Assembly: GCF_003946345.1 (NCBI RefSeq)
Contig: NZ_RHNY01000006.1
Location: 1 to 64,000 of the forward strand
Source: Levilactobacillus tongjiangensis
GTDB taxonomy: Bacteria; Bacillota; Bacilli; Lactobacillales; Lactobacillaceae
Length of the DNA stretch: 64,000 bases
Direction: 5' to 3'
Part shown: positions 1 through 64,000 of the stretch, piece by piece
Position numbering within the stretch: position 1 is the stretch's first letter
Layout: the number at the start of each line of letters is the position of its first letter
Notes under the pieces: generated by a model
What the model was told of the DNA's origin: nothing
What the model saw: the letters and a program-made list of their open reading frames with translations, nothing else
The model's database searches: none
Translations under genes and position numbers: made by a program

Positions 1-22
1 GGGGCAGTGTGCCCCTTTTATT
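1..22 (+). terminator. Terminator of a gene left of the window
   Basis: The window opens with GGGGCA-GTG-TGCCCC followed by TTTTATTATA, a short GC-rich hairpin and T-run. It probably ends a plus-strand gene lying outside the window. Only its position at the edge limits confidence. Confidence 0.55.
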
Positions 23-24
23 AT

Positions 25-64
25 ACAAAAAATTGGTGTTGATAGATTTCTCTATCAACACCAA
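25..64 (-). terminator. Terminator for the minus-strand secreted-protein gene
   Basis: A perfect 14-bp inverted repeat (33-46 with 51-64, loop TTTC) is followed on the minus strand by a run of six T. It would end transcription coming from the gene at 303-1082. The repeat element at 84-235 would then lie inside that transcript's 3' untranslated region, in its own forward sense. Confidence 0.75.
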
Positions 65-83
65 ATATCATAGAACCACAAAA

Positions 84-235
84 GTTGCAGGATAAAGCAG
101 GCGCGTCGTTCTGCTTAGTCGGTAGGCGATTTTCCTACAAGCTTAGCAGAAGACCAAGCTTGTAGACTCGGTATTTTCGAGGCTTCAAGTTGTGTCCGCA
201 CCGTTCCAGCACATACCTGGTGACCGGTAAGGCGG
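84..235 (-). repeat. Dispersed structured intergenic element, type A, copy 1
   Basis: Member of the family described in the findings; forward sense is the minus strand. The conserved 5' end CCGCCTTACCGG lies at 235-224. The central stem (189-159) reads CTTGAAGCCTCG...CGAGTCTACAAG, and the 3' hairpin (149-111) reads CTGCTAAG...ACTAAGCAG with the conserved A-A mismatch. The outer closing stem is badly eroded on the 3' side, so this looks like a decaying copy. An open frame at 185-382 on the minus strand crosses it but has no coding character. Confidence 0.75.
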
Positions 236-302
236 AGGGGGGACACTGGGGGTGCTTAATTTACATGCTAATATCGTTGTTATAGTAGGCGATGTGGTAG
301 GA

Positions 303-1082
303 TTACCGGATGGTTGGTGCCAGTAGATAGATGACGGATTCACCGTACTTAGCGTGGTTTTTCGGATAAGCGTAAGCACCAATCCGATAATGGTCGAAGC
401 TACTGAACGTCAGACCTGCTTGTTTGAGTGCGCCACCTAATTGCCGTCGTTGCGCCTTAAGGAAGTTCGCAGATTTGGCAATCTTAGTGTTGGCTGAAAA
501 TGTCAGGACGTCTTCGGAAGCATCATCAAAGTAATACGCCAAACAGTTCATCACACCATCACTCATGGTCAGGGATGGAATCAACATATTAGCTGACAAC
601 TGGAGCTTTTTATCGGCAACGGTGCCAGGAAAGAGGCTGGCAAGCTGTTGATTAAGGTGTGCGTCGATTAGTCGTTTTTCTACGGCGTACCCAGGGGGAC
701 CAGCCAATGTACCAGCGGTCACGTGGTTGGGATTCACCCCTTTACTGAGATTGCCGTGCCACACGTAACCATGGACCTTTTTGTTGGCGCTACGGACCTC
801 ATAGTAAGTATCGTGGCTCTTTGATGGTGATTGTAGGACAATCTTTCGTTGGACGATCCAGGTGGTCCTGGGATAATTCTGTAGGTTGTGAATTTTTTTG
901 GTATGTGCCCGATTCCACATGGGTTTCGGTTGCCCGAGCTTGAAATAGGTCGGGTAAGGGCGAACCTTCTTAGAACTGACCCAGATGTATGGGGTCCTAG
1001 TGTTGGATTTGGCCTGGGCGGTGACGGATAGTCCAAGTAATGGTCCAGTAAGTGCTAATAGGAACCAGCCTAGCTTTTTCAT
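303..1082 (-). CDS. Secreted protein with SH3-like surface module, function unknown
   Basis: The 259-residue product starts with a classical Sec signal peptide (MKKLGWFLLALTGPLLGLSV, cleavage near AQA-KS at about residue 25), so it is exported. Residues about 30-120 form a module rich in aromatic residues (WNRAHTKK, NYPRTTW, YYEV, GYVWHGNLSKG) that matches, motif by motif, the N-terminal half of the protein at 6880-7752; such SH3/GW-like modules in lactobacilli usually bind the wall. The remaining C-terminal part (about 140-259) has no motif I recognise. An AAGGAGG ribosome site stands directly before the ATG. It is a single gene, ended by the terminator at 25-64. The envelope location is well supported; the function is not. 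Confidence 0.75.
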   Translation of the reverse strand: MKKLGWFLLALTGPLLGLSVTAQAKSNTRTPYIWVSSKKVRPYPTYFKLGQPKPMWNRAHTKKIHNLQNYPRTTWIVQRKIVLQSPSKSHDTYYEVRSANKKVHGYVWHGNLSKGVNPNHVTAGTLAGPPGYAVEKRLIDAHLNQQLASLFPGTVADKKLQLSANMLIPSLTMSDGVMNCLAYYFDDASEDVLTFSANTKIAKSANFLKAQRRQLGGALKQAGLTFSSFDHYRIGAYAYPKNHAKYGESVIYLLAPTIR

Positions 1083-1226
1083 AGTGTTCTCCTCCTTAAA
1101 GTGGGGCGCGTACTGTTAGTCTAGCAAAATGTGCTGCAGCTCAGGAGTTAGACGCAAAATTGATTGCAACGATGGTGAAATTTGACAGCCTATCGGTTGT
1201 TTGTGGGAATTTTTTCGTAAAAGGTC

Positions 1227-1256
1227 TTGGGGCCGACCAAACATTTCGCGTATAAT
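1227..1256 (+). promoter_or_regulatory. Sigma-A promoter of the HAD gene
   Basis: TTGGGG (1227-1232), an 18-nt spacer and a consensus TATAAT (1251-1256) lie 33 bases before the start codon of the HAD phosphatase. Confidence 0.55.
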
Positions 1257-1288
1257 GAACCACACGAAGAAAATTGAGGAGTGAGATT

Positions 1289-2107
1289 GTGGCAATTAAA
1301 CTTATTGCAACGGACTTGAATGGAACGCTGTTGCACGATGACCAAAGCTTTAACCAGGCGATGTTCACGGAAACTTTAGCAGAATTAACGAAGCACAATG
1401 TAAAATTGGTTCTGTCTTCTGGCAACCAATTTGCCCATCTCCGGGAGTTATTTGCTGATGTACTCACACCAGAGTTGGGTATCATTGCTGAGAATGGGGC
1501 GTCGATTTACCACGACAACCAGTTGGTCTTTGATGGTAGCTTGACCGCCAGTCAGTTGCAGACGTTTATTGAAACTGACCGTTTTTTACCGTGTCTCAAA
1601 GGCGCCTACATCATTTTAACGGGGGCTAAGGGGTCATACACAGAAATCGGTGCGCCACAGCAGCTGATTGATGCTGCGGAAAAGTTCTACGACAATCTCC
1701 ACCAGGTCACGAGTTTACAGGCTGTGACGGATAAGATAAAGAAAATTAGTGTCTCGGTGCTACCAGGGCAGGCGGCACAATTGGTCCAATCGCTAAATAC
1801 AGCATTAGCTGGTCGATTGGTCGCGCATGATAGCGGCTATGGGGTCGTTGACCTGGTGACGACTAACGTAGGTAAGCTTCCAGCGGTTCAATGGTTGGCC
1901 CGGCACTGGCACATTCAGGCTGAAGAGATCATGGCGTTTGGTGATGGCGCGAACGATGTGCCGCTGTTGCAGTTTGCTGGTCAGGGTGTGGCCATGAAGA
2001 ATGCACCGGCAGAAATTCAGCGTGCTGGTAACCTGATTTCCGAATGGTCGAATCAAGAGGATGGGGTCTTGAAAACTATTCAACAGGTGATTGCCGAGCT
2101 TGCTTAG
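1289..2107 (+). CDS. HAD-superfamily (Cof-type) phosphatase
   Basis: A 272-residue protein of the Cof/SupH branch of HAD hydrolases, cytosolic enzymes that remove phosphate from sugar phosphates or nucleotides. Motif I is DLNGT near residue 8, motif II the LSSG segment, motif III a Lys in KKISVSV, and motif IV the GDGANDVPLL segment near residue 213, which holds the metal-binding aspartates. The second aspartate of motif I (DxD) is replaced by asparagine, unusual because that residue normally acts as the general acid/base. I place the start at GTG 1289, behind GAGGAG with eight bases of spacing, rather than at the TTG 15 bases upstream. The substrate cannot be told from the sequence. Confidence 0.85.
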   Translation: MAIKLIATDLNGTLLHDDQSFNQAMFTETLAELTKHNVKLVLSSGNQFAHLRELFADVLTPELGIIAENGASIYHDNQLVFDGSLTASQLQTFIETDRFLPCLKGAYIILTGAKGSYTEIGAPQQLIDAAEKFYDNLHQVTSLQAVTDKIKKISVSVLPGQAAQLVQSLNTALAGRLVAHDSGYGVVDLVTTNVGKLPAVQWLARHWHIQAEEIMAFGDGANDVPLLQFAGQGVAMKNAPAEIQRAGNLISEWSNQEDGVLKTIQQVIAELA

Positions 2108-2300
2108 CTCGCCAAGCGAATACTAGCCGGCGGCGATTGTTATAATTATAATTTTAATGAATGAAATCATCGAATTGTCAAATTCCGATGAATGGCCATC
2201 GTTAAGTGAAAGAAATTTGAATTTTACTTGGTTTCTGCTAAATTCCTGAGTACACTGGCTTAAGTTAGTTCAGTTACCGAGTGAATAAGGAGACCCCTGA

Positions 2301-2972
2301 ATGCGGAAACGTTGGTTAGTGCTACTCTTACTGGTCGTGAGTTGTTTGAGTATTTTGTATGTGCGGCATGATCTGCCGCAGGTCGTGCGTTCTTCCCAGG
2401 TGACAGTTGCTCAGGCCGCGAGCCGGTTAGTTATTAAGTTGCCGTTGGTCGGCCGCAAGGAGGCTGCTGGTGCGACGCCCGTTGAGGGAATCGTTAAACC
2501 TGGGCAACTCAAGGCGACCTACTATTATCATTTTGCGCCGAGGACAGCCCCGAAGACCCAGGCCCTATTCGAGCGGGCAGTGGCCGTCTATAATGCCACG
2601 GGCATCGTTAATTTGGTGCCGGGTCAACCTAGGCTTGGGCAAAATGGGATAACTCTGTATACGTATCACAAGGATCTTTCTAACCAACCAGGGTATTTGG
2701 AGTTGGGCAAGGGTGGCCCAGAAATCCAAACGATTAGCGGCATCAAACTGCTAACGGTTAATCGTGGTCGGGCAGGGTTGAACGCGCACTATCCTGACCG
2801 GGGACTCCAGGAGTCCGTGGCTATTCATGAGATTGGGCATGTACTGGGATTGGATCATAGTGAGAACCGCGGGTCTGTGATGTTTGCAATTGATCAGGGA
2901 CACCTGCGTCTCTCGACGGGGGATCTCCTAGCTTTGCAGTATTTATATCCGAAAAAAGGACAAAAAAAGTAG
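2301..2972 (+). CDS. Membrane-anchored or secreted matrixin-type zinc metalloprotease
   Basis: The 223-residue product begins with a positively charged, hydrophobic signal or anchor (MRKRWLVLLLLVVSCLSILY). The C-terminal domain carries HEIGHVLGLDH at about residues 176-186, a full HExxHxxGxxH zinc site, followed by SVMF, which fits the Met-turn of metzincins of the matrixin family. Catalytic residues are therefore complete and the protein should act outside the membrane on an unknown substrate. It has an AAGGAG ribosome site, stands alone, and shares a two-way terminator with the convergent adhP. Matrixin-like proteins with this layout are common but little studied in lactobacilli. Confidence 0.85.
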   Translation: MRKRWLVLLLLVVSCLSILYVRHDLPQVVRSSQVTVAQAASRLVIKLPLVGRKEAAGATPVEGIVKPGQLKATYYYHFAPRTAPKTQALFERAVAVYNATGIVNLVPGQPRLGQNGITLYTYHKDLSNQPGYLELGKGGPEIQTISGIKLLTVNRGRAGLNAHYPDRGLQESVAIHEIGHVLGLDHSENRGSVMFAIDQGHLRLSTGDLLALQYLYPKKGQKK

Positions 2973-3000
2973 CGTTCCTCACAGGAAACGCTACTTTTTA
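2966..3000. terminator. Two-way terminator between protease and adhP
   Basis: AAGTAGCGTTCCT and AGGAAACGCTACTT form a hairpin flanked by A-run and T-run on both sides, so it can serve both converging genes. Confidence 0.85.
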
Positions 3001-3015
3001 TATTTTTATAGGAGA

Positions 3016-4032
3016 TTACTTCGTGAAATCAACGACCATCCGACCAACAATTGAGTTGCTCTTCATTTCGTCAATGATGTCGTTAACTTCGTCCAAACGA
3101 CGAGTCTTAACGATAGGGTGAACCTTACCTTCAGCACCGAATTGGAAGGCTTCAGCTAAGTCTTGACGGGTACCAACTAAGGAACCACGAACTGAGATAC
3201 CGTCCAGAACAGTCTTAGCAATGTTCAATTCCATATCACCTTGTGGTAAAGCAACGGCAACTAACTTGCCATCTGGCTTCAAAGCGTTAACGGATTGAGT
3301 GAAGGCGTCTTTAGTAACGGCCGTAACTTGGGCGTTATCAACACCACCAACTTTTTCCTGAATTTGTTCAGCAACGTTGTCATCATGACGGTTGATCAGG
3401 ATTTCGGCACCGTCTTTCTTAGCAGCAGCTAACTTGTCAGGGTTACCATCAACGGCAACAACGTGAGCACCGAATACATTGTGTGCGTATTGGATAGCCA
3501 AGTTACCTAAACCACCGGCACCAACAACTTCAACCCATTGGCCTGGCTTCGTTTCACCAGTCTTCAAAGCCTTGTACATCGTAACACCGGCACAAGTCAG
3601 GGAAGTTGCTTCTACTGGGTCCAAACCTTCTGGAACCTTAACGGCGTAGTTAGCATCAACGATACATTCTTCAGCCATAGCACCATCAACGGTGAAACCA
3701 GAGTTTTGAACGTTACGGCAAAGAGTTTCACGACCGGTTAAGCAGTATTCACAGTGACCACAGCCCTTAAAGAACCAAGCAACGGAAACCCGGTCACCAA
3801 TCTTCAAGTTGTCAACATCGTCGGCAACTTGGATAACTTTACCAACACCTTCATGTCCAATGATCCGGCCAGGTTGCTTACCGAAGTCACCAGCGGCAAC
3901 GTGTAAGTCGGTGTGGCAAAGACCACAATATTCCATCTTAACTAAGGCTTCACCATGGGTGATTGGACGTAAGGTAACATCTTTAATGTCAACGTAACCG
4001 TCGACTGAATCGCGAATAACAGCAGCTTTCAT
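3016..4032 (-). CDS. adhP: Zinc-dependent alcohol dehydrogenase, AdhP type
   Basis: A 338-residue medium-chain dehydrogenase that interconverts primary alcohols and aldehydes with NAD(H), typically acetaldehyde to ethanol in lactobacilli. Catalytic zinc ligands are seen in CGLCHTDLH (Cys near 37) and GHEGVG (His near 59); the structural zinc site is the four-cysteine run [15 protein letters not shown]. The dinucleotide fold carries GAGGLG near residue 172, and the downstream Asp in AVDGN favours NAD over NADP. Length is normal for the AdhP group. The start follows AAAAGGGGA. Codon use is strongly biased to preferred codons (few rare ones), suggesting high expression. Confidence 0.93.
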
Positions 4033-4449
4033 GAAAAAATCCCCTTTTCTTTTTTGTCTACATGCTCAGTATACAGCAAGTCCAAATAGTTTCAAGTGAA
4101 TTTTTTAACATATACCATCTTTTTTTGTGAAAGTATTTAAACCATTCGCAGTATTGTTGACTTAGACTGATTAGTTTGCTCAATAAACGAATGTGAATAG
4201 TGAAACTATCAAGCTTTCATAGGCAACAATCATTTTTCGGGACAACCGGTTGCATGTTTTCAGAAAAGGTTAAAAAAGTCTATAGATGATTAAATTCACA
4301 AGTTTTCTGTGAATGGCTCAGGGGTTTTCGCATACAATTATGAGAAAATATGATAAAATTAAATGTTGAATGAATATCGGACGTTCGCTCATTCGTTGGG
4401 ACATTTGAAGGGCGAGCGCGGCTAATTATCCTAGAGGAGTTAAAGCGCA
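4033..4449. other. Divergent intergenic region between adhP and the two-component system
   Basis: This 417-base gap is AT-rich and holds the adhP promoter on the minus strand (4068-4095). The plus strand near 4345-4365 has AT-rich candidate -10 sequences (TATGAT/TAAAAT) for the response regulator, but no convincing -35. I see no open frame, repeat or RNA element here. Confidence 0.6.
4068..4095 (-). promoter_or_regulatory. Promoter of adhP
   Basis: On the minus strand TTGAAA (4095-4090), 16 bases of spacing and TATACT (4073-4068) stand about 35 bases before the adhP start codon. Confidence 0.65.
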
Positions 4450-5136
4450 ATGAGTCGAATTTTAATTATTGAAGATGAAAAAAACCTTGCCCGTTTCGTG
4501 GAATTGGAACTCAAGCACGAAGGGTATGAAACCAACGTGCAATTCAACGGTCGGACGGGGCTAGAAGCGGCTTTGTCACAAGATTTCGACGTCATTTTGC
4601 TTGATTTGATGTTACCTGAATTAAACGGGATCGAAGTGGCGCGCCGGGTACGTGAAGAAAAGAGCACGCCTATTATTATGATGACGGCCCGTGATTCAGT
4701 GATCGACCGGGTCTCCGGTTTGGATCATGGTGCGGATGACTACATTGTTAAGCCGTTTGCCATTGAAGAATTATTGGCCCGGGTACGTGCACTTCTTCGG
4801 CGGATTCACTTGGAAGGTGAACAGAAGAATACCAAGCAGACGACGGTTAAATTCAAGGATTTGACGATTGAAAAGGAAAATCGAATCGTTCGTCGCGGTG
4901 ACGAAGTGATCAACCTGACGAAACGGGAATACGAGCTATTGTTAGCCTTAATGGAAAACATCAATGTGGTGTTGGCTAGAGATGTGTTACTGACAAAGGT
5001 TTGGGGTTACGAATCCGAAGTTGAAACGAACGTGGTGGACGTTTACGTACGTTACCTTCGGAACAAAATTGATGTCGCCGGTCAGAAGAGTTATATCCAG
5101 ACTGTCCGGGGTACAGGGTACGTGATGCGTTCGTGA
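4450..5136 (+). CDS. OmpR-family response regulator (ArlR/CovR-like)
   Basis: A 228-residue DNA-binding regulator. The receiver domain (1-118) has the acidic pair ED at 8-9, the phospho-acceptor Asp52 in LLDLMLP, Thr in MMTARD and Lys in VKPF. The winged-helix output domain (about 130-226) ends with the typical VRGTGYVMR. The downstream kinase gene starts inside its last codons (GTGA overlap), so the pair is translationally coupled. The closest familiar relatives are ArlR of staphylococci and CovR/CsrR of streptococci, regulators of envelope and adhesion; the exact orthology is inference. The ribosome site is AGAGGAG. Confidence 0.92.
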   Translation: MSRILIIEDEKNLARFVELELKHEGYETNVQFNGRTGLEAALSQDFDVILLDLMLPELNGIEVARRVREEKSTPIIMMTARDSVIDRVSGLDHGADDYIVKPFAIEELLARVRALLRRIHLEGEQKNTKQTTVKFKDLTIEKENRIVRRGDEVINLTKREYELLLALMENINVVLARDVLLTKVWGYESEVETNVVDVYVRYLRNKIDVAGQKSYIQTVRGTGYVMRS

Positions 5137-6767
5137 GATCGCCACAAGTCGATGAATCCTTAAATGACGAGCCAAAGAAATCTAAGGGCTTCCGTTTTTC
5201 ACTGAAGTGGGAATGGGCGCTGTCCACCGTTTTTGGCGTATTAGTCATTTTTGGTGTCATCGTTTTTCTTATTTTTAACAGCTTCATGACGGTGTTGATG
5301 CGGCAGGAAAAGACCCACGTTGCAGATTCAATCAACGTGGTAGTTGAACGGTTGAATAACCAGCAGACGCCATTGACTAGTGCGGGCGTAAACCGCCAGT
5401 TGCGGCCACGAGCGGTTCTGGGAACGACCAAGCAACCGGGAGCTTCCTATAACAATGCCGTGATTACGAGTTTGGCGCGTGACAGTCAGACGGTGACTGT
5501 TTTCGACGCACAGGGCAACGAGCTGTTTGCGACGGGCCGGAGTAAAGTAGCCTTCAAGCAAACCCGCAAGCAGCGAATCGTGACCCAGACGATCAACCAT
5601 CGCAAACACTTGGTGGGCCGCATGCCTATCAAGGCCAAGCAGGGAAACCACTTACTGGGTTACGTGCAGGTCACCGACAATCTGCGGGACTATCACACGA
5701 CGCAGGTGACCCTGTTGCAGGTTGAAATTGTGCTAGGATTGATGGCGGCGTTGGCCGCTGCGGTTCTAAGTTACAGCTTGGCGACGTTCTTATTGCGACC
5801 GGTCGAGGCCATTAGGGACGCTATTCACGCCGTTAGGGAGGATCCACAGACAGATGTCCGTGTACCTGAGATGCACCATCAGGATGAGCTGAGCGACCTG
5901 GGAGCACTGTTTAACGACATGTTAGACACGACCCAGCGCTATATGGACCAGCAACAGCAATTCGTGGAGGATGTTTCCCATGAGTTAAGAACGCCAGTGG
6001 CCATTATTCAGGGACATATGGAGATGCTTAACCGGTGGGGCAAGGACGACCCAGAGGTCCTGGATGAATCCATCAAAGCTTCCTTACAGGAAACGAAACG
6101 GATGCAGAGTCTGGTTCAAGAAATGTTGGATCTTCAGCGGGCGGAACAGATTGAGGTCAATTACCCGAATGAAGTCACTGATGTGAGTGAGGTTGTGCTT
6201 CAAGTCTTTGACAACTTCAAGATGATCCATCCGGACTACATCTTCATCTTAGATGACGATGTTCATCACGCCTTACAGGCACAGATCTACCGGAATCACT
6301 TGGAACAGATTCTGATTATTTTGTTAGACAATGCCGTTAAGTATTCTCAGAAACGTAAAGAGGTTCATCTGACGTACGAGAGTGACCGTCGGAACCTAGA
6401 AATTGCTGTCCAAGACTTTGGGGAAGGTATCTCTCAAGAGAACCGCGACCGAGTCTTTAACCGCTTCTACCGGGTCGATAAGGCTCGTTCTAGAACCAAG
6501 GGGGGCAATGGTCTAGGGTTATCGATCGCCAAACGGTTGATTGAGGCTTACCATGGTCGAATCACCATTGAAAGTGCTTTGGGTCACGGGTCCGTCTTCC
6601 GCATTTCGCTACCGATTCTGTCGGATGCAGATGCTCAGGTTTTAAACGAGAAGAAGGAGCAGATTCAAGCAGCCAATGATGTTCCAGGTATCCAGTCGCA
6701 ATTACTGGAAGACTCACCAGTGGATTCGGCTGAACAGCCAGACGATTCATCTAAATCAGATTTTTAG
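5133..6767 (+). CDS. Sensor histidine kinase (ArlS-like)
   Basis: The 544-residue membrane kinase is the partner of the upstream regulator. Transmembrane segments at about 29-52 and 197-223 enclose an extracellular sensor domain of about 145 residues. A HAMP segment follows, then the phospho-acceptor histidine in VSHELRTP (near residue 282) and the ATPase boxes DNAVKYS, DFGEGI and GLGLSIAKRL. After the kinase core there is an acidic, Ser- and Gln-rich tail of about 45 residues (ending DDSSKSDF), which is longer than usual. It starts at GTG 5133, overlapping the regulator stop. A strong terminator follows. Confidence 0.92.
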   Translation: MRSPQVDESLNDEPKKSKGFRFSLKWEWALSTVFGVLVIFGVIVFLIFNSFMTVLMRQEKTHVADSINVVVERLNNQQTPLTSAGVNRQLRPRAVLGTTKQPGASYNNAVITSLARDSQTVTVFDAQGNELFATGRSKVAFKQTRKQRIVTQTINHRKHLVGRMPIKAKQGNHLLGYVQVTDNLRDYHTTQVTLLQVEIVLGLMAALAAAVLSYSLATFLLRPVEAIRDAIHAVREDPQTDVRVPEMHHQDELSDLGALFNDMLDTTQRYMDQQQQFVEDVSHELRTPVAIIQGHMEMLNRWGKDDPEVLDESIKASLQETKRMQSLVQEMLDLQRAEQIEVNYPNEVTDVSEVVLQVFDNFKMIHPDYIFILDDDVHHALQAQIYRNHLEQILIILLDNAVKYSQKRKEVHLTYESDRRNLEIAVQDFGEGISQENRDRVFNRFYRVDKARSRTKGGNGLGLSIAKRLIEAYHGRITIESALGHGSVFRISLPILSDADAQVLNEKKEQIQAANDVPGIQSQLLEDSPVDSAEQPDDSSKSDF

Positions 6768-6800
6768 CCTTCGTTAGTTGCTAGAAAATTAATATAATTA

Positions 6801-6842
6801 AAAATGGGAGATAGGCCATATAGGCTTATCTCCCATTTTTTG
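6801..6842. terminator. Two-way terminator after the two-component operon
   Basis: AAAATGGGAGATA and TATCTCCCATTTT form a 13-bp stem followed by T-runs on both strands. It serves the kinase gene and the converging gene at 6880-7752. Confidence 0.88.
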
Positions 6843-6879
6843 ATGAATTAATTATTTTCTGGCTATGATTATTGGGTAA

Positions 6880-7752
6880 CTACTTGACCTTCTGGGCAAT
6901 AGCAAAAGCATAGAACTTAACAGTTAGGGGAGCATTATCTTTAACCTTATTGCCAGTTGTATTTTCGGCAATATTTAGTCCAATTTGATAGTTTTTCAAA
7001 CGTTTTAGCTTTGCAGGTGTTAATCCGTAGTCTTTTGCTAGAATACGCTTAACTTTCTTGACTCGGGTAGCAGTTGCGACATTATTGCTTTTCTTTAAAT
7101 AGGCAGTAACCTTTGGGAAATACATAATATGTGTGTAGTTTTGGGTCTTTAGAGAGCTAGATTTAACATCGGGAAGAGACGAATCTTCATCGGACATGGT
7201 TTCCGCGAATTTATAAGCAGCAATATTAGTTAAATCTAAGTTTAACTTCATATTTGGTAATGCTTTGACTAAAGTCTTAGTAATTTTTTGTGATTTAGAG
7301 TATTTAATGTAATTGGCATAGTCTGCGTTATTAGAAAACTTTGCGAGTCGAACGTAACGGCTCTTGAGCTGATCCATTGCTAATCCTTTGGTCAAATATC
7401 CACGCCAAACATAGCCAAGCGTTCCTTTAGGATGCTTTTTGGTGCCACTAGCATCGACATAATAATAGACGGCTTTTGTATTTCCATGTTTAAGAACCGC
7501 AATTGAATTAAGTGAGAACGTCGTGTTGGGACAGTCGGTCAAATAGCCGTATCGTTTAGTGTGCTTCTTATTCCAAAGAGCAACTTTTTTATTGGGGTAC
7601 TTTGCCCGATAAGAAGTTGCTGGCACGTTGTACCACTTCTCTGAAACTACTGTGTACTTTGTTGCAGCTTGAGCCGATAGGGAAGATATGAGACATAATG
7701 CAATGCCAAGCGCGACACCTAAAACAATACCTAGTCCACTTCTTAATTTCAT
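6880..7752 (-). CDS. Secreted protein, paralogue of the gene at 303-1082
   Basis: The 290-residue product has a Sec signal peptide (hydrophobic stretch to about residue 28, cleavage after AQA). The next 100 residues repeat the motif series of the 303-1082 protein: WNKKHTK, L-x-x-CPNTTF, YYYVD and LGYVWRGYLTKG. The C-terminal half is a different sequence, rich in Lys, with no recognised fold. I prefer ATG 7752 over GTG 7761 because the AGAAGAG ribosome site is then correctly spaced. The gene is visibly richer in A and T and in AAA/TTT/ATA codons than its neighbours, which may mean recent arrival. Role unknown, likely surface-associated. Confidence 0.72.
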   Translation of the reverse strand: MKLRSGLGIVLGVALGIALCLISSLSAQAATKYTVVSEKWYNVPATSYRAKYPNKKVALWNKKHTKRYGYLTDCPNTTFSLNSIAVLKHGNTKAVYYYVDASGTKKHPKGTLGYVWRGYLTKGLAMDQLKSRYVRLAKFSNNADYANYIKYSKSQKITKTLVKALPNMKLNLDLTNIAAYKFAETMSDEDSSLPDVKSSSLKTQNYTHIMYFPKVTAYLKKSNNVATATRVKKVKRILAKDYGLTPAKLKRLKNYQIGLNIAENTTGNKVKDNAPLTVKFYAFAIAQKVK

Positions 7753-8013
7753 AGCATTCACTCTTCTTACTCGAGTCTACCATGAATTGGAGATGGATCA
7801 AAACAATGTTCGATGGCTAAGGCAGGCCGTCCAATTCCGTAAAATAGGCTATTTCAAGGGATTAGGCGGTACAATTCTAGGATTCATATCCAAAGTAGAG
7901 GTCTTCTCACAGCTTTTAAGTTGGATTGTTTCTCCGGTAGGGAACTTGATCCCACACTTTCCTTTCAACGTCGTTTAAACTTGAATTGCAGTAGGATTTT
8001 TTCAAAAGCAGGG

Positions 8014-8042
8014 TTGACAGCTTATATAAATTTCGCTATTCT
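8014..8042 (+). promoter_or_regulatory. Promoter of the yxeA-like gene
   Basis: A perfect TTGACA (8014-8019), 17 bases of spacing and TATTCT (8037-8042) precede the yxeA-like gene by 50 bases. Confidence 0.75.
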
Positions 8043-8057
8043 GTGGTAACTACTTAA

Positions 8058-8069
8058 TTACTATAGTAA
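8058..8069. promoter_or_regulatory. Palindromic operator candidate TTACTATAGTAA
   Basis: A perfect 12-bp palindrome lies directly downstream of the promoter at 8014-8042, between two near-copies of GTAACTAnnTA (8046 and 8066). A repressor bound here would block transcription of the yxeA-like gene. Which regulator is unknown. Confidence 0.4.
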
Positions 8070-8091
8070 CTAACTAATACAGGAGGATATT

Positions 8092-8496
8092 ATGAAAATT
8101 TTGGGGAAATTTGGTTTATTTATCATTGGACTCGCGGCCGTTGCTGGGGTAGGCGCGATTTTATTACCAGCCTTGACCAAGAACAGACATTCAGAATTGG
8201 CAATGGCTATCGATAATGTGAACCCGTTAGTGAAGAATGAAACGGTTTATGCGTCGACATCTGCGAAGCCGGTACGTCAGTTTATCGGTGGGGGTGGTGA
8301 GAAGGAATATACGTACCAACTGGTGACTTACAATCAGCAAGGGAAATCACGGACGTTGACCTTTGATTCTCAGTGGCGGTTGAAACCACAGCGCTTTTTG
8401 AAAATTGAAACAAAGGGGCAAAATGTGGAGTCTTGGTCTGAAGCGAAAAAAGAGTCAGTCCCCAGCGGAGTCCGGCAGAATTTGATGATGTCGTAA
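8092..8496 (+). CDS. YxeA-family (DUF1093) exported protein
   Basis: A 134-residue protein with an N-terminal membrane segment (about 5-25) and a small extracellular domain. The run EYTYQLVTYNQQGKSRTLTF, then PQRFLKIETKG, then VESWSEAKKESVP follows the pattern of the YxeA family (OB-like fold, DUF1093), in which a YDxxGKxKTLTF strand, a KLK turn and a SWEEVxxxxIP strand are diagnostic. Function in this family is unknown; members are often single, stress-responsive genes. The ribosome site is a strong AGGAGG. It is monocistronic and has its own promoter and a candidate operator. Confidence 0.8.
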   Translation: MKILGKFGLFIIGLAAVAGVGAILLPALTKNRHSELAMAIDNVNPLVKNETVYASTSAKPVRQFIGGGGEKEYTYQLVTYNQQGKSRTLTFDSQWRLKPQRFLKIETKGQNVESWSEAKKESVPSGVRQNLMMS

Positions 8497-8952
8497 GCAA
8501 GATTCCCTTAGATGGGTTGGCTAAATGCTTAATCTACGCTTTCTGTATCTAACAACATCAGAGCGTTTTGCAATATGGTCAAGTGTTGACATGACGTATA
8601 ACGATTACGCTAGGGTGGCGATTGATCGACAGCTATCTGAATTTCCAGAAGAGGTCTAGATGGACAGCTGAAGGTTGAAAGTAAGCTTCTTGTAATAGGC
8701 AATCATAATGAATATTGTCCTGATTTAACGATGACCAATCATTTTGGTAAATTTGGTGGTAGGTCGGCAGACTGCGGTCGTCGATGATTGTCGATTATCG
8801 GCTGTTAAGTTGGTGTTTGTATTAATCAATAAGCCAAGTAATGCGGTTTGTCAATTGGCCAGCCAATCACGCTTTTTTTAAAGGTCACACAAAAACCGCC
8901 ATCCCAGGACTAATCTGGAATGGCGGTTTTAAGTTGCGTTAGTCTGAGTTGC
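8497..8952. other. Gene-free stretch, possibly a decayed gene
   Basis: This 456-base gap has no intact gene. A 44-codon frame (8525-8659, product ending ARVAIDRQLSEFPEEV) is followed in another frame by a further sense-like stretch up to about 8785. No ribosome site stands before it. The pattern is what a frameshifted remnant looks like, but I cannot name a parent gene. The yidC terminator lies at 8891-8930. Confidence 0.35.
8891..8932. terminator. Terminator of yidC (works both ways)
   Basis: AAAACCGCCATtCCAG and CTGGAATGGCGGTTTT-type arms (8891-8906 with 8914-8930) form a strong stem with T-runs on both sides. Confidence 0.85.
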
Positions 8953-9867
8953 TTAACGGTGATGCTGTTGTTTACCAGCATTCCGGTTGCGGTTCTTAAC
9001 ACTCGTTTGCTTAGCAGCGACAGCCTTTGGTTCAGGCTCAGCTGGCTTAGTAACAACGGGTTCCACGACTGGTGCTGGATTTTCTTTCATTTTGGCTTGG
9101 ATTTCTTTACGAATTCGTGGCCGGTAGAAGTTGATGATCAGTGTTTGGATGCAGGCGAATAACCCACCGACGAAGAAGTACAAGCCTAATCCGGCTGGTG
9201 AACTCATCGTGAAGAACAAAATCATCACGGGTGAGAGTAATAAGGTCATGCGCATTTGTTTCTTCTGATCGTCCGGCATCCCCAACATAGATAAGTAACC
9301 TTGTAGTAGGTAAGAGGCGAAGGAAAGAATTGCCAGGATCCAACTTGATTTCCCTAAGGGGATGTTCATGAAGATGGAGCTCGATAATTCTGGTGAGTAC
9401 CGAATGGCAGCGTACAGAGCAGCAAAAATCGGCATTTGGATCAACAGTGGCAAACAGCCAATTCCACCGGTCATACTGATACCATTATTCCGGTAGAGGG
9501 CCATCATAGCCTGACTGGCAGCCTGTTGTTCTTCGGGTGTCTTGGCAGCCTTTTGTTGCTTTTGTAAGGCGGTCATTTGTGGTCGAACCATGGAGATCTT
9601 TTCTTGTTGAACCGTGGCGCCACGCATTTGCTTGACCATGATTGGCAAGAGCACCATCCGTACGATAACGGTCAGGGCGATGATAGCCCAACCATAGCTA
9701 CCGCCGAAGATGTTGGCAAACCAATCCATGACGTGTTGTCCAGGAACGGCTAAATAATCGTACACGAACCCGTAAGGCTTACCATTTTTGGTCTGCACAC
9801 AGCCACTTAACAGAAGTGCGAGTCCGGCTAGTGAGCCGAGTGCCGGGACTTTCTTGGATATTTTCAT
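8953..9867 (-). CDS. yidC: Membrane protein insertase YidC (Oxa1 family, lipoprotein form)
   Basis: This 304-residue insertase helps fold and insert membrane proteins, alone or with SecYEG. It starts with a lipoprotein signal ending in LLSGC (lipid-modified Cys near residue 22), as in Gram-positive YidC paralogues. Five hydrophobic segments follow; the conserved Arg of the hydrophilic groove is seen in VRMVLLPIMVKQMR. The cytosolic loop is GGIGCLPLLIQMPIF. The C-terminal tail (about 260-304) is basic and Asn/Arg-rich, the kind that contacts ribosomes. It is not next to rnpA, so this is probably the second YidC copy (YidC2). Two tandem hairpins lie in its leader. Confidence 0.93.
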   Translation of the reverse strand: MKISKKVPALGSLAGLALLLSGCVQTKNGKPYGFVYDYLAVPGQHVMDWFANIFGGSYGWAIIALTVIVRMVLLPIMVKQMRGATVQQEKISMVRPQMTALQKQQKAAKTPEEQQAASQAMMALYRNNGISMTGGIGCLPLLIQMPIFAALYAAIRYSPELSSSIFMNIPLGKSSWILAILSFASYLLQGYLSMLGMPDDQKKQMRMTLLLSPVMILFFTMSSPAGLGLYFFVGGLFACIQTLIINFYRPRIRKEIQAKMKENPAPVVEPVVTKPAEPEPKAVAAKQTSVKNRNRNAGKQQHHR

Positions 9868-9901
9868 TTTATGTTTTGAACCCCTTTATAATTGCTGTGT
9901 A

Positions 9902-9935
9902 GAGCGTGAACGCTCCCGACGGCGAAAACGCCGTC
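9902..9935 (-). promoter_or_regulatory. Tandem GC-rich hairpins in the yidC leader
   Basis: GAGCG-TGAA-CGCTC (9902-9915) and GACGGCG-AAAA-CGCCGTC (9918-9935) stand two bases apart in the 5' leader of yidC, 35-68 bases before its start. No T-run follows on either strand, so they do not look like terminators of acyP. A control role is inference. Confidence 0.45.
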
Positions 9936-10085
9936 AACATCAAACATCTTACTTGATTTAGAGGCCTTTTTCAAATAATAACCAAAAGTTGTGCGTAAAA
10001 TGATGGGCTTAATGTTTTGTGTGCATCAGTCCGCGGAGAAATCAGCCCCTGACCCCTGACTTGCCGGTTCAGATATCGTAACCGC

Positions 10086-10358
10086 CTAACCAACGATTTG
10101 AAAACCGTCAAAGTGGCGTAAGGGGAGGTCCGTCGCGTCGATGGCTTGAACGGCGATCCAGGGAGACAGGCCCCGCTTGAGTTGGCTTTGAAAGTCAATC
10201 AGTTGGTGCGATGTTCCAGTGGCAAATATCTCAACCTGACCGTTACGACAGTTTCTGACGGTTCCGGTGATGCCAAGCTGCTGGGCTGCTTTGGCCGCCG
10301 ACCACCGAAAGCCGACGCCTTGAACTTGACCACTAACCATGAGTTTTTGGGTTTGCAC
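10086..10358 (-). CDS. acyP: Acylphosphatase
   Basis: The 90-residue cytosolic enzyme hydrolyses the carboxyl-phosphate bond of acyl phosphates. The signature VQGVGFRW contains the phosphate-binding Arg18, and GTVRNCRNGQVEI contains the catalytic Asn36; both are intact and the length is standard. It reads divergently from the rRNA methyltransferase gene and stands upstream of yidC, an arrangement I associate with lactobacilli. Confidence 0.93.
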   Translation of the reverse strand: MQTQKLMVSGQVQGVGFRWSAAKAAQQLGITGTVRNCRNGQVEIFATGTSHQLIDFQSQLKRGLSPWIAVQAIDATDLPLRHFDGFQIVG

Positions 10359-10474
10359 AGGATTGTGTACCTCCTTTTGAGTGGGATTTCTTTCTTAATC
10401 ATACCGCGCAACGCCCTGGAGCGACTAGCAATATGGTAAACTTAGGAAAACAAAATGGATGGGAGTAAGCAACC

Positions 10475-11245
10475 GTGAGAGAAAAGATAACGTCAGGGCA
10501 AAACAAGCGCGTCAAACAGTGGCGGGCATTGACCAGTAAAAAGGGACGGAAGGCAACCCAAACCTACCTATTAGAAAGTTGGCATTTGGTTCAGGAAGCG
10601 ATTAAAGCCCAGCAACCATTGACTGCCATTTTGGGAACAGCCGAGCAATTGGACCGACATGCTGATGAGTTACCAGCTGATGTCGATGTTTTCGAATTAA
10701 CTGAGAGTATCGCTAACACGATCGGCGATACCGGTACGCCCCAAGGAATCTTTGCGACGGCACCATTAACGCGAGATGAGGACGTTGACCCAGCAATGGC
10801 AACCGGTGTCTGGCTCTTCCTCGATTACGTGCAAGATCCCGGCAACATTGGGACCATGGTGCGGACGGCGGATGCTGCGGGGCTAGCCGGAGTGGTCTTT
10901 GGTAAAGGGACGGCGAGCCGCTACCTGCCCAAGGTCTTACGGTCGATGCAGGGAAGTCAGTTCCATATCCAAGTGGTAGAGGCCGACCTGCATGATTGGA
11001 TCAGTGCCTTCACCAGTCGGCATTTACCGGTTTATGGAACAAATCTGGATCCGCAAGCGAAGGATTACCGGGATGTGCCCGCTCTCAGCGCCGGTGCTAT
11101 CGTGATGGGCAACGAGGGTAATGGGATGGCGCCTGACCTGCAGCAGATGACGACTAGGAACCTGTACATTCCAATCAAGGGCCAAGCAGAATCCCTGAAC
11201 GTGGCGGTTGCTGCGGGGGTCGTGATGTTCCGGCTAGTGGGCTGA
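10475..11245 (+). CDS. TrmH/SpoU-family RNA 2'-O-ribose methyltransferase
   Basis: A 256-residue SPOUT enzyme that methylates ribose in rRNA or tRNA with S-adenosylmethionine. An N-terminal substrate-binding domain (1-95) is followed by the knotted domain with motif 1 DYVQDPGNIGTMVRTADA (near 122-140), motif 2 GNEGNGM (near 212) and motif 3 IPIKGQAESLNVAVAAGV (near 229). It starts at GTG 10475 after GGGAGTAA. It resembles the YsgA/RlmB group often found near pheS in Firmicutes; the methylated site cannot be assigned from sequence. Confidence 0.9.
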   Translation: MREKITSGQNKRVKQWRALTSKKGRKATQTYLLESWHLVQEAIKAQQPLTAILGTAEQLDRHADELPADVDVFELTESIANTIGDTGTPQGIFATAPLTRDEDVDPAMATGVWLFLDYVQDPGNIGTMVRTADAAGLAGVVFGKGTASRYLPKVLRSMQGSQFHIQVVEADLHDWISAFTSRHLPVYGTNLDPQAKDYRDVPALSAGAIVMGNEGNGMAPDLQQMTTRNLYIPIKGQAESLNVAVAAGVVMFRLVG

Positions 11246-11288
11246 TGGTTAAGAAACAGTAAACCCGCTTAAAAATGAAGCGTAATGG

Positions 11289-11316
11289 TTGCAATTTGGC
11301 CAAAAGCAAGTAAGAT
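11289..11316 (+). promoter_or_regulatory. Promoter of the HD-domain gene
   Basis: TTGCAA (11289-11294), 16 bases, then TAAGAT (11311-11316), 53 bases before the preferred ATG. Confidence 0.5.
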
Positions 11317-11368
11317 ATAGGGTTAAGAAGACTGAAAATCATAATTTTAAATGAAAAGGAAGCATTCT

Positions 11369-11866
11369 ATGACCAAACTTACTTGGCGCGATGACCCCGA
11401 GTACCTTGCTTTAGTTTCTGACTTGTTGGCACAGGAGCCGGTTCAACGCCTGGCGAATTATACCCAGCATCACCACTCTAACCGATTGGACCACTCTATT
11501 TCGGTTTCCTACAATAGCTATTTGATTGCAAAGAAACTTGGTTTGAATACCCGGGCCACTGCGCGGGGTGGGTTGTTACATGATTTGTTTTATTATGATT
11601 GGCGCACGACGAAGTTCAATTTGGGCTCGCACGCATTCATCCATCCACGAGTTTCGCTCCGGAACGCTGAAAAGCTGACGGACCTGAGCCCAATGGAAAA
11701 AGATATTATTCTGAAGCATATGTGGGGGGCCACTCTTGCTATGCCTAGATATCGGGAAAGTGTTATTGTTTCTTTGGTGGATGACTATGAAGCTGTTCAC
11801 GAATTCTGTGGACCCGCTCGTAAGCGTGTTGAAGCTTTGATGGACAAGGTTACGCCTAACGCCTAG
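11369..11866 (+). CDS. HD-superfamily metal-dependent hydrolase
   Basis: The 165-residue protein shows the HD-domain pattern: a first His in RLDHSISV, the metal-binding HD pair in GGLLHDLFYY (near residue 70), then histidines in GSHAFIHP and an Asp in VDDYEA. Such proteins are phosphohydrolases or phosphodiesterases of nucleotides or small metabolites; the substrate is unknown. I place the start at ATG 11369, correctly spaced behind AAAAGGAAG, rather than at ATG 11351, which overlaps that site. It is followed within 30 bases by the HxlR regulator, likely in one transcript. Confidence 0.82.
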   Translation: MTKLTWRDDPEYLALVSDLLAQEPVQRLANYTQHHHSNRLDHSISVSYNSYLIAKKLGLNTRATARGGLLHDLFYYDWRTTKFNLGSHAFIHPRVSLRNAEKLTDLSPMEKDIILKHMWGATLAMPRYRESVIVSLVDDYEAVHEFCGPARKRVEALMDKVTPNA

Positions 11867-11895
11867 TTTCAGTGAAACCTGGATGGGAGGCAACG

Positions 11896-12270
11896 ATGAA
11901 GATGCAAACAATGTCACCAAAGGTGCCTGACGAATCCACCGTGGATTTCACACTTTGTCCACGATTCGAGCAGACCTTTTCTTTTTTAGGTAAGAAGTGG
12001 AATGGCTTAATCATTGATGTCCTGCTTCAAGAAGGTCCACAACGATTCCGTGACTTAGCGCGGAAGGTTCCTCGTTGTAGTGATCGCGTCTTGGTGGAAC
12101 GTTTGAAGGAATTGGAAGCCAACGGCGTGATTGTTCGCCGGACTTTCCCAGATAACGCGTTGATTGAGTATGAACTCACCCAAAAGGGCCAAGAATTCAA
12201 AGACATTATGGCGGCCGTTCACGCCTGGTCTGATAAGTGGTATTGCCCAACGGAAACTAACCAGAAGTAG
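11896..12270 (+). CDS. HxlR-family transcriptional regulator
   Basis: A 124-residue winged-helix DNA-binding protein. The family signature is visible: a Cys near the N-terminus (LCPRFEQTF), LGKKWNGLIIDVLL, GPQRFRDLARKVP, RVLVERLKELEANGVIVR and YELTQKG. The N-terminal Cys is the residue through which several HxlR proteins sense aldehydes or oxidants, so redox control is possible. The start ATG 11896 follows GGGAGGCAACG; the frame runs 24 bases further upstream without a ribosome site. Its target is unknown; the adjacent HD hydrolase is a candidate. Confidence 0.88.
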   Translation: MKMQTMSPKVPDESTVDFTLCPRFEQTFSFLGKKWNGLIIDVLLQEGPQRFRDLARKVPRCSDRVLVERLKELEANGVIVRRTFPDNALIEYELTQKGQEFKDIMAAVHAWSDKWYCPTETNQK

Positions 12271-12298
12271 TTGACAGTTTTCAGAAAATCCGCTAGGC
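12271..12298 (+). promoter_or_regulatory. Promoter of the pheST T-box transcript
   Basis: A perfect TTGACA (12271-12276) directly after the HxlR stop codon has a 17-base spacer to a weak TAGGCT (12294-12299). TAAGAT five bases further is an alternative -10 at poor spacing. Confidence 0.5.
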
Positions 12299-12299
12299 T

Positions 12300-12562
12300 A
12301 AGATAACGTAATAGTTAAAAACGATGATAGAAAAGCAGTAGCCGGTGTCGTTTGTCAGGAAGAGTTTGCCTAGACTGTAAGCAAACTTCAAACGGTTTGG
12401 TGAATTCAGTTCTTGAGTTGCCATCGGGATTCGTGGAAACACGATGAATGATTGACCGGTAAGTGACCGTTATCACGACTGAGTGTGGTCAAAGTCTTGG
12501 ACTTTGACTGAAATCAGGGTGGTACCGCGAAGCTTCGTCCCTAGTTATGGGGCGGAGTTTTT
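12300..12562 (+). promoter_or_regulatory. T-box riboswitch, phenylalanine type
   Basis: The leader carries the diagnostic AGGGTGGTACCGCG (12516-12529), whose core pairs with the CCA end of uncharged tRNA to form the antiterminator. The competing terminator follows (CTTCGTCCC with GGGGCGGAG, then seven T). The specifier bulge reads GAATTCA; TTC at 12405-12407 is a Phe codon followed by a purine, in agreement with pheST downstream. Uncharged tRNA-Phe should therefore raise pheST expression. Confidence 0.92.
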
Positions 12563-12647
12563 TTGTTTGCCCATAAGACGGGGAAATCATCGCTGTAAGT
12601 AACGCGTAACTATGTTAGAAACAGAACACTAAAATGGAGGATGTTGT

Positions 12648-13694
12648 ATGTCGTTAAAAGATAAATTAAGCGAGCTGCGCCAACGCGGTTTGACCGAAAT
12701 TCAGAAATCAAGCGACCTCAAGGATGTAAACCAGGTCCGAGTATCACTGTTAGGTAAAAAAGGCCCCATCACGGAAGTCTTGCGGGGCATGCGCGACTTA
12801 GACGCTGAAGAACGGCCTAAAGTTGGTGCTTTTGCGAATGAAATTCGTGACGACTTAACGGCTGCATTGACTAAGCGGCGTGAAGAATTAGAAAATGCCG
12901 TCTTGAATGCACGCTTAGCAAACGAAAAAATCGATGTGACTTTGCCTGGGACACCAGTAGCCAAGGGTGAACCACACGTGATTCAACAAATTATCGATCA
13001 AATCGAAGACCTGTTCTTAGGGATGGGTTACCAAGTTCTGAGCGGTCCGGAAGTTGAAGAAGACAAGTATAACTTTGAAATGATGAATTTGCCTAAGAAT
13101 CACCCAGCCCGGGATATGCAGGATACGTTCTACATTACAAAAGAAATCTTAATGCGGACCCAAACGTCACCAATGCAAGCCCGGACGCTGGAAAAGCACG
13201 ACTTTAGTCAAGGACCTTTGAAGATGATCTCACCCGGAGTTGTTTACCGGCGCGATACCGATGACCCGACCCATTCCCACCAGTTCCATCAGGTGGAAGG
13301 ATTGGTGATCGACAAGCACGTTACCATGGCTGACTTGAAGGGGACCCTTCAAGTTCTGGCTCACGAATTGTTTGGGGATAAGTTTGACGTTCGTTTGCGG
13401 CCAAGTTACTTCCCATTCACTGAGCCTTCAGTTGAAGCTGATATTACCTGCTTCAACTGTGGTGGTAAGGGTTGCAGTGTCTGCAAGAATACCGGCTGGA
13501 TCGAAGTCCTTGGTGCCGGCATGGTTCACCCGAACGTCTTGAAGATGGCCGGCGTGGATCCTGATGTTTACGGTGGGTTTGCCTTTGGTGTGGGCCCAGA
13601 TCGGTTCGCAATGTTGAAGTATGGGGTCGATGACATCCGGAACTTCTACCTAAATGATGTTCGTTTCCTCACGCAATTCACAAAGAAAGGATAA
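12648..13694 (+). CDS. pheS: Phenylalanyl-tRNA synthetase alpha subunit
   Basis: The 348-residue catalytic subunit charges tRNA-Phe within an alpha2-beta2 complex. An N-terminal coiled coil (about 1-85) binds tRNA; the class II core has motif 2 ([21 protein letters not shown]) and motif 3 ([17 protein letters not shown]), and the FTEPSVE segment before the Cys-rich loop [17 protein letters not shown] that may bind zinc, as in Firmicute PheS. It lies under T-box control and is followed nine bases later by pheT. Confidence 0.97.
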
Positions 13695-13703
13695 CCGCCA
13701 ACC

Positions 13704-16112
13704 ATGAAGATTTCATACAATTGGATTAAAGAATATTTAGATTTAGACGTTAAACCCGCTGACTTGGCGGAAAAAATCGAACGGACTTCCGTTGAAGTTG
13801 ATGACGTCGTTAAACCCAGTGATGGTTTGAAGAAAATCGTTGTTGGCCACGTTTTGTCGATTGAAATGCACCCCGACTCAGATCACCTGCACATTTGTCA
13901 GGTGGACGTTGGTGAAGACGACCCCTTACAAATTGTCTGTGGTGCGCCTAACATCGATAAGGGCCAGAAGGTCATTGTTGCCTTACCTGGTTCCCGCATT
14001 GCTGGTAACGTTAAGATCAAGAAGTCTAAGATGCGCGGTGTTCCTTCAGCCGGGATGATCTGTGCCTTACAAGAAATTGGGTTCTCAGACGATGTTGTTC
14101 CTAAGGACTACGCCGACGGAATCTATGTCTTACCAGCAGACGCAACACCTGGTGACGATGTGTACGATTACCTGGGGATGAACGACAGTCTGATCGACTT
14201 AGATGTGACGCCTAACCGGGGTGACATGCTGAGCTTGAACGGAACGTTGCATGATTTGGCAGCCATCTACGACCGACCAGTTACCCTTGATCAAGTTGAT
14301 TTGAAGGAAGCCGGCCAAGCCATTGAAGACCAATTGGCCGTTCACGTGGATGCTGACTTAGCCCCTCAATACCGGATGCGGTTAGTCAAGCAGGTTAAGC
14401 TGGCCCCAAGTCCAATGTGGTTACAGATTCGTTTGTGGAACGCTGGTTACCGGCCAATCAACAACGTGGTCGATATCACGAACTACATTATGCTGAAATA
14501 TGGTCAACCTTTGCACGCTTTTGACTACGACAAGTTTGCTGGTCAAGACGTTTACGTCCGGACGGCTAAGGCTGGTGAAAAGCTGACGACCTTAGATGAA
14601 GGCGAACACGACTTAGACCCACAAGATATCGTCATCGCTGACGACAAAGCACCAATCGCGTTGGCTGGTGTGATGGGTGGATTAAGCACGGCTATTTCCG
14701 ATGAGACCGTTACGGTGGCCATTGAATCTGCCGTCTTTGAACATGATCACATCCGGAAGGCAGCCCAACGGCATCACTTACACACGGATGCTTCTCAACG
14801 GTTCGAACGTGGTGTCAATCAAGCAGGCGTGCAAGAAGCCTTAGACGCTGCTGCGCAAATGATGAACGAACTGGCTGCAGGGGAAGTTCAAACGGGCGCC
14901 GTTGTGGGTTCAGCGAACATTCCTGATCCAGCAGTTATTACGATTACGTTAGGTCACATCAACGCCGTCTTGGGAACTGACCTCGACCTCGCTAAAGTTA
15001 CCCATATTCTGGAAAGCTTAGGCTTTGACGTCGCTAGCAAGGGTGAAACGCTCACGGTGACGGTTCCGGTTCGACGGAATGATATTCACATTCCAGCTGA
15101 TTTGTTGGAAGAAATTGCTCGGATCTACGGTTACGATGAGTTACCAACGACCTTACTTACTGGGCGGATGACGATGGGGACGTTGACTTCCGCACAAAAA
15201 TTGATGCGCGCAACGCGGCACTCCCTGGAAGGGCTGGGCTTGAACCAAGCGATTTCCTACGCATTGACGACGGAAGACAAGGCCAAGATGTTCTTGATGC
15301 AAGACAGTGAAACGACCCAATTGGCTTGGCCAATGAGTGTTGATCACGCATTTCTGCGGATGAACGTTGTCACGGGTCTCTTAGACGACATTGCCTACAA
15401 TTCTGCTCGTAAAGTGAAGGATGTGGCGTTATACGAACAAGGCCGGGTCTTCTACCGTGAGAATGGTACTGACCGTCCAAGCGAACAGGAACACATTGCT
15501 GGTGCAATCACCGGGACGCTGATGCCTGCAGGTTGGAACCAACCTGCCCAAGAAGTTGATTTCTATCAAATCAAAGGGATCGTTGAAGCATACCTGAAAG
15601 ACATGGCCGTTAACGGGGATGTCACTTACGAAGCCAATACCGATATGCCTGAAATGCATCCAGGGCGAACCGCAGATATCTTAGTTCACGGTCACCGGAT
15701 CGGTTTCATGGGTCAAGTTCACCCTACGATTGCTAAGCAATTTAAGATTGGTGCCACTTACGTCTTTGAACTCAACTTGCAGGCAATCATTGATATGCCT
15801 AAGCAGGAAAACCAATACGACGTGATTTCACGTTACCCAGCGATTACGCGAGACATTGCCATGCTGGTAGCCGATGACGTGACGAACGAACAAATCGTGG
15901 CCTTGATTGAAAAGCGGGGCGGAGCATTCCTGCAGTCCGTCAAGCTCTTTGACGTTTACGATGGTGTTAAGGTCCCTAAGGGGAAGAAGTCATTGGCTTA
16001 CACCCTCACTTACCAAGACAAGAATGAAACGTTGGTCGATGACGCCGTTACGCAGGCTTTCGAAAAGGTTGAGAAACGCTTGCAAGACGACTTAGGTGCT
16101 GAAATTCGTTAA
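13704..16112 (+). CDS. pheT: Phenylalanyl-tRNA synthetase beta subunit
   Basis: The 802-residue partner of PheS holds the tRNA-binding OB domain (about 40-150, VGHVLSIEMHPDSDHLHICQVDVG), the B3/B4 editing domain that removes mischarged Tyr (about 210-390), the B5 domain, a pseudo-catalytic core and the C-terminal ferredoxin-like anticodon-binding domain (about 705-802, YPAITRDIAMLV). Length is standard. It is the last gene of the operon, followed by a terminator at 16261-16302. Confidence 0.97.
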   Translation: MKISYNWIKEYLDLDVKPADLAEKIERTSVEVDDVVKPSDGLKKIVVGHVLSIEMHPDSDHLHICQVDVGEDDPLQIVCGAPNIDKGQKVIVALPGSRIAGNVKIKKSKMRGVPSAGMICALQEIGFSDDVVPKDYADGIYVLPADATPGDDVYDYLGMNDSLIDLDVTPNRGDMLSLNGTLHDLAAIYDRPVTLDQVDLKEAGQAIEDQLAVHVDADLAPQYRMRLVKQVKLAPSPMWLQIRLWNAGYRPINNVVDITNYIMLKYGQPLHAFDYDKFAGQDVYVRTAKAGEKLTTLDEGEHDLDPQDIVIADDKAPIALAGVMGGLSTAISDETVTVAIESAVFEHDHIRKAAQRHHLHTDASQRFERGVNQAGVQEALDAAAQMMNELAAGEVQTGAVVGSANIPDPAVITITLGHINAVLGTDLDLAKVTHILESLGFDVASKGETLTVTVPVRRNDIHIPADLLEEIARIYGYDELPTTLLTGRMTMGTLTSAQKLMRATRHSLEGLGLNQAISYALTTEDKAKMFLMQDSETTQLAWPMSVDHAFLRMNVVTGLLDDIAYNSARKVKDVALYEQGRVFYRENGTDRPSEQEHIAGAITGTLMPAGWNQPAQEVDFYQIKGIVEAYLKDMAVNGDVTYEANTDMPEMHPGRTADILVHGHRIGFMGQVHPTIAKQFKIGATYVFELNLQAIIDMPKQENQYDVISRYPAITRDIAMLVADDVTNEQIVALIEKRGGAFLQSVKLFDVYDGVKVPKGKKSLAYTLTYQDKNETLVDDAVTQAFEKVEKRLQDDLGAEIR

Positions 16113-16448
16113 TTTTTGCTAATTGCTGCTTTCAGTTGGCAGGAATGCGACAGTGAGCAGTTATTGCAAAATTGATAATTGGCATCAGTAAATTTCAACG
16201 ATTTCAGATGAAGTGCCTGGCTAACGTCCCTTAATTTATATTTTTTAAAAGCCAATTAAAGACGTGTTTGATTCTCTTTCGGGAAGATTGAACACGTTTT
16301 TATTAAAAATGACCGTTGGTTGGGTCAGGTTGCCAACTGGTTGCTGAAAAAAAGATTACATTTTCATCAAAGTCACACTTTCATGTTCCCGCTTGGGGGG
16401 AAGTTCTGTATAATAGAGAAGACTATGGCATAGAACGGAGGAAATAAG
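16113..16448. other. Intergenic region between pheT and mltG
   Basis: The 336 bases contain the pheST terminator (16261-16302) and, at 16409-16414, a consensus TATAAT with no clear -35, which probably drives mltG. The rest shows no open frame, repeat or RNA motif. Confidence 0.6.
16261..16304 (+). terminator. Terminator of pheST
   Basis: ACGTGTTTGATTCTC and GAAGATTGAACACGT form a long stem with loop TTTCGG, followed by five T. Confidence 0.85.
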
Positions 16449-17582
16449 TTGGATAATGGCACAGATCCCACGCCTACACGGCATGAAGCGGGGAATAAAC
16501 GTTCATTTGGACGACGCATCATCATTGGTGTGGCAAGTCTACTCGTGATTCTGGCGGTGGCAATTGGTATCTTCGGATATCACTATTTCCAGACGTCACT
16601 GAAGCCTTATGATTCTGATGATCAAAACGTGGTTCAGGTTCACGTTCCCCTTGGGGCGACCTCGAATAAGATTGGTCAGATTCTCCAGGATAAAAAAGTG
16701 GTTAAGAGTGGTATGGTTTTCAACTACTACGTTAAATCAAATAAATTCACGAATTTTCAGGCGGGTTACTATCAACTGAAACCTTCAATGAGTTTGAAGC
16801 AAATTGCCACGCAGCTTCAAAAGGGTGGTTCGGCAGAACCAATTCAGAGTCAATCTGGTAAGGTTCTGGTTCGTGAAGGTGAGACGATCGATCAATTAGC
16901 CACTGAGATTCCACAAACGACTGATTTCACCAAGAAGGAATTCATGAATCTGATGAAGGATCAGACTTTCTTCAATCAGTTGGCGGCCAAGTATCCGCAA
17001 CTGTTAAGTTCGGCTAAGAAGGCCAAACATGTCCGGTATCGGCTGGAAGGCTACCTAGCACCAGCCACATATCAGGCTAGCAAGAAGATGACGTTGAAGC
17101 AGATTGTGACGCAGATGGTGGGCAATATGGACCAGCAGTTACAACCGAGCTACGCCGCCATTAAGAAGCAAGGCCGTACCGTTCAAGAAGTTCTGACCTT
17201 GGCGTCCTTAGTCGAACGTGAAGGGGTCACGCAATCTGACCGTGACAAGATTGCGGGGGTCTTCTTGAACCGAATCAAGGCTGGCATGGCTCTTCAGTCG
17301 GACATTACCGTGCAATACGCGCTGAAGACGACCAAGAAGACGTTGACCTACAAGGATTTGAAGGTTAAATCACCATACAACTTGTACACCCATACGGGGT
17401 ATGGCCCTGGGCCATTTGCAAACCCAAGTGCTTCGTCGATCAAGGCGGTCTTACATCCGGCAGATCGGAAGAAGGGGTACTACTACTTCATCGCCAATAC
17501 CAAGACGGGGAAGGTGTACTTCTCAGAAACCTATGCGCAACATCAAGAAAAAACAAGTTCATTAGCAAGTGATAATAAATAA
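16449..17582 (+). CDS. mltG: Endolytic murein transglycosylase MltG
   Basis: This 377-residue membrane-bound enzyme cleaves nascent peptidoglycan strands and sets their length. A cytosolic basic N-terminus is followed by one membrane segment (about 26-49), a LysM-like subdomain (VHVPLGATSNKIGQIL) and the YceG catalytic domain. The catalytic Glu sits in LASLVEREGV (near residue 257), and YNLYTHTGYGPGPFANPS is the conserved substrate cleft. It starts at TTG 16449, after CGGAGGAAATAAG. Four bases separate it from udk, so they share a transcript. Confidence 0.94.
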   Translation: MDNGTDPTPTRHEAGNKRSFGRRIIIGVASLLVILAVAIGIFGYHYFQTSLKPYDSDDQNVVQVHVPLGATSNKIGQILQDKKVVKSGMVFNYYVKSNKFTNFQAGYYQLKPSMSLKQIATQLQKGGSAEPIQSQSGKVLVREGETIDQLATEIPQTTDFTKKEFMNLMKDQTFFNQLAAKYPQLLSSAKKAKHVRYRLEGYLAPATYQASKKMTLKQIVTQMVGNMDQQLQPSYAAIKKQGRTVQEVLTLASLVEREGVTQSDRDKIAGVFLNRIKAGMALQSDITVQYALKTTKKTLTYKDLKVKSPYNLYTHTGYGPGPFANPSASSIKAVLHPADRKKGYYYFIANTKTGKVYFSETYAQHQEKTSSLASDNK

Positions 17583-17585
17583 AGG

Positions 17586-18269
17586 ATGGCGACAGTGTTG
17601 GCAGACAAAAAGCGACCGATCATTATTGGTGTAACTGGGGGTTCCGGTAGCGGTAAGACAACCGTTAGTCGGGCAATCTTCAATCAATTGATTGGACATT
17701 CAATCATGATTTTACAACAGGATTCGTACTACAATGATCAGTCCGAAATGACCATGGAAGAACGGGCAGCGGTGAACTATGATCATCCCCTGGCCTTCGA
17801 TACGGACCTCTTGATTTCCCAATTGAAGCAACTTTTAGACCGTCAAGCCATTGAGAAACCCGTGTATGATTACACGCTCTCAACGCGTAGTGACAAGACG
17901 ATTCATCAGGAACCACGGGACGTTATCATCTTGGAAGGAATTTTAATTCTGGATGATGAACGGCTGCGGGATCTAATGGACATCAAGGTCTTCGTTGACA
18001 CTGATGATGATATTCGAATCATTCGACGAATCGAACGGGACATGAATGAACGGGGCCGGTCGTTGGAGTCCATTATTCAACAATACCTAGCGACGGTTAA
18101 GCCAACTTACCATCAATTCGTAGAACCAACTAAACGTTACGCCGACTTGATTGTGCCTGAGGGTGGCGAGAACCAAGTTGCCATCGACCTGTTAGTAACC
18201 AAGATTCGGGCAATTCTCGAAGCTAGTGGTAACGAACAAGTTTTTGACAATCCAGATACAACCATATAG
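17586..18269 (+). CDS. udk: Uridine kinase
   Basis: The 227-residue enzyme phosphorylates uridine and cytidine with ATP or GTP in pyrimidine salvage. The P-loop [12 protein letters not shown] is near residue 15, the nucleoside-binding segment is DSYYND...NYDHPLAFD, and [13 protein letters not shown] holds the lid arginines. The ATG at 17586 lacks a spaced ribosome site; AAAGGATGG fits TTG 17598 better, which would give [10 protein letters not shown] and a 223-residue product. It lies directly after mltG. Confidence 0.95.
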
Positions 18270-18278
18270 AATAGGACG

Positions 18279-18309
18279 GGTTAGCTGACAAAACGGCTAG
18301 CCTTTTCTA
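18279..18309 (+). terminator. Terminator after udk
   Basis: GGTTAGC (18279-18285) pairs with GCTAGCC (18296-18302), followed by TTTTCT. The stem is short, so termination may be partial. Confidence 0.6.
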
Positions 18310-18375
18310 AATCACAATAAATTTAAGTCGGAGTGAAACTCACGGCATTTAAAAACTGTTAAAGGGGTGGCCAAA

Positions 18376-18852
18376 GTGGCACAAGAAAAAATGTATCCAA
18401 TGACCGAGGAAGGCAAGGAGAAGCTTGAAGCCGAACTCGAAGATTTAAAGATCAATCAACGTCCTAAAGTAATTGACCGGATTAAGATTGCGCGTTCATA
18501 TGGGGACCTTTCAGAAAATTCTGAATACGAGTCAGCTAAGGACGAACAGAGTATGCTAGAAACACGAATCAGCACCGTTGAACGGATGCTTCAATACGCC
18601 CAGATCATTGACAATGGTGGGACTGACAAAGATGAAATCACTGTTGGTAAGAAGGTCGTCTTCAAGGAACTTCCCGATGAAGAACCAGAAGAATACACCA
18701 TCGTTGGGGCAGCTGAAGCCGACCCAATGTCTGGTAAGATCTCTAATGACTCACCCATCGCTAAGGGCCTTCTGGGTCATCGTAAGGGTGAAAAGGTTAC
18801 GTTTGATACTCCGGGTGGCGACATGTCCGTGGAAGTCTTAGACGTTGAATAA
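18376..18852 (+). CDS. greA: Transcription elongation factor GreA
   Basis: A 158-residue factor that binds the RNA polymerase secondary channel and triggers cleavage of backtracked transcripts. The N-terminal coiled coil (about 10-75) carries the catalytic acidic tip in [18 protein letters not shown] (Asp and Glu near 42-45), and the C-terminal FKBP-like domain has [17 protein letters not shown] 18376 gives the standard length and follows AAAGGGGTGG; GTG 18367 overlaps that site. The repeat element at 18903-19096 lies 50 bases downstream, possibly inside the transcript. Confidence 0.95.
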
Positions 18853-18902
18853 AGTCGTTTAAAACGATACTAATTAAATGCCGAAAGATAAATTAATTGA
18901 TC

Positions 18903-19096
18903 GCACTCCGGAGGCCAGAGATTCCGCCTGCTGTGGGGACGCTTCAGACTGGAATAGCACCAGTCTTCTCGCTCGATTTGAAGCCACGAAGACCCCGTGT
19001 CTCCAAAGTCGCCCGTGGTGTAAGTTGGAAAAATCACCAACTAACACCACAATCACGGCTGGCCGAATCCCTGGCCTCCTCCGGCTTTGATTGTGT
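18903..19096 (+). repeat. Dispersed structured intergenic element, type B, copy 2
   Basis: Closing stem: GGAGGCCAGAGATTCCGCC (18910-18928) with GGCCGAATCCCTGGCCTCC (19061-19079), 16 or more pairs. Stem P2: AGACTGG/CCAGTCT (18946-18966). Central stem P3: TTTGAAGCCACG...CGTGTCTCCAAA (18977-19007). Hairpin P4: GTGGTGTAAGTTGG/CCAACTAACACCAC (19015-19050), with a single internal A-A mismatch. The element lies in the 3' region of greA in the sense direction. Open frames crossing it on both strands (about 70 codons) are by-products of its GC content. Confidence 0.85.
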
Positions 19097-19145
19097 CTTG
19101 GCATGATAGCCCAATGGATTATTAAAATTTATGCAACTAAATTAT

Positions 19146-19198
19146 GGAACGGGTCACCGCTTGCTCAAAAGCTGGCGGTGACCCGTTCCTTTTTTTAA
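19146..19198 (+). terminator. Terminator upstream of the HesB-like gene
   Basis: GGAACGGGTCACCGC (19146-19160) and GCGGTGACCCGTTCC (19175-19189) form a perfect 15-bp stem followed by seven T. It is the first strong stop after greA. Confidence 0.92.
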
Positions 19199-19303
19199 AT
19201 ATTTTTCAATAAAACTCCGGGTAAGCGTGGTGGTGACGGGCTTTGAGCGTTTTACTCGTAATGCACAATTAAATCGTGCATAATACAGTTAGTGAAATGA
19301 TAC

Positions 19304-19333
19304 TTGCAAAATACCCGTTTCTCGTGGTATAAA
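19304..19333 (+). promoter_or_regulatory. Promoter of the HesB-like gene
   Basis: TTGCAA (19304-19309), 18 bases, TATAAA (19328-19333). Confidence 0.55.
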
Positions 19334-19379
19334 TAGAATGAAAACGGATTCATAGTCTGTCTAAGAGGAGTCTTATATT

Positions 19380-19688
19380 ATGAAAATTAAGGTTACTGAT
19401 GCAGCAAGCAAATGGTTTCGGGAAGACATGGGTATGACCGGCCGTGGCGTTCGTTTCTTTGGTAAAGTTTACGGCAAGACCCCGGTTCACGAAGGGTTCT
19501 CACTAGGAATGACGCCTGATGATCATCCCCGCCACCCAGTTGTTGCGGAAAAGAAGGATGATGTGACCTACTATATTACTGAGGGGGATCAATGGTTCTT
19601 CGTGGGCTACGATTTAACGATCGACTACGACGCCAAGACTGATGGTCCCGTCTATCAATACGATGATAATGGTGAACTTGATAAGTAG
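19380..19688 (+). CDS. IscA/HesB-like (YneR-type) protein
   Basis: The 102-residue protein belongs to the iron-sulfur cluster biosynthesis (HesB/IscA) fold by its N-terminal ITDAASKWF-like strand, the RGVRFFGKVYGKTPVHEGFSLG core and the acidic C-terminus. It lacks the three conserved cysteines that bind iron-sulfur clusters in true A-type carriers, as is usual for the YneR-type subgroup of Firmicutes. So a scaffold role is unlikely and the actual function is unknown. It is monocistronic, with its own promoter and terminator. Confidence 0.78.
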   Translation: MKIKVTDAASKWFREDMGMTGRGVRFFGKVYGKTPVHEGFSLGMTPDDHPRHPVVAEKKDDVTYYITEGDQWFFVGYDLTIDYDAKTDGPVYQYDDNGELDK

Positions 19689-19728
19689 TGGCAACAGCTA
19701 GGTGCATCGTTTAAAGGCTTCACAAGTA

Positions 19729-19769
19729 AAAAGGCCATCGCCAATTTCGGCGATGACCTTTATTTTTGT
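19729..19769 (+). terminator. Terminator after the HesB-like gene
   Basis: AAAGGCCATCGCC and GGCGATGACCTTT pair across AATTTC, followed by a T-rich tract. Confidence 0.82.
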
Positions 19770-19854
19770 GGATCGCAGGGTGGCTATCAAATAGTTTTAA
19801 AACTATTCTGCATCCAATGAAACTTTTGGTCTTACGGTGTCTAGCTTAGGAAAC

Positions 19855-22485
19855 TCAATGGCGACGGTGGTAGAGGTACCAACCACCAGTCAAGACGACG
19901 AGTGTTCCTAAACTAATTAGAATACCGACATTCAGGAGGGGTGGCCAGTAGGCGAGAGTCACCGTGTTTTGACCCTTGGGGAGTTTAACCGCGGTGAACA
20001 TCCCGACAGTCTTGACTGTCTTGGCGGTATGACCATTGACGGTCGCGTGCCAACCCTGTGAGTAAGGGATGGAGGTGTTCAGAACTTGGCCCGACTTTTC
20101 ACTCGTTACCGTTCCCTTAAAGTAGCGGCTGGTGTGTTTTGTCAAATGCCAAGGGTGGGTCTTCAGCTGGGTGACCGCTGACTGGAAGCGTTGCGTATCT
20201 AAGCGGTACAGCGTGAAGTTATCTAGCCAGAGGGAGCCTTTCTTGAGCTGAATCGTCAGCTTCATTGGCTTACCCTTGTCATGGTCGGCCGCACTCACCA
20301 TGATGGTGTTGCGGTAGGTCTTGTACTGATTCAGGGTTTTACCATTTAAAACAAAGTTCGCATTGTCAGGGTTCACGGTGGAGCCAAACGTTAGATAATA
20401 GGCGTCATTGTCCTTCGGCACGAACGTCAGCGTAATCTTGGCCGGTTTCAACAGATTCTTCTTTTGCAGAACTGCGCCGGTGATTTTAGTCTGCTGATTA
20501 ATATTTTGGAACGTGACCTGATTGAAGTTTTGGGCCGTGTAAAGTTTCTGATCGGCCGGATTCCCAGTCAGCGCCGCTAACCAGTTAGCCTGGTACTGGG
20601 CGGGGTCGGCTGTCTTATTCTTTAACGTAAGAATTTGGGAACTGGCAACGTAGCCCATTGGTAGGGCGTATGGGTTACGGTAGGTCGTTGCCCAGTGGTC
20701 GGCCCCAATCTTTTGGTAATCCGCTAGGTCGGCAGCGTTGGTCGCGGCCGGTAGCAGACTGCTACCACTGAGGGCACCAGACAATTCTTTTTGTTGGAAG
20801 TAGTATTTCATGTTCAACAGGGAATCAGTGATCAGGGTCCCGTTACTGTATTCAACGAAGCCATCCCCATCGGGGTTCCCAATTTTGCCATAAAAAGTGG
20901 GCGTGGTCTTGGTCAAGACGGATGAGAAGACGCCACCGCCATTGTACCCCGTCTGGAAGGCATCGCCCTTAGTTCGGAGGAAAGTCTTCCCAATTCGATA
21001 GGCGCCAGTGTCCTTCTGCTGGACCTTGGTGACCAATTGCTGGAGTTCATTGGTATAGTTGCCGTATTCGCCTTGTGACACGTAGCTGATGTTATTGAGA
21101 GACATGAAGGCGTTGGCGGAAACTTCGGTCAGACCAATGACGAAGAAGGTCAGTGGGTAGATCCAATGGGTCTTCATGGGCAGGGTCGTTAAGGCGAGGG
21201 CCAGAACGACGAAAAACAAGCCTAAGAGGACCTGGTTCATTTGTAGAAACTTGAAGGATTTCAGGTTAAGTGCTACGTAGGCCCCACCAGCAGCAATCAG
21301 CAGGGTGGCAATGGCAATTGCCAGCCAGCCAGGTTGAAAGTCGTCGGTAAGGGTTCGTGCGGCCAGCCAGATCAGCCAGAAGCTGACAATAAATGAGAAT
21401 CGGTACGGGTACCAAACGGGGAACTGACCGGCGTGCCAGAGTAAATCTAATGGTTGAACGCAGAGGGAGAGGGCCAAGAAAATGGTCAATACCCCGGCGG
21501 TCAATCGGCTACGTAGGCGGACACGACGGTCGCTAAAGAAGAAAATACTTCCTAACAAAGCGATTGCCCCAATGAAGAGGTTTGCGGTTCCACTAGGCAT
21601 TTGGTCGAAATTAAAACTGCCCATGAAGAACTTGGCCAACATCTTGGGTGGAAAAAATTCAAACTTCCATTTAAACGTGGTGACCGTGTACTGGGCCTTA
21701 CTTTGGGCAAGGGACCACCAAGTTGGCAGGAGGATGAATGCGGCCAGTAAACCACTGGCGATTGAGGTCAGGGCAAATTTACCGGTTTGAATCAGTAAAG
21801 TCTTCCAATTGGAAAACCGGTCGACGGCCAGCCAGATAAAGGCCAGAATCATAAAAAGACAGATCATGTAGGCCATATAGTAGTTGACGACCAACATAAT
21901 TGTCAGCCAGACGACGTAGGTTCGCCACTTGCCAGTATGCATCAGGAGATACAGCCCGTAGAAGATCAGGGGCAGCAGGTAGGCCGCGTCCAACCACATG
22001 ATGTTCAATTGATTGGCAATCGACCAACCCATTAGGGCGTAGGCCGTGGCAAAGGTCACCAGCTTGAGTCCTGATTGGGCGGTCGTCTTGTCCAACAGCC
22101 AACCGAAGGCCAATCCCGCCAGGCCGTACTTAAAGACGGTGAGAAAGAAAACGCCGGTAGTCAGGGATGCACCGGGACACAGTAACAGTAGCCAGTTCAG
22201 AGGACTCAGCAGGTAGTAGGCCCAAGTTCCTAGCATCTCACCACCTAAGCCGTTCGCAAACGAGTAGAAGATACTGCTTGGGTCGTGGAGAATCGCCCGT
22301 CGCAGGTAGGCGAAAAAGTCGATATACTGTTGGCCAAGGTCAACGGTTAGTAAACTACTTGATCCGAACGGCGCCATTTGTCGGTAAATAAAATAGGCTG
22401 TCATTAATATGAAGGGTGTGAAGAACGCACCCAATAAAGTTGCTTGGCGTCGGGAAAGGGACCAGCGCCGTTTTTTGTCTTGCAA
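19855..22485 (-). CDS. YfhO-family multispanning membrane protein
   Basis: A very large (876 residues) membrane protein with about a dozen hydrophobic segments in its first 470 residues, a long extracellular region (about 480-840) and a last membrane helix before the basic C-terminus. The start of the luminal fold (LLTVDLGQQYIDFFAYLRR near residue 35) is typical of YfhO/GtrC-like GT-C glycosyltransferases, which add sugars to lipoteichoic or wall teichoic acid in Firmicutes. I place the start at TTG 22485, seven bases after GAGGTGG; the frame reaches TTG 22500, which overlaps that site. It is a single gene. The substrate sugar is not predictable. Confidence 0.88.
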   Translation of the reverse strand: MQDKKRRWSLSRRQATLLGAFFTPFILMTAYFIYRQMAPFGSSSLLTVDLGQQYIDFFAYLRRAILHDPSSIFYSFANGLGGEMLGTWAYYLLSPLNWLLLLCPGASLTTGVFFLTVFKYGLAGLAFGWLLDKTTAQSGLKLVTFATAYALMGWSIANQLNIMWLDAAYLLPLIFYGLYLLMHTGKWRTYVVWLTIMLVVNYYMAYMICLFMILAFIWLAVDRFSNWKTLLIQTGKFALTSIASGLLAAFILLPTWWSLAQSKAQYTVTTFKWKFEFFPPKMLAKFFMGSFNFDQMPSGTANLFIGAIALLGSIFFFSDRRVRLRSRLTAGVLTIFLALSLCVQPLDLLWHAGQFPVWYPYRFSFIVSFWLIWLAARTLTDDFQPGWLAIAIATLLIAAGGAYVALNLKSFKFLQMNQVLLGLFFVVLALALTTLPMKTHWIYPLTFFVIGLTEVSANAFMSLNNISYVSQGEYGNYTNELQQLVTKVQQKDTGAYRIGKTFLRTKGDAFQTGYNGGGVFSSVLTKTTPTFYGKIGNPDGDGFVEYSNGTLITDSLLNMKYYFQQKELSGALSGSSLLPAATNAADLADYQKIGADHWATTYRNPYALPMGYVASSQILTLKNKTADPAQYQANWLAALTGNPADQKLYTAQNFNQVTFQNINQQTKITGAVLQKKNLLKPAKITLTFVPKDNDAYYLTFGSTVNPDNANFVLNGKTLNQYKTYRNTIMVSAADHDKGKPMKLTIQLKKGSLWLDNFTLYRLDTQRFQSAVTQLKTHPWHLTKHTSRYFKGTVTSEKSGQVLNTSIPYSQGWHATVNGHTAKTVKTVGMFTAVKLPKGQNTVTLAYWPPLLNVGILISLGTLVVLTGGWYLYHRRH

Positions 22486-22651
22486 AAAAAGCCACCTCAA
22501 TCTTTAGAAATTATAAAAGTTAACTTGGAGCCTGTACATTTTCCGTTCAGGTCTCTAGAATAGCATAGAATGATTAAATTTCGGTAGTGGGATAGTGGCC
22601 GACGGCGAAGTTTGGTAAAATAGTAACTGTACAATAAGGAGCAGAGCTGTT

Positions 22652-24766
22652 GTGAAGAATTTTTATAATCGCGTTAGTAACCGAAACCAACGGTCTAGTG
22701 GCGGCCCTAGCAAGTCGCAGATTCCGTTCCGGTTAAACTTTCTTTTCTTTATCGTTGCCCTGTTATTTGTGGCGTTGATTGGTCAATTAGCGTACCTACA
22801 AGTGATTTACGGAACGAAGTTCAAGGCGGAGGTCAATCAGACCGATACCACGATTGAAACCACCAACGTGCAACGGGGGATGGTTTATGATTCCAACGGC
22901 AAGGTGCTGGTCGGCAACAAGGCCCACCAAGCCATTTCCTACACGAAGGGTGTCAACGTCTTGTCTACGGACATGTACAAGATTGCCAATCGGTTGGGAA
23001 CGTACTTAACGGTGTCAACCAGTTCGTTAACGCCGCGTCAATCAATCGATTACTACTTAACGGATGTGAATCGATTGAAGGCTGTTGAAAGTAAGCTCTC
23101 CTTTCCCAAAGGGGCAACGGCCACACAGAAGTACGATAAGGCTTTAAGTTATTTGCAGGGTGATTCTTCCTTTAAATTAACTAAGAGTCAAAAGAATGCC
23201 GCGGAAATCTTTGCGAAGATGAGCGGTGCGTACGCTCTGTCAACCACTTACATCAAGGATTCGGGTGTTTCTAGTCAAGAAATTGCCGAAATTGGGGAAC
23301 ACTTATCCGAGATGCCTGGTATCAAGGTTGGGACTAGCTGGTCACGGAATTACCCGAACGGGACGTCGATTCAGTCGATTATCGGGACGGTTTCTTCTGA
23401 AAAGACTGGGCTACCGAGTGACAAGGTCAACGAATTGTTGGCACAAGGCTACTCTCGTAACGACAGTGTCGGACAGTCCTACCTGGAACAGGAGTACGAA
23501 TCTGTTCTGCGGGGAACCAAGGCTGAAAAACAGGTCGAGGTTGCCGGGAACAACACGGTGACCAAGGAAGTTCAGAAGTACGGTGGTCAGAAGGGTGATA
23601 ACCTGCAACTGACGATCAACTCGACCTTCCAAAGTAAGTTGCAGTCGCTCGTCAAATCGGCCGAGTCTGGTGCTGGTGGTAACTCGACTGGGACCTACGC
23701 TGTTGTCATGAATCCGAACACTGGGGCCGTCATTGGGATGGCCGGGGTGGACCGGAATCCATCGACGGGGAAGGTCACCGAGAATGCGTTGGGGACCATT
23801 AACAGTGATATCGTTATGGGGTCTGTCGTCAAGGGGGCCATGGTCTCTGGTGCCTTGATGAAGGGTGTCATTACGCCAACGAATAGTACCTTGACTGATA
23901 TGCCAATCACGGTTGGTGGGGTCAAGAAGGCTTCTTGGTTTAACGCCAATGGTGGCGCTAATATGGCAGTCAACGCAGCTTCAGCCCTGGAAGTTTCTTC
24001 TAACTCCTACATGATGCAATTAGCCATGAAGGAAGCTGGGTTCAAGTACTCATCAGGTGCGGCACTGACTATGAGTTCCAAGGCCTTTGATATTGAACGG
24101 GGTTACTTCAACCAGTTTGGATTAGGTGTTAAGACTGGCATCGATCTTCCAGGTGAAAGCACTGGTTTGAAGGGGTCCAGTTCACGGGCTCACATTGGGA
24201 ACGCACTTGACTTGGCGTACGGGAACTACGATGCCTACACAGTTATGCAAGTTGCCCAATACATGTCGACGGTGGCCAACGGGGGAACCCGGATTGCCCC
24301 ACACGTGGTTCAGTCCATCCGTGGCACCAAGTCTGACGGATCACTCGGGGCTGTCAAGTCCACTGTGACGCCAAAGGTCTTGAACACCATTGGGATGACG
24401 GAATCCGAGAAGAAACTGGTCAAGGAAGGGCTCTATGACGTTGTTCATGGGACCAACACTTACAAGACTGGTGCCGAGTTGGCTTCCATCTCACCAGGCA
24501 TCTCAGCGAAGACTGGGACCGCTCAGACGTATTACAAGGGGAACGAAACGGTTACCTTGAGTCTGGCCTCCTATGCGCCTTCCAACGACCCACAAGTGGT
24601 CGTTGCGTTAGCAATGCCTAACTTGGGAGTCGGTGCCGAAGATAACAACATGAAGTTGGCCAAATCCATCTATGCTGCTTACTGGAAATACGTTCAGTCG
24701 ACCTCGACGTTGACGAACCCAACCAAGGCAACGAAGTCGGGTGCAGCCCAGAACACCAACGGGTAA
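22652..24766 (+). CDS. Class B penicillin-binding protein (PBP2B type)
   Basis: A 704-residue septal or side-wall peptidoglycan transpeptidase. A basic cytosolic tail and one membrane helix (about 27-50) precede the PBP dimer domain (from RGMVYDSNGKVL near 76) and the transpeptidase domain. The active-site triad is present: SVVK (near 394), SSN (near 451) and KTGT (near 617). It starts at GTG 22652 after AAGGAG. It stands alone rather than in the division cluster, so it is likely the second class B enzyme (PbpB2/PBP2b-like); the exact orthologue is uncertain. Confidence 0.92.
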   Translation: MKNFYNRVSNRNQRSSGGPSKSQIPFRLNFLFFIVALLFVALIGQLAYLQVIYGTKFKAEVNQTDTTIETTNVQRGMVYDSNGKVLVGNKAHQAISYTKGVNVLSTDMYKIANRLGTYLTVSTSSLTPRQSIDYYLTDVNRLKAVESKLSFPKGATATQKYDKALSYLQGDSSFKLTKSQKNAAEIFAKMSGAYALSTTYIKDSGVSSQEIAEIGEHLSEMPGIKVGTSWSRNYPNGTSIQSIIGTVSSEKTGLPSDKVNELLAQGYSRNDSVGQSYLEQEYESVLRGTKAEKQVEVAGNNTVTKEVQKYGGQKGDNLQLTINSTFQSKLQSLVKSAESGAGGNSTGTYAVVMNPNTGAVIGMAGVDRNPSTGKVTENALGTINSDIVMGSVVKGAMVSGALMKGVITPTNSTLTDMPITVGGVKKASWFNANGGANMAVNAASALEVSSNSYMMQLAMKEAGFKYSSGAALTMSSKAFDIERGYFNQFGLGVKTGIDLPGESTGLKGSSSRAHIGNALDLAYGNYDAYTVMQVAQYMSTVANGGTRIAPHVVQSIRGTKSDGSLGAVKSTVTPKVLNTIGMTESEKKLVKEGLYDVVHGTNTYKTGAELASISPGISAKTGTAQTYYKGNETVTLSLASYAPSNDPQVVVALAMPNLGVGAEDNNMKLAKSIYAAYWKYVQSTSTLTNPTKATKSGAAQNTNG

Positions 24767-24895
24767 TTTAGCTGTTAAGTATTTTTCCTTAACATATTTG
24801 AGATTATGACTGGTAATTGCCACGGATTAATGGTAATATATTACGAGTTAAGGGCTCTAGCCTGTAATTTTGAATAAGTTGGGAGGTTACCCACA

Positions 24896-25045
24896 ATGCG
24901 TGTACACATCACTTTAGAATGTACAGAATGCCACGAACGCAATTACTTATCCAGCAAGAACCGGCGTAATAACCCGGACCGGGTTGAATTTAAGAAATAC
25001 TGCCCACGTGACCGGAAAGTAACTTTGCATCGTGAAACTAAGTAA
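24896..25045 (+). CDS. rpmG: 50S ribosomal protein L33
   Basis: A 49-residue ribosomal protein, [20 protein letters not shown] at the start and HRETK at the end. It carries CTEC and a single further Cys (KYCPRD), so the second half of the usual CxxC zinc pair is not complete, as in some RpmGB-type copies. The GGGAGG ribosome site is eleven bases upstream. A terminator follows directly. Confidence 0.95.
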
Positions 25046-25074
25046 GGTACGGGCGAGAGTCCGCACCTTTTTTT
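25046..25074 (+). terminator. Terminator of rpmG
   Basis: GGTACGG and CCGCACC pair imperfectly, followed by seven T. Confidence 0.75.
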
Positions 25075-25103
25075 ATTGAAATTTTTCTACAAGGGGGTAA
25101 ACC

Positions 25104-25655
25104 ATGCCAACAAAATCTGAACTGCGGCAACAAACCATTCAGACCCTGAAGATGATGCCCGATGAGCAACGTCAAGCAGCGTCAGCCGACCTGTATCAAC
25201 AGTTATTCGCCAGTGACTACTGGCAGACAGCCCACACGGTTGCGACGACCGTCAGTGGGGACTTCGAATTGGCGACGCAACCTATTATTGAGCGGGCTCA
25301 CGCTGAAGGCAAGACGATTGCGGTCCCTGAGACGCTGCCTAAGCGACAGATGGCGTTTCACGTTCTCGATGGTCAGACGCAGTTAGCGCGAACGAAATTC
25401 GGCCTGTTAGAGCCAACCAACGGGATGATCGTGGCGCCGGCGGAGTTTGAACTGATCATCGTTCCTGGACTGGTCTTCGCACCGACGGGAGAACGGTTAG
25501 GCTTTGGCGGCGGCTACTATGACCGCTACTTGCCACGGACGACAGGGGCTAAGGTGGCGTTAGCGTTGCCGGCTCAGCAGATCCAACAAGCGAGTTGGCA
25601 GGTGGAACCCTTTGATGTTATCCTAGATGCGGTTTTGAACGCAGCGGTAAAGTAG
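25104..25655 (+). CDS. 5-formyltetrahydrofolate cyclo-ligase
   Basis: The 183-residue enzyme (MTHFS/YgfA/YqgN family) converts 5-formyl-THF to 5,10-methenyl-THF with ATP, returning stored folate to the active pool. Motifs: the N-terminal KSELRQQTIQ helix, IAVPETLPKRQMAFH, and the ATP/Mg-binding GFGGGYYDRYLPR near residue 133. The first of at least four closely spaced genes (rhomboid, yqgQ, glucokinase, rhodanese), a standard Firmicute yqgN-yqgP-yqgQ-glcK order. Confidence 0.93.
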   Translation: MPTKSELRQQTIQTLKMMPDEQRQAASADLYQQLFASDYWQTAHTVATTVSGDFELATQPIIERAHAEGKTIAVPETLPKRQMAFHVLDGQTQLARTKFGLLEPTNGMIVAPAEFELIIVPGLVFAPTGERLGFGGGYYDRYLPRTTGAKVALALPAQQIQQASWQVEPFDVILDAVLNAAVK

Positions 25656-25670
25656 AAAGGAAGCCTGACG

Positions 25671-26351
25671 GTGTCACAAATTAAATATCGATTGCATCGC
25701 TGGAATCAGTATCCGTTCATGACGGTGGGCCTAATTGCCATTATGGTGCTCGTCTACGGTGCCATGACGGTGTCTGGCGGCAGTACGAACGTCAACGTCT
25801 TAATTACTTATGGCGCCAAGGTGAACGCCCTGATTCAACAGGGAGAGTGGTGGCGACTTGCCACCCCAATGTTTTTACACATCGGGTTCACTCACATCCT
25901 AATGAACATGATCACGCTGTACTTCGTCGGGATGCAGATTGAAGCGGCGTTTGGTCATACGAGATTCTTAGTGATGTTCTTAGTTTCTGGCATTGGGGGC
26001 AATATCGCGAGTTTCTGTTTCTCGGACAGCCTTTCTGCCGGTGCTAGTACGGCCATCTTTGGCCTGTTTGGGGCGTTCATGATGCTGGGGGAATCCTTCT
26101 GGCAAAACCCCGTGATCAGTCAACTTGCGCGGACTTTCATGGCCTTTGTGGTGATGAACATTGCCTTTGATGTGTTCACGCCAGGAATCGATCTGGCGGG
26201 GCATATCGGCGGGTTAGCTGTTGGCTTTTTGGTAGCGTATACAGTTGGCGTTCCCAGAATTGGTCGAGTTAGCCCAGTTAAACGTGTCGTGGCAACGGTT
26301 GTTCTGATCGGTGGATTGGTCTGGTTGTATTTACACGGTATGGCCCAGTAA
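25671..26351 (+). CDS. Rhomboid-family intramembrane serine protease (GluP/YqgP type)
   Basis: The 226-residue protein has six membrane segments. The catalytic Ser lies in GASTAIFGLFGAF (near residue 125) and the catalytic His in DLAGHIGGL (near 178); the HIGFTHILMNM segment is the conserved loop-1/TM2 region. It cleaves membrane protein helices; B. subtilis YqgP does so for the Mg transporter MgtE, but the substrate here is unknown. It lacks the large cytosolic and TPR extensions of B. subtilis YqgP. It starts at GTG 25671 after GAAAGGAAG. Confidence 0.93.
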   Translation: MSQIKYRLHRWNQYPFMTVGLIAIMVLVYGAMTVSGGSTNVNVLITYGAKVNALIQQGEWWRLATPMFLHIGFTHILMNMITLYFVGMQIEAAFGHTRFLVMFLVSGIGGNIASFCFSDSLSAGASTAIFGLFGAFMMLGESFWQNPVISQLARTFMAFVVMNIAFDVFTPGIDLAGHIGGLAVGFLVAYTVGVPRIGRVSPVKRVVATVVLIGGLVWLYLHGMAQ

Positions 26352-26393
26352 ACAACGAAAAGTCTCGTGCAATTTTACGGAGGTTGTGGCACA

Positions 26394-26624
26394 ATGAAAA
26401 CGTTATATGATGTCCAGCAGCTACTAAAACAATTCGGAATTTATGTGTACATTGGCAAGCGCCTTTGGGACATTGAGGTCATGGCATTGGAATTGGATCA
26501 CCTCCGGCAAGCCCGCGTGGTGGATGATAAAACCTTTGTTCAGGCTAAGATTGTTTTGACACATGAACACCGCTTAGAGGAACAACGAGCAAAAATTAAA
26601 CACCAATCCATTGGAGGGATTTAG
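26394..26624 (+). CDS. YqgQ-family protein (DUF910)
   Basis: A 76-residue cytosolic helical protein, MKTLYDVQQLLKQFGIYVYI then DIEVMALELDHL, the usual YqgQ pattern. It sits, as in Bacillus, between the rhomboid and glucokinase genes. Function unknown; the fold resembles small nucleic-acid-binding three-helix bundles. The start ATG 26394 follows GGAGGTTGTGGCACA; an in-frame upstream extension of nine codons has no ribosome site. Its stop codon lies five bases before the glucokinase start. Confidence 0.88.
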   Translation: MKTLYDVQQLLKQFGIYVYIGKRLWDIEVMALELDHLRQARVVDDKTFVQAKIVLTHEHRLEEQRAKIKHQSIGGI

Positions 26625-26628
26625 AGTT

Positions 26629-27600
26629 ATGGCACGGAATTTAATTGGAATCGATTTGGGTGGAACGACCACGAAAATGGCCTTCCTCTCAACTAATGGG
26701 GACATCCTCACAAAGTGGAGCATTCCGACCGATATTAAGGATGAGGGCAGTCACATCGTTCCAAATATCATTGATTCGATCAACCAACACATTACGAACT
26801 CAGAATTTAGCAAGGATGATTTTCTGGGAATTGGTATGGGGACGCCAGGTTCCGTCGATATTGAAAACGGAACGGTTATCGGTGCCTTTAATTTAAACTG
26901 GAAGAAACGGCAACAAGTTCGTGACCAGATTCAAGCCGGAATTGGTCTGCAGTTCATCTTAGATAATGATGCAAACGTTGCTTCATTGGGTGAATACTGG
27001 AAGGGTGCCGGTGAAAAGGACAAGGACGTTGTCTTTGTTACCTTAGGAACTGGTGTCGGCGGTGGGGTCATCGCTGGTGGCCACCTTTTGCACGGTATCA
27101 ATGGTGGTGCTGGTGAATTGGGCCACGTGACGGTTCAACCCAATGGGTACCTGTGTACTTGTGGGAAGCGGGGCTGTCTTGAACAGTACGCCTCTGCAAC
27201 TGGGGTCGTCCACGTCGCTGCTGACATGGCCAAGGACTTCATGGGAACATCTCGTTTGAAGGAAATGGAAGACAATCAAGAAAGTGTTACGTCTAAGATG
27301 GTCTTCTACCTGGCTGATAACGGTGATATTTTGGCTAACCAAGTGGTTGATCGGGTGACCTTCTACTTAGGTTTGGCATTGGCTAACGTAGCCAACATTT
27401 TGAATCCAGCTAACATCATCATTGGTGGTGGGGTGTCCAACGCTGGTAACACGTTGTTACAACCAACGACGCGTTACTTCCAAGAAAACGCCTTTCCAGC
27501 AGTGCGGGATTCAACCAAGATACGTTTAGCCCAATTGGGTAACGACGCTGGGGTTATCGGTGCCGCTTCATTGGCTTTGCGTTTTCAAAAGACTAATTAA
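26629..27600 (+). CDS. glcK: Glucokinase, ROK family
   Basis: The 323-residue enzyme phosphorylates glucose with ATP. The ATP site is GIDLGGTTTKMAF (near 7), the glucose-binding motif EYWKGAG with GTGVGGGVI (near 130), and the ROK zinc site is CTCGKRGCLEQYAS (near 178). It starts at ATG 26629, behind GGAGGG. In lactobacilli it feeds internalised disaccharide sugars into glycolysis or the phosphoketolase route and may support catabolite control. Confidence 0.95.
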   Translation: MARNLIGIDLGGTTTKMAFLSTNGDILTKWSIPTDIKDEGSHIVPNIIDSINQHITNSEFSKDDFLGIGMGTPGSVDIENGTVIGAFNLNWKKRQQVRDQIQAGIGLQFILDNDANVASLGEYWKGAGEKDKDVVFVTLGTGVGGGVIAGGHLLHGINGGAGELGHVTVQPNGYLCTCGKRGCLEQYASATGVVHVAADMAKDFMGTSRLKEMEDNQESVTSKMVFYLADNGDILANQVVDRVTFYLGLALANVANILNPANIIIGGGVSNAGNTLLQPTTRYFQENAFPAVRDSTKIRLAQLGNDAGVIGAASLALRFQKTN

Positions 27601-27623
27601 GTAAGTCGTTAAGGAAGGAAGAT

Positions 27624-28046
27624 TTGGTTTTGGTTATTGGAGATAGCGGTCTTTCAGCGTGGACGGTCTATGGAATCGTCCTCCTGGTCTTAATTGTTGG
27701 CTGGGCAGCATGGCAGGGTGTGACGATTATGCGTCGCAACCGGGTTGCCACAGTCATTGATGAGGAGACCTTCCAAGCAGGGATGCGTAAGGCACAGGTT
27801 GTCGACTTACGTGAGAAAAAGGATTTTGATGCGGGCCACATTTTGGGTTCCCGGAACATTCCTTACTCAACGTTTAAGACTTACCATCATCAATTGCGTG
27901 CGGACTTACCCGTTTACTTATACGATTCAGGGAAGGCCCTCAGTACGCGGGCTGCCTTGGTCCTCAGTAAGGAAGGCTTTCAGGATATTTCGATCCTGAA
28001 GACGGGTTACACACGTTGGCAAGGAAAGACTAAGAAGACTAAATAG
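27624..28046 (+). CDS. Membrane-anchored rhodanese-like protein without active Cys
   Basis: The 140-residue product has one N-terminal membrane helix (about 9-32) and a rhodanese domain (about 45-135) with VVDLREKKDFDAGHILGSRNIP. At the active loop the sequence reads VYLYDSGKALSTRAA, so the catalytic Cys that normally follows VYLY is Asp. It therefore cannot carry a persulfide and probably acts as a binding domain. It starts at TTG 27624 after AAGGAAGG. Last gene of the yqgN-to-rhodanese operon, with a terminator directly after it. Confidence 0.88.
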   Translation: MVLVIGDSGLSAWTVYGIVLLVLIVGWAAWQGVTIMRRNRVATVIDEETFQAGMRKAQVVDLREKKDFDAGHILGSRNIPYSTFKTYHHQLRADLPVYLYDSGKALSTRAALVLSKEGFQDISILKTGYTRWQGKTKKTK

Positions 28047-28054
28047 TGTAACTT

Positions 28055-28093
28055 AAAAAAGGTATCACGGATTTTTCCGTGATACCTTTTTAT
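28055..28093 (+). terminator. Terminator of the glucokinase operon
   Basis: AAAAAAGGTATCACGGA and TCCGTGATACCTTTTT pair across TTTT; works in both directions. Confidence 0.88.
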
Positions 28094-28153
28094 GATGGTT
28101 GAGCCAAAAACCCAATCAGTCTTTCTGAGGCGAGATTTTTCTGGTTAAAACGA

Positions 28154-28330
28154 TTAGTTATGGTGTGCAGCGTGACTCTTGCGGTTGGCACGCTTCCGGT
28201 TTTCTTCAAACCGGGCCTCTTGATCCTCAATTGGTTCAACGACCTTCTTCTTGAAGGAAAAGACCGCGCCAGCAACGGCACTTGCAGTCGCAATAACGCC
28301 AAATAAGAAACCTTTTGTGAAGTGCTTCAT
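28154..28330 (-). CDS. DUF3042-family small membrane protein
   Basis: A 58-residue protein that starts MKHFTKGFLFGVIATASAVA, a membrane helix, then FKKKVVEPIEDQEARFEENR and a basic tail with several His. This pattern, a short helix followed by an EPIE segment and an Arg/Lys-rich end, is that of DUF3042 proteins of Lactobacillales. Function unknown. Single gene on the minus strand between two plus-strand operons. Confidence 0.85.
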   Translation of the reverse strand: MKHFTKGFLFGVIATASAVAGAVFSFKKKVVEPIEDQEARFEENRKRANRKSHAAHHN

Positions 28331-28481
28331 ATCACTCGACTCCCATCGTTTAAGAATTTAAGTTATCCGCTTCCATTATGCTTGTTTTTTAAGTAAATTG
28401 CTAGCAATTTGCGGCGAAAATCGGGGATTCTGTGGTAACCTGAAAGAAGATAGAATTCAAAGCGGAAGGAAGGCATTTGCC

Positions 28482-29231
28482 TTGTTTAAACGACCACTGA
28501 CTCAAATCATTGCCCACCGGGGAAGTAAAGGCACTCGCCCGGAAAATACGCTGTCCGCTTTTCAAGCGGCTATCGACGCTGGGGCGGATGGCATCGAAAC
28601 GGATGTGCAACTTACCCGCGACCATCAGCTGGTCATTATGCACGATGAGCGCGTCGATCGGACAACGGACGGGACCGGTTACCTTAAGGATTTCACGTTG
28701 GCAGAGCTCAAAGACTTGGATGCTGGACACTTTTTTAGTCCCGAGTATGCTGGGACACCGGTTCCTACTCTGGATGAAGTGATTCAACTCCTGATTCGGA
28801 ACGACTTTCAGGGGGTCTTTAACCTCGAGTTGAAGACCAATAAGATTCCGTATCCTGGGATCGAACAACGGTTAGCCGGCTATTTTCAGCGACAGTCCGT
28901 TCCGTTTCGGGTGGTCTTTTCTAGCTTTCGGGCGAAGTCACTGATTACACTGCGGGCACTGTACCCGGAGGCGGAGTATGCCAAATTATTTAAAACCGCG
29001 GGACAGCAGGCTCGCCGGATGCAACGCCGACATCAGGTGGGCGCTTTGCACCCGGATATTCACTGGGTCAAAGCGAATCGGTTTTGGCTACCACACGTGC
29101 AATTACGGCCCTGGACGGTCAACAACGAGGCAGATATGACGTACTGTTTTCGGCATCACTTTGCGGGGATGTTCACCGATTATCCGGCCAGAGCGGTTGC
29201 CGTACGTGCGGAAATACAAGGAGAATCTTAA
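28482..29231 (+). CDS. Glycerophosphodiester phosphodiesterase
   Basis: A 249-residue cytosolic enzyme of the GDPD family that splits glycerophosphodiesters from phospholipid or teichoic acid turnover into glycerol-3-phosphate and alcohol. The active centre is AHRGSKGTRPENTLSAF (His and Arg near 15), ETDVQLTRD and HDERVDRTT; FNLELKT supplies the metal-binding Glu. I choose TTG 28482, well placed after GGAAGGAAGG; the frame continues upstream 28 codons with no ribosome site. The next gene, miaA, begins two bases after its stop. Confidence 0.92.
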   Translation: MFKRPLTQIIAHRGSKGTRPENTLSAFQAAIDAGADGIETDVQLTRDHQLVIMHDERVDRTTDGTGYLKDFTLAELKDLDAGHFFSPEYAGTPVPTLDEVIQLLIRNDFQGVFNLELKTNKIPYPGIEQRLAGYFQRQSVPFRVVFSSFRAKSLITLRALYPEAEYAKLFKTAGQQARRMQRRHQVGALHPDIHWVKANRFWLPHVQLRPWTVNNEADMTYCFRHHFAGMFTDYPARAVAVRAEIQGES

Positions 29232-29233
29232 CT

Positions 29234-30151
29234 ATGGAAAAAGTGTTAGCAATCGTGGGACCAACAGCGGTGGGGAAGACGGCACTGTCGATCCGCTTGG
29301 CCCAGCAATTTAACGGTGAAATTATTTCGGGTGACTCCATGCAAGTGTATCGGCACTTAGACATTGGCACGGCGAAGGCCACGGCTGAGGAACAAGCGCA
29401 AGCACCGCATCACTTGATTGATGTTCGCAACGTCGACCAGCAATTTACGGTCGCACAGTTTGTGGTGGCTGCTCAGAAATTGATTCAAGAGATTACGGAC
29501 CGCGGCCACTTACCGATCATTGCTGGTGGGACGGGCTTTTATTTACAAGCTCTGTTTGATGGCTTGAAGCTGGGCGCAGAGGCTCCCGGAGACCCAGCAA
29601 TCCGTGAACAGCTGCGGTCGGTGGCCAATGAGCAAGGTCCCCAGTACCTCTGGCAACGGTTGGCGGAAAAAGATCCGGTAGCGGCGGCTAAGATTCCGGT
29701 CACCAACGTTCGCCGGACAGTGCGAGCACTGGAAGTTATCCAGGTAACGGGTAAGCTCTTTTCTAATCAGGGGGATGCTGGTGCCCAATATGATGAATGC
29801 TACCTGGCACTGAATACGGACCGGAAACGTTTGTACGATCGAATCAATCAGCGGGTTGATTTGATGGTACAGGCGGGTCTGTTGGATGAGGTGCGTTGGT
29901 TGGCAGCACAAGGTGGTACGGCTTTACCGGCTGCCACTGGGATTGGTTACCGCGAACTGTTACCGATAATTGATCAACCAGCAGCATATCCAGCGGCAAT
30001 CGACCAGATTAAGCAAGATTCTCGGCACTACGCCAAACGTCAGCTGACGTGGTTCCGTAATCAGACGACCGCTACTTGGTATGATTTAGTGCAACATCCT
30101 GCTGAATTTGAACAGATTACCCAACAAGTGACTGCCTGGATAAGTTGTTAA
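29234..30151 (+). CDS. miaA: tRNA dimethylallyltransferase MiaA
   Basis: The 305-residue enzyme adds a dimethylallyl group to N6 of A37 in tRNAs reading UNN codons. It has the P-loop GPTAVGKTAL, DSMQVYRHLDIGTAKAT, HHLIDVRN and the PIIAGGTGFYLQAL motifs in the expected order. The start is ATG 29234 after AAGGAGAATCTTAACT. It lies just upstream of glnRA, the order seen in many Bacilli. Confidence 0.95.
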   Translation: MEKVLAIVGPTAVGKTALSIRLAQQFNGEIISGDSMQVYRHLDIGTAKATAEEQAQAPHHLIDVRNVDQQFTVAQFVVAAQKLIQEITDRGHLPIIAGGTGFYLQALFDGLKLGAEAPGDPAIREQLRSVANEQGPQYLWQRLAEKDPVAAAKIPVTNVRRTVRALEVIQVTGKLFSNQGDAGAQYDECYLALNTDRKRLYDRINQRVDLMVQAGLLDEVRWLAAQGGTALPAATGIGYRELLPIIDQPAAYPAAIDQIKQDSRHYAKRQLTWFRNQTTATWYDLVQHPAEFEQITQQVTAWISC

Positions 30152-30192
30152 TTCTTACGATTAATTAAAGAACTAACTTTTTTGGCCCTTCA

Positions 30193-30209
30193 TGTTAGAA
30201 AATGTAACA
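30193..30209. promoter_or_regulatory. GlnR operator
   Basis: TGTTA-GAAAATG-TAACA is a perfect match to the GlnR/TnrA consensus TGTNA-N7-TNACA. It ends eight bases before the -35 of the glnR promoter, so GlnR can autoregulate glnRA according to nitrogen supply. Confidence 0.92.
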
Positions 30210-30216
30210 TGAAGCC

Positions 30217-30244
30217 TTGACTCCCGTTCTCAGGGTGGTATGAT
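30217..30244 (+). promoter_or_regulatory. Promoter of glnRA
   Basis: TTGACT (30217-30222), 16 bases, TATGAT (30239-30244), immediately downstream of the GlnR box. Confidence 0.8.
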
Positions 30245-30273
30245 TACCCCATAGTTAAAGGGGGCCAGTAGTG

Positions 30274-30660
30274 ATGAAGGAAAAAGAATTGCGGCGTTCA
30301 TTGGCCGTGTTGCCAATGGGAACCGTTATGAAACTGACGAGCTTGACGGCTCGACAGATTCGCTACTATGAAGCTCAAGACCTGGTATTCCCACAACGCA
30401 GCGACGGCAACCGGCGAATGTATTCGCTTAACGACGTTGACCGGTTACTGGAGATCAAGGATTACTTGGCCGATGGTGTCAATGTGGCGGGAATCAAAGC
30501 AATCTACAACCAGCAGCAACGTGCTGCCCAGGAGAAGAAATCCGCTGAGAGCCAGCCGCTAACGGATGATGATGTCCGGCGAATTTTACAGGACGAATTC
30601 ATTCGGCAGGGGGGCCTCGGTCACCCGGCACCAGGGATTCAGCAACAACGACCCTTTTAA
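30274..30660 (+). CDS. glnR: MerR-type nitrogen regulator GlnR
   Basis: A 128-residue repressor of glutamine synthetase and nitrogen uptake genes. The MerR helix-turn-helix (about 15-82) has LTARQIRYYEAQDLVFPQRS and GNRRMYSLNDVDRL. The C-terminal part ends GGLGHPAPGIQQQRPF, the region through which feedback-inhibited GlnA activates GlnR. The start is either GTG 30271 or the adjacent ATG 30274, after AAAGGGGG. It lies in an operon with glnA under the GlnR box. Confidence 0.95.
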   Translation: MKEKELRRSLAVLPMGTVMKLTSLTARQIRYYEAQDLVFPQRSDGNRRMYSLNDVDRLLEIKDYLADGVNVAGIKAIYNQQQRAAQEKKSAESQPLTDDDVRRILQDEFIRQGGLGHPAPGIQQQRPF

Positions 30661-30704
30661 ACCACAGGTAATGAGACGCTAAAAACTAACAGGGAGCGAT
30701 TTTA

Positions 30705-32045
30705 ATGGCAAAACGGGACTATTCAAAAGATGATATTCGTCAAATGGCGAAGGATGAAAACGTCAAGTTTCTTCGTCTGATGTTCACCGACTTGTTCGGG
30801 ACAATCAAGAACGTCGAAGTACCAATCAGCCAACTCGGTAAGTTGCTTGATAACAAGCTAATGTTTGATGGTTCTTCAATTGACGGGTTCGTCCGCATTG
30901 AAGAAAGTGACATGTACCTGTACCCGGACCTTTCCACGTGGATGATTTTCCCATGGAGTACGGAACGGGGTAAAATCGCTCGGGTTATTTGTGAGGTTTA
31001 CACGACTGATGGGAAACCATTTGAAGGGGACCCACGGAACAACTTGATCCGGGTTCTTAACGACATGCGTAAGGCGGGCTTTACCGACTTTAACATTGGA
31101 CCAGAACCTGAATTCTTCTTGTTCAAGATGGATGAAAATGGCAAGCCAACGACTGAACTCAACGACAAGGGGAGCTACTTCGATATGGCCCCAATGGACT
31201 TGGGCGAAAACTGCCGGCGTGAAATCGTCTTGACCTTGGAAGAAATGGGCTTTGACGTTGAAGCAGCGCACCATGAAGTGGCGCCTGGCCAACATGAAAT
31301 TGACTTTAAGTATGCCGACGCATTGACTGCGGCCGACAACATTCAAACCTTTAAATTAGTTGTGAAGACCATTGCGCGGAAGTACGGCCTCTACGCAACG
31401 TTCATGCCAAAACCTTTGGCTGGTATCAACGGCTCGGGGATGCATTTGAACATGTCACTCTTCCATGACAAGGGGAACGCCTTCTTCGATGAAAAGGGTA
31501 AGATGCAATTGTCAGAAGACGCTTACCATTTCTTGGGTGGCTTGATGAAGCATGCCCGGAGCTTCACGGCTATCTGCAACCCAATCGTTAACAGTTACAA
31601 GCGCTTAGTTCCTGGCTACGAAGCACCCGTTTACGTTGCTTGGTCTGGCTCTAACCGGTCACCATTGATTCGAGTACCAAACTCCCGTGGTTTGTCCACC
31701 CGTTTGGAAGTTCGGAGTGTGGACCCAGCTGCTAACCCATACTTGGCTATCGCTGCCATGTTGGAAGCTGGTCTTGATGGGTTACGGAATAAGTTGGCGC
31801 CACAAGAGGCTGTCGACCGGAACATTTACCGGATGGATGCCGAAGAACGTCAGGAAAACCATATTACGAACTTACCAGATACCTTGCACAACGCCTTGAA
31901 GGACTTAGCTGCCGACGACGTCATGCGTGGGGCCATGGGTAAGCACTTGTTCCAAAGCTTCATCGAAGCCAAGAACTTGGAATACAACTCTTACCGGACA
32001 CAGGTTTCTCAATGGGAACGTGACCAGTACTTGGAATTGTACTAA
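30705..32045 (+). CDS. glnA: Glutamine synthetase type I
   Basis: This 446-residue enzyme makes glutamine from glutamate, ammonia and ATP as a dodecamer. Signature regions: FDGSSIDGF (near 59), the metal-binding GPEPEFFLF, the ATP-binding [18 protein letters not shown] and NRSPLIRVP. The adenylylation Tyr region is replaced, as in the GSI-alpha class of Firmicutes, which is controlled by GlnR and feedback rather than adenylylation; the Arg of the MDAEERQ region is the feedback residue area. Preferred codons suggest high expression. Confidence 0.97.
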
Positions 32046-32165
32046 AAATCAAAAGATAAACAGCCTGGATGAACTTAAATACATTCGGGAGTGTGGGCAC
32101 GCTGAGAGTGAAAAGGTTGGTAGTTAATGGCCGGCTAGAACACGTTTCAGCAATAGCAATTGGAA

Positions 32166-32196
32166 GAGCCTGAGAGGTGATCTCAGGCTTTTTTGT
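32166..32196 (+). terminator. Terminator of glnRA
   Basis: GCCTGAGA and TCTCAGGC (32168-32175, 32181-32188) with loop GGTGA, followed by six T. Confidence 0.9.
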
Positions 32197-32235
32197 TGGT
32201 TGAGTGCTGAATACTTGGCAACTTAGTGTGGTCTT

Positions 32236-32406
32236 CCGCCTTACCAGCAGCCAGATATGGGCTGGAACGGTGCGGACACAACTTGAAGCCTCGAAAGCCC
32301 CGAGTCTACAAGCTTGGTCTTCTGCTAAGTCAGTAGGAAAAGACGCCTACTAACTAAGCAGAACGACGCGCCTGAGCCCATATCTGGCTGCCTCTCGGCC
32401 TACACA
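32236..32406 (+). repeat. Dispersed structured intergenic element, type A, copy 3
   Basis: The best-preserved type A copy. Closing stem P1: CAGCCAGATATGGGCT (32248-32263) with AGCCCATATCTGGCTG (32375-32390), 16 of 16. Small hairpin GTG-CGGA-CAC follows. Central stem P3: CTTGAAGCCTCG...CGAGTCTACAAG (32282-32312). Hairpin P4: CTGCTAAGTCAGTAGG (32322-32337) with CCTACTAACTAAGCAG (32346-32361). It starts 40 bases after the glnA terminator, same direction. Confidence 0.88.
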
Positions 32407-32478
32407 GTGTTCTATTGTCAATCAACGAGGCTGTTAGGAGTGGTTCAACTAAACCTCTGTCAGCGGTATTCGTGTTAC

Positions 32479-32515
32479 ACCACTATTAGAGCCGGAATCC
32501 CTGGCCTCCGGAGCG
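32479..32515 (-). repeat. Deletion remnant of a type B element, copy 4
   Basis: The two outer ends of a type B element (as at 40259-40453) are fused: TAGAGCCGG is joined directly to AATCCCTGGCCTCCGGAGCGC, and about 150 bases of interior are gone. The neighbouring sequence (TTACACCAC on the left) also matches the 40 kb locus, so this is the same composite insertion after an internal deletion. Confidence 0.65.
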
Positions 32516-32749
32516 CTTAGTTAGTGGTCAAAAGTATTTATCGGCTCATGGGTTAGCACCATAAATTGGAGAATATTTGTCTTCAAATGGTCGTAATTTT
32601 TAAGTAGTTTGGGGTTTGGGTTAAAAATTTCGTGGTTTTCACGTGAAATTCCTGCAAACTGCTTTATTCTGTGCGGATTTTTGGTAACATGAAGCTATAA
32701 CCAAATGTTCACGGCAAGCGCTAGAGAACATCAGAATGAGGGATAATTC

Positions 32750-33628
32750 ATGGATAATCAAGAACAACAAGCTAGTGCAGCCGATGTCTTAACGCAGGCA
32801 ATCGCAAGTAAACTCGATTACTTAAGTACGTTGCAGGCTGCGGTTCAGCACGGCGATGACCGACAAGTTTACGAACTGCTTGACCAAGTTCGCTATTATG
32901 AAGAAGTTAAAAAGACCCGTTCGACACGGTCAGTGAACCACTTAGCTGAATTAGTCGACAATATTCACCCCCAAATCGCACACTATTTAAGTGATAAGTT
33001 GATCGATTACTTGGGGCACATTTACCCATTTTTCTACTACGAAGAATACACGACGGGCCTGTTCCATATCTACTTTGGAAACTGGTGGGACCGGCGTTTA
33101 TTTGGGGACCTGGACGTCATCAACGTTCGTTTTGATTTTGATAAGACTGAATATCAAAAGTTGCGGGATTCATTTGCCCTGGAAAGCCAAAATCAACGGC
33201 TCAACACAGCAAAAATTGAATCCATCTCTGCTGAAAGCGAACAGTTACAAAATTTAGTTGATGCTCAAGCAACGCGGGACAACCAAAAGTCCGAGTTACG
33301 AGACCAATTAAAAGAAAATAGTGGCAAGAGTAGCCTGCCTTGGGATTCTGGTAAGCTGAAAGATGAACGTCAACGGATCATTGATCAATTGACCAAGCTC
33401 GCTGACGAGGATGAAAAGGCCCTGAACGCTCACAAGTTAATCAAAGCCAATGACGACAAGATTTTGGTGCTGTCTAAGGAAGACACCATCCTGAACTACG
33501 AAAAGCAAAGTATTCGGGATTCCTTCGATGATTTCGAACACTTCGAGGCTCACAACGCCAGTCTGTACGCTGATTACCTAAATAGTTTATTAGGCAAGAG
33601 CGAGGGTGAGGTGACTGTCGATGATTAA
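32750..33628 (+). CDS. Uncharacterised coiled-coil protein, first gene of the dUTPase operon
   Basis: A 292-residue soluble protein that I do not recognise. The first 90 residues are predicted helical. A central aromatic-rich segment (FFYYEEYTTGLFHIYFGNWW near 98-117) looks like a folded core. From about 145 to 270 there is a strongly charged, heptad-like region (Gln/Glu/Lys/Asp-rich) typical of a coiled coil, interrupted by a Gly/Ser/Pro hinge (NSGKSSLPWDSGKL). There is no signal peptide or membrane helix. The gene overlaps the next by eight bases. The resemblance of the coiled coil to SMC/SbcC-type proteins is generic and not evidence of function. Confidence 0.75.
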   Translation: MDNQEQQASAADVLTQAIASKLDYLSTLQAAVQHGDDRQVYELLDQVRYYEEVKKTRSTRSVNHLAELVDNIHPQIAHYLSDKLIDYLGHIYPFFYYEEYTTGLFHIYFGNWWDRRLFGDLDVINVRFDFDKTEYQKLRDSFALESQNQRLNTAKIESISAESEQLQNLVDAQATRDNQKSELRDQLKENSGKSSLPWDSGKLKDERQRIIDQLTKLADEDEKALNAHKLIKANDDKILVLSKEDTILNYEKQSIRDSFDDFEHFEAHNASLYADYLNSLLGKSEGEVTVDD

Positions 33629-34562
33629 TGAAAATGATCCATCAACGTTGACTACGAGTGGTCGACTGGTCAACTATAATGACGCAATTAAGTCGGGGCT
33701 AGAGACTGGCTTGAAGTTTACCCAGTTAATGGACCAACTGATTAAAACGAACGATGCTGACAAATTGGTGGCAGCCGCGACCGAGTTAGCTAATTTTACG
33801 TTGGACTCCGACTTTGTGACGTTCCCTCACCAATACAGCAACGCAGATTACTACCTGCTATTCATGTCACGGATGTTGGAACTCCATGACCAGGGGAAGA
33901 ACGTTATCCTACAATCTCGTGATCACAGAGAAGAACTGACACAGCAATTGACGCCACTGGGTGACCGGGGAACGTTCAACTTCCGGGTTGAATCTTCCGA
34001 GAATGGCGGTGTCTTCTACCGGGAACGCGCCACAGGGCAGTCCCTGTTCTACCTGAACCTGGAACGGAAGATGTTCCGGTTTAACAGCCACGCCTTGACC
34101 CAGTTATTTATCATCGATTTGCACGATACGGTGCCGGCAGAAACGGTCAAGACGTCCGTGAAAATTCTCTTAGACTTTGCTCGTTACTTAAAAGAAGATT
34201 ACGGTTATTCCGTAGACTTCAACATCTTGGATGCTGCCAATCGTCAGAACTACGCCGTGCGTTCAGCTGATTTGCCGGCGGGTGTGGTTGACCGGTTGTT
34301 TGTGACCGCTGCCAAGAATGACTACATGCTGACCAACGGAGTCAACGGCAACGGCGCTGAAATTCAACTCGATAAGGGTGTGGTTGTAGATATCTTCAAT
34401 AACCAACTCGAAGGACAACCAGAATGGGTCATGACGGTCCACGACGATGAACAGAAGATTTCTTGGTTTGACGTGCTCCTGAAATACCCATTCATGCGCG
34501 ATTGGTACTTAGAAGACCTTACGGATTTAGAGATTGCCTCAGATCCCTTGATTTTTGCATAG
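33621..34562 (+). CDS. Uncharacterised protein, second gene of the dUTPase operon
   Basis: A 313-residue soluble protein with no motif I recognise. It is a mixed alpha/beta sequence: helical N-terminus (about 15-75), then strand-rich parts (FNFRVESSENGGVFYRERA; SLFYLNLERKMFRF; WVMTVHDDEQKISWF), and ends with an acidic segment LEDLTDLEIASDPLIFA. The start ATG 33621 overlaps the end of the previous gene and its stop codon overlaps the ribosome site of the dUTPase gene, so the three proteins are translationally coupled and probably made in fixed ratio. A shared process is likely; nothing in the sequence says which. Confidence 0.75.
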   Translation: MINENDPSTLTTSGRLVNYNDAIKSGLETGLKFTQLMDQLIKTNDADKLVAAATELANFTLDSDFVTFPHQYSNADYYLLFMSRMLELHDQGKNVILQSRDHREELTQQLTPLGDRGTFNFRVESSENGGVFYRERATGQSLFYLNLERKMFRFNSHALTQLFIIDLHDTVPAETVKTSVKILLDFARYLKEDYGYSVDFNILDAANRQNYAVRSADLPAGVVDRLFVTAAKNDYMLTNGVNGNGAEIQLDKGVVVDIFNNQLEGQPEWVMTVHDDEQKISWFDVLLKYPFMRDWYLEDLTDLEIASDPLIFA

Positions 34563-34575
34563 GAGGATTCCCAGC

Positions 34576-35118
34576 GTGTTAGAGTTAGCCAAATTAGTGC
34601 AACAATCGATTGCTTTGGACGAACAGATTACTGCTGATCGTGATATTGAAATGACGCGCAAGAGTCAGATTGAAAATGCTTACGTGGCTTTAGATGTGGA
34701 ATTGGCAGAAGTGGCCAATACCTCTGAATGGTTTAAGGTTTGGAAGACGCACCGCGGAAAAGCTGACGACGGTCAGACGCCCGCTGAAACGTTATTGACG
34801 GAGTACACGGATGCCATGGACTTCTTTTTCCTGGTAGCGGCTAAGAAGACTTGGACGCATTTGATCATGTTGACGGAAGAGGACCTAACGACGTTGGAAA
34901 GTAGTCGGCCCGCCAAGGATCTTGACCAACAGTATTTGATTTTAAAACGAATGCTGTTTAACAGTCATTTTGCCCACCGGCAGGAAGATTTTCGTCACGC
35001 ATGGCGGCTCTTCTTGAAGTGGGGGTTCGTTGATTTTGGTTTTAAACAAGACCAGATTCAAGCGGCCTATGAAGCCAAACGCCAGGTCAATTTAGACCGG
35101 CAAGCACATAACTATTAA
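34576..35118 (+). CDS. All-alpha dUTPase (dUTPase_2 family)
   Basis: The 180-residue product fits the dimeric, MazG-like dUTP diphosphatases that hydrolyse dUTP to dUMP and so keep uracil out of DNA. Family features are visible: VELAEVANTSEWFKVWK (near 35-51), with the ExxE metal-binding pattern and the F-K-x-W signature, EYTDAMDFFF (near 71) as the second ExxxD metal site, and the C-terminal NLDRQAHNY, matching the conserved N-x-x-R-Q-x-x-x-Y tail. I choose GTG 34576 behind AGGAGG; the frame extends 21 bases upstream into the previous gene. Terminator directly after. It is the only gene of the trio with a known family. Confidence 0.82.
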   Translation: MLELAKLVQQSIALDEQITADRDIEMTRKSQIENAYVALDVELAEVANTSEWFKVWKTHRGKADDGQTPAETLLTEYTDAMDFFFLVAAKKTWTHLIMLTEEDLTTLESSRPAKDLDQQYLILKRMLFNSHFAHRQEDFRHAWRLFLKWGFVDFGFKQDQIQAAYEAKRQVNLDRQAHNY

Positions 35119-35124
35119 TTCGGA

Positions 35125-35157
35125 AGCTAGTCCGCTATCATAAGGGCTAGCTTTTTG
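35125..35157 (+). terminator. Terminator of the dUTPase operon
   Basis: AGCTAGTCC (35125-35133) pairs with GGGCTAGC(T) (35144-35152), followed by five T. The TetR reading frame opens right at its end. Confidence 0.72.
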
Positions 35158-35798
35158 TGCACGAGAAGGGAGTGACCATCATCAGTCAGACGGATCCACG
35201 GGTGGTGCGGACGAATGAGCGCCTGAGAATGGCATTGAGCCACCTGTTAAAACAAAATTCTTTGAAGCAAATTTCCGTTCAAAAGTTAACACAGACGGCG
35301 GAGATTACACGAGGGACGTTCTACTTACACTATCAAGACAAGGTTGATTTTTTTGAGCAGACTGAGCAGCAGGTAATCGACGAGTGGTTGGCAGCCGCTA
35401 AGACCACGTTAGCTCCCAATGGGGAACCCGTGAGTGGTTTCGCGTTGGGACCAGCGTTGCGGTTTGCGGACGACCATCATCAGATTCTAGCCGTTCTGCT
35501 GCACCCGCAGTTCACACAATTTCGCCCACGACTGGTTCAACGGTTCGAACGGGAGTTAGCACAGTTTGGTGAGCAGGTCGAACGACTGAATAATGAGCCA
35601 CCGTTGGACGTGCAGGTGACCTTCCTAGCCACAGCATTTATCGGCTTAGTGCAACATTGGTTGCGTGATGATCGCCGGTACCGGCCGGATTATTTGGCAA
35701 ATTCTTTTTACCAAATGATCACGCCGGAAACCATGCCAGTAGCGGCCTGGTTTGCTCCGGTAGGACTAGATCTGACGGTTGGTGTAGAAAAAGCTTGA
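35157..35798 (+). CDS. TetR-family transcriptional regulator
   Basis: The protein (up to 213 residues) has a TetR helix-turn-helix at about 18-62: [30 protein letters not shown]. The C-terminal half resembles the DhaS-like TetR_C type with [20 protein letters not shown]. The start is uncertain: GTG 35157 abuts the preceding terminator, GTG 35172 is adjacent to AGAAGGGA with no spacing. No promoter is visible between the terminator and the gene, so it may rely on read-through or a leaderless start. Its target could be the upstream trio; that is inference. Its stop codon overlaps the -35 of the rplU promoter. Confidence 0.85.
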
Positions 35799-35823
35799 CG
35801 TGGCTGACCCCATCAAGTATAAT
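35795..35823 (+). promoter_or_regulatory. Promoter of rplU-prp-rpmA
   Basis: TTGACG (35795-35800), a 17-base spacer and a perfect TATAAT (35818-35823). The -35 overlaps the TetR stop codon. Confidence 0.9.
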
Positions 35824-35829
35824 TTTCAT

Positions 35830-35947
35830 GTTGTATTTGTGGACTTCCACAGCTGCAACCGCTCGGGACAAGTTAGTTAAGATTTCCGCTTGCGGAGCAC
35901 TTGTTTTCGGCGAGTCTAAGTCTAAATATATAAGGAGGTGCACATAC
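35830..35947 (+). promoter_or_regulatory. Ribosomal protein L21 leader RNA
   Basis: About 115 bases of untranslated leader between the promoter and rplU contain hairpins (GTGGACTTCCAC; GCTTGCGGAGC-type) and the AAGGAGGTG ribosome site. Firmicute rplU operons are known to carry the L21 leader, thought to bind a ribosomal protein for feedback control. Position and layout fit; I did not verify the consensus. Confidence 0.65.
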
Positions 35948-36256
35948 ATGTACGCAATTATCGTAACTGGTGGCAAGCAGTACAAGGTCGAAGCAGGCCA
36001 AGCTGTTTATGTCGAAAAGTTGAACGTTGAAGCTGGTGAAAAGGTTACTTTTGACCAAGTTGTCTTTGTCGGTGGCGACACGCCTAAGATTGGGACACCA
36101 ACTGTTGCAGGTGCAACTGTTACCGGAACTGTTGAAAAGCAGGGTCTGGAAAAGAAGGTTGTTACTTTCAAGTACAAGGCCAAGAAGGGCCAACATACGA
36201 AGAAGGGTCACCGTCAACCATACACTAAGGTTGTCGTTGATGCTATCAACGCTTAA
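35948..36256 (+). CDS. rplU: 50S ribosomal protein L21
   Basis: A 102-residue ribosomal protein, [20 protein letters not shown] at the start and the basic RNA-binding [19 protein letters not shown] near 77-95. The open frame reaches 51 codons further upstream, but that region is promoter and leader. First gene of the rplU-prp-rpmA operon. Confidence 0.97.
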
Positions 36257-36283
36257 GCCTAAAGATTAAGAGAGGCGATCTCG

Positions 36284-36622
36284 ATGATTCACGCGACGTT
36301 CCATCATGGAGCTAACCGAATCGATTCATTCCAAATCACTGGCCACGCTGACTCAGGTGAGTATGGTCAAGATATTGTTTGTGCTGCGGTTTCGGTGCTT
36401 ACGATTACGACGGTCAATGCTCTACAACGAATCGCTGAGATTCCAATAGAGGTTGACAATCGTGATCAGGAAGGTGGTTATCTGGAAGTCCACCTTCCAC
36501 CAAAGCTGGAAGCAACGACCGAATTAAAGGGACAAACACTCCTCCAGAGTTTTGCGGATGGGTTAAGAGATGTCGCCACAAATTACGCGGATTATATTCA
36601 ATTCGCTGAAACCAAAGATTGA
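36284..36622 (+). CDS. prp: Ribosomal-processing cysteine protease Prp
   Basis: The 112-residue protease removes the N-terminal extension of L27 in Firmicutes. The catalytic dyad is visible as GHADSGEYGQDIVCAAVSVL: His near 21 and Cys near 33. It lies between rplU and rpmA, its partner position. Its substrate site is present in the next gene. Confidence 0.95.
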   Translation: MIHATFHHGANRIDSFQITGHADSGEYGQDIVCAAVSVLTITTVNALQRIAEIPIEVDNRDQEGGYLEVHLPPKLEATTELKGQTLLQSFADGLRDVATNYADYIQFAETKD

Positions 36623-36640
36623 AACGCGGAGGTGAAACTT

Positions 36641-36940
36641 ATGCTGATGAACATGAACTTACAATTCTTCTCTCACCATAAAGGTGGTGGGTCTACTGCT
36701 AACGGTCGTGACTCTGCTGGTCGTCGTCTTGGGACGAAGGCTGCTGACGGTTCTACTGTTACCGGTGGTTCTATCCTTTACCGTCAACGTGGGACGCACA
36801 TCTACCCTGGCTTGAACGTAGGCCGCGGTGGTGACGATACTCTGTTTGCTAAGGTTGCTGGCGTCGTTAAATTCGAACGTCTTGGCCGTGACAAGCGTCA
36901 AGTATCCGTATACCCAGTTGCAGAAGAAGCAGCTAAATAA
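36641..36940 (+). CDS. rpmA: 50S ribosomal protein L27 (Prp-processed form)
   Basis: The 99-residue precursor starts [20 protein letters not shown]. The [11 protein letters not shown] junction is the Prp cleavage site, so mature L27 would start at Ser11 and expose the N-terminal arm that reaches the peptidyl transferase centre. ATG 36641 is correctly spaced behind GGAGG; the frame also opens at GTG 36632. A terminator at 36965-37010 follows. Confidence 0.97.
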
Positions 36941-36964
36941 CACGAGGTTTTCCTCGTAACGACT

Positions 36965-37012
36965 GAAGAGCTTGAGGCGAGACCAATTCGCTTTGAGTTC
37001 TTCTTTTTTCGC
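36965..37012 (+). terminator. Terminator of rplU-prp-rpmA
   Basis: GAAGAGCTTGAGGCGA and TCGCTTTGAGTTCTTC (with G-T pairs) form a 16-bp stem, followed by TTTTTT. Confidence 0.82.
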
Positions 37013-37138
37013 CTTAAAATGGGGTGTCAGTGGGAAAATCGCGATGGCGTGTAATTGTTTATCGGTCACTTGGACGGCTGAGAAGTCGTGTATTGCTGAC
37101 TGATGAAGAATAGCTACACTGGCTAATTGTGGTGAAAC

Positions 37139-37297
37139 CTGTGTAAGCCGAGAGGTCGGCCATTCTGGGCTCAGGCGCCGCGTTGTTTTTGATCGTTTAC
37201 GGCTTAGACCAAGACCGAGCTTTAAGACTTGTGGGTTTCAAGGCTTAAAGTTGTGGCGGCACCGTTCCAGCCCAGAATGGCCGACCGGTAAGGCGAC
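37139..37297 (-). repeat. Dispersed structured intergenic element, type A, copy 5
   Basis: Closing stem P1 is a perfect 18-bp inverted repeat, GGTCGGCCATTCTGGGCT (37154-37171) with AGCCCAGAATGGCCGACC (37269-37286); its sequence differs from copy 3 at several paired positions. Central stem P3 on the minus strand: CTTTAAGCCTTG...CAAGTCTTAAAG (37250-37220). The P4 hairpin is eroded. Ends CCGCCTTACCGG-like (37297) and CTCTCGGCTTACACAG (37154-37139) match copies 3 and 6. The only type A copy antisense to the gene before it. Confidence 0.85.
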
Positions 37298-37334
37298 TTC
37301 TCAAGTTTAAGGGAACAATTTCAAGGAGGCGGTC

Positions 37335-38399
37335 ATGATGACTCGGATTGAACAGTTGCAGGCCAAGTTTGCTGACCTGAGTATCGATAGCTTTTTGGTT
37401 TCATCACCCAGCAACCAGCTGTATCTGGCTGGTGCGAGTGTCGAACCTGGTGACGGATATTTATTAGTGACGGCCAATTCGGCAGTCTTTGTGACTGATG
37501 CCCGCTATCAGAGTGAATTGGCGGAAACCATGCCAAACATACCACAAACAATCACCCGTAACTATTTGCAGGCCGTTGACGACGCCTTAGAGGCTGTTCA
37601 CGCGACTGTATTGGGTATCGAGGATAGTTTGACCTTGGCCGAATTTGATTGGTTAGACGAGCACCTGATGACTGACATCGTGCCGATGGCTGGTGTAGTT
37701 GACGGGCTCCGTCAAATCAAGGAACCGACTGAGGTGGCCGCTCTTCGGCACGCCACGACCCTGACGAGTGAAGGACTGTTAGCTCTCTTTGATGTGCTCA
37801 AACCCGGGATGACTGAGCGGCAGGCTGCCCAGTGGCTCGAACGCTGGATGCAAGATCACGGTGCAACGGGCCCCAGTTTTGGGACCATCGTAGCTAGTGG
37901 AGAGCGTTCCGCCTGGCCACACGGACAAGCGAGCGACAAAGTGTTAGCTCACGGCGAACTCGTAACGGTTGATTGTGGTTTTTACGTGGATGGGTACACC
38001 TCTGATGTGACCCGGACGGTGGCCTTGGGCGATCCTGGCGAAATGTTGCGGACGGCTTACCAGGCCGTTCAAAGTGCCCAAGAAAAGATCATGGCAGCGG
38101 TTAAACCTGGCGTGACTGGCGGCCAACTGGATGCAATCGGTCGCAATTTCTTGACCGAACGCGGATTTGGTGAGGCGTTCATTCACGGAACCGGCCATGG
38201 AATTGGCTTGGACATTCACGAGGGACCGAACATTGGCCACGGTTGGCCAGACGTAATGACTGCTAACGAGGTCGTTACGGTAGAACCCGGTGTTTACTTT
38301 GCCGGCAAGGGTGGTATCAGAATTGAGGATGATTTATTGGTGACGCCAACCGGTCACGAAGTCCTGACGACGGTACCCCGGAATTTAATTATTCTGTAA
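37335..38399 (+). CDS. pepP: M24-family Xaa-Pro aminopeptidase/dipeptidase
   Basis: A 354-residue cytosolic metallopeptidase that removes residues in front of proline. The N-terminal creatinase-like domain (1-125) is followed by the pita-bread catalytic domain with metal ligands in VDCGFYVDGYTSDVTRT (two Asp near 214-225), HGTGHGIGLDIHEGP (His near 285), VEPGVYF (Glu near 319) and RIEDDLLVT (Glu near 333). Whether it is PepP or PepQ cannot be decided. Starts at ATG 37335 or 37338, after AAGGAGG. efp follows in the usual Firmicute order. Confidence 0.93.
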   Translation: MMTRIEQLQAKFADLSIDSFLVSSPSNQLYLAGASVEPGDGYLLVTANSAVFVTDARYQSELAETMPNIPQTITRNYLQAVDDALEAVHATVLGIEDSLTLAEFDWLDEHLMTDIVPMAGVVDGLRQIKEPTEVAALRHATTLTSEGLLALFDVLKPGMTERQAAQWLERWMQDHGATGPSFGTIVASGERSAWPHGQASDKVLAHGELVTVDCGFYVDGYTSDVTRTVALGDPGEMLRTAYQAVQSAQEKIMAAVKPGVTGGQLDAIGRNFLTERGFGEAFIHGTGHGIGLDIHEGPNIGHGWPDVMTANEVVTVEPGVYFAGKGGIRIEDDLLVTPTGHEVLTTVPRNLIIL

Positions 38400-38476
38400 G
38401 TGGCCCACGTATCTTGCTTTTTATGGGTAAGAATTGATATTATAAAGAGGACATATTTTAGGAGGCTGAACACATT

Positions 38477-39037
38477 ATGGCAATTTCTACTGCTGATTTT
38501 AAAAACGGTTTAACTATTGAAGTCGATCACGCAATCTGGCGGATCATTGAATTCCAACACGTTAAGCCTGGTAAGGGTGGCGCTTTCGTTCGTTCAAAGC
38601 TTAAGAACTTACGGACGGGTGCCGTTCAAGAAAAGACTTTCCGTGCCGGTGCCAAGATGGAACGTGCTGATATCCAAACGCGTTCTATGCAATACCTGTA
38701 CGAAGACGCCGACAACCGGGTCTTCATGGACACTGACAACTTCGAACAAATTGAAGTGCCAGATGATCAAATCAAGGATCAACTGCCATACTTACAAGAA
38801 AACATGAACGTTGACTTGGTTCAATTCAATTCCGAAGTCTTAGGAATCGAAGTACCAAACACCGTTGTCTTGGAAGTTACGGCTACTGAACCTGGTATCA
38901 AGGGAAACACCGCTTCTGGTGGTTCCAAGCCTGCTACCATGAACACTGGCTTAGTCGTACAAGTGCCATTCTTCGTTAACGAAGGCGACAAGCTCTCCAT
39001 CAACACCACCGACGGCACGTACATTTCTCGCGCCTAG
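38477..39037 (+). CDS. efp: Elongation factor P
   Basis: The 186-residue translation factor rescues ribosomes stalled at polyproline. Three beta-barrel domains are expected; the domain I tip reads [19 protein letters not shown], with a Lys near position 32 in the place modified in other bacteria. No modification enzyme genes lie nearby. Ribosome site AGGAGG. First gene of the efp-asp23-nusB block. Confidence 0.97.
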
Positions 39038-39075
39038 GTTTACCACACGTTTAATCAGTAAGGGAGGGTCAACGA

Positions 39076-39516
39076 ATGGCAGAAGATACTAATATTATTT
39101 TAGAATCCAAGGAACCTGCTTTGGGCAAGATCGAAGTGGCACCGCAAGTCCTCGAAATCATCGTCGGCATCGCGGCTAGTCAAACTGAAGGGGTCGCTCG
39201 GATGCGAGGTTCTCTGGCAAACAGCGTCACCGAATTATTTGGTCGCAAGGAGCAACATGGCAAGGGCGTTAAGTTAGTCTTTGACGGCGACGAATTGGCG
39301 GTCGATGTCTACGTTTACTTGAATTACGGGGTAGCGGTTCCCAAGGTTGCCTTGGCCATTCAAGATAGCGTGAAGCAACAATTGTTGTTCATGACGGACC
39401 TCGATTTACGTGAAGTTAACGTTCACGTGGAAGGCGTCATTCCCGAAAAGACGGCGCAACAGGTCGATCCAGATAACCTGTTCAACCAGACCGATGAAGG
39501 AGACAGTGACCAATAG
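39076..39516 (+). CDS. Asp23/Gls24-family protein (YqhY type)
   Basis: A 146-residue protein with the Asp23 core: GKIEVAPQVLEIIVGIAASQ, the VDVYVYLNYGVAVPKVALAIQDSV strand-helix and VNVHVEGVIPEK. YqhY-type members sit in the acc/efp-nusB region of Firmicutes and are linked to fatty acid synthesis control. Its stop codon is followed immediately by the nusB start (shared base), implying coupled translation. A second family member (yloU) starts at the window's end. Confidence 0.92.
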   Translation: MAEDTNIILESKEPALGKIEVAPQVLEIIVGIAASQTEGVARMRGSLANSVTELFGRKEQHGKGVKLVFDGDELAVDVYVYLNYGVAVPKVALAIQDSVKQQLLFMTDLDLREVNVHVEGVIPEKTAQQVDPDNLFNQTDEGDSDQ

Positions 39517-39947
39517 TGACACTTACACGACATCAAATTCGGGAACGCGCGTTTCAAATGCTTTTTGCCTTGAACGCCAATCCCGATGCCGATCATGATG
39601 CGTTGTTTCAACGTGTTTTGACGGATGACCCGAACCAACTCGTTCCAGTGCCAGATTACTTACAGACTCTGGTAGACGGCGTTTTAGCGAGCCAAAGTGA
39701 TTTGGATGCGCAAATCGACCAATACTTGAGTACTGGGTGGCAATTAAAGCGAATCGCCAAGACTGACTTGGTGATCTTGCGGTTGGCATTTTACGAAATC
39801 GATGACGTGGAAGAAGTTCCTAACCGTGTAGCCGTTAACGAAGCCTTGGAATTAGCCAAGAAGTTTAGTGACGACCGGTCCCGTCGGTTCATCAACGGTG
39901 TGTTAGCACATACGTTAGATGGCGACGACGCGAATACAGAATCCTAG
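39516..39947 (+). CDS. nusB: Transcription antitermination factor NusB
   Basis: A 143-residue all-helical RNA-binding protein that acts with NusE in rRNA antitermination. N-terminal TRHQIRERAFQMLFAL and C-terminal VPNRVAVNEALELAKKFSDDRSRRFINGVL are diagnostic. Starts at GTG 39516, overlapping the previous stop. Followed by a strong terminator, then a double repeat element. Confidence 0.96.
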   Translation: MTLTRHQIRERAFQMLFALNANPDADHDALFQRVLTDDPNQLVPVPDYLQTLVDGVLASQSDLDAQIDQYLSTGWQLKRIAKTDLVILRLAFYEIDDVEEVPNRVAVNEALELAKKFSDDRSRRFINGVLAHTLDGDDANTES

Positions 39948-39957
39948 TCATTTAAAT

Positions 39958-40004
39958 AAACGAGGACCCGCTGGCAATTTAGCCGGTGGGTCCTCGTTTT
40001 TTAT
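39958..40004 (+). terminator. Terminator of the efp-nusB block
   Basis: CGAGGACCCGCTGGC (39961-39975) and GCCGGTGGGTCCTCG (39982-39996) form a near-perfect stem with T-run. Confidence 0.92.
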
Positions 40005-40006
40005 TT

Positions 40007-40180
40007 CCCGCCTTACCGCCCGCCAGATATGGGCTGAAACGGTGCAGACGCAACTTGAAACCTCGAAAGAAGTGAGTTTTCAGGCATGGTCTTCAGCTAA
40101 GCCAATTTGGAAGAACATCTACTGACCAAGCAGAACGATACGCCTGAGTCCACGTCTGGCAGTCCCTTGGCTTATACAGT
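40007..40180 (+). repeat. Dispersed structured intergenic element, type A, copy 6
   Basis: Begins three bases after the nusB terminator T-run, with the conserved CCGCCTTACCG. Closing stem GCCAGATATGGGCT (40022-40035) with AGTCCACGTCTGGC (40147-40160): 11 Watson-Crick pairs, two G-T pairs and one mismatch, i.e. pairing that survives better as RNA. Central stem CTTGAAACCTCG...GTGAGTTTTCAGG is weakened. P4 is eroded. Ends GGCTTATACAG as in copy 3. Confidence 0.8.
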
Positions 40181-40258
40181 ATTTTGCTAGAGCTGTCTGC
40201 TATCGGTTAGACCGTTACGCATGGTTCCAGTAAACTCTGTTAGCAAGAAATATATTAC

Positions 40259-40453
40259 ACCACAATCAGAGCCGGAGGAGGCCAGAGATGTCGCCAGCCG
40301 TGAAAGTGGTGTTTGCTGGTGATTTTCCAACTTACAGCACGGGCGACTTTGAAGACACGGGTTTTTCGTGGCTTCAAAGCGAGCGAGAAGACTGGTATTC
40401 TTCCAGTCTGAAGCGTCCTCACAGCAGGCGACATCTCTGGCCTCCGGAGTGCG
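40259..40453 (-). repeat. Dispersed structured intergenic element, type B, copy 7
   Basis: Closing stem is a perfect 19-bp inverted repeat: GGAGGCCAGAGATGTCGCC (40277-40295) with GGCGACATCTCTGGCCTCC (40427-40445). P2 AGACTGG/CCAGTCT (40389-40409). Central stem on the minus strand TTTGAAGCCACG...CGTGTCTTCAAA (40378-40348). P4 at 40340-40307. It faces the type A copy next to it, separated by a spacer related to the one at 32407-32478. Confidence 0.88.
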
Positions 40454-40670
40454 ACTAATTAGGTCAAGGCTTAGAAATCAGGTTCATTGGACTGGTCAGA
40501 TTCACGGAGACTATTCTGAATGGAAATGAGTAGGTAACTTATTTGACCGGTTGGAGAACATCCGATTGGTTAAACTAAAAGTGCGACCTGAACTGAGGTG
40601 TTCGGTCCCGTTTTGCTGGCGAATATGCTAAAATAATAGGTAACTTTAAATTTTGGGGAGGACGAGCTTC

Positions 40671-41522
40671 ATGACGACCATCATCGATGGCAAGCAACTT
40701 GCTAAGGAAGTTAACGCAAAGACTAAGGAACGGGTATCCGCACTGAAAGAACGTGGACGCGTTCCTGGGCTCGTGGTGATCATCGTGGGGGATGATCCAG
40801 CCAGTGCCATTTATGTGCGTAACAAGCACCGTAAGGCAACACAATTGGGTATCAACTCTATTGTGCGGGAACTCCCCGCAACGGTTAGTCAGGAAGAACT
40901 GTTGGCCATCGTTGAAACCTACAACGTGGATCCTAGCGTTCACGGAATTTTGGTGCAATCTCCGTTACCAGTGGGATTGGATGAACAGGCTATTGTAGCG
41001 GCTATCGATCCGGCTAAGGATGTTGATGGGTTCCACCCCTTGAACGTGGGGCGGCTGTTTGCTAATCTGCCCGGGAATCATCCGGTTTCGTGCACCCCGC
41101 GGGGCATCATGACGATGCTGCATTCTTTACCTGTCCACTTACGAGGCAAACACGCGGTGGTGGTTGGTCGGAGTATGATCGTTGGCCGGCCAATGGCAGC
41201 AATGCTGTTGAATGCCGACATGACGGTTAGTGTGGCCCATATTTATACGAAGAATTTAAGCGAATTGACCCGGACCGCCGATGTTTTAGTCGTTGCGACC
41301 GGTGTTGCACATCTGATCAAAGAAAAAGATGTAAAGCCTGGTGCCATCGTCATTGACGTGGGAATGGACCGCGACGAAAACGGCAAACTGACCGGAGATG
41401 TCGATTTTGATGGCGTTGCGGAGAAAACTGCAGCCATTACGCCGGTACCCGGTGGTGTTGGGCCGATGACGATTGCCACCTTGATGGAACAAACTGTTGA
41501 TTTATGTGAGTGGAGTGAATAA
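40671..41522 (+). CDS. folD: Methylenetetrahydrofolate dehydrogenase/cyclohydrolase FolD
   Basis: A 283-residue bifunctional enzyme that interconverts 5,10-methylene-, methenyl- and 10-formyl-THF with NADP. Catalytic Lys lies in YVRNKHRKATQLGI (near 56), followed by QSPLPVGLDE, the KDVDGFHPLNVG loop and VVVGRSMIVGRPMA for the cofactor. The start ATG 40671 follows GGGGAGGACGAGCTTC; six further codons upstream have no ribosome site. It opens the folD-xseA-xseB-ispA-tlyA operon. Confidence 0.96.
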   Translation: MTTIIDGKQLAKEVNAKTKERVSALKERGRVPGLVVIIVGDDPASAIYVRNKHRKATQLGINSIVRELPATVSQEELLAIVETYNVDPSVHGILVQSPLPVGLDEQAIVAAIDPAKDVDGFHPLNVGRLFANLPGNHPVSCTPRGIMTMLHSLPVHLRGKHAVVVGRSMIVGRPMAAMLLNADMTVSVAHIYTKNLSELTRTADVLVVATGVAHLIKEKDVKPGAIVIDVGMDRDENGKLTGDVDFDGVAEKTAAITPVPGGVGPMTIATLMEQTVDLCEWSE

Positions 41523-41523
41523 C

Positions 41524-42876
41524 TTGGCGACAAATGATTATCTGACGGTCACGGCGCTGACACAGTATCTAAAGCGTAAGTTTGACGTGGATCCATACTT
41601 GGGCAAGGTCTATCTGACGGGGGAAATTTCTAACTTTCGTCTGCGACCACATGCACATCAATATTTCAGTCTCAAGGATGACCACGCAAAAATCAGTGCC
41701 ATCATGTTTAAATCAGCCTTTGAAAAATTAAAATTTACGCCTGAAGTTGGGATGAAGGTCCTCGTGACCGGGCGAATTTCCCTGTATGAACCCAGTGGGA
41801 GTTATCAAATCTACGTGGAACGCATGGAGCCAGATGGTATTGGCCAGCTCTATCAGGCGTACGAACAGTTGAAGAAAAAACTGGCTGCGGAGGGCTTGTT
41901 TGATGCGCCCAAGCGGCCATTACCGCGTTTTCCAAAACGAATTGCCGTGGTAACGAGTCCTAGCGGTGCCGTTATCCGTGATATTATTACGACTGCGCGT
42001 CGGCGTTACCCGATTGCCCAAATTGTGCTGTATCCGGCGGTAGTTCAGGGTGACGCTGCGGCGCCCGACATCGTTCGCCAAATTCAACGTGCGAACGCGG
42101 CGGGAAACTTTGACACGCTGATTATTGGTCGGGGTGGTGGATCGATTGAGGACCTCTGGCCATTTAACGAAGAGAGTGTGGCTCGAGCGATTGCTGCCAG
42201 TGAACTCCCAGTGATTTCGTCCGTTGGTCATGAAACTGATACGACGATTGCTGACCTGGTGGCCGATGTACGCGCAGCTACGCCAACGGCTGCGGCGGAG
42301 TTAGCGGTTCCGGTCTTGAACGATGAACTGCTTAAGCTCCAGCAAGAGCGCACGCGGCTCTACAATGCGATGAGTAACCGCCTTAATTTCCAACGTGAAC
42401 GGTTAAAAAAACTTATGACCGCGTACGTTTTTCGGCAGCCACAGCGGTTATACGAGACCTATTTGCAACGACTCGACCGAGCTCAGCAGGGATTAACGCG
42501 TAACCTGCAAACCACGTTGCGCCAACAGAGCCAGCGTTTTCAGTTGGCTAAGCAGGGATTGGTCAGCCAGTCGCCATTGGAACGGGTTCACCGTGATCAA
42601 CTAACGGTGAACCAGACTAGTGCGCGGTTAAATACGGAAGTCAAACGGTATTTGGCGACGAAACAAGAACGCGTTGCACAGTTAATTAATGGGTTAGACT
42701 ACCTAAGTCCCTTAAAAATTATGGGGCGTGGCTATAGTTACGTGACGCAGGACAATCACGTTGTACGTCAGGTCAGTGCCTTGAAACCGGCTAAAGCGAC
42801 CATTCACCTGAGTGATGGGACCGCTGAAGCCAACATTACGGCAATTAAACCAGCATCGGAGGATACACATGAGTGA
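41524..42876 (+). CDS. xseA: Exodeoxyribonuclease VII large subunit
   Basis: The 450-residue catalytic subunit degrades single-stranded DNA into oligonucleotides. An N-terminal OB fold ([20 protein letters not shown] to about 100) is followed by the catalytic domain with [28 protein letters not shown] and [16 protein letters not shown](VR)A(A)TP, and by the long coiled coil (about 270-400) that holds small subunits. I favour TTG 41524; GTG 41515, overlapping folD, is the alternative. Confidence 0.95.
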
Positions 42877-43117
42877 AGATAAGAAACCAACCTTTGAAGA
42901 AAATTTAACGACCCTGGAAACCATTGTTTCTCAACTCGAACAAGGCGATATTCCTTTGGAACAAGCTTTAGATCAATTCCAAAAGGGCGTTGCGCTCAGT
43001 AAAGACCTACAGGCGACACTGCAGGACGCCGAGAAAACATTGACGACTATGATGAATGATTCAGACCAAGAAGTGGCCTTTGAGGCGCCACAAGGGGGCA
43101 CGGGTGATGCCGATTGA
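42869..43117 (+). CDS. xseB: Exodeoxyribonuclease VII small subunit
   Basis: The 82-residue helical partner of XseA shows [32 protein letters not shown], the family core. It starts at ATG 42869 after GGAGG, overlapping the xseA end by eight bases. Its own end overlaps the ispA start. Confidence 0.95.
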
Positions 43118-44015
43118 TGCGCAGTTAAAAGAATTCGAAACGACCTGGGTCCCACAATTGAACGCGCCCTTGGCGGCAGCGATTGCTGCGGATAGTGGGG
43201 ATGCACGTTTGGCTGAAGCTATGCAGTATTCAGTTTTGGCTGGCGGCAAGCGGCTGCGGCCCTTACTGACCGTGGCGACCATGCAGGCGCGTGGCGTCTC
43301 TTTTGATTCTGAGCGGCACTGGCGACCGGTGATGGCCTTAGAACTTTTGCACACTTATTCACTGATCCATGACGATTTACCGGCCATGGACAATGATGAT
43401 TTGCGTCGGGGTGAACCCACTAATCACGTTAAATTTGGCGCGGGGATGGCCACCTTAGCTGGCGACGGCTTGCTGACGTTGGCTTTTCAGTGGCTAACGG
43501 CAACGGATTTGCCAGCGCAGACCCAAGCGGCTTTGACCCTGGCGCTCGCCCAGGCGGCGGGGCCTCACGGCATGGTCGCAGGTCAAGCGAAGGACATTCA
43601 GTCTGAACACGTGGATCTGCCATTGGCACGATTACGAGTTCTGCATAAAGAAAAGACTGGCGCGTTGCTGCATTTCGCAGTTCAGGCTGGTTTGATTCTG
43701 AGTGAAACACCGCAAAATCAATGGGAACCTTACCTTCAATTTGCGGACGCCTTTGGACTGGCGTTTCAAATTTATGATGATATTTTGGATGTGGTCAGTA
43801 CGCCACAAGAGTTGGGTAAGGCAACGCAGAAGGATGCCGGTGAAGCCAAGAATACGTATCCAGGTAAGCTTGGGCTGCAAGGGGCCAACCAAGCCCTGAT
43901 CGACACGATTCAGGTCGGTCAAACGGCTTTACGGGCGTTGCCAGCTAGTGCTGCCCGGAATCAATTGGCCGCATTCTTTAGTTACTTTGACACGAAACGG
44001 GTGGAAAATAGATGA
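43107..44015 (+). CDS. ispA: Farnesyl diphosphate synthase (polyprenyl synthetase)
   Basis: A 302-residue trans-isoprenyl diphosphate synthase making farnesyl (or geranylgeranyl) diphosphate for undecaprenol and quinones. The first Asp-rich motif is [11 protein letters not shown] (near 84) with GKRLRP before it; the second is YDDILD (near 225). Start ATG 43107 overlaps xseB by eleven bases and follows AAGGGGG. Four-base overlap with tlyA follows. Confidence 0.94.
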
Positions 44016-44827
44016 AAAAGAAACGCGTCGCTGACCTCTTAGTTGAACAGGGCCTTTACACCTCATTGGATGAGGCAAAACGCGCCGTAATGGCGGGTGA
44101 GATCCTGGGGACCAACGAAGAGCGACTGGATAAACCGGGCTCAATGATTCCGGCAGATACCGAGCTCCATTTAAAGGGCCATCCGCTCCCATACGTTTCA
44201 CGGGGCGGATTTAAACTGGCTAAGGCGCTTGAAAGCTTTAACATTAGCGTTCAAGATCGCACCGTCTTGGACATTGGGTCTTCAACCGGTGGGTTTACGG
44301 ATGTCATGCTGCAAAATGGGGCCAAACTTAGCTATGCGCTGGATGTTGGTAGTAATCAATTAGTTTGGAAACTACGGCAGGACCCCCGCGTCATTGTGAT
44401 GGAACATACCAACTTCCGTTACAGTAAGTTAGCCGACTTCACACAGGGACAACCGACGTTTGCGTCAATTGACGTGTCATTTATTTCATTACGACTGATT
44501 CTACCGCCATTGAAGGGCATTCTGCCTGAGAATGGGGAAGTGGTTGCCCTGATAAAACCGCAATTTGAAGCGGATCGGGAAGACGTCGGTCAGCATGGTA
44601 TCGTTCGAGAACGGCGAGTCCATGAATCCGTGGTAACCGGGATTTTGGATTTTGCGTTGGCCACTGGTTATAGTGTCTTAGGACTTGATTTCTCGCCAAT
44701 TCGTGGTGGTGAGGGAAATATTGAGTTTTTAGTCCACTTACAGTCAGTTGATAAACATGCAGTTGTTGCAAGTTCTGTCTCAGTGGAACATACTATTGAC
44801 AATGCTTATAAAGGCCTAAATCAGTAG
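44012..44827 (+). CDS. tlyA: TlyA-family rRNA 2'-O-methyltransferase
   Basis: A 271-residue protein with an N-terminal S4 RNA-binding domain ([20 protein letters not shown] to about 65) and an FtsJ/RrmJ-like methyltransferase domain with VLDIGSSTGGFTDVMLQNGA as the SAM site and the catalytic Lys in VALIKPQFEA. TlyA enzymes methylate 16S (and 23S) rRNA; the related YqxC of B. subtilis sits at the same place before ahrC-recN. Start overlaps ispA (ATGA). Confidence 0.93.
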   Translation: MKKKRVADLLVEQGLYTSLDEAKRAVMAGEILGTNEERLDKPGSMIPADTELHLKGHPLPYVSRGGFKLAKALESFNISVQDRTVLDIGSSTGGFTDVMLQNGAKLSYALDVGSNQLVWKLRQDPRVIVMEHTNFRYSKLADFTQGQPTFASIDVSFISLRLILPPLKGILPENGEVVALIKPQFEADREDVGQHGIVRERRVHESVVTGILDFALATGYSVLGLDFSPIRGGEGNIEFLVHLQSVDKHAVVASSVSVEHTIDNAYKGLNQ

Positions 44828-44919
44828 ATTATGAGAAAATTATGAGAATATGCTTTCCAAATACTTAGGTCTGGTATATGATAAGATTATGCATTTTTAT
44901 CACATAAGGGGGGCTAGGT

Positions 44920-45375
44920 ATGAAGAAGCAAGAACGTCAGCAATTACTTAAGCGGCTACTGACGACCCGAGAAATTGAACGACAAGAGGATTTTGTGCGG
45001 CTGTTAGCTGAAGACGAGATTCACGTGACGCAGGCCACCATCTCACGGGACATTAAGGAAATGCAGTTGGTCAAGTTACCAGCTGATTCTGGTGGTTACC
45101 GGTATAGTTTACCCGTGCAAAAGAAAATCGATACGCAAAAGAAATTGCAGCGAACCTTGCAGAACGCCTATATTTCCTTTGCGGTGCAAGATCAATTTAC
45201 GATTTTAAAGGTTTTGCCAGGTAACGGCCCCGTGATTGCTTCGTTGCTGGATCAGATGCGGTATGACTTTGTATTTGGTACGGTGGGCGATGACAGTTCC
45301 GTTTTGACGGTGTGCGTCAACCATCAAGGCGCCCTACAACTAGAAAAAACGATTGACCGCATGCTTGCGGATTAA
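44920..45375 (+). CDS. argR: ArgR-family arginine regulator
   Basis: The 151-residue regulator has a winged-helix N-terminus with VTQATISRDIKEMQLVK (near 37-53) and a C-terminal oligomerisation/arginine-binding domain with GNGPVIASLLDQM, GTVGDDSSVLTVC (the GTxxGDD motif). Residues for arginine binding appear intact. A palindromic AT-rich stretch TATGCATTTTTATCACATA (44887-44905) just before the ribosome site could be an ARG box. Located before recN, as AhrC is in Bacilli. Confidence 0.93.
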   Translation: MKKQERQQLLKRLLTTREIERQEDFVRLLAEDEIHVTQATISRDIKEMQLVKLPADSGGYRYSLPVQKKIDTQKKLQRTLQNAYISFAVQDQFTILKVLPGNGPVIASLLDQMRYDFVFGTVGDDSSVLTVCVNHQGALQLEKTIDRMLAD

Positions 45376-45378
45376 GAC

Positions 45379-45440
45379 ACCGACCACGATTGACTCACCA
45401 GCATTAGCGCTGACGAAGCAGCGGTGGTCGTTTTATTTTA
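45379..45440 (+). terminator. Probable terminator between argR and recN
   Basis: CACCGACCAC (45379-45388) and GCGGTGGTCG (45421-45430) enclose a 32-base loop that can itself pair, followed by TTTTATTTTA. Imperfect. Confidence 0.5.
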
Positions 45441-45452
45441 GGAGGCCAAAAC

Positions 45453-47180
45453 GTGTTACAGGAGCTTTCAATTAAAAATTTTGCGATTATTGACCAGTTG
45501 GACGTTGCCTTTAAGAAAGGCATGACTGTTCTGACCGGGGAAACCGGTGCTGGGAAGTCCATTATCATTGATGCAGTGGGCTTATTGGCCGGGGGCCGCG
45601 GCTCAGCCAACTTTGTGCGGACGGGGACCGATAAGGCCATCATCCAGGGGAGCTTTTCGTTTCCACATGGTGGGGCCACCTATCGCGTTTTAGACGATTT
45701 GGGAATTGATCACGATGATGGAAGCGTCATTTTGCAGCGTGAAATTCATCAAAATGGTCGCAATACCTGTCGGGTCAATGGGATGTTGGTTAACACCAAT
45801 ACTTTGAAACGGATTGGCGAAACGGCGGTCGACATTCACGGGCAAAACGAGCACCAGGAACTCATGCAACCAGAAAAACATCTGGGGATGCTCGATGAGT
45901 TTGCCGGGGATAAGATTGCTGACTTACGCCAGCGCTATCAAAAGACCTATCAACGTTATGTACAGGTTCAAGCTACGTTGGAAAATAAGCGGACTAACGA
46001 AAAGGAATGGGCCCAGCATCTCGATATGTTGAAGTTTCAGGTCAATGAAATCGAATCAGCTAATCTACAGGCGGGTGAAGAGACGGAGCTAATTGCGGAG
46101 CGGGATCGCCTGGATAATTTCCAGAAGATCAACGACGGCCTACAGCGGACACAGCTCCTGTTGTCGGGGGAGGATACGACTCCCGGAGCGAATGATCAAA
46201 TCAGTAGTGCCATGCAGGCTATGCAGGCCATTGCGGACTTTGATCCCGCCTTTAAGCAGATTGCTAGTAGCTTAGAGACGGCCTACTATGCCCTAAATGA
46301 CGCCGTGGGGGACGTCTCCTCTCAACTGGATCTGTTGGAATGGGACGAGGGTCGTTTGGATGAAATTGAACGTCGTTTGGACGTCATTAACCAACTGAAG
46401 CGTAAGTACGGTGATTCTGAAGAACAAGTGTTGAGCTACTTTGATAAGATTTCTGTAGAACTGAAACAGATGCAATCCACCGATGAGCAGGCCGACGATT
46501 TAGAAGGTCAGGTTGCTGAACAGCGGTCGGCCCTGTTACAGATTGGCGAACAGCTCAGTAAGGCCCGGAAACAAGCCGCTACCAAGTTAGAAGCCGCTAT
46601 TCACGGTGAATTGGCGGACCTCTACATGGATAAGACGGTTTTTGCCGTGCATTTTACACGGTCCAAGGGCCAACCGATTTTAAGTACAGGACTGGATCAC
46701 GTGGAATTTTATCTACGGACCAACCCTGGCGAGGCTATGCGGCCGTTAGCTAAGATTGCTTCCGGTGGGGAGCTTTCCCGAATCATGCTAGCGCTTAAGA
46801 CGATTTTCTCCGAATCGCAGGGCGTGACGTCGATTATCTTTGATGAGGTCGATACCGGAGTCAGTGGCCGAGTTGCTCAGGCAATCGCCGAAAAAATCAG
46901 TGGTATTGCCCGGGCGTCACAGGTGCTCTGTATCACGCATTTGCCACAGGTGGCGGCGATGGCCGATCACCACTACTTCATTGCGAAGAAAATTGTGGGT
47001 GAGCGGACCGAAACGAGCCTAACTCGTTTGGGAGATAAGGCACGGGTCGATGAAATTGCCCGGATGTCTGCCGGCACTCAGGTAACGAAGCTAGCGTTGG
47101 AACATGCTAGTGAACTGCTGGGATTGGCAGATGAGGCTAAGACTAAACGAAATAAACAGAAAACAAAGCACGTAAATTAG
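45453..47180 (+). CDS. recN: DNA repair protein RecN
   Basis: A 575-residue SMC-like ATPase acting early in double-strand-break repair. Walker A is GETGAGKSIIIDA (near 31-43), with a central coiled coil (about 150-390), the ABC signature KIASGGELSRIMLALK (near 433) and Walker B SIIFDEVDTGVSG (near 463). It starts at GTG 45453 after AGGAGG. Followed by a terminator. Confidence 0.96.
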   Translation: MLQELSIKNFAIIDQLDVAFKKGMTVLTGETGAGKSIIIDAVGLLAGGRGSANFVRTGTDKAIIQGSFSFPHGGATYRVLDDLGIDHDDGSVILQREIHQNGRNTCRVNGMLVNTNTLKRIGETAVDIHGQNEHQELMQPEKHLGMLDEFAGDKIADLRQRYQKTYQRYVQVQATLENKRTNEKEWAQHLDMLKFQVNEIESANLQAGEETELIAERDRLDNFQKINDGLQRTQLLLSGEDTTPGANDQISSAMQAMQAIADFDPAFKQIASSLETAYYALNDAVGDVSSQLDLLEWDEGRLDEIERRLDVINQLKRKYGDSEEQVLSYFDKISVELKQMQSTDEQADDLEGQVAEQRSALLQIGEQLSKARKQAATKLEAAIHGELADLYMDKTVFAVHFTRSKGQPILSTGLDHVEFYLRTNPGEAMRPLAKIASGGELSRIMLALKTIFSESQGVTSIIFDEVDTGVSGRVAQAIAEKISGIARASQVLCITHLPQVAAMADHHYFIAKKIVGERTETSLTRLGDKARVDEIARMSAGTQVTKLALEHASELLGLADEAKTKRNKQKTKHVN

Positions 47181-47220
47181 CTGTTCAATGAATGGTTCAG
47201 TGGTATGAAAGTTAATTGTG

Positions 47221-47244
47221 AGACTGGGTAACCAGTCTTTTTTA
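47221..47244 (+). terminator. Terminator of recN
   Basis: AGACTGG-GTAA-CCAGTCT followed by six T. Confidence 0.88.
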
Positions 47245-47378
47245 ATGCTGTCATTCACACGGGCAGTAGTTAATTTGGAGATTAGTTCAGGTTACTATTA
47301 AATTTATATTTAATTTATACCACTTTTTGGATTATACTTAAGTTAATTAAAGTAACAAACCGGAAGAGGTGTGGCATC

Positions 47379-49586
47379 ATGGGAAAGAAATTGGCAGCAT
47401 GGAGTTTGGGGTTTTTAGTTACTTTTATAGTTTTATTTGGTTTTCAGGGGTCTGCGTCGGCAGACAGTATTGACGGTCAGGTGCAGGGGTTAGATGCACC
47501 TAGCAAAATTATGGAACAAACTGGTGATAGTAATACCTACACGGAAGTGCCAAAGGATTCACCACTGCTTTCTGGTCAGAGCTATCAATTGTATTATGAT
47601 TGGACAGTGACGAATGGGACCAATATTAAAGATGGTGACACAGCAACCGTTACTTTGCCGACAACAGCTGGTCATGGGCCAATCGGTTTTGATGTTAAGA
47701 CTGGTGACCAGTCAGCGACAACTATTGGTAGTTTTTCGATTGACGCTGATGCTACAACGGGGGAAATCACCTTTAATGATAAGCTCGCTAACGTGAATAC
47801 CTATAATAAGGGAACGATGAAAATTAACGCGACCGGGAACGCTACGGACACTTCTGGTGGTGGAAATGACTATGTGATTGCCAAGAACGGTTGGGTTCAA
47901 AAGGATGATTATGATGCTAATAAGATTCCGACCCGAGTTGTTTGGCAGATTGTTTTTAATCCCAAAGAAGAAAATATGGGGACGGTGACGTTAACGGATG
48001 ATCTCGGTGGCTATCAGAGCTTTGATAGTGAACATGGTGTTACGGCAAATGATGAAGACGGGACTAAACTAACGCCAACCGTCGAGGTGACCGGGTCACA
48101 AATAAAGATGGTGTTTAAAAACGTCACCAAGAAAGTCACTCTGTCTTACTACGCCAAGGTTGATTCTAGTAGCTTGACTGGACAAACGGCTGGCTACTTT
48201 GGGAATTATGTAGGCTTGGAAGCCGAAGACGGTGAAACGGGAAGTGCCGGAACTGGTTCTGGTTCCGGTTCAAATCCAGCCACGCCGAATATAACGGCTG
48301 ATACCCATAAGGACGCTCCGTGGGGCGGTAGCGCAGAAATTGATGTGACGTACATTGGCAGTGTGACGTTGACTAAGAAGGACGCGACTACGGGCAGTCT
48401 TTTACCTGGTGCAACTTATACACTCCAGAAGAAGAACAGTGATGGCTTGTTTACTGATTATCAGACCCATTTGGTCACCGATTCAAAGGGACAAATTAAT
48501 AGTACGTCCTTGGAAGTTGGTGACTATCAGTTTGTTGAAACGGCGGCACCTAAAGGCTATCAAATAAATCCAGCAACAGTTCCATTTAGTATTGGACCAC
48601 AAAACACAGATTCACACGTGGATGTATCGCAGACAGATACCCAAGGTTCCGTAACTTTGACCAAGATAGACAAGGATTCTGGCGAGAAGTTAAAGGGTGC
48701 CGTGTTCCAATTGGCTGATAAGGATGGCAATGCCATTGGTACCAATACTTATACAACCGGGGATGACGGGACGTTTACTGTGAATGGTCTGGCACCAGGG
48801 ACGTATGAGTTCGTTGAAACGGCGGCACCAACTGGGTATAAGGTTGGTGAGCCTAAGCAATTTACAATTGAAGATACACAAGCAGCTGTACCTGCAGCTG
48901 TGGCCGTCACGCAGGAAGATGTATTGAGTTCAAGTTCAAGTTCAAGTTCAAGTTCAAGCTCAGACTCAAGTTCCAGTTCAGATTCCAATTCAGGTTCTGA
49001 ATCTGATTCAAGTTCAAGTTCAAGTTCTAGTGCAAGTTCTAGTGCAAGTTCGGACTCAAGTTCCAGTTCAGATTCCAATTCAGGTTCTGGCTCCGATTCA
49101 AGTTCTGGTTCAAGCTCGGGCTCAAATTCCAGTTCAGATTCCAATTCTGGTTCCAATTCAGGTTCTAGTTCTGGTTCAAGCTCAGGCTCAAATTCCGGAT
49201 CAAATTCTGGTTCAGATTCTAAATCCAGTTCACACTCGGGGTCAGATTCCAGTTCGGATTCTAACTCTGGTTCTAGCAGCAACTCGACATCATCAAGTGG
49301 TGGCAATCATTCCAAAATTAGTGTGACGCCCAGTGTTTCAACTAGTTCTTCCAGTACATCATCTACCAGTTCTTCCGACAACAGTGGTATGACCGGTGCA
49401 ACCGCAACACCAAGTGCTAGTTCATCATCCAAGCATCCTGTTGGGGATGGGAATCTTATCTCAGCAGCCAAGCATCTATTACCACAGACTAGTGAAGCCA
49501 AGAGCATCTTTGCCGTTTTAGGCGGTGTCCTTTTACTCGGTTTTGGCCTTAGTTTCTGGCAATGGCGGCGTGAACGACGCAACTAA
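47379..49586 (+). CDS. Cell-wall-anchored adhesin with CnaB and Ser/Asp-rich repeats
   Basis: A 735-residue surface protein. Signal peptide 1-29 (ends SASA-DS). Residues about 30-320 form an MSCRAMM-like adhesive region. Two CnaB-type domains follow (about 327-412 and 424-508), each with the Lys of VTLTK and the Glu of FVETAAP that form an isopeptide bond. A stalk of roughly 150 residues is almost only Ser, Asp, Gly and Asn (about 512-665), built on near-perfect AGTTCA-type hexamer repeats. It ends with the sorting signal LPQTSE (near 700), a hydrophobic helix and RRERRN; LPQTxE is the lactobacillus variant of LPxTG. The ligand is unknown. Ser/Asp stalks are often glycosylated. Single gene. 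Confidence 0.93.
48926..49300 (+). repeat. Degenerate AGTTCA hexamer tract encoding the Ser-rich stalk
   Basis: Inside the adhesin gene, the run starting at 48926 repeats AGTTCA six or more times exactly, then degenerates into TCA/TCC/TCT and GAT/AAT/GGT variants with longer duplicated blocks, e.g. a 40-base unit at about 48955-48995 recurs at about 49045-49085. Such tracts change length by slippage or recombination. The multiples of three keep the frame. Confidence 0.85.
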
Positions 49587-49660
49587 ATAACGGTTAATTT
49601 GAAATCAGTTGGGCCGATAGCCTAGCTGGTTTTTGTGTCAACAGCCGTTAAGAGACAAAA

Positions 49661-49700
49661 AACGACCACGGTAGAAATAGCTTTCTATCGTGGTCGTTAG
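49661..49700. terminator. Terminator between adhesin and yolD-like gene
   Basis: AACGACCACGGTAGAAA and TTTCTATCGTGGTCGTT pair across TAGC. A run of A/T on the minus-strand exit (TTTTTTGTC) makes it a good terminator for the yolD-like gene; it may also stop the adhesin transcript. Confidence 0.82.
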
Positions 49701-49708
49701 TGACTAGC

Positions 49709-50035
49709 TTATTTAACGCGTTGGACTGACCGGAGCAGGTTTTCTGCCACTATGGTGGTCAACTGTTGGGTTTGCTTTAAAATGAGGTGACCAGCGGTGT
49801 CTTGCTTCAAATGGCCAATGGCCGTAGCAGGGGCAGTGTCTGGTGCGCTCTTAAATTGTAATCGGACTAAGTAGTGGCGGTCGAGTGCCTGCTGAATAAA
49901 GTAGCTGAGTTGAGTTACGGGCATCTGGGGCTGAACGACTTCACCGTCAATGACGGGAAGACTACTGAACAGTTCCTTGTAAACCGTGGCGACCCGATCA
50001 GACAGGGCGGCACCGGTTGCGTTTAAATTTTGCAT
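49709..50035 (-). CDS. YolD-like protein under LexA control
   Basis: A 108-residue protein whose C-terminal half (HYLVRLQFKS...ATAIGHLKQDTAGHLILKQ...LTTIVAENLLRSVQRV) follows the strand pattern of the YolD-like family, small proteins usually encoded next to Y-family DNA polymerases (UvrX/ImuB-type) and induced by DNA damage. The similarity is modest, but two LexA boxes around its promoter support the call. No polymerase gene adjoins it here. The start ATG 50035 is behind GAGGTGATC; the frame extends 18 bases upstream over that site. Confidence 0.6.
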   Translation of the reverse strand: MQNLNATGAALSDRVATVYKELFSSLPVIDGEVVQPQMPVTQLSYFIQQALDRHYLVRLQFKSAPDTAPATAIGHLKQDTAGHLILKQTQQLTTIVAENLLRSVQRVK

Positions 50036-50046
50036 GCTGATCACCT

Positions 50047-50060
50047 CGAACATTTGTTTG
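50047..50060. promoter_or_regulatory. LexA (SOS) box 1
   Basis: CGAACATTTGTTTG resembles the Firmicute LexA operator CGAACRNRYGTTYC with one or two deviations. It lies between the -10 and the ribosome site of the yolD-like gene. Confidence 0.65.
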
Positions 50061-50067
50061 TATTTAT

Positions 50068-50096
50068 ATTATACGAACACACGTTTGAAATAGCAA
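50068..50096 (-). promoter_or_regulatory. Promoter of the yolD-like gene
   Basis: On the minus strand TTGCTA (50096-50091), a 17-base spacer and a perfect TATAAT (50073-50068). The spacer contains LexA box 2. Confidence 0.75.
50074..50087. promoter_or_regulatory. LexA (SOS) box 2
   Basis: CGAACACACGTTTG fits CGAACRNRYGTTYC except for the last base. It fills the promoter spacer, the ideal place for repression. The two box centres are 27 bases apart. Confidence 0.78.
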
Positions 50097-50315
50097 GTCT
50101 TTTTGTTCTCTTTCAAATAATTTGTGTGATTTACGACTTTTTTCGAGAAACTAAGACCGAATGTCCCTTTTCAACGCTGAATAGTGGTAATATAGTATCC
50201 TATAGATTATAGTTCAAGTCAGGTAATTCTGGCTTTAAACGGGTCGGTAAGCCTGAGTCGACGATTAAGGCTTACGTTCCCATAAATAAATATTTATTGA
50301 AGGGATTTTTAAACG

Positions 50316-50930
50316 ATGGCTAAACGTGGAATGCTCATTGTTCTCTCCGGTCCTTCCGGAGTCGGCAAAGGAACCGTTCGCAAGGCGTTATTTGAGACCG
50401 GTGCGACAGACTTTTCTTACTCCATTTCGATGACGACTCGTCAACCGCGAGAGGGCGAAGTCAATGGCGTCGATTATTACTTTGTCTCCAAGGAAGAATT
50501 TGAGGAGAATATTCGTAATGGTGAGATGCTGGAGTACGCCAAGTATGTTGACAACTACTATGGTACCCCGTTAAAATATGTAAATGAGACCCTAGACCAG
50601 GGAAAAGATGTTTTCTTGGAAATTGAAGTCAATGGTGCCATGCAGGTTCGCGCAAACTGTCCAGACGCAGTCTTCGTGTTCTTGACGCCACCAGACTTAA
50701 TGGAACTGAAGCATCGCCTGATTGGTCGGGGAACGGACGCCATGGACGTCATTAACAAGCGAATCAAGAAGGCCGTTGGTGAGATTCGGATGATGCGCAA
50801 CTACGATTACGCCGTGGTAAACGACGAGGTCACGAAGGCGGTCGACCGGATTCAGATGATTATTCGGAGCGAACGGTTACGGGTAACCCGGGTCATGCCG
50901 GATTACGAACAAATGATTGGAGACGAATAA
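50316..50930 (+). CDS. gmk: Guanylate kinase
   Basis: A 204-residue enzyme phosphorylating GMP to GDP. P-loop [12 protein letters not shown] (near 9-20), the GMP-binding [19 protein letters not shown], and [11 protein letters not shown]. First gene of gmk-rpoZ, with rpoZ three bases after its stop, as in Bacillus. Confidence 0.97.
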
Positions 50931-50933
50931 AAA

Positions 50934-51149
50934 ATGCTACTCTATCCCTCAGTTGATGATTTATTAGCACAAGTGGATTCACGGTATTCTTTGATTATGC
51001 TGGCTAGCAAGCGGGCACACGAATTAGACGCCGGTGCTAAGCCACTTTTGACCGACTACAAGTCGCCTAAGACGATTGGCCGGGCCCTTGAAGAAATTGC
51101 GGCCGGAGCTTTAATGATTGATCCGGACGAAAAGGATCTGGACGCCTAG
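50934..51149 (+). CDS. rpoZ: RNA polymerase omega subunit
   Basis: A 71-residue subunit that supports assembly of the beta' subunit. Starts [36 protein letters not shown] and [15 protein letters not shown] are the conserved blocks. Terminator downstream at 51166-51202. Confidence 0.95.
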
Positions 51150-51165
51150 TTTTGGCGCTTCAGTA

Positions 51166-51203
51166 AGAACCAGGTTGCCGTTTGGTAATCTGGCTTTTTT
51201 TAT
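51166..51203 (+). terminator. Terminator of gmk-rpoZ
   Basis: AACCAGGTTGCC and GGTAATCTGGCT pair imperfectly across GTTT, followed by seven T. Confidence 0.75.
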
Positions 51204-51229
51204 CATAAAACGTTTAATGGAGGGGAACC

Positions 51230-52441
51230 ATGTTTGAAGAAAAGCACATTACGTTAACCGTTGGTGGCAGCGTTGCGAGTTATAAGGCCGCCACACTTGC
51301 AAGAGACTTACAACGCGCTGGTGCCGACGTCCGCGTTGTTTTAACGGCCGCCGCTGCCAAGTTTATTACCGCGGCAACTTTTGCGGCACTCACTAAGCAT
51401 CCGGTGCTAACTGAAACTGGTTGGTGGCAGGCCGATGGTAACATCGACCACATTGAACTGGCCGACTGGACTGACCTGGCGATTGTAGCCCCCGCTTCAG
51501 CCAATCTTATGGCGCAACTGGCTAACGGACTAGCCGATGACGCAGCGAGTGCCACTTGGTTAGCGACGGCGGCGCCTAAAGTCGTGGTTCCCGCCATGAA
51601 CAGCCATATGTGGCAGGCACCAGCCACCCAGCGTAACTATCACCAGCTACAGGCCGATGGCGTGCACGTTTTGACGCCCGCTACCGGTGCCTTGGCCGAG
51701 GGATATTCTGGTCAAGGTCGGTTTCTAGAGCCCGCCGACATTGTGACCCAAGTTGATGGCCTGGCCCTGTTCGGGGAACAGACCTTAGCTGGTAAATCAG
51801 TCATCGTCACGGCTGGGGGGACGCGAGAACGTTTAGATCCTGTTCGCTTCCTAACCAACGATTCTTCCGGTAAAATGGGGTATGCCGTGGCTAATGCCGC
51901 TCGACAAGCCGGGGCAACGGTGACGTTGATCACCGCACCGACTAACTTAACGGCGCCGGCTGGGGTGACCGTTGTACCGATTCAGAGTACCACAGACCTG
52001 TCCAACGCCGTGTTGGAACGTTTCCCTAAGGCAGATGCGCTAGTCATGGCGGCGGCTGTTGCAGACTTTCAACCTGAAACGACTGCTGATCAGAAAATCA
52101 AAAAGACGCCAGCTAATGACGAATTGATCTTAAAATTAAAGAAAACACCAGATATTTTAAAACAGGTCGCTGGTATTAAGCGGCCCGACCAAGTGACCAT
52201 CGGTTTTGCGGCTGAAACGCAAAATCTGTTGGCTAACGGTCAAAAGAAACTGGCTAGCAAGTCCTTAGACCTGTTGGCTGCTAACGACGTCTCCCGGAAG
52301 GACATTGGCTTTAACGGAGATGACAATCAGGTCACCTTCATTTCACCAGATGGTAGCACGGATCAGACGCCTAAGGCCAGCAAGGCCATTATCGCAACGG
52401 CCCTCGTGGACCGCTTAGCGCAATTATTAGTGAAGAAGTGA
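51230..52441 (+). CDS. coaBC: Coenzyme A biosynthesis bifunctional protein CoaBC
   Basis: The 403-residue protein joins cysteine to 4'-phosphopantothenate (CoaB) and decarboxylates the product (CoaC). The N-terminal flavoprotein domain (1-180) has GGSVASYKAA, the active PAMNSHMWQAPA and APASANLMAQLANGLADD; the CoaB domain (about 185-400) has VTAGGTRERLDPVRFLTN-type residues and KIKKTPANDELILKLKKTPDIL. Followed eleven bases later by priA. Confidence 0.95.
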   Translation: MFEEKHITLTVGGSVASYKAATLARDLQRAGADVRVVLTAAAAKFITAATFAALTKHPVLTETGWWQADGNIDHIELADWTDLAIVAPASANLMAQLANGLADDAASATWLATAAPKVVVPAMNSHMWQAPATQRNYHQLQADGVHVLTPATGALAEGYSGQGRFLEPADIVTQVDGLALFGEQTLAGKSVIVTAGGTRERLDPVRFLTNDSSGKMGYAVANAARQAGATVTLITAPTNLTAPAGVTVVPIQSTTDLSNAVLERFPKADALVMAAAVADFQPETTADQKIKKTPANDELILKLKKTPDILKQVAGIKRPDQVTIGFAAETQNLLANGQKKLASKSLDLLAANDVSRKDIGFNGDDNQVTFISPDGSTDQTPKASKAIIATALVDRLAQLLVKK

Positions 52442-52452
52442 GGTGACACACC

Positions 52453-54870
52453 ATGGCCCAGATTGGTCAAGTATTAGTGGACGTTCCCACCATGCAAACG
52501 AACGACCCTTATTCCTACGCCATCCCAGCCGAACTTGAACATCAGGTTGAGGTTGGCATGCGGGTCACGGTTCCCTTTGGCCGCGGTAAACGGGTGGTTT
52601 CCGGCGTGGTCGTGGGTTTGAGTGACGTCACCAATTTTGACGGGCAGCTCAAGTCCATTCAAAGTGTGCTCGACTTAGCGCCCGTCTTGAATACGGAGTT
52701 ACAACAATTAGCCGATTGGCTGGCCGATACGACCTATGCCTTTCGAATTACTTGCATTCAAACCATGTTGCCAAACTTGCTGAAGGCCCAGACGGAGCGC
52801 TTTATTCAGCCAACGACTCCCTTGACGGCCACTGAAATGGCCACGTACTTTCCAGACGGCGCTCCCCGTGAATTCGATGCAGCCAAGCTCGATGATCAAA
52901 CCGTGTCTGGCTTGTTAAAGCTTCAGCGCGCGGGTAAGGTGGAAGTGGTCTATCAGGTCAAGGACCGGGCGGCCGCTAAGACGACAACTGGGATTACGCC
53001 GGCGTTACCGGTTTCCAAGTTGCAGGAGATTCAAGTGACGGTTGCGAAGAAGGCGCCTAAGCAGGCCGATTTATTGGCATATCTGCAGACCATGACTCCC
53101 GACACACCAGTCGCACAATCACAAATCGTGCACCGGGCGGGCGTCAGTGCGGCGGTCATCAACACGGCCGCTGATAAAGGCTGGCTCACGAAGCAACAGA
53201 TTGAGGTTTACCGCGATCCATTTCATCAACCGGTGAAACCGACACAACCGTTAAAATTAAACGCTGAGCAACAGGTAGCCGTTGATCAGATCACCACGGC
53301 AATCGACCAACAGAAAGTTCAAAACTTCTTGGTCGAAGGGGTTACTGGTAGTGGAAAGACAGAAGTGTATCTCCAAAGCATCGCTGTTGCCCTGAATCAG
53401 GGACGCACAGCTTTGATGCTGGTCCCAGAAATTGCGTTGACGCCCCAAATGGTCAACCGCGTGAAAGCCCGGTTTGGCCAACGCGTGGCTGTCTTGCACA
53501 GTGGCTTGTCTAAGGGTGAACAGTATGACGAATGGCGCCGCATCGACAGTGGTGAAGCCACCGTTGTTGTGGGTGCACGTTCAGCCGTGTTTGCGCCCGT
53601 CAAGAATCTGGGAATCATTATCATGGATGAGGAACATGAAAGTAGTTATAAGCAAGATGAAAATCCGCGCTACCACGCTCGGGACGTTGCGCTCTGGCGG
53701 GGGCAGTACAACCAGTGCCCCGTCGTGTTAGGCAGTGCGACCCCGTCCTTGGAGACGCGAGCCCGAGCTGCCAAGGGTCTGTACACGCGGCTTGTGTTAG
53801 CCAAGCGGGTCAATGACCGGCCATTGCCCCCCGTGCACATCGTTGATATGCGTGAGGAGGTTAAGCAGCGGAGCGAGGGTGACTTCTCACAGCCGTTGTT
53901 AACGGCTATTCAAACGCGGTTGGACCGGCACGAACAGATTGTTTTGTTGCTGAACCGGCGGGGTTTTTCTTCCTTTGTCATGTGTCGGGACTGCGGGTTC
54001 GTGTTGAAGTGTCCTAACTGTGATATTTCGCTGACGCTGCACATGGACACGCATACCATGAAGTGCCACTACTGTGGGCATGAGGAAGCAATTCCTCACG
54101 TTTGTCCGAACTGCCATAGCCGCAAGATTCGGTACTACGGCACTGGGACGCAAAAGGTAGAACAAGCCCTGCAACGCGAGTTTCCTAGCGCTAACATTCT
54201 CCGGATGGATGTTGACTCTACCCGACGAAAGGGTGCTCACGAACGAATCTTGCAGAAATTTGGCAAGCACGAAGCAGATATCCTACTCGGGACGCAAATG
54301 ATTGCCAAGGGACTAGACTTTCCTAACGTTACGCTGGTTGGCGTGTTAAACGCCGACACTGCTCTGGGTCTACCAGACTTTCGGGCGAGTGAACGAACCT
54401 TTCAGCTGTTGACTCAGGTCAGTGGCCGGGCTGGACGGGCTAGCAAGCCTGGTGAGGTTTTCATCCAGACGTTTAATCCGGACCATTACGCTATTCAACT
54501 GGCGCAACAACAAGACTACGAGCGCTTCTTCGTTACGGAGATGCACATGCGGCATCAGGGAAGCTATCCGCCGTACTACTTTGCGGTCCAACTGACAGCG
54601 AGCCATGAGGAAGAAGCCGTGGCGGCCAAAGCCATGTTTCAAATTGTGGCGGCCCTAAAGAAGGGACTCAGTCCCGATGCGATTATTCTGGGGCCTACTC
54701 CCAAGGCGATTGCACGGGTCAAGCGGAAGTATTATTATCAAGTTGTGATCAAATATAAGCAAGAACCGCAGTTAAAGCCAGTTCTCGAACAGATTCGACA
54801 GGCCGCCCAAGTACCAGCTCGGCATGGCTTGTCCGTAACGATTGATTCAGAACCAATGAATTTTATGTAG
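52453..54870 (+). CDS. priA: Primosomal helicase PriA
   Basis: An 805-residue helicase that restarts stalled replication forks. N-terminal 3'-DNA-end-binding domain (1-105), a winged helix, helicase core with Walker A GVTGSGKTEVYL (near 297) and DEEH (near 394), and two zinc sites: CRDCGFVLKCPNC and CHYCGHEEAIPHVCPNC. C-terminal motif VSGRAGRASKPG. Length is typical of Firmicutes. Confidence 0.97.
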   Translation: MAQIGQVLVDVPTMQTNDPYSYAIPAELEHQVEVGMRVTVPFGRGKRVVSGVVVGLSDVTNFDGQLKSIQSVLDLAPVLNTELQQLADWLADTTYAFRITCIQTMLPNLLKAQTERFIQPTTPLTATEMATYFPDGAPREFDAAKLDDQTVSGLLKLQRAGKVEVVYQVKDRAAAKTTTGITPALPVSKLQEIQVTVAKKAPKQADLLAYLQTMTPDTPVAQSQIVHRAGVSAAVINTAADKGWLTKQQIEVYRDPFHQPVKPTQPLKLNAEQQVAVDQITTAIDQQKVQNFLVEGVTGSGKTEVYLQSIAVALNQGRTALMLVPEIALTPQMVNRVKARFGQRVAVLHSGLSKGEQYDEWRRIDSGEATVVVGARSAVFAPVKNLGIIIMDEEHESSYKQDENPRYHARDVALWRGQYNQCPVVLGSATPSLETRARAAKGLYTRLVLAKRVNDRPLPPVHIVDMREEVKQRSEGDFSQPLLTAIQTRLDRHEQIVLLLNRRGFSSFVMCRDCGFVLKCPNCDISLTLHMDTHTMKCHYCGHEEAIPHVCPNCHSRKIRYYGTGTQKVEQALQREFPSANILRMDVDSTRRKGAHERILQKFGKHEADILLGTQMIAKGLDFPNVTLVGVLNADTALGLPDFRASERTFQLLTQVSGRAGRASKPGEVFIQTFNPDHYAIQLAQQQDYERFFVTEMHMRHQGSYPPYYFAVQLTASHEEEAVAAKAMFQIVAALKKGLSPDAIILGPTPKAIARVKRKYYYQVVIKYKQEPQLKPVLEQIRQAAQVPARHGLSVTIDSEPMNFM

Positions 54871-54891
54871 ATAAAGAAAGTATGGTGCAAG

Positions 54892-55836
54892 ATGACTTCA
54901 GTAATTTTTATGGGGACTCCCCAATTTTCAGCGCCCATTCTGAGTAGTTTGATCGAACACGACTACGACGTTTTGGCCGTGGTGACCCAACCGGATCGCC
55001 GCGTTGGCCGGAAGCACGTGTTGACGGCTTCACCAGTCAAGCAAGTCGCTGTCGACCACAATATCGAGGTGCTTCAACCCGAAAAGATTTCGGGTAGTCC
55101 AGAGATGCAGCAGGCCATCGACCTCGCGCCGGACCTAATCGTCACGGCGGCGTTCGGTCAATTCTTGCCAACGAAGCTGTTGAAGGCGGCTAAGGTGGCG
55201 GCGGTCAACGTGCACGCCTCTTTGCTGCCAAAGTACCGTGGTGGTGCGCCAGTCCACTACGCCATCATGAATGGTGATAAGGAGACTGGGGTTTCCATCA
55301 TGTTCATGGAAAAGAAAATGGACGCCGGTGATATTCTTTCGCAAAAGGCCATTCCTATCACGGATCAGGATGACGTTGGCAGCATGTTTGATAAGCTCAG
55401 TGACTTGGGTCGCGACCTCCTTTTGGAGACACTGCCGAAGCTGTTAGCCGGTGAAATAACACCAGTGAAGCAGGATGAGGACCAGGTCAGCTTCTCACCA
55501 ACCATCAAGTCCGATGAGGAACGAGTCGATATCACGTTGAGTGCCCGGTTGTTTGACTGCAAGGTGCGGGCATTACGGCCATTTCCAACGGCTCATATTT
55601 ACCTAAATGGTGTCCAGACTAAGCTCTGGCGGGTGGCCGTTTTAGATGAACAGACCGATCTTAAGCCCGGTCAAGTTGTGAGTCGCGACAAGCATCATTT
55701 AGCGATTGCAACTGGGGAACACGGCGTTATCAGTCTGGAAGAATTACAACCAGCAGGGAAACCAAAATTAAGCATTACAGACTTTCTAAACGGGACCACG
55801 GATGAATTAGCCGTTGGTGAACAGGTGGCAGAATAA
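54892..55836 (+). CDS. fmt: Methionyl-tRNA formyltransferase
   Basis: A 314-residue enzyme that formylates initiator Met-tRNA with 10-formyl-THF. The catalytic region is NVHASLLPKYRGGAPVHYAI (Asn, His near 109-111) with Asp in KMDAGDILSQ. The C-terminal OB domain (about 206-310) binds tRNA. Its stop codon overlaps the rsmB start (TAATG). Confidence 0.97.
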   Translation: MTSVIFMGTPQFSAPILSSLIEHDYDVLAVVTQPDRRVGRKHVLTASPVKQVAVDHNIEVLQPEKISGSPEMQQAIDLAPDLIVTAAFGQFLPTKLLKAAKVAAVNVHASLLPKYRGGAPVHYAIMNGDKETGVSIMFMEKKMDAGDILSQKAIPITDQDDVGSMFDKLSDLGRDLLLETLPKLLAGEITPVKQDEDQVSFSPTIKSDEERVDITLSARLFDCKVRALRPFPTAHIYLNGVQTKLWRVAVLDEQTDLKPGQVVSRDKHHLAIATGEHGVISLEELQPAGKPKLSITDFLNGTTDELAVGEQVAE

Positions 55837-57179
55837 TGACGAAAAATACAACTCCTCGGGCCTTAGCGGTCGAGGCTTTAACACGGGTCGCTAACGGGGC
55901 CTACTCAAACTTACAATTGGAACAAACTCTGGAAAGTCACGCGTTGAGTGACGTTGACCGGCGCTTTGTGACCAACTTGGTCTACGGGACTATTCAACAC
56001 CGACTGACCTTGGAATACTATTTGGAGGGCTTCGTTAAGCCCAACCAAAAAGTTTTACCCTGGGTAAAAATGACGTTGTTAGTCGCACTCTATCAAGAAA
56101 TCTACTTGGACCGTGTTCCCAAGCGGGCCATCTTTAACGAAGCCATTCAATTGGCTAAGGACCGGGGTCACGAAGGCATCCGACGGTTTGTCACGGGTGT
56201 ACTGCACGCCATGGACCGTCAAGGGTTACCAGACATTGCGGCCATTAAAGACCCAACCAAGTGTCTAAGCCTGCAATACTCAGTTCCCGAATGGTTGATC
56301 ACGGCCTTACAGGAACAAGTTGGTGCCGACAAGACCTTGAAGATCTTAGAGACTATTAACCAACCAGCTGAACAATCCGTACGTGTCAACGTTGCGGTTA
56401 CCACGGTCGAAGCCGTTGAACAGGCGTTAAACGACGAAGGTTACACAGTCACTCACAGTGAAGTGGCAGGGGATGCCTTCCGTTTGGACGATGCTGCAGC
56501 TAACCAAAGCAAAGCATTTGCTGATGGTCGCCTGACGATTCAAGATGAGAGTGCCATGTTACCAGTAGAAGCTTTACAGATTCGACCTGGTGATCAGGTG
56601 TTGGATGCCTGTGCGGCACCTGGTGGGAAGACCACCCAAATCGCTGCGCACCTCGATGCTCATTCAGGTGGTAAGGTCACTGCTTTGGATCTGCATCCCA
56701 AGAAAGTAGCTCTGATCGAAGCCAACGCGGAACGGCTACACGTGGCTGACCGCGTGGATGCCGTCGCCTTGGATGCCCGGGAAATCGACCAGGCTTATCC
56801 CAAGAAAATGTTCGACCGAATTCTAGTCGATGCGCCTTGTTCTGGGCTAGGCCTGATTCGTCGGAAACCAGAAATTCGTTACGAAAAAACGCCTGAAGAT
56901 ATCCAATCATTACAACGGGTACAGTTAGGAATCTTGGACGCCGTGAGCGCCAAGGTTAAGCCTAATGGTATCTTGGTCTACAGTACCTGCACCATTTTGG
57001 ACACGGAAAACACGGACGTCGCCACCAAGTTCCTGGCGGACCATCCTGAATTCGAGTCCATGCGGGTCGAGACTAGTCAACAACTGAAAGATGATCGCAC
57101 GAACGATACCTTAAAGATCTATCCGGATGATTTTGATTCCGATGGTTTCTTCGTGAGTGCCTTTCGTCGTAAGAAGTAG
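55836..57179 (+). CDS. rsmB: 16S rRNA m5C967 methyltransferase RsmB
   Basis: A 447-residue enzyme (also Sun/Fmu). An N-terminal NusB-like RNA-binding domain (1-140) precedes the methyltransferase domain with SAM motif LDACAAPGGKTTQIAAHL (near 255), the first Cys in VDAPCSGLGLIRRKPE (near 331) and the catalytic Cys in VYSTCTI (near 387). Starts at the base where fmt ends. Confidence 0.96.
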   Translation: MTKNTTPRALAVEALTRVANGAYSNLQLEQTLESHALSDVDRRFVTNLVYGTIQHRLTLEYYLEGFVKPNQKVLPWVKMTLLVALYQEIYLDRVPKRAIFNEAIQLAKDRGHEGIRRFVTGVLHAMDRQGLPDIAAIKDPTKCLSLQYSVPEWLITALQEQVGADKTLKILETINQPAEQSVRVNVAVTTVEAVEQALNDEGYTVTHSEVAGDAFRLDDAAANQSKAFADGRLTIQDESAMLPVEALQIRPGDQVLDACAAPGGKTTQIAAHLDAHSGGKVTALDLHPKKVALIEANAERLHVADRVDAVALDAREIDQAYPKKMFDRILVDAPCSGLGLIRRKPEIRYEKTPEDIQSLQRVQLGILDAVSAKVKPNGILVYSTCTILDTENTDVATKFLADHPEFESMRVETSQQLKDDRTNDTLKIYPDDFDSDGFFVSAFRRKK

Positions 57180-57191
57180 GGGTGAGTGCTA

Positions 57192-57938
57192 ATGGAAGTC
57201 GCATACCGAACGTCCATTGGGAAGCAACGCAATGATAACGAAGACTACGTCGATGTATATACCAACCAAGCTGGTCAGCATCTGGCCATTATTGCGGATG
57301 GCATCGGCGGTCACCAGGGGGGCGACGTGGCAAGTGCCATGGCGGTGTCCCACCTGGGGCATGAGTTTGAACAGACTCACTTAACCACCCCTGCGGCTGC
57401 TCGTGACTGGATCACCACTGAAATCACGGCAGAAAATCAGTCGATCATCGACAAGTCCAACCAGTTTGCAGATTTAAACGGCATGGGCACGACCCTGGTG
57501 GCAGCCCTGTACTTTACGGATGAGGTCGTCATTGCCAGCATTGGTGATTCACGCGCTTACCTCCTGCGAGATGACGTTTTACGCCAACTGACTGAGGACC
57601 ATTCGTTGGTCAACGAGTTGGTTAAACGCGGTGAAATCAGTAAGCAGGCTGCGCGGCACCATCCCCAAAAGAACGTCATCATTCGTTCACTGGGAATCTC
57701 AACGGACGCCCGCTTTGACCTCAACACGTACCCGTTAGTCAGGGGCGACCAACTCATGCTCTGTACCGATGGCTTGACCAATATGGTCGATGATGCAGCC
57801 ATTAAAGACGTGTTGTTAAGTGACCTGACGCCCACTGAAAAGTGTGATGATTTGGTTAACTTGGCCAACGCTGCCGGTGGCTTGGACAATATTACGGTCT
57901 TACTGATCACCAACTCGGGGCAGGAGGTGGCTGACTAA
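57192..57938 (+). CDS. stp: PP2C-type Ser/Thr phosphatase Stp/PrpC
   Basis: A 248-residue metal-dependent phosphatase that reverses PknB phosphorylation. PPM motifs in order: RTSIGKQRNDNEDYVDV, IIADGIGGHQGGDVAS (metal Asp near 36), GMGTTLVAAL, IGDSRAYLL, LTEDHS, LMLCTDGLTNMV and GGLDNITVLLI. ATG 57192 follows AGGGGTGAG; GTG 57186 is an alternative. Its stop codon overlaps the pknB start. Confidence 0.95.
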   Translation: MEVAYRTSIGKQRNDNEDYVDVYTNQAGQHLAIIADGIGGHQGGDVASAMAVSHLGHEFEQTHLTTPAAARDWITTEITAENQSIIDKSNQFADLNGMGTTLVAALYFTDEVVIASIGDSRAYLLRDDVLRQLTEDHSLVNELVKRGEISKQAARHHPQKNVIIRSLGISTDARFDLNTYPLVRGDQLMLCTDGLTNMVDDAAIKDVLLSDLTPTEKCDDLVNLANAAGGLDNITVLLITNSGQEVAD

Positions 57939-59974
57939 TGCGGACCGGTTATACGCTAAATGGCCGCTACCGTATCATCCGCGCTCTGGGCGAAGGCGGT
58001 ATGGCCAACGTTTACTTAGCACATGATTTGATTCTTGACCGGGATGTCTCGGTCAAGCTGCTGCGCCTCGATTTAAGAGACGATCCCGGGACGATTCGAC
58101 GGTTCCAGCGTGAAGCGTTGGCAGCCACCGAACTGGTTCATTCCAACATCGTTCAGGTCTACGACGTGGGCGAGGAAAATGGAATGCAGTACCTGGTCAT
58201 GGAGTACGTCGAGGGAACCGACCTAAAGGCGTACATTAAGGACCACTTTCCAATTGCTTATCAAGAGGTCATCCAGATCATGGAGCAGATCCTGAGTGCC
58301 GTGAAGATGGCCCATGAACACAACATTATTCACCGGGACCTAAAGCCCCAAAACATTCTGATCGATCGCAACCGGGTAGCTAAGATCACCGATTTCGGGA
58401 TTGCGGTGGCCCTGTCAGAACACAGCTTGACGCAAACCAATACCGTTTTAGGCTCCGTTCACTACCTGTCGCCTGAACAGGCCCGTGGAGGGATGGCGAC
58501 GAAGCAATCCGACATCTACTCGCTGGGCATCATGCTTTACGAAATGTTGACGGGCACCGTGCCGTTTGAAGGTGAGACGGCTGTTTCCATTGCCCTGAAG
58601 CACTTCCAGTCGGAGATTCCGTCCGTCAGAGACATTGACCCGCGGATTCCGCAGGCGTTGGAAAACGTGGTCTTGAAGGCGACGTCTAAACGACCAGCGG
58701 ACCGCTACACTGATGTTGAAAGCATGGCGGAAGACTTGAAGACGTCGTTATCACCCAAACGGGCGGGCGAGGTTAAGTTTGTGCCAGCCAATGACGATGA
58801 CGGTGAGACGAAGGTCTTGCCGGCGAGTGCGTTAAGCTCCGCACCGTTACCCGCTTCTGCGGCCACCAAGTCTGAACCAGAAGACTCATCTGCGGCGGCC
58901 ACTATGACACAAGATGACTCGACCCCGGCTAAGGGCAAAAAGAAACGGAAGAAGTCACGCCACCCCCGTCGGCGAAAATTTTTGCTGGCTGGATTGGTTG
59001 CATTGCTACTGATCTTGGGTGTTTTAATTGGCATGGCCATTTTTAAGCCCCAGATGACCAGTGTGCCAAGCGTCATTGGTCGGAAGGAAGCAACGGCACG
59101 TACCGAGCTTAAAACGGCTCATTTGACTGTTGGTGAGGTCCACAAGACAGCTAGCAGCAAGGTTAAGGTCAACCGGGTCGTGCGGACGGAACCGCGTTCA
59201 GGAACGCAGCTCAAACGGCAGTCGGCGGTCGACCTGTGGATCAGCACAGGCCCCAAGCGGTTCAAGCTGGGCAACTACCAGGGCGATTCGTACGCGAGCA
59301 CGGCAGCCAAACTGGAGGCGTTGGGCTTCACGGTTCACCGTGAGTCCGTGCACTCCAGTAGCGTGCCGGCTGGGAAAATTATCCAACAGAGCATTGCGGC
59401 CGGCAAAAACGTGGTACCGGCGAACAGCGACATGACTTTTAGTGTGTCGACTGGCTCGGCGACCGTCACGTTGGCCGACCTGTCAAACAAGACGAAAGCC
59501 CAAGCACAGAAGTATGCCACTGATCACAACTTGAACCTGGCCTTCCAGTACGCCTATTCAACCGACGTTGCCAAGGACCACGTCATTAAGCAGTCACCAG
59601 GTGAGGGCGCCGTGGTTCACGAAGGTGATGAAGTGACACTGACGATTTCGCGTGGTGAGCAAAAGGCTGATAGTACGAGTACCGATAAGTTCAGTGTTAA
59701 CGTTAAGATTCCGTTTGATGATAGTTCAGATGAGAGCGATGCGGCTGACGATTCAGATAGCAGTAGCAGTAGTTCGTCATCGACGGCCAACTTGGTTCAG
59801 ATTTATTTGAAGGATCAGGACCACGGGCTAAGTTCAATCTACAAACAGATGACGATTACAGCGGATACGACGGTGACCCTGCCATTTACGGTAGCGGCGG
59901 GCAAATCGGGCGCTTATAAGGTCGTTCGTGACGGCCACGTCATTGCTTCAGATAATCATGTCACGAAAAATTAG
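57938..59974 (+). CDS. pknB: PASTA-domain Ser/Thr protein kinase PknB/PrkC
   Basis: A 678-residue membrane kinase that senses cell-wall fragments or lipid II and controls wall synthesis. The kinase domain (1-270) has GEGGMANVYLA, Lys40 in VSVKLLR, IIHRDLKPQNIL (near 132), DFGIA and SPEQARG. A membrane segment (about 347-369) is preceded by a basic RKKSRHPRRRKF run. Three PASTA repeats (about 370-580) follow, then a Ser/Asp linker and a C-terminal beta-rich tail of about 60 residues (KSGAYKVVRDGHVI). Coupled to stp by a shared base. Confidence 0.96.
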   Translation: MRTGYTLNGRYRIIRALGEGGMANVYLAHDLILDRDVSVKLLRLDLRDDPGTIRRFQREALAATELVHSNIVQVYDVGEENGMQYLVMEYVEGTDLKAYIKDHFPIAYQEVIQIMEQILSAVKMAHEHNIIHRDLKPQNILIDRNRVAKITDFGIAVALSEHSLTQTNTVLGSVHYLSPEQARGGMATKQSDIYSLGIMLYEMLTGTVPFEGETAVSIALKHFQSEIPSVRDIDPRIPQALENVVLKATSKRPADRYTDVESMAEDLKTSLSPKRAGEVKFVPANDDDGETKVLPASALSSAPLPASAATKSEPEDSSAAATMTQDDSTPAKGKKKRKKSRHPRRRKFLLAGLVALLLILGVLIGMAIFKPQMTSVPSVIGRKEATARTELKTAHLTVGEVHKTASSKVKVNRVVRTEPRSGTQLKRQSAVDLWISTGPKRFKLGNYQGDSYASTAAKLEALGFTVHRESVHSSSVPAGKIIQQSIAAGKNVVPANSDMTFSVSTGSATVTLADLSNKTKAQAQKYATDHNLNLAFQYAYSTDVAKDHVIKQSPGEGAVVHEGDEVTLTISRGEQKADSTSTDKFSVNVKIPFDDSSDESDAADDSDSSSSSSSSTANLVQIYLKDQDHGLSSIYKQMTITADTTVTLPFTVAAGKSGAYKVVRDGHVIASDNHVTKN

Positions 59975-59989
59975 GAAAAAGCCTGCATT

Positions 59990-60034
59990 TAACGCTCAGT
60001 TCTTTTATAATGAAAGAGGACTGAGCTTTTGTGT
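59990..60034 (+). terminator. Possible terminator or attenuator between pknB and rsgA
   Basis: GCTCAGTTCTTT and AAAGAGGACTGAGC (60-base region around 60010) form a stem enclosing TATAATG, followed by only four T. It may be a weak terminator; the loop TATAAT could also be a -10 for rsgA. Confidence 0.4.
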
Positions 60035-60076
60035 AGAATCAGCCAGATAGAAACACAAGAATAAAGGAGGTGCTGC

Positions 60077-60973
60077 ATGTCAGAGGGACAAATTCGCCAA
60101 TCGCTGAGCGGCTTCTATGACGTTTTCAGTGACGGTAAAATGTACCGGACCCGTGCGCGGGGGAATTTTCGCAAGCGGCGGATCACACCATTGGTGGGGG
60201 ATCGCGTGACGTTTGAGAGTTCAACGCCCAAGGAAGGCTACATTTTAGAAATCTTACCGCGGGATAATTCATTGACCCGGCCACCCGTTTCTAACATTGA
60301 TCAGGGAGTCGTCGTGACGGCGGTCGCGGCGCCAGAATTTTCGACCAATTTATTGGATCGTCAGCTGATTGCGCTTGAGGTCAGTGGTATTCAGCCAGTT
60401 ATCTACTTTACGAAGACTGACTTGATTGAAGATGCCCGGTACCAGGAGTTTGAAGAACTGGCAGCGGGTTACCGAAAGATCGGTTATCAGGTGTGCCTGA
60501 CCCGGGAACCATTTGCGACGGCAGGTCTAGATCAACTGAAGGCCACGCTGGCTGACAAGGAGACCGTGATTATGGGACAGACCGGTGCGGGGAAGTCCAC
60601 GCTGCTGAACCACATTTCACCAGAGCTAACGTTGGCGACCGGTGAGATTTCCACGGCCTTGAATCGGGGCCGGCATACGACGCGTAAAGTGAGTCTGATG
60701 CCGGTGGCCGGCGGGTTAGTGGCCGATACGCCAGGGTTCTCGTCATATGACACCTTGACTATCGATTACCGGGAGCTTGGGCAGTATTTTCCAGAGTTCT
60801 TGGCCCTATCCAGTGGGTGTCGTTTCCGGGGTTGCGTTCACGTCAATGAGCCAGGGTGTGCCGTCAAGGACGCCTTAGCCGCTGGCGATTTGATGCAAAG
60901 CCGGTATGATAACTACCTGTTATTACTTACGTTGTTAAAGAATCAAAAACCAATTTATAACAAGAAGAAATGA
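60077..60973 (+). CDS. rsgA: Ribosome small-subunit GTPase RsgA
   Basis: A 298-residue circularly permuted GTPase that checks late 30S assembly. N-terminal OB fold (1-68), then G4 YFTKTDL, G1 GQTGAGKSTLLN (near 172), G3 DTPGFSSY and the C-terminal zinc site CRFRGCVHVNEPGC (near 254). Ribosome site AAAGGAGGTG. Confidence 0.96.
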   Translation: MSEGQIRQSLSGFYDVFSDGKMYRTRARGNFRKRRITPLVGDRVTFESSTPKEGYILEILPRDNSLTRPPVSNIDQGVVVTAVAAPEFSTNLLDRQLIALEVSGIQPVIYFTKTDLIEDARYQEFEELAAGYRKIGYQVCLTREPFATAGLDQLKATLADKETVIMGQTGAGKSTLLNHISPELTLATGEISTALNRGRHTTRKVSLMPVAGGLVADTPGFSSYDTLTIDYRELGQYFPEFLALSSGCRFRGCVHVNEPGCAVKDALAAGDLMQSRYDNYLLLLTLLKNQKPIYNKKK

Positions 60974-60985
60974 GGAAGAGAATTT

Positions 60986-61639
60986 ATGATTAAAGTAGCG
61001 CCTTCAATTTTAAGTGCCGATTATGTCAACTTACAACCAGATATCGAAAAGGTGGACCAAGCTGGAGCAGAGGTCTTACACATCGACATCATGGACGGTA
61101 GCTTCGTCCCTGCATTATCTTACGGTCCAGGTTGGGTCAAGGCGATTCGGCCAATCACGAAGATGGTCTTAGACGTTCACATGATGGTTCAAAATCCAGA
61201 ACGTTACGTTGAAGACTTTGCCAAGGCTGGCGCTGACATCATCGGTGTCCACGTTGAAGCAACGCCACACATTCACCGGGCCTTACAAATGATCCAAAAC
61301 GCTGGTGCTACGCCAGAAGTTGTTATCAACCCTGGGACACCAGTTTCCGCCATCCTGCCAGTCTTAGACATGGTTGGCCAAGTTTTGGTCATGACCGTTA
61401 ACCCTGGTTTTGGTGGTCAGAAGTTCTTACAAAGCACGGTTTCCAAGATTGCTGAATTGGACGCAATCAAGAAGGAAAAAGGCTATGACTTCGATATCGA
61501 AGTTGATGGTGGAGTCAACGACCAAACCGTTGTTGACTGTGCCAAGGCTGGTGCGACCGTTGCAGTGGCTGGTTCATACGTCTTCAACGCAGACGACCCA
61601 GCTGCTCGGATCAAAGCCTTAAAGGACGCAACGAAGTAA
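60986..61639 (+). CDS. rpe: Ribulose-phosphate 3-epimerase
   Basis: A 217-residue TIM-barrel enzyme converting ribulose-5-P to xylulose-5-P, feeding phosphoketolase. Motifs: PSILSADYVNL, HIDIMDGSFVPALSYG (metal Asp near 35), DVHMMVQNP, VNPGFGGQKF, EVDGGVN. Stop codon shares a base with the thiN start. Confidence 0.97.
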   Translation: MIKVAPSILSADYVNLQPDIEKVDQAGAEVLHIDIMDGSFVPALSYGPGWVKAIRPITKMVLDVHMMVQNPERYVEDFAKAGADIIGVHVEATPHIHRALQMIQNAGATPEVVINPGTPVSAILPVLDMVGQVLVMTVNPGFGGQKFLQSTVSKIAELDAIKKEKGYDFDIEVDGGVNDQTVVDCAKAGATVAVAGSYVFNADDPAARIKALKDATK

Positions 61640-62313
61640 TGCTACGGGGCGGAACGTTTAATCTACTCGTGGGCGGTCCCAAGGCCAATTGGCCGGCCGA
61701 CTTCGCTGAGAATATCGTTGGCCCCTGGATTGGCGTTGACCGGGGGACGTTACGGTTGATCGATAATAATGTCCAACCGGTAGCTGCTATTGGGGACTTT
61801 GATTCCCTAGCAGCGCCGGAGTTGCAACGGGTACGCCGGAATGTGAAAGACATTCGGCAATCCCAACCTGAAAAAGATTTTACGGATACCCAAATGGCCG
61901 TGTCAGTTGCGTTTAACGACTATGCTGCTGAACGGGTAGACATCTACGGTGCCACCGGTGGTCGAATCGACCATTTTCTGGCCAACCTGTTTTTGGTGTT
62001 GGAACCGCAATTTAAGGCTTATGCCAGTCAGATTCGTCTGATCGATAAGCAAAATACGATTTCGTTCTACCTCCCTGGTCATTACACGTTGGAGAAGGAG
62101 CCAGATAAAAATTATCTGGCGTTCATTCCTTTAACTCCCATTGACCATTTAAGCCTGATCAATGAAAAGTATCAGCTACACAATGAACCGATTCCATATC
62201 CGATTTCGTTTGCTAGCAATGAGTTTGTGGGGAAGACTGGTGAATTTCAGTTCGATACCGGTTTACTCTGCGTTATTCAAAGCTGTGATACTTACGAAGC
62301 TCGGCATGAATAA
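61639..62313 (+). CDS. thiN: Thiamine pyrophosphokinase
   Basis: A 224-residue enzyme transferring pyrophosphate to thiamine. Motifs GVDRGTLRLI (near 35), AIGDFDSL, EKDFTDTQMA and GATGGRIDHFLANL are all present. Overlaps rpe by one base. A terminator stands ten bases after the stop and a repeat element five bases after that. Confidence 0.94.
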   Translation: MLRGGTFNLLVGGPKANWPADFAENIVGPWIGVDRGTLRLIDNNVQPVAAIGDFDSLAAPELQRVRRNVKDIRQSQPEKDFTDTQMAVSVAFNDYAAERVDIYGATGGRIDHFLANLFLVLEPQFKAYASQIRLIDKQNTISFYLPGHYTLEKEPDKNYLAFIPLTPIDHLSLINEKYQLHNEPIPYPISFASNEFVGKTGEFQFDTGLLCVIQSCDTYEARHE

Positions 62314-62322
62314 GGTTTAAAT

Positions 62323-62367
62323 TACTCGTGGTTACCGCTAAACTTGCGGTGACTGCGAGTTTTTTGT
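62323..62367 (+). terminator. Terminator of the thiN operon
   Basis: ACTCGTGGTTACCGC (62323-62337) and GCGGTGACTGCGAGT (62346-62360) pair with two mismatches, followed by six T. Confidence 0.88.
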
Positions 62368-62370
62368 TGT

Positions 62371-62573
62371 GCCGCCTGCGGCTGCCAGGACTGGAACCGG
62401 CTGTGGGGTCGCTTCCGGCCTGAGAAGCGGTCCTCCAGCTCAACTTGAAGCCTTTCGCAGACCACGCAAGTCTCCAAGCTTGCCCCATGGTGTAAGTTCG
62501 GGCAGAGCCCACCCAAACTAACACCATCGACACCGCCGGTCCCAGTCCTGGCAACCTCCGGCTACATTGATGT
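62371..62573 (+). repeat. Dispersed structured intergenic element, type B', copy 8
   Basis: Closing stem TGCCAGGACTGGAACCGG (62383-62400) with CCGGTCCCAGTCCTGGCA (62536-62553), 17 of 18. P2 CGCTTC/GAAGCG enclosing CGGCCTGA. Central stem CTTGAAGCCTT...AAGTCTCCAAG (62444-62478). P4 ATGGTGTAAGTTCGGGC with GCCC...AACTAACACCAT (62487-62527). Starts five bases after the thiN terminator T-run. Confidence 0.85.
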
Positions 62574-62967
62574 ATTTTGAAATATTAGGTGGTTGGTCGT
62601 GACATAGTAAGAGTGATTTTCAACCTGACCAACCTGATATAGGGAAATTGGTGGTTGTTAATGCAGGGTGCAAGTTAACTTTTTGCAGAATTGCTAAATT
62701 GAATTGAAGAAAAAATAATTTCTTTTTTGATTTAAAATTTCTAGTAGAAACCTGATTTTGAAAGCCAGTTTCTTCGATTGCTAAGTATTATTTGCCATAT
62801 GCCTGATACAACAAAATTTGGGTGTTGGGAGTTAGTCAGATATTGTGGAGAAGTACCACCTTAACGTTTGCCAAATTCGACTGACTCTTGGCAACCTAGT
62901 GGCGCGCCAATAAAATTTAGGAAGTACTGTCACTCAGGCATCTAATCTAACTTAGTTTTCAAGAACC

Positions 62968-63153
62968 TGTTTAACCGGAGGGGGTCAGAGGTGGAGCCAG
63001 CTGTGTCGACGGTGTTAGCCGATTTTCGGCTTACAGCGTGGGACGCGTTTGGAGACTGGTGGTTTTCCAGGCTTCAAACCGAGCCGCAGGACCGCTTTTC
63101 AGGCCGGAGGCGTTCCCCACAGCAGGCGGAATCTCTGACCGCCGCAGGTGGCT
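62968..63153 (-). repeat. Dispersed structured intergenic element, type B', copy 9
   Basis: Forward sense is the minus strand. Closing stem GGGGGTCAGAGGTGGAGCC (62980-62998) with GGCGGAATCTCTGACCGCC (63125-63143), partly mispaired. Central stem on minus: TTTGAAGCCTGG...CCAGTCTCCAAA (63078-63048). P4 (63039-63009) ACGCTGTAAGCCG with CGGCTAACACCGT. It lies downstream of rpmB in the same direction as that gene and points away from the plus-strand copy 8. Confidence 0.82.
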
Positions 63154-63324
63154 GGGTGAGACCAATTTTAAGCCTATAACGACTTGCTATTCCGGGCTTG
63201 ATAACGGTTTTCGAACTTCCAATCTTCAGTAAATAGCAGTATATTAAGTAAAAATTGACCGGCGGATACATGAAACCTTTTCACTTGAGGTTGCAGTGAT
63301 AACCGCTTTCAAGTGGAGGAGACA

Positions 63325-63365
63325 CAAAAAAAGCACGAACCAGCGAACTGGCTCGTGCTTTTTCT
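63325..63365. terminator. Terminator of rpmB
   Basis: AAGCACGAACCAG and CTGGCTCGTGCTT pair across CGAA; A-run on one side and T-run on the other allow use on the minus strand. Confidence 0.88.
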
Positions 63366-63384
63366 TATATAACCGTGTTTATAA

Positions 63385-63570
63385 CTAAACGCGGGTTACA
63401 TTACCTGATTTCAGAGTCCGGGCAGAAATCCAGACCTTCTTCGGCTTACCGTCCACCAAGATGCGAACCTTTTGCAAGTTCGGCTTCCAAGCGCGACGAG
63501 ATGAATTTAAAGCGTGGGAACGCTTGTTACCGAAGCGCGTCCGCTTACCGTTGATAAAATCCTTTGCCAT
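63385..63570 (-). CDS. rpmB: 50S ribosomal protein L28
   Basis: A 61-residue ribosomal protein beginning [20 protein letters not shown] and ending [11 protein letters not shown]. The reading frame extends 19 codons upstream, but the GGAGGG ribosome site fixes ATG 63570. Divergent from yloU, the normal Firmicute arrangement. Confidence 0.97.
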
Positions 63571-63802
63571 GGCGTAAACCCTCCTTTGTGGATTCATTAC
63601 TTTAAAAAAGCAGTGCTTTTTACTCACCTGACTAATTTACCATACTATTTTGCGGAACGCAATATTTTCTTTCAAGTAAATTTGCTTGACACTTATTTAC
63701 CGTCAGGGCGTGCTTTTAAGAGTTCCTATTTCTATTTTTGCGCGGGTTGTGGTAAGATTAATCTCTGTTAAGATTCTACAACCAGACAAGGAGGCTATTT
63801 CC

Positions 63803-64000
63803 ATGGCCGTAAAGATTAAGACTCAGTACGGAACAATTGATATCACGAATGAAGTGATTGCGACCGTAGTTGGGGGTGCCGCGACTGATAATTATGGTGT
63901 CGTGGGCATGGCAAGCAAAAATCAAATCCGTGACAACGTTAACGATATTTTACGGCGGGAGAACTACGCCCGCGGTGTTGTTGTGCGACAGGAAGAAAAT
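63803..64000 (+). CDS. yloU: Asp23/Gls24-family protein YloU (5' part)
   Basis: The first 66 codons of an Asp23-family protein, MAVKIKTQYGTIDITNEVIA then YGVVGMASKNQIRDNVNDIL, cut by the window end. The divergent rpmB neighbour and the sequence identify it as the YloU type, normally followed by the DAK-like gene fakA (yloV). Ribosome site AAGGAGG. Confidence 0.92.
   Translation, partial: MAVKIKTQYGTIDITNEVIATVVGGAATDNYGVVGMASKNQIRDNVNDILRRENYARGVVVRQEEN

Follow-up and report, generated by a model that had tools for sequence, protein, structure and literature searches.

Structured, mobile A-B repeats of Levilactobacillus as the probable interior of a MITE, with an ISPepr1-like IS4 element as the likely transposase source

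The MITEs of bacterial insertion sequences (ISs) are short and gene-less, share terminal inverted repeats with an IS, are flanked by target duplications, reach high copy number, and lie mostly in intergenic DNA. The repeat described here is like them in these respects. It differs in that two long, related inverted arms with a branched, covarying fold make up most of its length, and in that no significant similarity to an IS extends beyond the 14-bp ends. For the IS4 family, the available part of a published survey gives as hallmarks a D(60-110)D(100-150)E spacing and a YREK motif, and characterizes an ISPepr1 subgroup by a length of 1500-1600 bp, ends of the form YT-AA-YTT---A, 7-8 bp duplications, and AT-rich targets (PMC2266710). 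Several structured repeats offer further comparisons. The excerpts used here on the bcr repeats of B. cereus describe mobile repeats of 100-400 bp, among them bcr1, which averages 39 copies per strain and whose secondary structure is conserved; mobility and conserved structure are likenesses to our element, but bcr mobility is tied to a TTTAT motif and possible site-specific recombination, and those excerpts make no mention of IS4-type ends (PMC6542083, PMC2267715). MRSC-65-2, as far as the quoted parts of its description go, is likewise present in many copies per genome, covaries strongly, and sometimes has a transposase gene nearby, and its structure, like that of the present arms, may act as RNA or DNA; it differs in having a single long stem with repeated UYCCGG and in occurring in diverse phyla, compared to the branched, paired arms in Lactobacillaceae reported here (PMC11109978). 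REP/REPIN sequences, in the accounts excerpted, are palindromes of 20-40 bp served by tyrosine RAYT transposases, unlike the present arms of ~165-184 nt with IS4-type ends and target duplications. We found no prior description of the element in the Lactobacillus and Levilactobacillus MITE or repeat literature, mostly in openly accessible journals.

The window is the whole stretch of DNA that was analyzed, 64,000 nucleotides of Levilactobacillus tongjiangensis (contig NZ_RHNY01000006.1, positions 1 to 64,000). The focal composite of an A arm and a B arm lies between nusB and folD, and a second copy lies 3' of glnA. The features are as follows.

39516..39947, plus strand: nusB, left neighbor of the focal copy (Pfam NusB)
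40009..40174, plus strand: A arm of the focal copy (HMM model positions 1-165, 158 bits)
40175..40266: spacer of the focal copy, common to other copies (alignments of A copies plus downstream sequence; gap distribution)
40267..40454, plus strand: B arm of the focal copy, resembling the reverse complement of A, with a branched fold (HMM 195 bits; fold z; B-family covariation)
40671..41522, plus strand: folD, right neighbor of the focal copy (Pfam THF_DHG_CYH and THF_DHG_CYH_C on ORF 40653-41522; ATG at 40671)
30705..32045, plus strand: glnA, left neighbor of the second copy (Pfam Gln-synt_N and Gln-synt_C)
32237..32401, plus strand: A arm of the second composite copy, 3' of glnA (HMM 183 bits)
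32402..32490: spacer of the second copy and the first B nucleotides (sequence, alignment)
32491..32516, plus strand: B remnant of the second copy, B interior deleted (HMM model positions 156-181 only, 7.9 bits)
98..234, minus strand: A arm (model positions 1-137) near the contig start (143 bits)
18901..19089, minus strand: B arm without a recognizable A arm (190 bits)
37144..37295, minus strand: divergent A arm (90 bits)
62377..62564, minus strand: divergent B-type arm, left half of an inverted B-B pair (71 bits)
62972..63147, plus strand: divergent B-type arm, right half of the same B-B pair (90 bits)
63216..63230: right terminal-repeat-like sequence CTTCCAATCTTCAGT, with 2 mismatches, beyond the B-B pair (pattern scan)

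At the focal site, the HMM edges agree with the order given in an earlier note on this DNA, a type A arm followed by an inverted type B arm at 40.0-40.45 kb, but put the gap between them at 92 nt, not ~78. The 471-nt region with this copy has a fold z of -5.7 to -6.3, and none of the ORFs of at least 80 aa extends into 40007-40454. The same composite had been claimed at 32.24-32.52 kb. An A arm and a related spacer are indeed found there (78% identity over 176 nt between the A copies at 32236 and 40008), and the short spacer blocks that had been named are readable in both window copies, but the B arm is absent: the B start AGAGCCGGA is followed by only ~26 nt of the B 3' end. A pattern scan of the window recognized no intact terminal repeat of the focal copy, which also lacks a target duplication; both composite copies in the window are old, without recognizable ends.

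At five places in the window, the A profile and the B profile hit opposite strands of the same DNA (E = 3e-6 to 2e-4), and by sequence the two arms look like distant inverted relatives. B is palindromic, so its profile also matches its own opposite strand (E down to 1e-9), and part of the likeness between A and B may come from the fold. The inverted B-B pair with its terminal-repeat-like right end (62377-63230) is a divergent relative of the A-B element. Intergenic DNA at 8667-8681 contains GCTGAAGGTTGAAAG, a left terminal repeat without mismatch and with no recognizable arm nearby, possibly an armless or strongly decayed copy. The window also has a 12/18-base tandem repeat array at 48916-49305 within a 735-aa ORF (47379-49586), a repeat-bearing surface protein with SpaA, Big_8, and LPXTG-anchor domains.

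Searching the strain's own genome (2.72 Mb in 43 contigs) with the composite gave 49 matches, two of them palindrome self-matches and seven, including the query, spanning A to B. The A query gave 25 matches (the best 40 of 54 first-look candidates were scored) and the B query at least 42 (the best 40 of 130). Across the genus, the repeat is present in 26 of 35 genomes, where the number of first-look candidates per genome reaches 306, and a single-hairpin pattern scan of named genomes returned at least 110 stretches, 109 from Levilactobacillus and one from an uncultured Lactobacillus among the matches listed.

For a pairing count we used 134 A arms that are distinct, nearly complete, and followed by 420 nt or more of sequence, leaving out six with too little downstream sequence, and counted a B match when it exceeded 25 model positions. 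A same-strand B follows 91 of the 134 A arms and an opposite-strand B only one; same-strand and opposite-strand A arms follow two each, and 38 have no following arm, although a mini-B remnant is seen in 10 of these 38. The A-B gap has a median of 108 nt and is 80-130 nt in 72 of the 91 pairs. Because the composite itself was the query that retrieved some of the loci, fairer figures come from the named loci (retrieved by the single-hairpin pattern) and from the own genome. B is in the same orientation at 54 of the 84 named loci, with none opposite, and at 12 of 23 in the own genome, where one B and two A arms are opposite. The composite, and not merely its parts, has multiplied as a unit, as the earlier note proposed. 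B arms without a recognizable A at many places (for example, 18901-19089 in the window), together with the 43 of 134 A arms lacking a same-orientation B match, are what could be said for A and B being independent repeats that adjoin by chance, a reading that is next to impossible given that order, orientation, and gap are common to 91 of 134 with one opposite, that the spacers align, and that the same terminal repeats enclose both arms. The pairing counts over the 134 A arms refute such independence, and the outcome that had been set against the composite, independent arms with unalignable spacers, is not what the genus presents.

The earlier note had also taken A and B for the facing ends of a larger mobile unit that had lost its center. 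Mobility is borne out by target duplications, terminal repeats, and an empty site, and the halves do face each other. We rejected A and B as outer ends, however: the true 14-bp ends lie further out, separated from A by ~72 nt and from B by ~65 nt, and are flanked by target duplications. Nor does a center seem to have been lost, as a short spacer (median 108 nt) is what most A-B pairs of the genus have, and no A-x-B pair with a gene inside was seen at gaps up to 420 nt or between paired ends in two genomes, among the matches listed. A complete element measures ~580-625 bp and consists of CTAAAGGTTGAAAG, ~72 nt, A (~165 nt), a spacer (~108 nt), B (~184 nt), ~65 nt, and the inverted terminal repeat; the sequence upstream of A is also conserved, in many rows over 75-80 nt. 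Better-preserved copies carry the 14-nt CTAAAGGTTGAAAG at the left and its reverse complement at the right, and, starting from 128 A arms, both terminal repeats were found in 19 copies. The terminal-repeat pattern (at most one mismatch) occurs 57 + 53 times in L. koreensis versus 2 + 1 for a reversed control, and 17 + 17 versus 3 + 1 in a second genome (G002).

Target duplications were studied in an L. koreensis sample of places chosen among the matches listed, mostly with two ends close together. There were 25 end pairings; two that join ends of different elements (L257 411-1681 and L323 574-1554) and an IS, described below, were left out, leaving 22 gene-less copies with both ends (at most one mismatch each) 250-624 bp apart. 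Exact target duplications of 6-9 bp flank 20 of these 22: 17 have flush duplications of 7-9 bp and three others have duplications of 6-7 bp that are offset by 1 nt, while two (L249 and L322) show no exact duplication. When left flanks were compared with the right flanks of other copies as a control, 4 of 600 passed. Thirteen exact flush duplications are 80% AT, compared to 51% in the loci. Five copies in the own genome have both ends; a 7-bp duplication flanks one of them and a 5-bp duplication another, and the remaining three have no exact one. A 304-bp L. koreensis copy (L250 237-540, G014:C98) has perfect ends and a TTTAGGTT duplication and has lost both arms from near the stem base. Three L. 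koreensis contigs (L258, L259, and L260) end ~40-250 nt past a left terminal repeat, as though the assembly had been interrupted within the repeats.

We searched for empty sites by joining the flanks of five own copies and comparing them to the two nearest genomes, G031 and G032. At one locus (L019) the own genome reads TTAATAC, a 582-bp element, and TTAACAC, and G032 has contiguous flanks with a single TTAGCAC, an empty site. At another (L028), an inner element is seemingly absent from G032 too, in an alignment that is poorer because an older arm adjoins. The site at nusB, which had been suggested for such a check, is less clear-cut: G032 has no element there but keeps an A-like remnant of ~25 nt, the mark of a deletion and not of a clean empty site. 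In the sister genome G031 the focal site holds the element, ~45 nt longer on the left. The nusB-folD spacer was compared at 30 loci of the genus, the own one among them: 10 have arms and a spacer of 579-915 nt, and 20 have no arms and a spacer of 136-576 nt. The arms at these loci occur in either orientation.

The IS set aside above, the one gene-bearing element found with these ends, is an L. koreensis end pair 1,559 bp apart that encloses a 450-aa transposase gene and is flanked by the 8-bp duplication CTGATTAA. Its transposase matches NCBIfam NF049925 (IS4 family) with 470 bits, against a cut-off of 250, as well as Pfam DDE_5 and DDE_Tnp_1, and both its D-106-D-114-E spacing and its YREK motif YARRWQIEGYFKVAK fit the IS4 hallmarks. 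In length, in 7 of 8 end consensus positions, in the YREK motif, in its 8-bp duplication, and in AT-rich targets, the IS is like the ISPepr1 subgroup as outlined in the part of the survey used here, an assignment by features and not by tree; the MITE is unlike that subgroup in having no transposase and in duplications of up to 9 bp (PMC2266710). If weak matches and fragments are counted, the transposase has matches in 18 of 35 genus genomes; none was found in the own genome. Several homologs or fragments at 68-100% identity have one or both ends with 0-2 mismatches, and a 50%-identical transposase subgroup has the ends ACTGAAACTTGAAAG. Relatives of the transposase are found on 161 plasmids, 156 of which carry relatives of less than 60% identity. 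Comparison of the IS and the MITE beyond the 14-bp ends gave no significant similarity (z at most 2.1). Mobilization would occur in trans, and the ISPepr1-like IS, which has only these ends in common with the MITE, is the likely source of the transposase.

We read the composite as the interior of a MITE that an IS4 transposase of ISPepr1 type would move in trans, with a fold that probably serves the element, and put the probability of this reading at roughly 0.87. The mobile MITE is well supported and its movement by such a transposase is likely; service of the fold to the element itself is suggested by the pattern of change within inserted copies given below. A transposase supplied by an IS with the same 14-bp ends would recognize the ends of the MITE and act on it in trans. 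Repeated insertion itself, with AT-rich target duplications of 6-9 bp, is shown, as are an empty site and an architecture common to the genus.

The repeat extends beyond the genus. A full L. koreensis element used as query (E up to 1e-5) matched 50 of 397 family genomes, in 6 of 40 genera, the own genus included. Twenty loci from other genera comprise ten with an inverted arm pair, nine with a single arm, and one with two same-direction arms. An automatic search for 13-nt terminal repeats in ten other-genus loci found none; by eye, a CTAAAAGTTGAAAG-like sequence is present near the arms at several other-genus loci. One 620-bp element had no DNA match in phage and plasmid collections, and carriage by either was rejected on that account.

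The fold was analyzed on B arms thinned for redundancy to 83, of which 80 (a few from other genera) were aligned and three omitted, and on A arms thinned to 54. RNAalifold predicts 37 pairs for the 80 B arms, 35 of them with compensatory changes. In a 54-pair B structure, 94.3% of cells are paired; shuffles give 82.3%, and sliding the structure by 1-3 columns leaves no more than 43.5%. Double-changed cells number 508 versus 126.5 in shuffles, and 44 of the 54 pairs have double changes. The 54 A arms behave similarly, with 92.2% paired, 45 of 55 pairs double-changed, and at most 44.1% paired when slid by 1-2 columns. In A as in B the branched fold is conserved, and compensatory changes support it from copy to copy and from species to species. 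A known RNA family was rejected as the identity of the arms for lack of an Rfam fit: one full element searched at E up to 5 gave a single chance-level match, and at the gathering threshold the only hit in the window is elsewhere, the ribosomal protein L21 leader (RF00559) at 35847-35927. The outward strand has the more stable fold in 62 of 80 B arms and 51 of 54 A arms. The balance of G-U to A-C depends on the prediction strand: it is 157:64 for B with the outward-strand prediction and 119:103 with the other strand, and 151:67 for A with the outward-strand prediction and reversed, at 69:152, with the other. In orthologous copies the balance is 58:39 (p = 0.067).

Change within single inserted copies was followed in 37 pairs of orthologous arms, each with one member from the own genome and the other from G031 or G032; 33 pairs were used and four below 82% identity dropped. 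Paired columns differ less than unpaired ones between orthologous copies, at 5.0% versus 9.9% in B and 4.6% versus 8.2% in A, and in 22 of 26 comparisons by locus the arms are less diverged than the non-arm parts of the element next to them (in sum, 8.2% versus 12.8% for G031; 6.8% versus 13.0% for G032). Measured against noncoding sequence outside the element (8.5% for G031, 7.9% for G032), the arms are hardly slower. Changed pairs are still paired in 65% of cases, versus 35% in a null in which substitution types are preserved (0/2000), and in 60% versus 35% in the set with at least 90% identity (0/2000). Double changes that keep pairing number 13 in the larger set against a null mean of 2.7; in the set with at least 90% identity there are two against 0.6, with 202 of 2000 as high. 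Loops do not share in this slow change: family-conserved B loops differ at 8.7% and moderately conserved ones at 8.9%, and in A both classes differ at 6.2%, versus 2.7% and 2.8% at conserved paired positions. Since loops drift within single inserted copies while pairing stays, loop sequences would seem to be kept only in the lineages that spread. On weaker grounds than those for mobility, we infer that pairing is kept or repaired in place and that loop identity is imposed only on lineages still spreading.

Could the host be the user of the fold? The arms would then be a structured non-coding RNA or a 3'-end mRNA element, with mobility secondary and copies retained for a use that the host makes of the folded RNA, such as termination or message stability. 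We consider this unlikely. Strong covariation would be expected of such an RNA, as would paired columns that change more slowly than unpaired ones (5.0% versus 9.9% in B, 4.6% versus 8.2% in A), arms below adjacent element sequence in divergence in 22 of 26 comparisons, pairing retained in 65% of changed cells versus 35% (0/2000), and a more stable fold on the outward strand (62/80 B, 51/54 A); but the family-conserved B loops are not slow in orthologous copies (8.7% versus 8.9%), the arms overall change about as fast as noncoding sequence outside the element (8.2% versus 8.5% and 6.8% versus 7.9%), and neither the arms in the window, at gathering threshold, nor one whole element, with its chance-level match, fits an Rfam family. 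The genomic setting is mixed. Elements are found between 27 of 85 convergent gene pairs, 40 of 223 co-directional pairs, and 15 of 104 divergent pairs by crude ORF calls, and the excess at convergent pairs fits insertion where harm is least, but also a role at 3' ends. Single arms between co-directional genes are oriented 34 versus 34, again by crude ORF calls, and this lack of preference argues against a read-through RNA role of one sense. In one element scanned, there are two promoter-like sites and one terminator site, versus 0.7 and 1.0 in shuffles, and one of the two promoter-like sites is in the spacer, pointing towards B, in keeping with a transcribed host element.

It is similarly doubtful that the covariation is mostly mutational, with imperfect DNA hairpins being corrected against their own other strand without selection. 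Such hairpin-templated correction could explain the stem part of the pattern, in which stems are slow and conserved loops are not in orthologous copies and pairing-keeping double changes are in excess (13 versus 2.7), and it is in line with the occasional loss of arms from near the stem base, as in the B remnant at 32.5 kb and the 304-bp armless copy. It does not explain why loop and junction positions are conserved across copies of many species, and the excess of double changes is weak at 90% identity or more (2 versus 0.6, 202/2000 as high).

Within the MITE reading favored above, as the loops drift but pairing is kept within inserted copies, the fold most likely belongs to the element's own life cycle, as RNA or single-stranded DNA, rather than to a host function. 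Quite tentatively, and with the odds against it, the arms may be an undescribed RNA or single-stranded DNA domain, present twice in inverted order and required for spreading beside the ends recognized by the transposase, in several genera of Lactobacillaceae. Covariation alone is easily taken as proof of a host-functional RNA. The abundant Levilactobacillus elements may be a natural case in which a strongly covarying fold is kept for the spread of a transposon rather than for use by its host.
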